Below, piece by piece: positions 1-28,589 of a stretch of 28,589 nucleotides of DNA. The notes beneath the pieces were generated by a model. It searched no databases, was not told the origin of the DNA, and worked only from the letters and a program-made list of their open reading frames with translations. The position numbers and the translations under genes were made by a program. Source of the stretch: a virus; the IMG/VR virus record IMGVR_UViG_3300007074_000072, positions 1 to 28,589 of that record. One strand, given 5' to 3'. The first letter of the stretch is position 1, and every line of letters begins with the position of its first letter.

Positions 1-3000
1 TTGATGTCTTTTAAAGTCAGCCGCAGCCTGTTCTGCCAAAGCTGCCAGATCTTCTTCGTTGGCTTCTATGGCAATTTGTTCAACAGGAGCCGGCTCAGGC
101 GTAGCCTGGGCAGGCGACTGTTGATCTCTAGGATCACTGTCAAGAGGAGGAGGGTTGTTGTTAGTGAATTCTTGCGTTGACGCAGCAGCCTCGGATGTCG
201 GCGCGACATCCTCGGTAGGCGCTGCTTTAATCAACGGCTGCTGATCTGCGTAAAAAGTAAAAGAATCTCCACCCCATTCTAGCTCATCAAATTGAGTGTT
301 TTCTGGGAAAAGCTCCGCAATCCTTTCATCGAATGCAGACAAGACTACTGATTCGAAATGATTACGAAGATCTTTATTCGCTGCCATAACACTTGCAGTA
401 TATTGATCTGCATCCTCAAATTTTCGAGTAAGCTGTTTGTCTTTAAACGTAGCAACATACGTATTCTCTTCACCAGGAATGATCTCAAACTCAGCTTTGA
501 GAACCTGATCTCCAAGCTGATCCATTCTTTCTTCTTGAGAAGAAATAGATTCGTTTGGAGTCTCCATCGTATTATTAGGTGAAGTACCCTCTTTGAAGAA
601 ATCTAGATTATCAGGAGACGGATTGAAATATTCTTCTTGAATACTGGCGTCTGAGGAATTCCAGTTTGTAGTAAAATGAAATTTACCATTAAAAAATTCA
701 CCACCGCTTGGGTCTATAGAATTAGTGTTCCCTTTTTCAAAAAGAGCAAAAACCTCTTTATTGAGAAAACTGTTTAGATAAGAATTTGAACCAAAAGGAT
801 CTTGGTCATCTGCAATAAGCTTCTCAATACGAGCAGTCCATTCAGGATTAAATTCGACTGTATAATTGTTTGAAAGCTCGCCTTCAGCGTCTCTTAAACG
901 AGTGACTCCAAAGCGTAAATCTTTTCTGCTTTTTGCAGAATTCAATTTAGTTGTAGAAACTGTTGGCGCTGCTTTAGGAACAGCACCTTGACTCAAAGCC
1001 TCTAGGCGAACAAGAACAGCTTCTATGTACGCCAGTGTTTTAGGTGCTTTATTAGATAGATCAGACAACCCTGTGCCAAGACCATCTTGAGGGATGACAA
1101 CTTTGCCCCCATTTTTAATATGATCTACAACACGCTGAAAATCCTCATTGAGCTTCTCTTTGTTTTGTTCGTAAGTATCGTCAGACCAAAATGCTTCAGG
1201 TTTTGTAGAAGGAGAGTTCTTGGTGCGTATACCTACAGCATTAGGCTCGCCCCGCATCTCTTTTGCTTGTCCACCTAACCCTTTGCCTTGGTCGTTATCA
1301 CCAAACAAATACAAAGTATCTGGATTGGTTTTTAGATCTGCACGGCTAATGCGCTTTTGGGTTTTAAATTTTGGTTCGTCTTTTTTAACGATTGTTGGCG
1401 TAACGGCTTTAGCAGATGGTGTTGTTGTATTAGTAACTACTGGATCAACAGGCTGAGTGTCTGTGCCCATTTCAAGATCAGCTTTGTATGCTTCGTAAAG
1501 AACTTTGTTTTCAGCTAAAACAAGCAGATCTGCTTTAAGCTTTTCTTTACCTTTATCGCTCAGATCAGTTCTGTTTTTCTGCCTATTAAGCAACTTTTCC
1601 ATAGCTTCGTGTTTTGCAATAAAAGCGCGCTTTTGGCTTTTAAACTTTGGTTCATCTTTTTTGACAGCAGTTGGTTTTGTTTCTTCGGTTGTATCACTGA
1701 TAACCTGTCTAACAGGAGGAACCACAGCTTTAAAATCAACTACGTCTTTAGGACGGAGCATACTCAGCTTAGCAGCAAAGCCACCAACGTAACTAGAGAC
1801 GTCTATAGTGAATGATTTCCCGTTATGATTAAATGTCTGAGGTATTTTTGACTCTCTAACCTCTGCAATCAAATCAATAGTAATACCTGCGATACCTTCA
1901 AATGTTTCTTTGGATCCACGAAGAAAAAAGTAGCTGCCTACTTTTTCGCCTGTTTTTTTGTCATGCACATCATAACTACGCTGAGGATTGTTTGCCTTAA
2001 CATTCCAAGTAGAGCTAACGTTTCTAATTTCATACCCAGCAGGCACAACCGCAAGACCTATGACTTTAACTCCACCTGGAGTAAATGTATAAAGTGTCTT
2101 GGCATCACCCCAATTTTCGGGGTCTCCGTTTGAAAACCATTCAAATGCTGCATCCACATCATCAGGTTTAAAAAGCAGATCTACATCATGCAGCGGGCTG
2201 TTTGCTTTACGGTATATAGGAACTTGGTCTGCATACGCCACAGAGCCAGTAAGAGTAAAATTCAGCCCTGATTTGATCAAAGATGTGAGTACTTGAACTG
2301 CAAGAGGATTGTTACCCATCTCTTTTTGGAAGACTAGTTTCTCAAACCCAGCCTGGGGTTTGAAAGAATAATCGCGGCTTGTAGTGATTCCTGTAATTGT
2401 GTCTGCAAGTGCGCGTTCAATGTTAACAAACTCTTTGCCACTGAAAAATGACATCAATTTATTCAGTGAATTGATAATGGCAGTCCAAACTGTTTTGTCG
2501 ATTTTCGGAGGAGTTCCGGTCTCAAGCCAGCTACGAAGAGATGTCTCGATTACAGATCGTGGGATCTTAACCTTCACAGATTCATTTATGTCTGTGTAAA
2601 GCGCATACGAAAGAGCTCTGGAAGCTTCATCCAAAAATACTGGGTCATCGTTATGAAGACCTGTAATGTATTTACTGGCAATACGCTCAAGATTCAAAAG
2701 ACTAACGTCAGAAGTATCTTCAAACTTGAAATTAAGCTTACTTAGCAATTCACGAGTCTTATCTCGTGCTTCCTTGACAGCAGCAACAGCAGATTCACTC
2801 TGGGTGATATAAGCAGAATCCACCGCGGCAACTTCGTCAGCCACGTCAGCCTTCGGCTGCGTGGCTTCCTCAATCGGTGCCGCTGTCTCAACAGGGATAG
2901 GGTCTTTTTTTGGTGCTTTCTTGGCTTCTTTTTTAGCAGCCTTGTTTTTGATTTTTTGAATAGCTTTGGCGGTTGTCTCATCAAGAGCCAGAATGCTTGA

Positions 3001-6000
3001 CCGCATATAGACTTCATCAAAAATAGAAGAACTAGGGCCTACATTGAACATACGTTTAATGAAGACTTTAACGGCCGCAGCAATTGAAGGACGTGCATAC
3101 TCGTTTTCGGTTTTAAGATCTGACACTTCTTTTTTAGTCAGACCATAAGACATGTACTCATTGATTGCGTACACGTATCCTTGAATACCGCCGCGGTCTT
3201 CGTTGTCATCAATCAATGCATCCATAATAGCTTGGACGCGCTCCATGGTAGCGTTTTCTGGTTCCAAAGCGAGAAAGCCTCGAGCAGAGTTCCAAAGCTC
3301 TTGAGCAGCTTTCTCAGCGTCTGTACGAGCTTCTCCTTGTGCTTCCACTTTAAGAAGGTTTTGATTCAAAACCTCTAATGTGACAGCATGAAACATCTCA
3401 TGCAGCAAATCAGAAATAGAGTCATTGAATACAACGATCTCATTTTTAGCTGGGTCAAACCAACCATCTGATTTGGAGACAGCCTCTGCTGAAGTACCCT
3501 GTCTGACTTTGATGTCTGGATTCAGCTTGAATACAGCACTCTTCTCAATGAGAAGTTTGATTTGTTTTTGAGTAGCTGTCAGATTTTTAAGCGACGACAG
3601 GTAATCAAGAGCTTGTTCTATAGTCGTAAGAGGCTGATCACCAAACAGCTCATCAAGACTCAGAACATCTGAACCTACCTTGGTGAGATTGTCTTTAGCA
3701 ACAGAAGCAGCAGTGGAACCAGGAACAGAACTATCCCTGCCATCATCGGTATTGTTCCGATCAGCGGTTTCTTGACTGGCTTTTTTATCTTTAGATTTCT
3801 TAGGGACATCTTTTGTAGAAACCTCCGGAGCAGATCTTGCAGCTATTTCCGTGAATGGTTTTGTGCCTTCTGGGAACAGCTCAGGAAACTGTTTCAAAGC
3901 TTCATTAAACACGCGAATGCCTGTGTTCGTATCATCAATGACACGACGAAACGTTTCTAAAGAACTTGCATTTTTAGGGTTAACATAAATAGCATTGCCG
4001 TCTTCTTTTGTCGAAAAGCCACCGCCATCCTGACGAAGAGTTTCGTATTTTATGTTACCGTCTTTTCCAGGATTAAGTGGAATAAATATCTCTGACTCAA
4101 ATCCAGCATTTACTTTGTTGATTTGGTTTTGAACCAGATTCTGCAAACGCTCTGCCGCAACTGAAGACTCTATACCTTCAGACTTAGCTTCACCATCAGA
4201 AGCTCTAGACGCTCTTTCAGCACCTTTGAATATGATGGACAAAAGCTTATTAACAGAAGGTACTTCACGATACGGCTGACTGGTAGGTTGGAAAAGAAGC
4301 TGTTTTCTGACTTCTTCCGTAGTATTATCGGTTTGCTCCAGGCTTTTCTGTGTAGCTCCTGTTTTTGACTCACCAGGCGCTTGTGCAGCCTTAGCAACTT
4401 CAAGTGCTTTGAGCTGAATTGGCGTAAACTTAGAGGTGTCTGTGTTGTTCAGTCTCTCTGTTTTGGTGCCAACAGGGTTTTCCATAACATCACGAACCGT
4501 GGCGCTCGTTTTGTTAGATGTGTTAAGGACTTCATTTGCTTTTTCAATGCCTTGAACAAAGGCACGTCCTTGCAAAAGATTATCCAGAGTCATCTTAGCT
4601 ACTTGAGCCATTGTGGGCTCAGGCTTTGCGGTATTTGGTTCAACAGTTGCCGCAGCTTCTAGATCAAAGTCAGGCACAGTATCTCTGAACTCCTGAACTG
4701 CAGCCCATTCTTCGACAGCAAATTCAGATGCAGCAATCAGTTGATCACTGTCTTTATACGCGTCTTTGCTTTTAGGATCAGCAACGAGTTTTTTTAGGAC
4801 ATTCTGGAGTGTAGCCAGTCTGGAACCAGGGATAACATCGTCACTGAATTTTTCTGTGCGTGCTTTATAAACGTCAGATTCAGTGTCAATAAAGACATCT
4901 GGAATTTGTTTGACCTGCTCTAGATTTGCTAGAAGCTCGTCCAAAGCTGCAGGTTCAATGCTACCTGGCTCAGCGGCGAGAATCTCTTGACTGTCTACAG
5001 CTATGCCGTTTGCTTTAGTGACAATGTCATCAAAAATAGTGATGCTTTCCTGAATAGCCTTATCGCCAAGAGGACCTCTTTGCTCCATTCTGGCTCTTTG
5101 CTTATCAGCTAGAATTGCAATGCCGTACTTTGCAATAGATCCTGTTTTATTAGCAACTTTGCCGACTGCGTGAGCAAGCAAAGGCGGAGCAGTAATGATC
5201 TGTGTTGACCACATACCGCCTATCCAACCTTGTGTAGCTGCTTGACCAACACCAGCCGTAAGGTTTTTGTTAGGATCTGCGTATTCTCTTATACCTAGGT
5301 TAGAGGATAGTTGACCCGTGGCACCCTGCCATGTTTCTTCGATTGTTTGAGAAGCAACTGTTTTAATATTTTTGGCAGTGACTGCTCTACTGAAAGGTGC
5401 TGCTTCAAATTTTGCAACACCATAGCCTGCAGCAGTACCCAGAGCTGTTTGTATAAGCTGTGCTCTAACACCAGCTTTATCTGCAATATAAATCTTAGCG
5501 TCTTTTTCAGACCAACCAGCATCAATAAGGGCTTTGTAATCAGGAGACTTCATGAGCTGCTCATGAGTCATTGCGTTTACTTCAGCAATTGCTCCATTGT
5601 AAGCACCCTGGCCTTCTATAAGACCAATAGTCGACGATGTAATTCCTCGTTTAGCAACCTCTTTAGTCCCTGCTTTCAGGGTGGTTGCGGCAAGAAGTCT
5701 GGAACCAAGAGCAGACGTACCGCCTGTAACCAAAAGAGCAGGTCCCGTAGAACCTATTGCCTCTGCTACAAGCTTGCCTTTTACGGATGGATTATTGTCA
5801 AGTACTGCTGCTTCAATAGCAGAATCGCGACCAAATTTACCTACTGCATCAAAAAACTGACCTATTTTGTCATTAGGATCTCTGGCTGCTTTTGTTTGTT
5901 CGTATTTATATTCAGAGTCCGCAAACAATATGTCTCTTTGTCTTTGCGCTACATCTGTCTTTGCTTTCATTGAAGCAGTTTCGCCAGACAAAATTTCTTC

Positions 6001-6498
6001 TTGAATTTTTTTAGTAAACTCTTGGGTCTTGGCTCTGGCTTCTCTCGAGTCTACTTTTGGTTCAACAACACCAGTCATATTGTTGGCAAGAGTAATTGGG
6101 CTGTAGTTTTGTGAAGCACTTACTGTCAGCAAACCAAAGTTAGCAATAATTCCACCAAGGCCAACTACTCCTGCGGCTACCTGACGGCTAGCGTCATTTA
6201 CATGTTCACCAGTAGTACGACTACGAGCTTCAAGTGCTGCATCCGAATAAGGACCTTTATTTGATCCAGGAGCATAAGACTCATAGTCTCTTTTATAGAG
6301 GACTTCGCCGTATTTGCGTCTAAACTCAGTTCCCGTAAGAGCATTGCGATCGAGCTGATACTCTTCTTGAGGACCTATGCCTATTATTGCTTGTCGCACA
6401 GATAGGGGTTGGTAAGAGGGCCTTGTAGGCTCTGTAGCGTTTTTTAAGGATTCCTCACCAAGCAGTTGTAGCTGCTTTCTAAGAACATTATCGCTCAT
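1..6498 (-). CDS. Giant multidomain (polyvalent-type) virion protein, C-terminus outside window
   Basis: The frame is open for 2166 codons from ATG at 6498 (AAGGT upstream, 6 nt after the preceding stop) to the window edge, so the C-terminus is missing. Residues about 107-127 and several later Gly/Ala-rich stretches are hydrophobic. A zincin metallopeptidase signature is visible: HEMFH at 1033-1037 and a possible third ligand E1114 in an NEYMS context. A Pol-beta-type nucleotidyltransferase signature follows: GS at 1418-1419, DVD at 1438-1440, a later acid D1542 in TIDL. Residues about 1718-1835 look macro-like: FGDN, GLGGQA, PNAVGI, then VVIPQDGLGTG. Linkers are rich in Pro, Thr, Ala and Glu. 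Known: N4-like phages encode the ejected virion RNA polymerase (~3500 aa) at this gene position, and multi-enzyme polyvalent proteins are known from phages and conjugative elements. Inferred: an internal virion protein delivered with the DNA. I saw no T7-type polymerase motif (TxxGR and so on) in the visible part; it could lie beyond the edge. Confidence 0.85.
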   Translation of the reverse strand, partial: MSDNVLRKQLQLLGEESLKNATEPTRPSYQPLSVRQAIIGIGPQEEYQLDRNALTGTEFRRKYGEVLYKRDYESYAPGSNKGPYSDAALEARSRTTGEHVNDASRQVAAGVVGLGGIIANFGLLTVSASQNYSPITLANNMTGVVEPKVDSREARAKTQEFTKKIQEEILSGETASMKAKTDVAQRQRDILFADSEYKYEQTKAARDPNDKIGQFFDAVGKFGRDSAIEAAVLDNNPSVKGKLVAEAIGSTGPALLVTGGTSALGSRLLAATTLKAGTKEVAKRGITSSTIGLIEGQGAYNGAIAEVNAMTHEQLMKSPDYKALIDAGWSEKDAKIYIADKAGVRAQLIQTALGTAAGYGVAKFEAAPFSRAVTAKNIKTVASQTIEETWQGATGQLSSNLGIREYADPNKNLTAGVGQAATQGWIGGMWSTQIITAPPLLAHAVGKVANKTGSIAKYGIAILADKQRARMEQRGPLGDKAIQESITIFDDIVTKANGIAVDSQEILAAEPGSIEPAALDELLANLEQVKQIPDVFIDTESDVYKARTEKFSDDVIPGSRLATLQNVLKKLVADPKSKDAYKDSDQLIAASEFAVEEWAAVQEFRDTVPDFDLEAAATVEPNTAKPEPTMAQVAKMTLDNLLQGRAFVQGIEKANEVLNTSNKTSATVRDVMENPVGTKTERLNNTDTSKFTPIQLKALEVAKAAQAPGESKTGATQKSLEQTDNTTEEVRKQLLFQPTSQPYREVPSVNKLLSIIFKGAERASRASDGEAKSEGIESSVAAERLQNLVQNQINKVNAGFESEIFIPLNPGKDGNIKYETLRQDGGGFSTKEDGNAIYVNPKNASSLETFRRVIDDTNTGIRVFNEALKQFPELFPEGTKPFTEIAARSAPEVSTKDVPKKSKDKKASQETADRNNTDDGRDSSVPGSTAASVAKDNLTKVGSDVLSLDELFGDQPLTTIEQALDYLSSLKNLTATQKQIKLLIEKSAVFKLNPDIKVRQGTSAEAVSKSDGWFDPAKNEIVVFNDSISDLLHEMFHAVTLEVLNQNLLKVEAQGEARTDAEKAAQELWNSARGFLALEPENATMERVQAIMDALIDDNEDRGGIQGYVYAINEYMSYGLTKKEVSDLKTENEYARPSIAAAVKVFIKRMFNVGPSSSIFDEVYMRSSILALDETTAKAIQKIKNKAAKKEAKKAPKKDPIPVETAAPIEEATQPKADVADEVAAVDSAYITQSESAVAAVKEARDKTRELLSKLNFKFEDTSDVSLLNLERIASKYITGLHNDDPVFLDEASRALSYALYTDINESVKVKIPRSVIETSLRSWLETGTPPKIDKTVWTAIINSLNKLMSFFSGKEFVNIERALADTITGITTSRDYSFKPQAGFEKLVFQKEMGNNPLAVQVLTSLIKSGLNFTLTGSVAYADQVPIYRKANSPLHDVDLLFKPDDVDAAFEWFSNGDPENWGDAKTLYTFTPGGVKVIGLAVVPAGYEIRNVSSTWNVKANNPQRSYDVHDKKTGEKVGSYFFLRGSKETFEGIAGITIDLIAEVRESKIPQTFNHNGKSFTIDVSSYVGGFAAKLSMLRPKDVVDFKAVVPPVRQVISDTTEETKPTAVKKDEPKFKSQKRAFIAKHEAMEKLLNRQKNRTDLSDKGKEKLKADLLVLAENKVLYEAYKADLEMGTDTQPVDPVVTNTTTPSAKAVTPTIVKKDEPKFKTQKRISRADLKTNPDTLYLFGDNDQGKGLGGQAKEMRGEPNAVGIRTKNSPSTKPEAFWSDDTYEQNKEKLNEDFQRVVDHIKNGGKVVIPQDGLGTGLSDLSNKAPKTLAYIEAVLVRLEALSQGAVPKAAPTVSTTKLNSAKSRKDLRFGVTRLRDAEGELSNNYTVEFNPEWTARIEKLIADDQDPFGSNSYLNSFLNKEVFALFEKGNTNSIDPSGGEFFNGKFHFTTNWNSSDASIQEEYFNPSPDNLDFFKEGTSPNNTMETPNESISSQEERMDQLGDQVLKAEFEIIPGEENTYVATFKDKQLTRKFEDADQYTASVMAANKDLRNHFESVVLSAFDERIAELFPENTQFDELEWGGDSFTFYADQQPLIKAAPTEDVAPTSEAAASTQEFTNNNPPPLDSDPRDQQSPAQATPEPAPVEQIAIEANEEDLAALAEQAAADFKRHQ
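1351..1389 (-). repeat. Linker repeat in giant gene, copy B
   Basis: Encodes VKKDEPKFKTQKR (residues 1704-1716), immediately before the macro-like domain. It is nearly identical to VKKDEPKFKSQKR encoded at 1627-1665, and the upstream residues (PT.V) also match. Confidence 0.8.
1627..1665 (-). repeat. Linker repeat in giant gene, copy A
   Basis: Encodes VKKDEPKFKSQKR (residues 1612-1624), 276 nt before copy B in reading order. The two copies bracket a ~80-residue charged helical segment, suggesting a duplicated domain junction. Confidence 0.8.
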
Positions 6499-6504
6499 GA
6501 GGAT

Positions 6505-8337
6505 TTACCTTCTAGCCGTGTTCATATCACCAAAAAACTGTTCCATCCTAAGTTCTTGTATTTCGGCATCCCGTTCTGGACTAGGAGAAGTCGCCAATAG
6601 TCTTGCCATACCACTTTGGCCTAAAGCGCCTACTTCGTTATTCATGTACGATGAAAGACCGGTCAACATATCAATTTCTTCGTCACGCAGTTTACTGAGT
6701 TTCTGCATCTCTGCTTCGCTTCCTTTTTGAGAAGCAAGCACATACTGTAATTCCAATTCTTTAATTTTAGCTTCTGAATTTTCAGCCAAAGCAACTTGGC
6801 GGGCTATTCTTACTCTTTTGGCCGCAACCTCACCTGTATTTGTTTTACGCCAAGCTTCGGCTTTTTTCTTAAAAGAATTAAAGTCTAATTCTCGTACACC
6901 ATATTCTTTACCGCCAGGAATTAGTAATAATGGATTTGTGTTAGATTTGATAGTGTCTTGCAGTATAGCAAGAATTTCACCATCAGTCATAATTCTACCA
7001 CCTTCAAGTTTTTGTTCTTTTTGAAAGTTGGTAATTTTTGTTCTCATAGCATTAGGAATAACTTGAATTCCGTTAGCATTTTGAAGATCAAATGCTTCAA
7101 ACAATTTAACCTGAGTGCCGTCAGGTTTAACAACGTTGTTATTAAATTGTTCTGCTTCAATAAATGTTTTAAGAAAAGGATCTGTTTGCTGAAGAAGCTT
7201 TGCGTTGGCCAAAATAGAGCCAACTTCACTGGCAATGTTTACGTTGTTACGAGCGTAGTCTTCTGATACACGTTTGGCGTACAACTCACGATTAGCTAAG
7301 TCTTCTCGACTGCTTATATTTGAATTCGCAGCATTACCTGGATTTTCTCTCCTCCGTGCGGTTTGAATGTCTACAAAAGCGTTCGCGTCGCCTAATATAT
7401 CGATACCCGCACCAGCAAGCTGATTAGGATCAGTGGTTTCATAGATATTTTTTACAGCATTGGTGAGATACAAAGCGTCTTCTGGGCTCATAGTGCCATC
7501 TCGTACCCTTTTTTGCACATCTTCATAAACGGAGTTTACATTTACGTATCTATTAGCAAGAGCATTTGCTTTTTTGTCCAGCTCTCTATTATTTTGGGCT
7601 TGAGTAGCAAGCCGATCTGCTTCTGTGGCAGCTATTTCAGAAGCTCTATTGATATAATCATAATCTGTCTTTAACTGACTATCCACCATATCTCTGTTGC
7701 GGTTTTCATCAGAGTTTTTATCTCGAGCACTTCTATCAGTTTCAGCAGTGGCTAGAGCAGTAATGCCTTGTTCCATTAAGTTGCTGGCGTTATCTCCATA
7801 TGTTGCCTGCAAGCGAGAAAGATTCTCTGCTACAAACGCACGAAAGCCTTCTACATCCCCACTAGTCGACAGCACGAAAGCTTGGCTTATTACGTCAGCT
7901 TCTTTTGTATTAAACTCATTTGTAAGGTTTGTTGCGTCAAGAGTAGCTCGGCTCATATCTGCTTGAGTACCTGCAAATCTATTGTCTTGTTTAAGACCTT
8001 CTCTGATGAGCAAGCTTTCTTTAGATTTTGCTATCTGTTCAGCGCCGCCTACAATAGCGCCAAAAGGGTTAGAAGCATTAAATGCTTCCATCTCTTTACC
8101 TACATTTAAAATCTCATCTTCGCTCTTAGCGTTGGTTGCTTTGAGCGTAAAATACTCAAGAGCGCTGTTCTGCATTTTTTCTTTTTGAGCGGCGTCTCGT
8201 GCGTCTTTTCTCGCACCCAGGTTTGTAAGCCCAGCACCAATTGCGGCTATTCCACTTGCTGTTTGATTAGCAGCAGAGGCCATACCTTCGGTATCAATAC
8301 CTGTAGGCAGACCGATAGAATTGAATCTAATAGCCAT
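6505..8337 (-). CDS. Internal virion / ejection-type protein, 610 aa
   Basis: ATG at 8337 is preceded by AGGAAACACCA, a strong ribosome site that recurs at other starts in this window. The protein begins with an Ala/Gly-rich segment (about residues 18-42) and continues as a long, charged, mostly helical chain with many Ala, Glu, Gln and Asn residues. No signal peptide or catalytic motif is evident. It lies between the 155-aa protein and the giant gene (6-nt gap), the place where N4-like and T7-like phages keep proteins ejected from the capsid. The internal-virion role is inferred from position and composition, not from a recognised domain. Confidence 0.8.
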   Translation of the reverse strand: MAIRFNSIGLPTGIDTEGMASAANQTASGIAAIGAGLTNLGARKDARDAAQKEKMQNSALEYFTLKATNAKSEDEILNVGKEMEAFNASNPFGAIVGGAEQIAKSKESLLIREGLKQDNRFAGTQADMSRATLDATNLTNEFNTKEADVISQAFVLSTSGDVEGFRAFVAENLSRLQATYGDNASNLMEQGITALATAETDRSARDKNSDENRNRDMVDSQLKTDYDYINRASEIAATEADRLATQAQNNRELDKKANALANRYVNVNSVYEDVQKRVRDGTMSPEDALYLTNAVKNIYETTDPNQLAGAGIDILGDANAFVDIQTARRRENPGNAANSNISSREDLANRELYAKRVSEDYARNNVNIASEVGSILANAKLLQQTDPFLKTFIEAEQFNNNVVKPDGTQVKLFEAFDLQNANGIQVIPNAMRTKITNFQKEQKLEGGRIMTDGEILAILQDTIKSNTNPLLLIPGGKEYGVRELDFNSFKKKAEAWRKTNTGEVAAKRVRIARQVALAENSEAKIKELELQYVLASQKGSEAEMQKLSKLRDEEIDMLTGLSSYMNNEVGALGQSGMARLLATSPSPERDAEIQELRMEQFFGDMNTARR

Positions 8338-8352
8338 TGGTGTTTCCTGACA

Positions 8353-8820
8353 TTAAGCAGACAGAGTCTGATCTTCAACTTGCTTACGGTTTTTAGCACG
8401 ATCTGCTAGTTCACGATCATGATCTTCTTTGGACATATTGTATTGTTTGGTCCAAGCATCTTTTTGAAAATTAAGGCTTTTTCCCGCTAGCTTGGTTTGT
8501 TTAAAACCTTGAATGACACTAAACAGACCGGCAAGTGACTGGGCTACATTACCCATCATGCCAAATCTACCGCCCCAATCGGTTTTACCATCACCAAAAT
8601 TAGGTGTCCCATTCGCTCCTGTGGCAGACATATGGCCTCCAGCAATGCGAGAGTCATTTGAGATAGATCCAGGTGCGTACTGGGTATCATTGTAAAAAGG
8701 ATTAGCTGGTCCTGCAGAACCAAAGCCAGCAATACTTGTTGAGATTGGTTGAGCTGTAGGGAGCGTTGAAGACCATAGAGAACTGGTGCTTTGCGGCTTA
8801 GGTAACGGTGTCCAATCCAT
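8353..8820 (-). CDS. Small internal virion protein, 155 aa
   Basis: The first ~90 residues are rich in Pro, Ser, Thr, Gly and Asn and look disordered. A hydrophobic stretch (about residues 90-105) is followed by a charged helical tail with an NFQKDAW...KQYNMSKEDHDRELADR pattern. Small proteins with this shape (flexible start, one helical hydrophobic patch, Gln/Asn-rich tail) are common next to internal core proteins of podoviruses. ATG at 8820 follows AGGATATTTATT. The gap to the next gene is 15 nt. The virion role is inferred from context; no enzymatic motif is seen. Confidence 0.75.
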   Translation of the reverse strand: MDWTPLPKPQSTSSLWSSTLPTAQPISTSIAGFGSAGPANPFYNDTQYAPGSISNDSRIAGGHMSATGANGTPNFGDGKTDWGGRFGMMGNVAQSLAGLFSVIQGFKQTKLAGKSLNFQKDAWTKQYNMSKEDHDRELADRAKNRKQVEDQTLSA

Positions 8821-8862
8821 AATAAATATCCTATTTAGATTGCTTTAGATTTACGCTGTAAC

Positions 8863-11211
8863 CTAAGACAAAGTCAATGAAAGGTCTACAAATCTATAGA
8901 CCATAGAGTGGCTTAAAGAAGAAAGGTCTGTTGCTAAGGTCCGAGAAAGAAACGTTTCGGGTGATTCCCTAGCAGAAGCAGCCATTACGAAGTTTTCACC
9001 AAATATCTTGGTATTGTCGAGCGGGTTTGAAAAGTCGACCAGCATAAGAGGATCTATGACGTTTTTGCCGTCAAACTCTGACATAAGCTCTTCAAGCTCT
9101 TTTTGCTTAGCTTGAGAATCTTCACTCCACTTTTGGGTCTCTTCCATAATCTTCTGATAAGCAGACTGTTGATACAGCCTCACTAGATCTGTTGTTGCGT
9201 TAGTCATCATCAACAGTTTGTCGATCGATGCCATATTACCAATGTTTGCTGCCATATTCCCAGTAGACCAGCCACCTGGGCCTGAACCAAGAGAAATAGC
9301 AACTGCTGCTATTAAGGTTATGATTTGACCTATTTTATCTCCAAACAGCTCGCCAGCCACTGAACCAATGACTTGAAGTACTATAAGTGCAGCAACTGCA
9401 TTTACCGCGGCACCTACAGCAATTGCCAGGACGCCGGTGAAGCCCAATAGTGCTCCAACTGTTGCGGCACCTCCTAATAGTCCAAAACCTCCTTCAGCAG
9501 TAGCTGCTGCAGCTTCAGGACCAAAGTAGTAAAAAACAACTGCAACAACTATAGCAATAACGATAGCAAGAAGTACTTTGAAGATGCCTTTTTGATACCA
9601 TTTAGTTTTTACGACTTGGTATGAATTAAATACCAGTATGAAAGATTCTCGAGCCAGCTCAGTAGATATAACTGAACCAAGACGCTTAAGCGTAGGTTCA
9701 TGAAGAGGTATAATGAACCCAGACTCGTCTGGATCTGCCATAGCTTCTCGAGCTGTGATGTCGACAGACTTGCCTTTATAAATCAGGTTTTTATGCATCA
9801 GACCCTGAATCTTAATCTCAATATACTCAAGAGAATTGATCTGCTTTCGTATTGTCAGACCCGTTACAGGATTAGAAGATGCAAACTCTCCATTGATAAA
9901 ACCAAGCACTGTTCTTTCGTTGTAGGCTATGCCTTCTTTGACCTCGACTTCGCCTACCTTTGCTTCAGCAAAGGCTTTACCTGTAGCTCTGGTTTCAGAA
10001 ATATCTGACCAAGAGATCTTCATGTCTAAAACACCAAGCTCCGGTGTAGGCAAAGTCAGATGGATGTTAGTAATCTGGGGAGCCACGGATTGAGTGCCTA
10101 CGTCGACACCCTGAAGATACCCTGGGTTTATTGGGTCATTAAAAGCACGATTGTTCAGAAGAGGTGAATCTACATTCAACTCGCGTAATTGGTTACCCAA
10201 AGTGTCATTGGTGGCCTGATAGTTTGTGAAGTCAGCGGCCGTGGTAGTTTGTCGACCAGCAAGTGTACGAAAAAATTCAAACAGGTATTGTTTTTCGACA
10301 TTGCTTTGTGTGTTCAAAGAAACTCCAAACACAAGATAAGCGTAATCAATATCGCCAAGCGAAGGATTAGCTTCAATCTCGGTAAGTGCATCATCGATGT
10401 CACCTCCAAGACCTTTTTTCCATGCTTCTCGAATCTCATCTTCTTTACCTGTAGCGGGAGATCCTGCTTCAAATACAGATTTGTTATTAATCCTAAGAGG
10501 TATGAATGGATAAAACTCTCTTGTTGCTGTGCCGTCGTCTAACTGAACACGGTAATCATCTAGGGCAGCAATTCCATCACCAATCTTATAGATAAAGACT
10601 TTAACTGGATACGAGGTATCTGTGACAGTGTTTCTGGCTGTGTAGTAAGCCACAAGCACAGTGTCACTAGAATCAAAACCAGGCTCAGAAAAGTACTCAC
10701 TAGATATAGGTGTACCTGTTGGATACTCTGCGCCTGGAACATACTGGATCCAGATATCATTAGTATCAGGATCTACGTCTGCAGCCCAATCAGAGTCAGC
10801 CAGCTCAGGTCTGTTTTCATAAATAAAGCGTTCGCCATAATAGCTCTCATCGGCGTTATCGATGAAAGCAGTATTTACGGTTACTTCAATGTTCGGATCG
10901 CTGGCAAAATCTTCTACAAGAATTCGCGCTGCTACTGCGACACTATCAATAACTTCATTATAATTGATAGCCGCTCGGGCCATACCAAAATCGTAGTTGT
11001 TCTTAGCCCACCTAAAAAAGCTTTTTTGAGAGGCTCTTGGTCCATTCCTAATACCTAGACCAATAGCCTCACCCATACTAACATTACTCGTTCCCAGAGC
11101 ATTGGCGGCTATGATTTCTTGAATATAAGACGAACGATTGGTGTCATCATCTGCCATTTTGTAAACGGTAGAGGAGACATAAACTTTTTTCTTACTACCA
11201 AAAAGGCTCAT
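8863..11211 (-). CDS. Large virion protein with C-terminal membrane-like segment, 782 aa
   Basis: The N-terminus (VSSTVYKMADDD..., then GEAIGLGIRNGPRA and FFRWAKNNYDFG) resembles a large structural protein often found in N4-type virion modules; this is from memory of the family pattern and not tested. Residues ~100-540 are soluble and beta-rich in appearance. A very hydrophobic helix follows at about 544-563, then a Gly/Ala/Val-rich stretch at about 576-643 that could form two or three more membrane spans. The last ~130 residues are charged. This suggests a protein that inserts into or crosses the host envelope during DNA entry. The gene sits between the 359-aa and 155-aa virion genes. An alternative is a tail-tip or baseplate protein. 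Confidence 0.8.
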   Translation of the reverse strand: MSLFGSKKKVYVSSTVYKMADDDTNRSSYIQEIIAANALGTSNVSMGEAIGLGIRNGPRASQKSFFRWAKNNYDFGMARAAINYNEVIDSVAVAARILVEDFASDPNIEVTVNTAFIDNADESYYGERFIYENRPELADSDWAADVDPDTNDIWIQYVPGAEYPTGTPISSEYFSEPGFDSSDTVLVAYYTARNTVTDTSYPVKVFIYKIGDGIAALDDYRVQLDDGTATREFYPFIPLRINNKSVFEAGSPATGKEDEIREAWKKGLGGDIDDALTEIEANPSLGDIDYAYLVFGVSLNTQSNVEKQYLFEFFRTLAGRQTTTAADFTNYQATNDTLGNQLRELNVDSPLLNNRAFNDPINPGYLQGVDVGTQSVAPQITNIHLTLPTPELGVLDMKISWSDISETRATGKAFAEAKVGEVEVKEGIAYNERTVLGFINGEFASSNPVTGLTIRKQINSLEYIEIKIQGLMHKNLIYKGKSVDITAREAMADPDESGFIIPLHEPTLKRLGSVISTELARESFILVFNSYQVVKTKWYQKGIFKVLLAIVIAIVVAVVFYYFGPEAAAATAEGGFGLLGGAATVGALLGFTGVLAIAVGAAVNAVAALIVLQVIGSVAGELFGDKIGQIITLIAAVAISLGSGPGGWSTGNMAANIGNMASIDKLLMMTNATTDLVRLYQQSAYQKIMEETQKWSEDSQAKQKELEELMSEFDGKNVIDPLMLVDFSNPLDNTKIFGENFVMAASARESPETFLSRTLATDLSSLSHSMVYRFVDLSLTLS

Positions 11212-11224
11212 AACTTAGATCTTT

Positions 11225-12304
11225 TTATGTGAGACCAAGATCCAGCTTAAGGCTTGCAAGCACTTCATCTACGTTTGAATTGGTAAACTCACTTGGCGCA
11301 GCCAAACCTTCATCCAAAGACTTCTGCGTGATCCACGCGTCAATCCAGAACTTGGCACCCTTATGTCTAGCGTCTTTAATGTATGAGTCGATCTGCTGAT
11401 CATACAGGGCTTTTTGTTTGCCGATCGCGCCTGTGATAGCGGTAACACCATTGACTCTAGTGTCCATTGTCTGAGCTCGCTGAACCTCAACCTGTTCCTT
11501 GGTAAGGTTAAGCTGCTCAGGCAAAAGACTCGCCAATTGATATGTCTTGATCGCCACGTCTTTAACCAGACTGTCTTTTTGTTGCGGCATGATTTGCGTG
11601 GTCTCATAGTTTGTCTTAGCCACGCCGGCCGGCAACACATATGTGGTCTGATATTGAAGCTGGGCTTTCTCTTCAGGCATAATGTCTGTGAGCTGGTAAC
11701 CAGCAATATCTGTTTGGGCTTCAATCTGAAGCTTCTGAGCAGCACTTACTTCCATGTCTTTTTCGATCTTGGTGTAAGTAATGTCTTCAGTAGCAAGTTT
11801 CATTTTGTTGAGAGCGTATTCAGCTTTAGCTGTAAGCACCTGGATCTCAGTGAGAACCAAAGATTGTCTTTGCTGGGCTAGCATAGCCGCGGCAATGACT
11901 AATTTAATCTCAGCTTCGCGCGCCTGCATCTGAATCAGTGCATTAGTGTACGTGGCTGCGTCTTTTTGAATGAGAAACTGTGTCGCTGTTTGAAGCGCCG
12001 CGGTAGTCATTTGTACGTAAACTGATGCGTACTCTTGGCCTGATATACGCCCAAGGTCGTATTCTTCACCTATATGGTTCCGGACAGACTTCATAATGAC
12101 ATCAAATACACCGACGCCATCTGGGTTTTTATCTGTCAGCTCTTCAACAGTTACTGCTGTAGGAGCCACATAAAGTGGATTGCCCACAGTAGAAGGAAGA
12201 GCAAAGTCAGTAGAAGTGATATCTACAGCTACTGACGGGAATGCTTCAGCTGTCGTAAGCTCAACATAAATACTTTGGGCTTCGGTCGAAGGATCGTTAG
12301 CCAT
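11225..12304 (-). CDS. Coiled-coil virion protein (N4 gp54-like position), 359 aa
   Basis: After ~60 N-terminal residues the protein is a long Ala/Gln/Glu-rich helical rod. A recurring break has the form LPEQ/MPEEK/LPAG/MPQQK about every 17-25 residues between ~208 and ~265, as in YQLTDIMPEEK, YVLPAG, QIMPQQK and LLPEQ. The C-terminal block contains VQRAQTMDTR, GKQKALYDQQI and KFWIDAWITQKSLDEGL, a pattern I associate with structural proteins of N4-gp56-type phages. The start at 12304 follows GGGAACTATTC. It lies two genes downstream of the capsid gene. A role as a virion structural or internal protein is inferred; no enzyme motif is present. Confidence 0.78.
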   Translation of the reverse strand: MANDPSTEAQSIYVELTTAEAFPSVAVDITSTDFALPSTVGNPLYVAPTAVTVEELTDKNPDGVGVFDVIMKSVRNHIGEEYDLGRISGQEYASVYVQMTTAALQTATQFLIQKDAATYTNALIQMQAREAEIKLVIAAAMLAQQRQSLVLTEIQVLTAKAEYALNKMKLATEDITYTKIEKDMEVSAAQKLQIEAQTDIAGYQLTDIMPEEKAQLQYQTTYVLPAGVAKTNYETTQIMPQQKDSLVKDVAIKTYQLASLLPEQLNLTKEQVEVQRAQTMDTRVNGVTAITGAIGKQKALYDQQIDSYIKDARHKGAKFWIDAWITQKSLDEGLAAPSEFTNSNVDEVLASLKLDLGLT

Positions 12305-12330
12305 GAATAGTTCCCGTCAGCAGTTAGATA

Positions 12331-13059
12331 TTAAACCAAGCCTACGCGTTCAGCAGCGGCTTGACGAATTGCGAGTTCATTGAGCTCTGCCTGTGTAAGA
12401 GGAGGCAGAACATTGATTGTGTACTCAGGCGTCATTGACTGGACAACACGCTCTGTACCATCAGGGTTTTTGACGGTCGTCACACGCTGATACTTACGAC
12501 GCTTGAGCATATCATAAAGAATCTGCGGTACATGGTAGCCTTTTTCGGTGTCTTCACCAAAAGGAATGAACTTGCGAACCACACCAATATACTTATTGGA
12601 GATAGTAAGAATCTCGCCTTTGAGGTCATTTTTTGCCGGATTGTTATTGTAGATCTGGCAACGAATAAGCTTCAGGCCCCGGTGTCTCTGTACTGCTCTT
12701 ATAATGCGTGTACGCAAATGCGGTGGATACTCAAGAACATCATCTGTATCCATAAGCAGCATCTTTTCTAAAGAAGGGGTTTCCCCTTTACGAGGAACTC
12801 TAGGATCCGAAGTTTTAGCTTTAGGAGCCAGAGTTTTTGTCTGGACTGCTTCTTGTTCAAGCGGATCTTTAGAGAATTTTGCTTCTTCTTCTTTGATTTT
12901 TTGAGCAAGTGTTTCTTCTCCAATATTAGGAGAATGCTTTAGACCCATTGCGTTAGCTTTTTGCTTAAGGGACTCCAAACGAGTGGGTCCGTTGTCAAAA
13001 GCATCTTCGCTCGCAGTAGCTTCTTCTTCAAAATCTTGTTCTGTGTTTTCATCAGACAT
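12331..13059 (-). CDS. Virion-module protein with HeH/LEM-like segment, 242 aa
   Basis: The ATG at 13059 is chosen over an upstream in-frame start at 13167. It follows AGGAAACACCC, and the extra 36 upstream residues would lie inside the acb2 gene in another frame. The first ~85 residues are acidic and low in complexity, with a segment reading LKQKANAMGLKHSPNIGEET that resembles the HeH/LEM helix-extended-loop-helix pattern of phage nucleic-acid-associated proteins. The remainder (about 100-242) looks folded, with LRTRIIRAVQRHRGLKLI and YHVPQILYDMLKRRKYQ. Its start overlaps the end of acb2 by 8 nt, so translation is probably coupled. Possible roles are a capsid decoration or head-neck protein; function not recognised. 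Confidence 0.8.
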   Translation of the reverse strand: MSDENTEQDFEEEATASEDAFDNGPTRLESLKQKANAMGLKHSPNIGEETLAQKIKEEEAKFSKDPLEQEAVQTKTLAPKAKTSDPRVPRKGETPSLEKMLLMDTDDVLEYPPHLRTRIIRAVQRHRGLKLIRCQIYNNNPAKNDLKGEILTISNKYIGVVRKFIPFGEDTEKGYHVPQILYDMLKRRKYQRVTTVKNPDGTERVVQSMTPEYTINVLPPLTQAELNELAIRQAAAERVGLV

Positions 13060-13315
13060 TGGGTGTTTCCTGTTTCTTTGGAATACCTGCGCGAACAGCA
13101 GCGTCTTTGCTTTCGAGCAGTTTACGAAGAGCAACTGTGCGCTCTGGGTTACGTGGTGTTGTGTCAATCAGCATTCGAGCCAAATCACAAAACGGCTTAG
13201 ATTTACTTTGAAGAATCTGAGGCAAATGCACATAGTGGAAATATTGCAAAATGTGGTCTGTCTCTATTTCTTTCTTTGAAAACTCAATGGGAGCTGGGTG
13301 GATTTCTTCTGACAT
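13052..13315 (-). CDS. acb2: Acb2-like anti-CBASS cyclic-nucleotide sponge, 87 aa
   Basis: The 87-aa protein carries the hallmarks of the Acb2/Tad1-hairpin family: LQYFHYVHLP near residues 23-32, SKPFCDLA near 37-44, then NPERTVALRKLLESKDAAVR near 55-74. Known family role: small helical proteins that assemble into a hexamer and bind cyclic di- and trinucleotides such as 3',3'-cGAMP, starving CBASS effectors of their signal. The start at 13315 (GAGG 10 nt upstream) is preferred to a longer start at 13417, because the extension runs through the inverted repeat and is not family-like. The gene lies 124 nt downstream of the capsid gene and overlaps the next gene by 8 nt, so it would be made late and abundantly. 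The assignment rests on recognising the sequence pattern. Confidence 0.85.
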   Translation of the reverse strand: MSEEIHPAPIEFSKKEIETDHILQYFHYVHLPQILQSKSKPFCDLARMLIDTTPRNPERTVALRKLLESKDAAVRAGIPKKQETPNV

Positions 13316-13359
13316 ATTACTAGTACCTCTTGGGTTATTGTCTCGGGTTACACAGAGTA

Positions 13360-13395
13360 GCCTGGCTAGACCACCCAAGAAAAATCTAGCCAGGC
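13360..13395 (-). other. 11-bp perfect inverted repeat after capsid gene
   Basis: GCCTGGCTAGA (13360-13370) and TCTAGCCAGGC (13385-13395) are perfectly complementary around a 14-nt loop. The repeat lies in the 124-nt gap between the capsid and acb2 genes. On the minus strand the stem is followed by TACTCTG, with no U run, so it is not a classical intrinsic terminator. It may instead stabilise the 3' end of the capsid mRNA or mark a processing point that lets capsid transcript exceed downstream transcript. Confidence 0.7.
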
Positions 13396-13439
13396 AGCGC
13401 CACCCTCGATCTCCCAAAAGAGGATGACGCTATTCTGTA

Positions 13440-14630
13440 TTACTCTTTCGCAAGAGTCTTGATCAGAGCAAGACGCTCAGGACGCAGGATCATCGTACCA
13501 TACCACCACTTGATGGAATGGAAGCCGATCTCACCGTATGGATTCGTACGGTCAGCAATATCCACGCCAGGCTTCTTGTGAATCATCTGCCACTTGACGC
13601 CCTTGCCACCAATCTGGAAGCCAATGGTCGTAAAGGAAGCTTCACCAACAACAAGCATCGGATAGATGTTGTAGTTAGTGCCATCATCACGGAAACCAGG
13701 GTTTGTGGTGACAGCTGCACCTGCACCCTCGTAGTGGAGCATCTCAGGAACCACAACAATGCGAAACTGAGCGACTGTGCCAATTTCACCATTAAGCGTG
13801 GTAGTAGCGGCTGCATACTGGTGAACGTGCACAAAAGCTTTTGCTGCAAAGGGATCAACCATCTCTTCAACAGTGGCTTGGAGCTCGTTACCGATATACA
13901 TGACACGTCCACCACGAATGGTGCGCGTATCAATCATGCGGGAACCAGTAATAATCTTGGTCTCTCTTGGCGTACGGTTGTCGTCAAGAACAAGGCTAAG
14001 ATTGAAGAGGTCTCTGTAGTCGACCACGGCCGGATCAGCAGACTCACCATCAACCGTGATGTCAGAGACAGCGTCACCTGCATAAGCAACGACGCCGGCA
14101 CCTTCAAGAAGGTCAATTTGGAGAGCAGCTTCAGAAATCTGAACAGCACCGGAAACGAGTTCACGGTTCATATGCATCATCAGTTCTGCATCCGAATCAA
14201 AGTCGATCGATTCCTGAGAGTATTCAGTAAAGAAGCCGAGCTTCGAAATAGTACCTTCACGGATGATACGTGTAAAACCAACGCGGTTAACACGGCCACC
14301 AGATTCAGAAACTACAGGTAGTTTCGATGTGATCGTACCGACATCCTTCGAGGAACCATAAAGGTTACCGTCAGCAATAGCAGCACCAGCAGCATCAATA
14401 CCCTGGTCGTTTACGTTGCGAACGTCCAGAAGTGGAACGTAATGGTAAACTTTAATCCGCTTACCATAATGCTTAGGCATCGACATAGTGTCAGCCAGGG
14501 GCATAAAATACATTTCACGACGAGCGTCGATAAGAGCCTTCTTTTGATAGAAGAACTCGTTCATTTGGCCGCCACCGACAGTCGAATCTACCGAAGGCGG
14601 ATTATTATAAAGATGAGCTGCATCAGCCAT
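13440..14630 (-). CDS. Major capsid protein, N4-gp56 family, 396 aa
   Basis: It matches the N4-gp56 major capsid family in length and in landmarks: an N-terminal [20 protein letters not shown] block (about 27-46), [18 protein letters not shown] (about 53-70), [20 protein letters not shown] (about 111-130), and an acidic [14 protein letters not shown] segment. The C-terminal half contains [20 protein letters not shown] and closes with [10 protein letters not shown]. It forms the icosahedral shell. The ATG at 14630 follows AGGATTAAGAGC. It is flanked upstream by the putative scaffold gene and downstream by a hairpin and acb2, the usual head-module arrangement of N4-like phages apart from the acb2 insertion. 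A long antisense frame across the gene is a coding shadow. Confidence 0.93.
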
Positions 14631-14668
14631 GCTCTTAATCCTATGTTAATGATTGGACCGAACCATCA

Positions 14669-15886
14669 TTAAGCAAATTTCTCTAGACCCTCGATTTTTG
14701 CAAACTCTTCGTCACTCATATTCATGACGTTAGAGAGGTCAGCTTTAGGCGTCACAACCGTCTTAACCGGGGCAATAGCTTTAACCGCGGCTGAGCTGTT
14801 AGATTGTTTCGGTGTTGCAGCTTTCGTAGCAATAATCTTAGATGGTTGAGGAGTTACTGTAGTTGGTGCGGGGGTTTGTTTCGTTAGATCAGCACTATCG
14901 CTGGTCAGGTTATTGAACGCGCCCTTATTCTGCATCTCAGTGCCCACTTGGTGGTAGGCAGTAAGGAGCGGCATATTGGCAAATTCACCTAAGGTCTTTC
15001 TGCGGTCGATCTCAGCAGTGATCAGATCATAAACACCTGATTGCTTTTGTTCGGTCAGAATCCTTAGAACATTTGGCTCATCAAGAGCCATTTTTCGGCT
15101 GGATTGGTCCCAGTCAACTCTAACTGCTTTCAAAAGAGCTTCGCCTTCAGGCTGTTCCTGAACTTCTCTAAGAACTTCTTCGAGAGCGACTTGATCTTCT
15201 GTAGCTAGATAGTTTTTAGGTTGGTACGTCTTGTCAGCTTCTTTAGCATTGTCGTCAACAACAATGTCGTAAGGATCGATATCTGCGTCACGAACAAGCT
15301 TTTTAATTGCTTCTGGGTTTTTGTTGTGAAGTTCGACAAGAAAATTAAGATCGCTGTTTGTAATACCCGCGTTTTCAAGAGTTTTTACTTGAGCCAACAA
15401 AGGTCTTACTTGCGTTTGATACTTGATATGTCCTGCGCCCATTTGCATGAGACGAATAGCTTCTTCGGGTGTTCTTGCCTGGACTGTTTTACCGTTGGCT
15501 TTAAACGGTTTCATCATCTCTTTGTAAGCAAGTACGGCCGCAGCATCATCTACTTGAAGAGGATCGTCAGAAGCGACAGCTTCTTTCTCTTCTTTTACGG
15601 GCTCTTTAGCTGGGGCTTTTTTAGCCGGCACAGGGTCTTTAATTGCTGAGTCAGCAACAACCTCTGCTTCGTTTTCTTTTTCGTCTTCTTCTGTAGAAGC
15701 GACAACTTGTTCTTTTTCAGAAAGTTGTTTTTCAAAGTCTTCGTCAGACATCTCCAGAACGTCTTCTTGTTCTGGTTCAACAACTTCTTCCTCTTCAGAA
15801 ACTACTTCTTCAGTAAAAGCTGATTCTTCAAGAACTGTTTCATCAATAATTTCGTCTTCTGGATCTTTCACAACAGGATCAGCCAT
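14669..15886 (-). CDS. Putative capsid scaffolding protein, 405 aa
   Basis: It lies immediately before the major capsid gene, the usual place for a scaffold. The first ~115 residues are strongly acidic (long Glu/Asp runs, then Ala/Lys/Pro), and the centre contains RTPEEAIRLMQMGAGHIKYQ and FLVELHNKNPEAIKKLVRDA, typical of scaffold-like proteins in N4-type phages. The C-terminal ~80 residues are low-complexity Thr/Pro/Lys and end in a short helical tail. A short motif is present at both ends, MSDEDFEK near residue 46 and MSDEEFAK near the C-terminus. The start codon shares one base with the stop of the upstream gene (TAATG), so translation is coupled. Scaffold identity is inferred from position and composition. 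Confidence 0.75.
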   Translation of the reverse strand: MADPVVKDPEDEIIDETVLEESAFTEEVVSEEEEVVEPEQEDVLEMSDEDFEKQLSEKEQVVASTEEDEKENEAEVVADSAIKDPVPAKKAPAKEPVKEEKEAVASDDPLQVDDAAAVLAYKEMMKPFKANGKTVQARTPEEAIRLMQMGAGHIKYQTQVRPLLAQVKTLENAGITNSDLNFLVELHNKNPEAIKKLVRDADIDPYDIVVDDNAKEADKTYQPKNYLATEDQVALEEVLREVQEQPEGEALLKAVRVDWDQSSRKMALDEPNVLRILTEQKQSGVYDLITAEIDRRKTLGEFANMPLLTAYHQVGTEMQNKGAFNNLTSDSADLTKQTPAPTTVTPQPSKIIATKAATPKQSNSSAAVKAIAPVKTVVTPKADLSNVMNMSDEEFAKIEGLEKFA

Positions 15887-16248
15887 TAGTTAAGATCCTC
15901 CGCGTCTACATCGCCTTGACGGAGCTCATCCAGGTTTTCCTGATGTGCTATTAGCGCATCGTTAGCCTGTGTGCCCATTTGCAAAACGGTATGGAAATAT
16001 CGTTTCAATGAAGCAATGCCTTGAATATCAGTAGCAATATCATCCTTCGCTGCTTTAAGCGTAGGACTAGGGCTTCCAAAGATATGGGCCAATCTGATGG
16101 CTTCTTCTCTCAAGTAGTCTTCCTCGATAATTGCCCTAAACTCGGCATTCTCCATAAGCTTGCGAAGTTGACTTGCTTTTTTAACTGCAGCATTGGCTTC
16201 TTCGATCGCCAACTCAACTTCTTGGATTTCTCTCTCTAGTCCGGTCAT
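15886..16248 (-). CDS. Coiled-coil head-module protein, 120 aa
   Basis: A small acidic, mostly helical protein with heptad-like N-terminal sequence (residues 1-35, LEREIQEVELAIEEANAAVK) and a helical remainder. It sits between portal and scaffold, where N4 has its small gp58-position gene. ATG at 16248 follows AGGAAACACCCAA, a strong version of the window's recurrent start leader. Its stop overlaps the next start as TAATG. No catalytic motif is visible. It may be an assembly chaperone or minor head component; function not recognised. Confidence 0.75.
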   Translation of the reverse strand: MTGLEREIQEVELAIEEANAAVKKASQLRKLMENAEFRAIIEEDYLREEAIRLAHIFGSPSPTLKAAKDDIATDIQGIASLKRYFHTVLQMGTQANDALIAHQENLDELRQGDVDAEDLN

Positions 16249-16291
16249 TTGGGTGTTTCCTATATTCTTGGGTCTTTAGTAAACAATAGTC

Positions 16292-18646
16292 TTACTGTGG
16301 GAGAACTTGATTCGGGTCAAGTAATTCTTGTCCTGGAGGAACTACTCCTTCTGGTGGTGGAAGTGTTGGGGCTTGTGGTGGAAGTACACTTACTGGCTGA
16401 TTACTTGCCGCGGCCAGTTTCTTTGTGAGTTGGTTGAAACCAAGTGCTTCTTCCAAATTCAAAGGCCCGTCTTCAGGCTTACGCTTATCAACCATGGCTT
16501 TAGTGATTGCCAAATCTTGGTTGCCACGAGCCTGTTCAGACTGTTTTTCCATGTCTTGCTGATGAGCGATACCTGAACCAGCCATCTCTGTTGCAAGATC
16601 TGTACTGTCTGCATCAGCTTGGAATTTCTCAGCCTGAGCGTTGTTTCTGTTAATCTCACTCTGAATTTTACCAATCTCGAGTTCAATCTTTTTAAGCTCA
16701 AGTTGTTTAAGGGCTTCCTGAACTGGATCTGGTTCTGGCTTGTAAGTCTGAATTTGGTTAGCAAGCTCAGGCATTTTTCTAAGCTTAGCAGTTTTAGCCA
16801 AGATCATTTGAGTAAAATCAAGAGGTAGTGTCGACACTGCAGTCTGTAGCATAAACGACAGATCTGCAGCTTTGCGCTCGTCGATCTCAGGAGTTGAAAT
16901 ATCAATGATGAGATCAAACTGCCCCTCAAGATCTTCTCTTTTAATTTCAACAAAAGTTTCGTTTGTTACGCGAACAGTCTCTCTCTCACTGAGAAAGACT
17001 CCGTTCATAGCAATGATTTTGATAGCAGCTTGCTTAAACGCTTCTGCGAGACGACGAAGAATATCCATCTCTCTTTTAGAAGCTGCATCCAAAGTACCAC
17101 GAATACCTGCAGCTACATCACCAAAGCCTTCTCCCGAAATACCACCAGAGAATGCTTTGACACCTGTAAGACCTTCAGCTTCTTGGTTTTGAGCCACCAA
17201 AAGCTCAAGCGCAGAACGAGGTATTTCAGGATATTTATGTTGAATCAGGCCTGAGTTTGGATTGGTCGACGGGTTAAATTCGTAGTCTTCACCGCTTTCA
17301 AAACGTCTGCGGTTAGTGATATCCAACATACCTTTTTGAATGCCCTGCTGAGAGTTAGCAGAGCGACCCAGCAGATCAATCATACCTCTTGTGAGAGCAC
17401 CAGAAATAGCTTGATTGTCTTCAAGCAATTCAGCATCTGGCTCACCAAATACAGATCTCTTTTTAGGAGAGTAACTAGCAAAAACGTAAGGAGGTCTTTG
17501 GTCTGGAAACGGGTTTAGTTCCATTCTGATGAATTGGTTGTCGATCCAGGTAGCAACAATAGGTTCAAGCTCACCTGTACCGTTGATGTCAGCCAAACCC
17601 CAATACTCATACGCAACAATGCGCTTACGGGCTTCATCATCAAAATTGAAATCTTGGGGTGTTGTTGTGCCGTGCTCTGTTTCTGTAAGCAGATCAGCAC
17701 TGGCAAAACTAACAGAACCAAGGTTCTTATAGCGGCCGTCTTTCATGAGCTCTGCTTTTGAAGTCTCAAAAGACTCTACGATAAAAGCAGCTTTTTCTGG
17801 GTCTTCGCCGCATGAAGGATCTATGTAAAGGTTCTGATAATTAACCACTTTCATAGTAGGGTGGTTTTTTATAATCTTCTCTTGTTCAGCTTCTTCTTCA
17901 CCTACTTGAACAGCCCATGCTGCTTGGCCTTGCTCTTGAGAGAACTCAATGCTGGCAATGATTGCTGGGTCCATCTCATAAAAAGCTTTAGGATTTGCGT
18001 CTTTCAGCTCCAGGGCTTGCATCAAAGCTTGTTCTTCTGGGGTGCCTTCCATGACTTCAGAGTATTGATAGATCGGAACCATAACAGTTTCGACTTCAAC
18101 TTCTCTAGTCCAGCCAGGACGGAATACTACTGTGCCCTCATCTACAAAGATTCGAACCGCTTGGTTGACCAAATTAACTGGATTGATCTTGGTTCTGAAC
18201 TGCCAGTTTAATAGAATAGCATTTTGAGAAGCTGCTGCAGTATCTTCAAAAGTTCTTGGGTTTACTTGGAAGATATCTTCAGAAGAGAGAAACGGTTCAG
18301 ACAAAGCTGAGTATCTCCACTCTGCTTGTCGACGTACTAGCTTAGGTCTTACAGATGATTTGCCGCGGCGTTTGGCGGGCTGAACACCACCGTTTCTAAG
18401 AATCTCCCATCGATCGATGTCAGATACGTGAGTGTCTCTAAACGGTTTAGCAGCCCCAAGATCTTTTTTAAGATCAGTAATAGACGGTTCGTTGACCCAA
18501 TCAGTGAGTTTTACTACGCCTGGACTCTGCTTATTAGACTCTCTTAACTGTTTAGCGTTAACAGTACTTATATCTTGTTTACTTTGAAGGTCTCTACCAT
18601 TGACAATGGAGCTGTCATCAGAATCTAGGATATCTTGATCAGCCAT
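16292..18646 (-). CDS. Portal protein, N4 gp59-like, 784 aa
   Basis: The length and the sequence RPKLVRRQAEWRYSALSEPF (about residues 99-118), followed by DIFQVNPRTFED and LLNWQFRTKINPVNLVNQAV, identify the large portal type of N4-like phages. Known role: a dodecameric ring at one capsid vertex through which DNA is pumped in and ejected. The C-terminal ~200 residues are helical and Gln/Glu/Lys-rich, ending in a Pro/Leu-rich tail, as expected for the barrel and crown of large portals. ATG at 18646 follows GAGGGCCACCA. It heads the capsid sub-operon, downstream of the terminator at 18899-18931 and the 56-aa gene. Confidence 0.9.
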   Translation of the reverse strand: MADQDILDSDDSSIVNGRDLQSKQDISTVNAKQLRESNKQSPGVVKLTDWVNEPSITDLKKDLGAAKPFRDTHVSDIDRWEILRNGGVQPAKRRGKSSVRPKLVRRQAEWRYSALSEPFLSSEDIFQVNPRTFEDTAAASQNAILLNWQFRTKINPVNLVNQAVRIFVDEGTVVFRPGWTREVEVETVMVPIYQYSEVMEGTPEEQALMQALELKDANPKAFYEMDPAIIASIEFSQEQGQAAWAVQVGEEEAEQEKIIKNHPTMKVVNYQNLYIDPSCGEDPEKAAFIVESFETSKAELMKDGRYKNLGSVSFASADLLTETEHGTTTPQDFNFDDEARKRIVAYEYWGLADINGTGELEPIVATWIDNQFIRMELNPFPDQRPPYVFASYSPKKRSVFGEPDAELLEDNQAISGALTRGMIDLLGRSANSQQGIQKGMLDITNRRRFESGEDYEFNPSTNPNSGLIQHKYPEIPRSALELLVAQNQEAEGLTGVKAFSGGISGEGFGDVAAGIRGTLDAASKREMDILRRLAEAFKQAAIKIIAMNGVFLSERETVRVTNETFVEIKREDLEGQFDLIIDISTPEIDERKAADLSFMLQTAVSTLPLDFTQMILAKTAKLRKMPELANQIQTYKPEPDPVQEALKQLELKKIELEIGKIQSEINRNNAQAEKFQADADSTDLATEMAGSGIAHQQDMEKQSEQARGNQDLAITKAMVDKRKPEDGPLNLEEALGFNQLTKKLAAASNQPVSVLPPQAPTLPPPEGVVPPGQELLDPNQVLPQ

Positions 18647-18711
18647 TGGTGGCCCTCGAAGTTATGAGCAATGTTTAACAGGAATAGTGCTGTAACTTTT
18701 TAAAGTAAAGC

Positions 18712-18882
18712 CTAAGAACTAGTATCGAATTCTTCAGCTATAACGTAACTTTTTCCAGGAACTTCAGAACTTGGAAATATACAATTAAAAATATGGTTTG
18801 TTGAAAAGAGATATAAGCCCGCCAGCTCTGTCGAATACATCAATACGTGTTCGTTAGGAAGCTCTGCTGGAGTTCTATACAT
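18712..18882 (-). CDS. Small orphan protein, 56 aa
   Basis: This short minus-strand frame fills most of the otherwise empty 313-bp gap between the lysis cassette and portal. ATG at 18882 has a good ribosome site (AGGA, 6 nt upstream) and the frame ends at TAG 18712. The protein starts MYRTPAELPN, has a hydrophobic middle (about residues 21-36: AGLYLFSTNHIFNCIF) and an acidic end (IAEEFDTSS). Its ribosome site begins only a few bases after the T tract of the preceding terminator. No family recognised. The gene call rests on the ribosome site and on lack of a competing gene, so it is tentative. Confidence 0.5.
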   Translation of the reverse strand: MYRTPAELPNEHVLMYSTELAGLYLFSTNHIFNCIFPSSEVPGKSYVIAEEFDTSS

Positions 18883-18898
18883 AACCTATCCTTTATAC

Positions 18899-18931
18899 AA
18901 AAAAAGGTACGAACATTTCTGCTCGTACCTT
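18899..18931 (-). terminator. Intrinsic terminator after lysis cassette
   Basis: On the minus strand, AAGGTACGA and TCGTACCTT form a perfect 9-bp stem (18923-18931 with 18904-18912) around a 10-nt loop. The stem runs straight into a T tract (seven A on the plus strand at 18899-18905). It lies ~30 bp past the stop of the 104-aa gene and separates the terminase/fibre/lysis block from the 56-aa gene and the portal-capsid block, implying a separate promoter or controlled read-through for the latter. Confidence 0.85.
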
Positions 18932-18959
18932 CTCTCATAGGCTAGTTCTGGGGGGAGGC

Positions 18960-19274
18960 CTAGCCTTTAAGCCCTGCAAGGATCGCGTCAATTCTGTTTC
19001 CGCGGTCTTTAATTTTAGCTACTTCAAGTTTGAAGTCATCACCGACAACACCGCCTTTAGTGCGAACAGCTTCCATTTCGACAACAACACCATCCAATTC
19101 AGCAAGCAGTGCTGAATAAGAAGCAGAGCCAAACTTAACGCCTGTCAGTACTTTACCAACAATTGCCAGTCCGTCTTTGACAAATGGTGTTTGGTCACCA
19201 AGGACCGACTCAAGCATACGGAGAATGCCAACAGCACGTTCCGCAGTTTTAATGATTGCAGCTAGATTAGCCAT
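18960..19274 (-). CDS. Hypothetical protein, 104 aa, last gene of lysis cassette
   Basis: An Ala/Leu/Val-rich helical protein with no Cys and no obvious transmembrane helix. The middle contains LAIVGKVLTGVKFGSASYSALLAELDG and the end is charged (KLEVAKIKDRGNRIDAILAGLKG). The start overlaps the stop of the lipoprotein gene as TAATG, so the two are translationally coupled and probably act together. It is the last gene before the terminator at 18899-18931. A holin would be expected in such a cassette, but this protein does not have clear membrane spans; function not recognised. Confidence 0.75.
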   Translation of the reverse strand: MANLAAIIKTAERAVGILRMLESVLGDQTPFVKDGLAIVGKVLTGVKFGSASYSALLAELDGVVVEMEAVRTKGGVVGDDFKLEVAKIKDRGNRIDAILAGLKG

Positions 19275-19732
19275 TAGTTTAGGGCTCCTACATTAGTGAG
19301 GAAGTTATCAACATCGGTCCGGATTGGGTCGTATGCGGCGGAGAGTTTGCCTGCTACTTCAGCTGCGGCAAGGAGCCATTCAGCGGGAGCTTTAGGGCCT
19401 AGTTCACGAATTCGAGCATCGATGTCAGCGTACTCTGCGCCAATTTGGCCAGCAGCAGTCACTGCAGGTCTTAGAGTTTGCTCGACCGGGATGATCTTAG
19501 CACACGCATCACCTTCGACAGTGTCTGGGAGAGCAGGGCCACAAACAGTGATGATTGTGTCTTGTGCGGCACCAAAGGCTTTAATCGTGGTCAAAGCCGT
19601 TTCAGCAACACTACCAGAGTCCGCATAAATGTTTGGCGGAGCACGCATATCTGTAAAGCTATTACAGCCAGAAAGAACTAGGGCAACAGACGCCATAGCC
19701 ATTGCGGCATTCTTCTTTAGAAATTCAAACAT
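19274..19732 (-). CDS. Phage lipoprotein, 152 aa
   Basis: The start at 19732 (GAGGA 9 nt upstream) gives a textbook lipoprotein signal: MFEFLKKN, a hydrophobic core, and lipobox LSGC near residue 23. A start 12 codons upstream would bury the signal. The mature chain is Ala-rich and helical, contains two further Cys in VCGPALPDTVEGDACAKI, and has no enzyme motif. It lies between lysozyme and the coupled 104-aa gene. It may act in lysis as an outer-membrane component, although it is longer than a typical Rz1-type spanin, or it could be a superinfection-exclusion lipoprotein. Export and lipidation are supported by the sequence; the role is not. Confidence 0.8.
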   Translation of the reverse strand: MFEFLKKNAAMAMASVALVLSGCNSFTDMRAPPNIYADSGSVAETALTTIKAFGAAQDTIITVCGPALPDTVEGDACAKIIPVEQTLRPAVTAAGQIGAEYADIDARIRELGPKAPAEWLLAAAEVAGKLSAAYDPIRTDVDNFLTNVGALN

Positions 19733-19776
19733 TAGATATGTTCCTCGTTTGGGTTGGTCTACTAGCAAAGCGGGTA

Positions 19777-20319
19777 TTACCCCTCTAAAAGCATTTTGAT
19801 CATTTTACCAGACCTAATTGGTCCAACGTCTCTTGCCCATTTAGAGTTCTGAAACCCTTTGGCCGCAGTCAAATAATCTCTTCTTTGGATTGCCGGCAAA
19901 GTATTTACAAAAGACAATAGACCAGAAGTCTTGGACCCAATACCCATATTGTAGCACAGCTCTACCATCAGACGCTGTCTCACAAGAGAGAGTTCTCTCC
20001 ACCAGGGCAGGTGTTCATCTAGTTGCTGAGCGGCTTTTTTAAGGCGATTCTTGGCAAGATAAATTGCCTCTTCTTTTGTGATCCCACCACCACGATTTTT
20101 ATCGATCATGGTTCCAATACCAATAGTGACAAGTTTCTTAGTGTCTAAATAGGCATGAAGAACCAGACCTTCATTATCTATTAGATCTTCCATAAGAAGA
20201 TCGTCTTGATATGTAGAACCAAGAATAGTGTCTATTGGGGGTACAGAAGCAGGTTTAACCTCAATAGTAGTATATTGAGGTTTTTGTTTAGATTTAAAGA
20301 AAAATGAAAATAAGCTCAT
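19777..20319 (-). CDS. Endolysin, T4-type lysozyme (GH24), 180 aa
   Basis: Residues ~41-180 match the T4 lysozyme fold family. The catalytic triad is readable as E50 (in DNEGL), D59 (in AYLDT) and T65 (in VTIGIGT), spaced as in T4 lysozyme (E11, D20, T26). It should cleave the MurNAc-GlcNAc bond of peptidoglycan. The N-terminal ~40 residues are an extension of SLFSFFFKSKQK followed by a Thr/Pro/Val linker. The hydrophobic start is too short (about 6 residues) to be a convincing signal-anchor-release segment, so a separate holin would be needed for export. It sits 6 nt after the small lipoprotein gene. The ribosome site is weak. Confidence 0.92.
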   Translation of the reverse strand: MSLFSFFFKSKQKPQYTTIEVKPASVPPIDTILGSTYQDDLLMEDLIDNEGLVLHAYLDTKKLVTIGIGTMIDKNRGGGITKEEAIYLAKNRLKKAAQQLDEHLPWWRELSLVRQRLMVELCYNMGIGSKTSGLLSFVNTLPAIQRRDYLTAAKGFQNSKWARDVGPIRSGKMIKMLLEG

Positions 20320-20325
20320 TAGCGT

Positions 20326-20442
20326 TTACTTTTTTTGAGTTTGATTGGGGGTTTCTGCCCCATTACCGCCGCTGTAAGAGCTGTCTGTGGTTGATGCACA
20401 GGCAGATACAAATACCAAAAAACCAATAACAATGTATTTCAT
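20326..20442 (-). CDS. Very small lipoprotein, possible Rz1-type outer spanin, 38 aa
   Basis: The start at 20442 has AAGGA upstream and gives MKYIVIGFLVFV followed by lipobox VSAC (Cys at residue 15). The mature peptide is 24 residues, rich in Ser, Thr, Gly, Asn and Gln. A longer frame from 20532 would place 30 residues before the signal and overlaps the fibre gene. It lies directly before the lysozyme gene. Size, lipobox and location fit an outer-membrane spanin subunit, but no matching inner-membrane spanin gene was found and the mature part lacks the usual Pro-rich tract. Confidence 0.72.
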   Translation of the reverse strand: MKYIVIGFLVFVSACASTTDSSYSGGNGAETPNQTQKK

Positions 20443-20473
20443 AAGACTTATTCCTTTGATGTTTGATAAAAGA

Positions 20474-22450
20474 TTAACTTTCCCAAAAAAGTCCACCACC
20501 TTTAGTGTATTGAATCGATTTTCCTGCTGCATCTGTAATTGTTGATACTACAAGATATTCAACAGATTTAACAGGTGTTTGGGAACCTGCTGATATAGAA
20601 AACGTAGCACTTGTTGGGCTATTTAATGTAACGGAAATGTTGTTCAGATTTGCTGTTTTGACTAGCTGATGTGAGTATGTGTATGGAGCAACACCACCTG
20701 TTGGTGTTAGCGTGATCGATCCAGTGTTGTTAGTTCCTGTGCCTATCTTAACTTTTACGTACACACCTGAGTGTGTAACAGACATTGATGCGCCTAATGC
20801 GCTATTTCCAAAGTAAACTTTACCATCTGTCGCCAAAGCAAAAACACCATTTGTTTTTGTTTCAGAGTTAAGAGCGACAGAGTTGAGTCCATACCACTGC
20901 AAAAGAGTGTTACTTACTCCAAATGGGCCACCATACCTAAATCTGTATTCGCCTGCGATTGTGTAAAACGTGTCTTTTGTTGATTCAAACGTAGTGGCTG
21001 TGCCAAGGTCAAGAGCGTCTGCTCGAAGCTTAATATTAGCTGCTGATAGCTCAATCACACTGCCGTAGGTTGTTCCATCTTCTAGACTAACAAAAGCGCC
21101 TACACCACCCCCGCTAACAGATATGCTGTATTTACCCGCTAAGTTACCTTCAATATCAGCAAGCGTTGAAGCTTGAACAGACACTGTTGAAGAAAGCCCT
21201 CCAACAGTGGAGCTTAGTGTTGTAACAGTGCCTGCTATAGCTGAATCCGCAGAAGCTCTAGTTGAAGCTTCTGTAGAGATGCTCGCAGAGATGCTTGCAG
21301 ATAAGGCAGTATCAGCCAAAGCAAACTGAGAACGAATAAGCGTTCTGTCTGTGGCAGCTGCTGAAATTGCAGTAGTTCGAGCAGTTTGCTCTGTCAAAAT
21401 ATCAGCACTAAGCAAAAGATCGGCTGCTTCAAAAGCACTTTCAATTGTGAGTATAGACGCAGCAAGGGCTTCGTCTTCAGTTACATAAGCCAACTCAATA
21501 GAAGTAACTGACGCGTAATTAGCGTTATTTGATACTTGAAGTGCGTTAATTTGGGTCGCTTGGTTTAGACTAACCGCGGACAAACTATTTATTTGAGAGA
21601 GCTGACTTGCGCTTTCAGCCGTAAGAACCAATTGCTGTGCTGCTGTATCAAACGTGACTGTTTGGAGTTCAATAAGTGAAGCAGCAGTGTCTTCTCCTAC
21701 AGCTTCAAGAGCGGTGATTCGGCCTATTGTTGTCAGGTTTGAAAAAACAAACTCGTTGAATGCAATTTCGTTGACATCAAGATCATCACGTAAACCATCA
21801 AGCAAAAGATCAATAGAATCTAGACGACCATCTGGATCAAAAAAAGAAGGTTCTAGCCCTGCAAGAGCCGTGTTCACTACAGCTTGAGCCAAAGAACCTA
21901 TCTCAGCATTTGTTCTAGGTGTCGGAAGTAGTAGATCTACCTGAGCCAGGATGCTTGTTTCCAAAGCAGTCAGTTGAGCTTGAACCGCTGTGACATCAGC
22001 ATTGTATGCAGCCAGTGTTGTATAATCTGAAAACTTATTTGTATTAGCTAAGATTGCTGCGTCCGCGGCAGCTAAAGCTGCCACGTTCGCAGCAATCCCA
22101 TCAATTAGCACTTGGTGAGCAGCAACATCAAGAAAGCCTGTAGAACCTATTGGACCTATAAGACTTTCGAGCCATTCAGCTGGTGTACCAACAAAGCCTT
22201 CAACCAGAGCCAGCTCATAAGCATTGGCTCCCTGGAAAATAGTAATGTCTTTAAGAATATGGTGATCGACGTTCTCATCTGAGAGAAGCGTCAAGTTACG
22301 ATCGAGGTTGAAAAGACTCTCGAGATAATAACTGACATGAGCAATTTGAGGTAAGAGAGCTCTTACCTCCTCGATCTGCGCCCACATATTACCAAGACGC
22401 TTATCGACGAGTCCTGATGGATTAGCAAAAGGACTGGACGTTGGTCTCAT
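20474..22450 (-). CDS. Tail fibre / appendage protein, 658 aa
   Basis: Residues ~1-75 look like a virion anchor (VDKRLGNMWAQIEEVRALLPQI). A short segment GFVGTPAEWLESLIGPIGST (about 84-103) follows, typical of fibre proteins around a collagen-like turn. Residues ~110-430 are an Ala/Ser/Thr/Leu-rich helical rod with repeating ITALEA/SLIELQ/ASVTSIE units, a probable trimeric coiled coil. SISVSGGGVGAFVSLEDG resembles the fibre region of lambda J-type central fibres (DUF1983-like). The C-terminus is beta-rich and includes TLTPTGGVAPYTYSHQL, as in small Ig/PKD-like domains. It overlaps its upstream neighbour as TAATG. It probably corresponds to the N4 appendage position and binds the host surface. 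Confidence 0.85.
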   Translation of the reverse strand: MRPTSSPFANPSGLVDKRLGNMWAQIEEVRALLPQIAHVSYYLESLFNLDRNLTLLSDENVDHHILKDITIFQGANAYELALVEGFVGTPAEWLESLIGPIGSTGFLDVAAHQVLIDGIAANVAALAAADAAILANTNKFSDYTTLAAYNADVTAVQAQLTALETSILAQVDLLLPTPRTNAEIGSLAQAVVNTALAGLEPSFFDPDGRLDSIDLLLDGLRDDLDVNEIAFNEFVFSNLTTIGRITALEAVGEDTAASLIELQTVTFDTAAQQLVLTAESASQLSQINSLSAVSLNQATQINALQVSNNANYASVTSIELAYVTEDEALAASILTIESAFEAADLLLSADILTEQTARTTAISAAATDRTLIRSQFALADTALSASISASISTEASTRASADSAIAGTVTTLSSTVGGLSSTVSVQASTLADIEGNLAGKYSISVSGGGVGAFVSLEDGTTYGSVIELSAANIKLRADALDLGTATTFESTKDTFYTIAGEYRFRYGGPFGVSNTLLQWYGLNSVALNSETKTNGVFALATDGKVYFGNSALGASMSVTHSGVYVKVKIGTGTNNTGSITLTPTGGVAPYTYSHQLVKTANLNNISVTLNSPTSATFSISAGSQTPVKSVEYLVVSTITDAAGKSIQYTKGGGLFWES

Positions 22451-23184
22451 TAAATAAACCCTGCTTTATCAAGCTTGCTGTTAGACATGTTTGCGCTGAC
22501 TGAGATGCTGTCTCTGATCTCAGACTGCATCAAAGCCATTTCATATTTTTGATGAAGCAATGCGCTTCTTGCGGCGTTGGCTGGACCGTTTATGCCTTCA
22601 TAGATCTTAGAAGCACAAAGTAGCACAAGTACATCCTCCAAGGCAGGAGGCACATTGATAACAACGTCTGGGTCACCTTGGTTGGCTCCAGTACCAAAAG
22701 GGGCTGTGAGCACCGGGTGCAGAGCCTGGAAGATAACGTAGAACTGTTCGGTTTGTTGGTTGGAGCCAATCTGAAGACAATCGTACTGAGGCGTGAAGAC
22801 CGACAGCGGCTCTTGGGTTTTGTTTAGGTACAGCTGCCGGCCAAACGCATCATAGACAGCAAGGATCTTGGCAATCCGGCCGTCAAAATCCTCGCACATA
22901 CTATCATCAATGTAGAGTACAGGCTGAGCACTGCCCACATTACTCATGGCAAATTCATAACGCAAATAATAGTAAGAAATGTCTAGTTGGGTGTTAATCA
23001 GGACTTCTCGAGTTTTGAGTTCAAACCTCGTGAACAAGTCTTTCATTGCTTTATTGAGCTGCATCAGAACACCGGGCATATTCTCCTCTCGGATGAGCCC
23101 TGTGTTCAAATCTCCCATTTTGAGATTAGAGACTTCTCCGTATGCCAGTCTGGAAATAAGTTCGCTTGTGAGCAGCTGAGACAT
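22450..23184 (-). CDS. N4 gp67-like virion protein, 244 aa
   Basis: It follows the large terminase gene, as the ~30-kDa virion protein gp67 does in N4. The sequence contains SRLAYGEVSNLKMG, a helical LNKAMKDLFTRFELKTREV block, DISYYYLRYEFA, PVLYIDDSM, and a C-terminal helical part with PPALEDVLVLLCASKIYEGI that resembles head-tail connector proteins. ATG at 23184 has only a weak GGGTGT upstream. The downstream fibre start is coupled (TAATG). A head-tail joining or tail-assembly role is inferred from position and fold-like pattern; no motif proves it. Confidence 0.75.
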   Translation of the reverse strand: MSQLLTSELISRLAYGEVSNLKMGDLNTGLIREENMPGVLMQLNKAMKDLFTRFELKTREVLINTQLDISYYYLRYEFAMSNVGSAQPVLYIDDSMCEDFDGRIAKILAVYDAFGRQLYLNKTQEPLSVFTPQYDCLQIGSNQQTEQFYVIFQALHPVLTAPFGTGANQGDPDVVINVPPALEDVLVLLCASKIYEGINGPANAARSALLHQKYEMALMQSEIRDSISVSANMSNSKLDKAGFI

Positions 23185-23220
23185 GAGAACACCCTATTAA
23201 TGCATAATGCGGTTTAATTC

Positions 23221-24840
23221 TCATACTATGTACGAGTCAATGAAAGAAGAGGTATCGCGTGAATCGTCTCCAAACACAACATCACGCTCTTCTGCAATTC
23301 CAGCCGACTCTGTTGGGAGCCAGGCATTAAGCTCTGGAAGCATCGAAATCGTATCCAAAAAGTCATCTTTACCTTTGATGCCGCTTTGGGTCGCTAAACT
23401 TAACTCAGATATGGCTTCTGCCATAATAGGGGTTTCTCTCAGTTCAGCAGGAAAAAAGATCTTTCCCGCGGCAAACAGAGGAACCACCAAGTTAAATCTT
23501 GAGAGTTTGTTAAGGATTGGCCTAATCCCAGGTGTTCCTTTTTGCATGGCAAAACTGAACCAAGCACTTCGGGTCATCATTTCGTTTTGGAGCCATTGAA
23601 TGAATGCATTCTGCTGGCCGCTGATCTCTACACCTACGCTTTGGGGACTGTAGATCGCAACAAACCTAAACAAGTCGTCGATGCTTACATTCATCTTTTG
23701 GCGCTTACAGATGCCGTCGACCCAGAACCAGTCACCATTATTGTTGATCGCCCACACAGATATGACTGTGTAATCTGAGGTTTCTTTGTCTGAAGTGGCA
23801 AAGTCAGTGGTGATGTAGAAATTAAATGCGATTTTTCTTTTAAGAAGAGATTTTCTCGAGTACCACTGGATTTCGTTGTCTTGGACCAGTCGTTCTTCTT
23901 CTGAGCTAATCCGCAGCATAAGTTCTTGGTTGAAGCTGCTGATTTTGCCTGTTTTTACTGAGTCGTTGTATTGTTCCACAACGTAATCATAAGAAAATCT
24001 GTCTTCCCAGGAACCAGCAAATTCTTCTCGCGTACATGGGAAGGATTCACATACTGGCCAAACGTTGACGTCCCAGGCTCCGGACTCCACTGCTTGGTAT
24101 AGAATATCCATCTTGTTAAAAGGAGTTCCATTAAAGATGATCTTTCTTTTGGTGGGGTCGAGAGCATATTCGATGCCTTTGTAGACGGTGTCTTCAATTG
24201 CGGCCATTGAAGCTTTAGAGCGTGCATCTTCATCTGAGACCAAGTCATCAAGCACTGCTAGCTTTGGGCGTTTGGCAAAGATCTTCGTACCGCGAATGCC
24301 TGTCTTGGCACCAAACATCTTGATACCAAACTTCTTACCGTCTTGGTTTTCGTATTCGATATAGTTATCAGTGAACTTGGCTTTAGGTAGGTATTCCTGA
24401 AGGAACTCAGAATTGTAGTATCTAAACTCAATATTTTTACGAGCGGATTTAACGCCGTTATCCATTGAGTCTGACACGTAGATCATCGAGTCTAGCTCAC
24501 CAAAATTAGGAAGCTCTCTAAAGATAGCCAGATAGAAATTCAGGTATTCAAAAAACAAAGTGGTCTTGGCGATACCACGGTGACACAGATTAGCGACTTT
24601 GCGTTTGTCACTGACCATTTTGTCTAGCATCTTCAAGTGAACCACAGGGGTTTTATGAGACTCCCCTTGTCCGCCATTCACCAGTTTAACAAAGTTCATA
24701 AAAGAAAGAGCAAACGCTGAAGGTACGTATGTGCCGTTGTTTAGATGCTCATAGTCGACGGTGTCTAACCAATCATCGACAGTCTTTTTCCTGACAGATT
24801 CAAACTTTTCTCTGTCAATCAGGTCTGTGTGTTCAGACAT
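23221..24840 (-). CDS. Terminase large subunit, 539 aa
   Basis: ATPase motor: a Walker A-like CHRGIAKTT at 86-94 (with Ile-Ala in place of the usual Lys/Ser spacing), Walker B LAVLDD at 194-199, and a coupling motif NGTP at 237-240. Nuclease: D346 in TTDFATSD, E405 in VGVEISG, D492/D493 in KDDFLDT, the three acids of an RNase H-like nuclease. It pumps DNA into the prohead through the portal and cuts the concatemer. The order (small subunit, large subunit, gp67-like) matches N4 gp69-gp68-gp67. Its start shares a base with the preceding stop (TAATG), so the two terminase subunits are made in step. Confidence 0.95.
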   Translation of the reverse strand: MSEHTDLIDREKFESVRKKTVDDWLDTVDYEHLNNGTYVPSAFALSFMNFVKLVNGGQGESHKTPVVHLKMLDKMVSDKRKVANLCHRGIAKTTLFFEYLNFYLAIFRELPNFGELDSMIYVSDSMDNGVKSARKNIEFRYYNSEFLQEYLPKAKFTDNYIEYENQDGKKFGIKMFGAKTGIRGTKIFAKRPKLAVLDDLVSDEDARSKASMAAIEDTVYKGIEYALDPTKRKIIFNGTPFNKMDILYQAVESGAWDVNVWPVCESFPCTREEFAGSWEDRFSYDYVVEQYNDSVKTGKISSFNQELMLRISSEEERLVQDNEIQWYSRKSLLKRKIAFNFYITTDFATSDKETSDYTVISVWAINNNGDWFWVDGICKRQKMNVSIDDLFRFVAIYSPQSVGVEISGQQNAFIQWLQNEMMTRSAWFSFAMQKGTPGIRPILNKLSRFNLVVPLFAAGKIFFPAELRETPIMAEAISELSLATQSGIKGKDDFLDTISMLPELNAWLPTESAGIAEERDVVFGDDSRDTSSFIDSYIV

Positions 24841-25622
24841 TAAATTTGGTTACCTTCTGCATCAAACAAATCAGCATGAGCAATTGTCTTTGTGGTTTCG
24901 CCGGCTTGGATCTGCTTAGCTTGGTGTGACGCAACTTGCATCATGACATTCTTAAGCTCAGAGATGCCTGAGTTATCTTTGATGTTAACGTCCATCTCAA
25001 TCTTGCTTGTTTCGGGGCGTTTAAGTGCATTGAGAATCGAGTTAGCAGCTTCACATTGAACTTTCTCACTTTGAGCATGAATCATGAGATGAGCCTGTTG
25101 GTTCAGGGCTTGTTGGTAAAGATCCTGATTCAGAATACACGCAGGGATTACTGCTTGTTCCAGGATAATGTTTACAAGCTTATTTTTATGATAGGCTGCT
25201 ACAAAAGCACTTATGTGCTTGTCGTCTTTACCGTCAGCACGCATTTTACGTACACGATCGGGAAACGTAAGCCCATACGCATCTTTGTTTGAGTAGCCCA
25301 TCATCTTGTAAGTGACGTATGCGCAAGCCTCAAGATACTGCTCAACCTTAAACTTACCGTCTTTCATGACGGAAGCGTAACCTACAAAATTATCCCGGAT
25401 CTCATCAGCAACAAGTGGATCCAAAGAAATTGAATTGATCTTGTTGACCAATTCATCTGAAACTTTGATCTTCAATTGAGCAGGAAGTGCTTTTCTGATG
25501 TCTTCTTTTGTGAAGGCATTAGTGTCGTCTACGAGTACGGATTCAGGGCTAGGGGAAGAAGATGTAACCATCTTTCTTTCGAGTCCGGCTGCTTTAAAAA
25601 TATCCATACGGCTAGTAGACAT
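24840..25622 (-). CDS. Putative terminase small subunit (N4 gp69-like position), 260 aa
   Basis: It lies directly before, and is coupled to, the large terminase. The ATG at 25622 is preferred over the TTG one codon earlier, with GGGAAG upstream. The central part (about 85-190) is helical: VEQYLEACAYVTYKMMGYSN, DRVRKMRADGK, then KLVNIILEQAVIP and QQAHLMIHAQSEKVQCEAANS. This looks like the helix-rich region of small terminases with a DNA-recognition and oligomerisation part. The C-terminus contains ELKNVMMQVASHQAKQIQAG. Assignment as the packaging-site recognition subunit is by gene order; the sequence itself is only weakly diagnostic. Confidence 0.72.
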   Translation of the reverse strand: MSTSRMDIFKAAGLERKMVTSSSPSPESVLVDDTNAFTKEDIRKALPAQLKIKVSDELVNKINSISLDPLVADEIRDNFVGYASVMKDGKFKVEQYLEACAYVTYKMMGYSNKDAYGLTFPDRVRKMRADGKDDKHISAFVAAYHKNKLVNIILEQAVIPACILNQDLYQQALNQQAHLMIHAQSEKVQCEAANSILNALKRPETSKIEMDVNIKDNSGISELKNVMMQVASHQAKQIQAGETTKTIAHADLFDAEGNQI

Positions 25623-25656
25623 CAATCATCTTCCCATTAGTGTTTAGGCTCTATTG

Positions 25657-25676
25657 GGTTATGCGTAACTATAACC
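25657..25676. promoter_or_regulatory. Small inverted repeat in divergent gap
   Basis: GGTTAT (25657-25662) and ATAACC (25671-25676) form a perfect 6-bp repeat with an 8-nt spacer. It sits in the 87-bp gap between the divergent terminase small-subunit gene and the 106-aa plus-strand gene. TATAAC at 25670-25675 (plus) and TATAGT on the minus strand overlap the right arm and look like -10 elements, but neither has a good -35 at normal spacing. A hairpin or operator-promoter is possible; support is weak. Confidence 0.35.
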
Positions 25677-25709
25677 TTAACTTTTGACAATACCCAAGAA
25701 AGACACCCA

Positions 25710-26030
25710 ATGATTAATTTTAAGAATCCAAACGATATGCTGCCATCTGAGATGGCCACTTACATTGCTGCACTGCACAATGAGATTGAGATTTTGGCGA
25801 AGAAAGCTCTTGTTTTTAAAGACGCAGATACTTTTGCAGCAGCCGGTAACACTGGAAGCTACGGCACAAAAGAAGAGCTATTAGAGGAGATGGATATTGG
25901 TGAGGTAATTGAAGCAGTGTCTTTTAAGAAAATTGAACAATCTTTTGTTGTCAAAATCTCTAAAGAACGTATCGACAATTACCCCACCAGAATCGAAGCT
26001 GAAGCAGCAGGTATGCTACACAGCGTTTAG
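25710..26030 (+). CDS. Orphan plus-strand protein, 106 aa
   Basis: ATG at 25710 is preceded by AAGAAAGACACCCA, which shares the CACCCAATG start context of several minus-strand genes. The protein is acidic and helical at first (SEMATYIAALHNEIEILAKKA), has a central Gly/acidic block (GSYGTKEELLEEMDIGEVIE), and ends FVVKISKERIDNYPTRIEAE. No membrane segment or catalytic motif. It is the only plus-strand gene inside the late minus block: divergent from terminase and convergent with the 252-aa gene, overlapping it by 4 nt at the stops. Function not recognised; expression separate from the late operon is inferred from orientation. Confidence 0.7.
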   Translation: MINFKNPNDMLPSEMATYIAALHNEIEILAKKALVFKDADTFAAAGNTGSYGTKEELLEEMDIGEVIEAVSFKKIEQSFVVKISKERIDNYPTRIEAEAAGMLHSV

Positions 26031-26785
26031 ATTTTTAGTTTAGGAAACCCTGTCAGAGGATCAATTTCTCTTTCAGGGTTTGCTGGAGTTGGAACAGGCT
26101 CTTCACCAAAAAGATCACCTGGCTCGGCATTCACAGCCGGTGTGGTGACATTGTCAACAATATCTACTGGATCCAGTTCAAGAACGTCTTCGACTGGTTC
26201 AGTCACTTTGATGGCCTCGGCCAAAGCGGCCGCAATTTCTGCATCAGAAAGGGCCTGAGCTTCAGCCTCAATTTTAGCCTGCTCTTCGGCCTCCGCTTTA
26301 GCAACAGCCTCAACCTCTTTAAGAATACGCTGGATCTCTGCAGCATCGGCCGCTTCTTTTGCAAGACGCTCAGCTTCAAGACGAGCAAACTCGTCTTCAA
26401 TAGCTTTTTGTGCAGCAGCGGCTTCTTCTGCAATACGCTTAGCTTCAGCTGCGGCAGCTTCTTCAGCACGACGAACTTCAGCCAGTCTTTCGGCCTCGAT
26501 CGCAGCGTCTGTGTTGGTGACCAAGTCAGGAAGCTGGGTCAGGCTTTTAATGAAATCAGCCAGACCTGTCAGAGCAGTGGTGAGCTCTGCCTGTTTAGCC
26601 ATAAGTGCATCCTGGGCAGCTAGACGAGCAGAATGTGCATCGACAGCTTTTTCAGAATAGATTCTTGTGTCTTCTTCGTGTGTGGCGATTTCAGCAAGAA
26701 TTGCATCCATCTCCTGCCCAAATTTTGCATAGTTTTTCATGTGATCATCGTCTTTGTTAACAGTACTTTTGCTAAACAGTCTCAT
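26027..26785 (-). CDS. Ala/Glu-rich coiled-coil protein, 252 aa
   Basis: Residues ~88-190 are almost entirely Ala, Glu, Lys, Arg and Ile in a heptad-like pattern (AAEAKRIAEEAAAAQKAIED, LEAERLAKEAADAAEIQRIL), a long coiled coil resembling TolA-type or kinesin-stalk low-complexity sequence. An N-terminal helical part (~1-85) has LAEIATHEEDTRIYSEKAVD. The C-terminal ~50 residues are Pro/Asp/Val-rich with no helix. ATG at 26785 follows GGATCACCCAA. It is the first minus-strand gene left of the divergent region. It could be a structural rod or assembly factor. Similarity searches will be dominated by composition, so the name stays descriptive. Confidence 0.72.
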   Translation of the reverse strand: MRLFSKSTVNKDDDHMKNYAKFGQEMDAILAEIATHEEDTRIYSEKAVDAHSARLAAQDALMAKQAELTTALTGLADFIKSLTQLPDLVTNTDAAIEAERLAEVRRAEEAAAAEAKRIAEEAAAAQKAIEDEFARLEAERLAKEAADAAEIQRILKEVEAVAKAEAEEQAKIEAEAQALSDAEIAAALAEAIKVTEPVEDVLELDPVDIVDNVTTPAVNAEPGDLFGEEPVPTPANPEREIDPLTGFPKLKI

Positions 26786-26857
26786 TTGGGTGATCCAGCC
26801 ATTCTTAAGTTATTCGCGCATCAGGTGAAGTTATTTGTTTTGTTTTTAATGACTCCG

Positions 26858-26885
26858 GTGTCAACAAATCTTTGGGGGTTGACAC
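26858..26885. promoter_or_regulatory. 8-bp dyad with TTGACA in both arms
   Basis: GTGTCAAC (26858-26865) and GTTGACAC (26878-26885) are a perfect inverted repeat around a 12-nt spacer. Each arm contains TTGACA, the consensus -35 hexamer, pointing outward: right-hand copy on plus, left-hand copy on minus. Candidate -10 partners at 17 bp are weak (GTAAAC on plus, AAAACA on minus). No U run follows on either strand, so it is not a terminator. It may be an operator or divergent promoter core. Confidence 0.45.
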
Positions 26886-26989
26886 TCCAAAAAAATCATT
26901 AGTAAACCTTGAGCTTCTTTTTTGTCCTTTTTTCTTAAACAACACAGGAATTCTTTTACTATACAGTTTAAGAGTATTATATTACTTAA

Positions 26990-27056
26990 GGCGGCAGCTT
27001 AGCCGTCGTCCGGAGGGCCGCAGGCCCGACAGGGCGTAAGGCTAAGGTGACGCCGT
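26990..27056 (+). other. GC-rich structured element upstream of fibre operon
   Basis: A roughly 65-bp GC-rich island sits in AT-rich surroundings, just before the ribosome site of the gene at 27080. Nested pairings: CGGC 26992-26995 with GCCG 27052-27055; CTTAGCC 26998-27004 with GGCTAAG 27040-27046; GTC 27005-27007 with GAC 27028-27030; and GGGCC/GGCCC (27015-27019 with 27023-27027) closing a GCA triloop. Competing pairings exist: GGCGGC 26990-26995 with GCCGTC 27002-27007, and GGCGT 27033-27037 with ACGCC 27050-27054, the latter interleaved with the 7-bp stem. I recognise no known RNA family. It could be a leader RNA, a hairpin promoter or an origin/packaging element. Confidence 0.6.
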
Positions 27057-27079
27057 TAATAGAATAAAAGGATTTAATT

Positions 27080-27304
27080 ATGACTATACTGTCTGATAAT
27101 TATCTTACTGATAGCCATAGTGAGAATTACCTAAATATCCCTTCTCCCATCCCTGGGGTGCCCGGCCAACCCAACTCTACCAGCATTAATTATATTCTGC
27201 GTAAGGCTTTTGAGACACTTGCGGCGATGGAGGCTATTCAAGCCGAAGTTCTTAGCTTGGATCTCTCAAGTATTGATATCGCAGCATATCCTGCCAGACC
27301 GTAG
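27080..27304 (+). CDS. Hypothetical protein ahead of tail fibre, 74 aa
   Basis: ATG at 27080 follows AAAGGA with 7-nt spacing. The N-terminal half is polar and Pro/Ser/Asn-rich (IPSPIPGVPGQPN near 25-37), the C-terminal half helical (INYILRKAFETLAAMEAIQA) and then LSSIDIAAYPARP. It ends 12 nt before the fibre start and is surely co-transcribed with it. Size and position suggest a fibre attachment or assembly partner; no family recognised. Confidence 0.65.
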   Translation: MTILSDNYLTDSHSENYLNIPSPIPGVPGQPNSTSINYILRKAFETLAAMEAIQAEVLSLDLSSIDIAAYPARP

Positions 27305-27316
27305 CGGAGAGTCATC

Positions 27317-28589
27317 ATGGGTCAGCCACAGCCTACCGATATTTTTGGTATTAAAGTTGGGGCAACCCAAGGAACTGCAGGAACAGGAACCGCTTACAGC
27401 GTCCGTTGGTCTGAAATGGTTGCCGCAATGGGAGCCGATTACGCTACTGTTGCTCAGGGTAATTTAGCCGTTTCTGCTCTTCAGTCTGAAACTAGCCACG
27501 CAGATGTTTTGGTAGATGGTGATTTTACATCAAATGGCATCATGAAGCGTACAGGCGCTGGTGCTTATGGGATCGTTACTGATAATTCTAGTAACTGGGA
27601 CGCTGCTTACAGTTGGGGAAATCATGGATCTGCCGGTTACATCACAGGATACACTGTTACAGAATCTGATGTGACATCTCGCCAAAGTGCATTGGTAATC
27701 GCGCAGTCTCAAGTCACGGGACTTACATCTAGCCTGTCAGGCAAAGCTGCCGCATCTCACGTACACAGCGCAGACGACATTATTTCTGGTGTTCTAGACA
27801 TTGCTCGAATACCTCCAGCTGTGTTTGCTGCGCCTACTGTCTCTACCGGAGACGTCGCAGATCTGAATGCAAGTCAACAATCAGCAATAATCGAAGGCTC
27901 TCATGTTGTAACAACAGATGGCAGATCTTGGGTTTATTCTGGAACTGGAACCAAGACCCTTGAAGCTTCTTACATAGAACTTGGAGATGTCACACCTGAA
28001 TGGTCTGTAATTGCCAATAAGCCAGCTAGTTTCACACCATCAACGCATACCCACGCAATCACAGATGTTACAGGTTTTACAAACAACTCAGGTAATTGGG
28101 ATACGGCATACGGCTGGGGAAACCATTCAACTGAAGGATATCTGAAGTCTCAAACATCCCATGCCGACGTTGTCGTTGACGGTGATTTTACATCTAACGG
28201 TATCCTTAAACGAACTGCTTCCGGTGTCTACGGAATCGTTACCGACAATAGCGGTAACTGGAACACCGCTTTTGGATGGGGAAACCATGCCTCTGCCGGG
28301 TACGCCTCATCTACCCATACTCATGCGGCCGGTGATATCACTAGTGGTACAATTGCTTCGGCCAGACTTGGCTCAGGTACAGCTGATGGAACTACATTCC
28401 TAAGAGGTGATGGAACGTGGGCTGTTCCAGCTGGTGCCAGCGATGTGTCTGGCCTGGCCTTCTCCCCTAATCAGGTGAGCAGCACACAGGCATTCTACGA
28501 CCCGTCAGACCTGAGCAGCCTTTACCAGTCGAGAACTGGTGGTGATATTGTCAGCGCAGACGGTCAGACTGTCGGCATCATGCTGGACA
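27317..28589 (+). CDS. Tail fibre with internal repeats, C-terminus outside window
   Basis: ATG at 27317 has GGAGAG upstream. The frame is open to the right edge (424 codons). It opens MGQPQPTDIFGIKVGATQG and soon enters long-fibre sequence built of repeats: two 50-residue units (codons at 27491-27640 and 28154-28303) sharing TSHADV, VDGDFTSNGI, YGIVTDNS and WGNH, plus partial NNSGNWDTAYGWGNHSTEGY. It also contains HTHAITDV and HTHAAGDITSG units, where paired His residues commonly bind metal along fibre shafts, and a TTFLRGDGTWAVP block often seen near fibre distal domains. It should be a trimeric receptor-binding fibre. It is on the opposite strand from the other virion genes. Confidence 0.85.
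   Translation, partial: MGQPQPTDIFGIKVGATQGTAGTGTAYSVRWSEMVAAMGADYATVAQGNLAVSALQSETSHADVLVDGDFTSNGIMKRTGAGAYGIVTDNSSNWDAAYSWGNHGSAGYITGYTVTESDVTSRQSALVIAQSQVTGLTSSLSGKAAASHVHSADDIISGVLDIARIPPAVFAAPTVSTGDVADLNASQQSAIIEGSHVVTTDGRSWVYSGTGTKTLEASYIELGDVTPEWSVIANKPASFTPSTHTHAITDVTGFTNNSGNWDTAYGWGNHSTEGYLKSQTSHADVVVDGDFTSNGILKRTASGVYGIVTDNSGNWNTAFGWGNHASAGYASSTHTHAAGDITSGTIASARLGSGTADGTTFLRGDGTWAVPAGASDVSGLAFSPNQVSSTQAFYDPSDLSSLYQSRTGGDIVSADGQTVGIMLD
27491..27640 (+). repeat. Fibre repeat, copy 1
   Basis: A 150-bp in-frame unit encoding 50 residues from TSHADV to GSAGY. It is clearly alike at protein level to the unit at 28154-28303, with many synonymous differences, so the duplication is old or under selection at protein level. 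Confidence 0.8.
28154..28303 (+). repeat. Fibre repeat, copy 2
   Basis: A 150-bp in-frame unit from TSHADV to ASAGY, same length and register as the unit at 27491-27640. A partial third unit (NNSGNWDTAYGWGNH) lies just before it at about 28083-28143. Confidence 0.8.

Follow-up and report, generated by a model that had tools for sequence, protein, structure and literature searches.

In bacteriophage N4, the virion RNA polymerase (vRNAP) is packaged in the particle, ejected together with gp51 and gp52, and transcribes the early genes. The N4 protein, gp50 (3,500 residues; PDB 11gp, 9pnr and related entries), is built in the order N-terminal domain (NTD), RNA polymerase (RNAP) domain, C1 zincin and C2; its residues 907–1006 are a low-complexity linker joining folded domains, the HExxH of C1 was noted in the structure, and the protein has been proposed to thread a channel of ~35 Å like beads on a string (PMC12633501). 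Neither that structural paper nor the other literature we examined reports the N4 C1 zincin to be active as a protease. Reference vRNAPs range from 2,842 to 3,820 residues (PMC10654107). That N4-like vRNAPs can be polyvalent has been known since 2017, when Iyer et al. described them as fused to at least one zincin MPTase, in some cases with an ART, lysozyme or PBECR domain as well, and proposed autoproteolysis or host modification for such domains (PMC5512222). In the "polyvalent" vRNAPs of Roseovarius Plymouth podovirus 1 and other Rhodovirinae (PMC5512222), the extra domains lie between the NTD and RNAP, in a slot of 503–667 residues, and include a second HExxH.

Here we describe a vRNAP of 4,816 residues whose gene begins in a 28,589-nucleotide stretch of viral DNA (the window; IMG/VR record IMGVR_UViG_3300007074_000072). 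One uninterrupted open frame (1–6498, minus strand) encodes 2,166 residues before it runs off the window edge. The original prediction had placed this frame in the vRNAP slot of an N4-parallel gene order, and offered two alternatives, namely that a polymerase lay past the edge after an enzyme-rich half, or that the polymerase had been replaced by a polyvalent effector. When IMG/VR was scanned with the protein, a contig of 70,866 bases was recovered, IMGVR_UViG_3300025601_000016, which carries the same gene at 100% identity and extends it further, and in which the full-length ORF is one intact frame of 14.4 kb. Rather than ending soon after the edge, the gene runs on to residue 4,816, with the RNAP domain, C1 zincin and C2 in residues 2167–4816 (L002:16499–24451, outside the window). 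As anticipated, the window part has no TxxGR motif, which occurs past the edge at 2613–2617, and N4 vRNAP domains are found downstream of residue 2166.

The complete protein matches PHROG_2206 (virion RNA polymerase) with E = 0, over both the conserved N-terminal domain and the C-terminal C1/C2 region. Three Pfam N4-vRNAP domains fall within residues 2520–3331, each above cut-off, and the solved N4 vRNAP structures match residues 2307–4811 (phmmer, E ~1e-184). The polymerase domain, at about residues 2300–3377, is intact and has the features of a T7-like RNAP: STNGR at 2613–2617, the motif A Asp, the motif B R-K-Y and the motif C Asp. Seven catalytic positions (R2617, K2629, D2765, R2900, K2904, Y2912 and D3232) are present and invariant in 12/12 aligned vRNAPs; in N4 numbering, STNGR 2613–2617 corresponds to the motif with R424, D2765 to D559, R2900 to R666, K2904 to K670, Y2912 to Y678 and D3232 to D951. 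The window part, which holds no polymerase motif, had left room for replacement by an effector, but an intact polymerase with all the catalytic residues checked follows it; we rejected replacement on reading the continuation and give it a negligible probability. It is the first alternative that the continuation contig bears out, encoding a full RNAP domain.

Within the window, residues about 1–911 (3766–6498, minus strand) are the vRNAP N-terminal (injection/membrane) domain (PHROG_2206 34–915, E 7e-61). By tblastn this domain matches 304 phage records, for which the annotation, among the matches listed, is mostly virion RNA polymerase, and it was also checked in an alignment of 12 vRNAPs; the window by itself is thus enough to recognise the protein as a vRNAP. 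We conclude, with a probability of roughly 0.8, that the giant protein is a true member of the N4-type virion RNA polymerases, with cargo-slot anatomy in its NTD-RNAP linker. By homology to N4, it is probably packaged in the virion and injected.

The genomic setting was also correctly predicted. Terminase, gp67-like, lysis, portal, gp57-like, capsid, gp55-, gp54-, gp53- and gp52-like genes follow one another in N4-like order and lead to the giant gene, which sits after the gp51/gp52 ejection genes of an N4-like late operon, as judged by comparison with N4 and other phages. The gp52-position ejection protein is encoded at 8353–8820 (minus strand; phrog_2646, E 2e-11), and the gp51 (periplasmic tunnel) slot is assigned by position only to a 610-residue protein (6505–8337, minus strand) that has no PHROG and no significant Pfam family. 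A 658-residue protein at the appendage position (20474–22450, minus strand) contains a SprB repeat at a Pfam E of 4e-6, just below cut-off. Since the longer contig also encodes an N4-like DNA polymerase, primase, SSB, both N4-type RNAPII subunits, ligase, terminase and portal, the phage is equipped with the usual N4 genes for transcription and replication.

The giant vRNAP is like gp50 in its NTD-RNAP-C1 zincin-C2 order, genomic slot, catalytic residues and C1 HExxH. However, where N4 has a low-complexity linker of ~100 residues, the slot here is ~1,390 residues long and holds a second C1-type zincin, a nucleotidyltransferase (NTase)-like region and a DUF7831 domain. The insert comprises ~1,300 residues, about 915–2230. 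The distance between the NTD and RNAP is 1,389 residues, compared to 157–609 in eleven reference vRNAPs (218 in N4 with the same profile boundaries); in the alignment the insert is missing from 11/11 of these references, and the same insert was not found in any close relative. Linkers rich in Ala, Pro, Glu and Lys and of low hydrophobicity occur at ~880–940, ~1180–1240, ~1600–1720 and ~2080–2170, with folded-looking segments between them. A 12-residue linker repeat, KKDEPKFK(S/T)QKR, is present in two copies, KKDEPKFKSQKR at residues 1613–1624 (1627–1662, minus strand) and KKDEPKFKTQKR at residues 1705–1716 (1351–1386, minus strand). The motifs on which the original prediction was built are all where it put them: HEMFH at 1033–1037, E1114, GS at 1418–1419, DVD at 1438–1440, D1542, FGDN at 1732, GLGGQA at 1740 and IPQDGLGTG at 1802. 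Those of the zincin and of the FGDN–IPQDGLGTG segment exceed chance, as the profile matches given below show. For the region at residues 1850–2085 (244–951, minus strand), Pfam and PHROG scans gave weak matches only (phrog_3066, E 9e-4; Nmad5, E 0.011).

Base composition is even along the gene, with no step at the insert, and so gives no support for recent acquisition. It also bears on whether the insert might have been misjoined to a vRNAP during assembly. Only one source lineage is known and the two contigs may come from related assemblies, but the 14.4-kb frame is uninterrupted as well as even in composition, the two contigs are identical in the gene through residue 2166 (their 7 mismatches in 28,589 shared bases all fall elsewhere), the zincin copy is derived from a vRNAP and, as described below, the slot is a recurrent insertion site. 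We therefore consider an artefact very improbable.

The insert zincin (residues 957–1173; 2980–3630, minus strand) matches PHROG_2206 at positions 2032–2244 (E 3e-16), the post-polymerase zincin region of that family. A C1 profile detects it with a domain E of 4e-19, and of 2e-14 when the model is built without the giant protein; the same profile finds the normal post-polymerase C1 at 3397–3623 (E 4e-29). Its HEMFH motif (residues 1033–1037; 3388–3402, minus strand) aligns with the protein's own HELVH at 3482 and with N4 HELVH at 2228, and E1114 of NEYMSYG (3157–3159, minus strand), the candidate third zinc ligand, aligns with the Glu that C1 zincins conserve in NEFMA(Y/W). Profile match, HExxH and downstream NEFMA-type Glu together mark a C1-type zincin. 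In a set of 3,026 ORFs taken from about 80 loci, the giant vRNAP alone has two C1 domains (L020, also listed, is the same contig), and all of the 85 proteins that the C1 profile matched at E ≤ 10 are vRNAPs. We rejected a foreign origin on the basis of this match. As judged from sequence, the insert zincin arose by duplication of the C1 zincin within the vRNAP itself and has since diverged. The zincin of the original prediction is thereby supported, as a copy of a domain that N4-type vRNAPs already have after the polymerase.

In the domain tree the insert zincin has a branch length of ~6, which is too long for the tree to give its C1 source lineage. Such strong divergence could mean relaxed constraint and, because no protease activity is reported for the N4 C1 zincin, the duplicated copy could be structural. 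On the other hand, an active copy might cut the vRNAP at its linkers after ejection, freeing the polymerase from a membrane-bound NTD and releasing the cargo beads. Autoproteolytic release was proposed by Iyer et al. for the MPTases of vRNAP-like polyvalent proteins (PMC5512222), and here the zincin is placed between the NTD and the cargo with low-complexity linkers on both sides. However, N4 vRNAP is packaged unprocessed despite having a C1 zincin, and neither a cleavage site nor an activity is known; we regard autoprocessing as unlikely.

The second segment, at residues about 1385–1600 (1699–2346, minus strand), was picked out by motifs only. Residues 1416–1589 read LTGSVAY...HDVDLLF...GITIDLI...KLSMLRPKDVVDF, in which an hG[GS] helix, a Dh[DE]h and a third acidic strand are all present in order. 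Such an ordered motif set is typical of Pol-beta nucleotidyltransferases. The composite pattern, which was written after the sequence was seen, occurred in none of 20,000 shuffles. The region belongs to no Pfam or PHROG family, tblastn in phages found no homologue, an IMG/VR scan found the same phage only, and comparison with the PDB gave matches at chance level only. A single-sequence AlphaFold prediction for residues 1342–1858 gave a pLDDT of 37 and no usable fold. We discarded a single plasmid match (E 0.5) as chance, as by inspection it lies in a dehydrogenase-like reading frame. Taken on its motifs, a Pol-beta NTase assignment is plausible.

The third segment, residues 1713–1826 (1021–1362, minus strand), had been described as a macro-like module and is in fact a DUF7831 domain (PF25176; Pfam E 9e-46, and 2e-47 on the slice). 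Macro domains have a six-stranded central sheet and a GxG loop for ADP-ribose. An AlphaFold2 model, for which the window domain was aligned to 46 relatives from viral contigs, is confident (pLDDT 91.2, pTM 0.83) and has about five strands. Against the PDB it matches nothing at E ≤ 0.001, the top match being the phosphatase Tk-PTP (E 0.07, TM 0.35), and no macro domain appears among the 50 PDB matches listed. Its confident BFVD matches are to DUF7831 proteins from phages and giant viruses and to segments of large crAss-like phage proteins. Because the confident model matches no macro structure listed from either the PDB or the viral library, the macro reading is not supported and we rejected it.

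Relatives of the domain on viral contigs are 32–52% identical and homologous over its full length. The giant vRNAP retains the conserved core of the family, although its apparent invariance is partly selected, as several of the search peptides came from KEMRGEPN and other conserved stretches. Proteins with this domain (PF25176, phrog_2072) differ from the giant vRNAP in their setting. In many large phages DUF7831 is a small stand-alone protein. At 15 loci, some of them near-identical, it lies inside a family-B DNA polymerase (PolB) between the exonuclease and polymerase domains (L111:1891–5028, L114–L116, L118–L124, L127, L132, L157 and L158; PolB of about 1,035–1,055 residues). Furthermore, as part of crAss-type RNAP polyproteins, it is found downstream of the RNA polymerase domain at five loci, where the assignment is based on a match to PDB 6vr4 for L107 (L107:1–6351; E 1.5e-22), on homology to L107 for L130 (L130:1–5277), and on the DxDID motif only for L129, L131 and L137; L129, L130, L131 and L137 carry DFDID or DYDID. 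The giant protein is the only N4-type vRNAP found here with DUF7831, and counting it the domain is attached to three unrelated polymerase types. We found no mention of DUF7831 in the literature searched. Our tentative proposal is that DUF7831 is a compact, polymerase-associated alpha/beta module with an FGDN...GxGGQA...RGEPN...GI.TK core, which viruses have joined on separate occasions to three or more unrelated polymerases (the N4-type single-subunit vRNAP, the crAss-type DxDxD virion RNAP and the family-B DNA polymerase), where it might handle a nucleotide or ADP-ribose-like ligand, and that the vRNAP linker might be a general port for time-zero effectors; taken as a whole, we think this somewhat more apt to fail than to hold. 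In a different large viral protein, L109, a circularly permuted YpsA SLOG domain (residues 803–960) is joined directly to DUF7831 (residues 1011–1121).

Other vRNAPs also carry domains in the NTD-RNAP linker. In about 70 vRNAPs the distance between the NTD and RNAP varies from about 117 to 1,389 residues and exceeds 300 in roughly a third, a fraction that is indicative only since the survey covered 80 of the 112 retrieved loci and included near-duplicates (e.g. L024–L029). Pfam places ART-PolyVal in the slot of six (L059, L023, L066, L053, L049 and, below cut-off, L093), Peptidase_M90 in that of three (L027, L046 and, below cut-off, L086), and a sub-threshold GNAT in that of L067. The slots of Rhodovirinae vRNAPs also have an HExxH, which the C1 profile does not match, and in some IMG/VR vRNAPs the slot HExxH belongs to Pfam Peptidase_M90. 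As the zincin of the present insert is of the C1 type, this slot has received zincins of two kinds or more. The giant vRNAP is like those of the Rhodovirinae in having extra domains and a second HExxH at this place, and unlike them in its cargo, which in the Rhodovirinae is ART-PolyVal plus an HExxH domain outside the C1 profile; no ART domain was found in the giant protein by Pfam. Domains of effector type have repeatedly been inserted into the NTD-RNAP linker.

A large multidomain protein that combines a transcription enzyme with further domains fits the polyvalent architecture by sequence, with injection and cargo activity putative. Our reading of the anatomy described above is that the linker grew from the usual ~120–250 residues to ~1,390 by the addition of cargo domains between Ala/Pro/Glu/Lys-rich linkers, the cargo being the diverged second C1 zincin, the NTase-like domain, DUF7831 and the region 1850–2085. 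By homology to N4, the 4,816-residue protein would be packed into the particle, pass through the tail one small domain after another and be set free in the host, and its T7-like RNAP would there transcribe the early genes. With cargo and polymerase on one polypeptide, the cargo would be in the cell as soon as infection starts, with no need to be synthesised there. Family resemblance suggests that it would most likely be directed at the host or at the newly formed transcription complex, with NMP transfer as the candidate activity of the NTase, nucleotide or nucleic-acid handling that of DUF7831, and a peptidase or scaffold role for the zincin copy. We regard injected cargo as the likeliest reading of the insert, and put catalytic cargo acting in the host at a little under even odds.

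The insert could also be a structural spacer, that is, a non-catalytic tether or capsid-packing region in which the zincin copy and the NTase-like region are dead remnants. This would suit the strong divergence of the insert zincin, the lack of reported activity for the N4 C1 zincin in the structural paper (PMC12633501), and the existence of other long slots without a recognisable enzyme, such as that of L070 (1,096 residues). However, for all this divergence nothing has been lost from the HExxH, the NEYM Glu or the complete GS/DxD/D/K/RxKD set, the conserved core of DUF7831 is retained, and recognisable enzyme families occupy the slots of other vRNAPs, which makes a spacer rather unlikely in our estimation.

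The flexible NTD-RNAP linker of the N4-type injected polymerase can accommodate over 1,300 residues of added domains, and because it has been used repeatedly for insertion it marks a site at which phages load proteins whose action would begin with the onset of infection. The giant vRNAP is an upper-size case for models of ejection through a narrow tail channel, and its insert zincin, NTase-like region and DUF7831 are concrete candidates for single-domain study. DUF7831 is also revealed as a recurrent partner of viral polymerases. Its recurrence with polymerases appears to be new, as do the size of 4,816 residues, the C1 duplication, the presence of DUF7831 and an NTase-like region in an N4-type vRNAP, and the linker as a common cargo site.

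Two further vRNAPs have unusual features. In L070 the slot spans about 1,096 residues (about 449–1545; L070:1346–4636) and contains no Pfam family. In L043 the post-polymerase zincin (about 2138–2273) apparently has no HExxH and the slot has HELMH at 1012, which could reflect a functional swap or a sequencing error.
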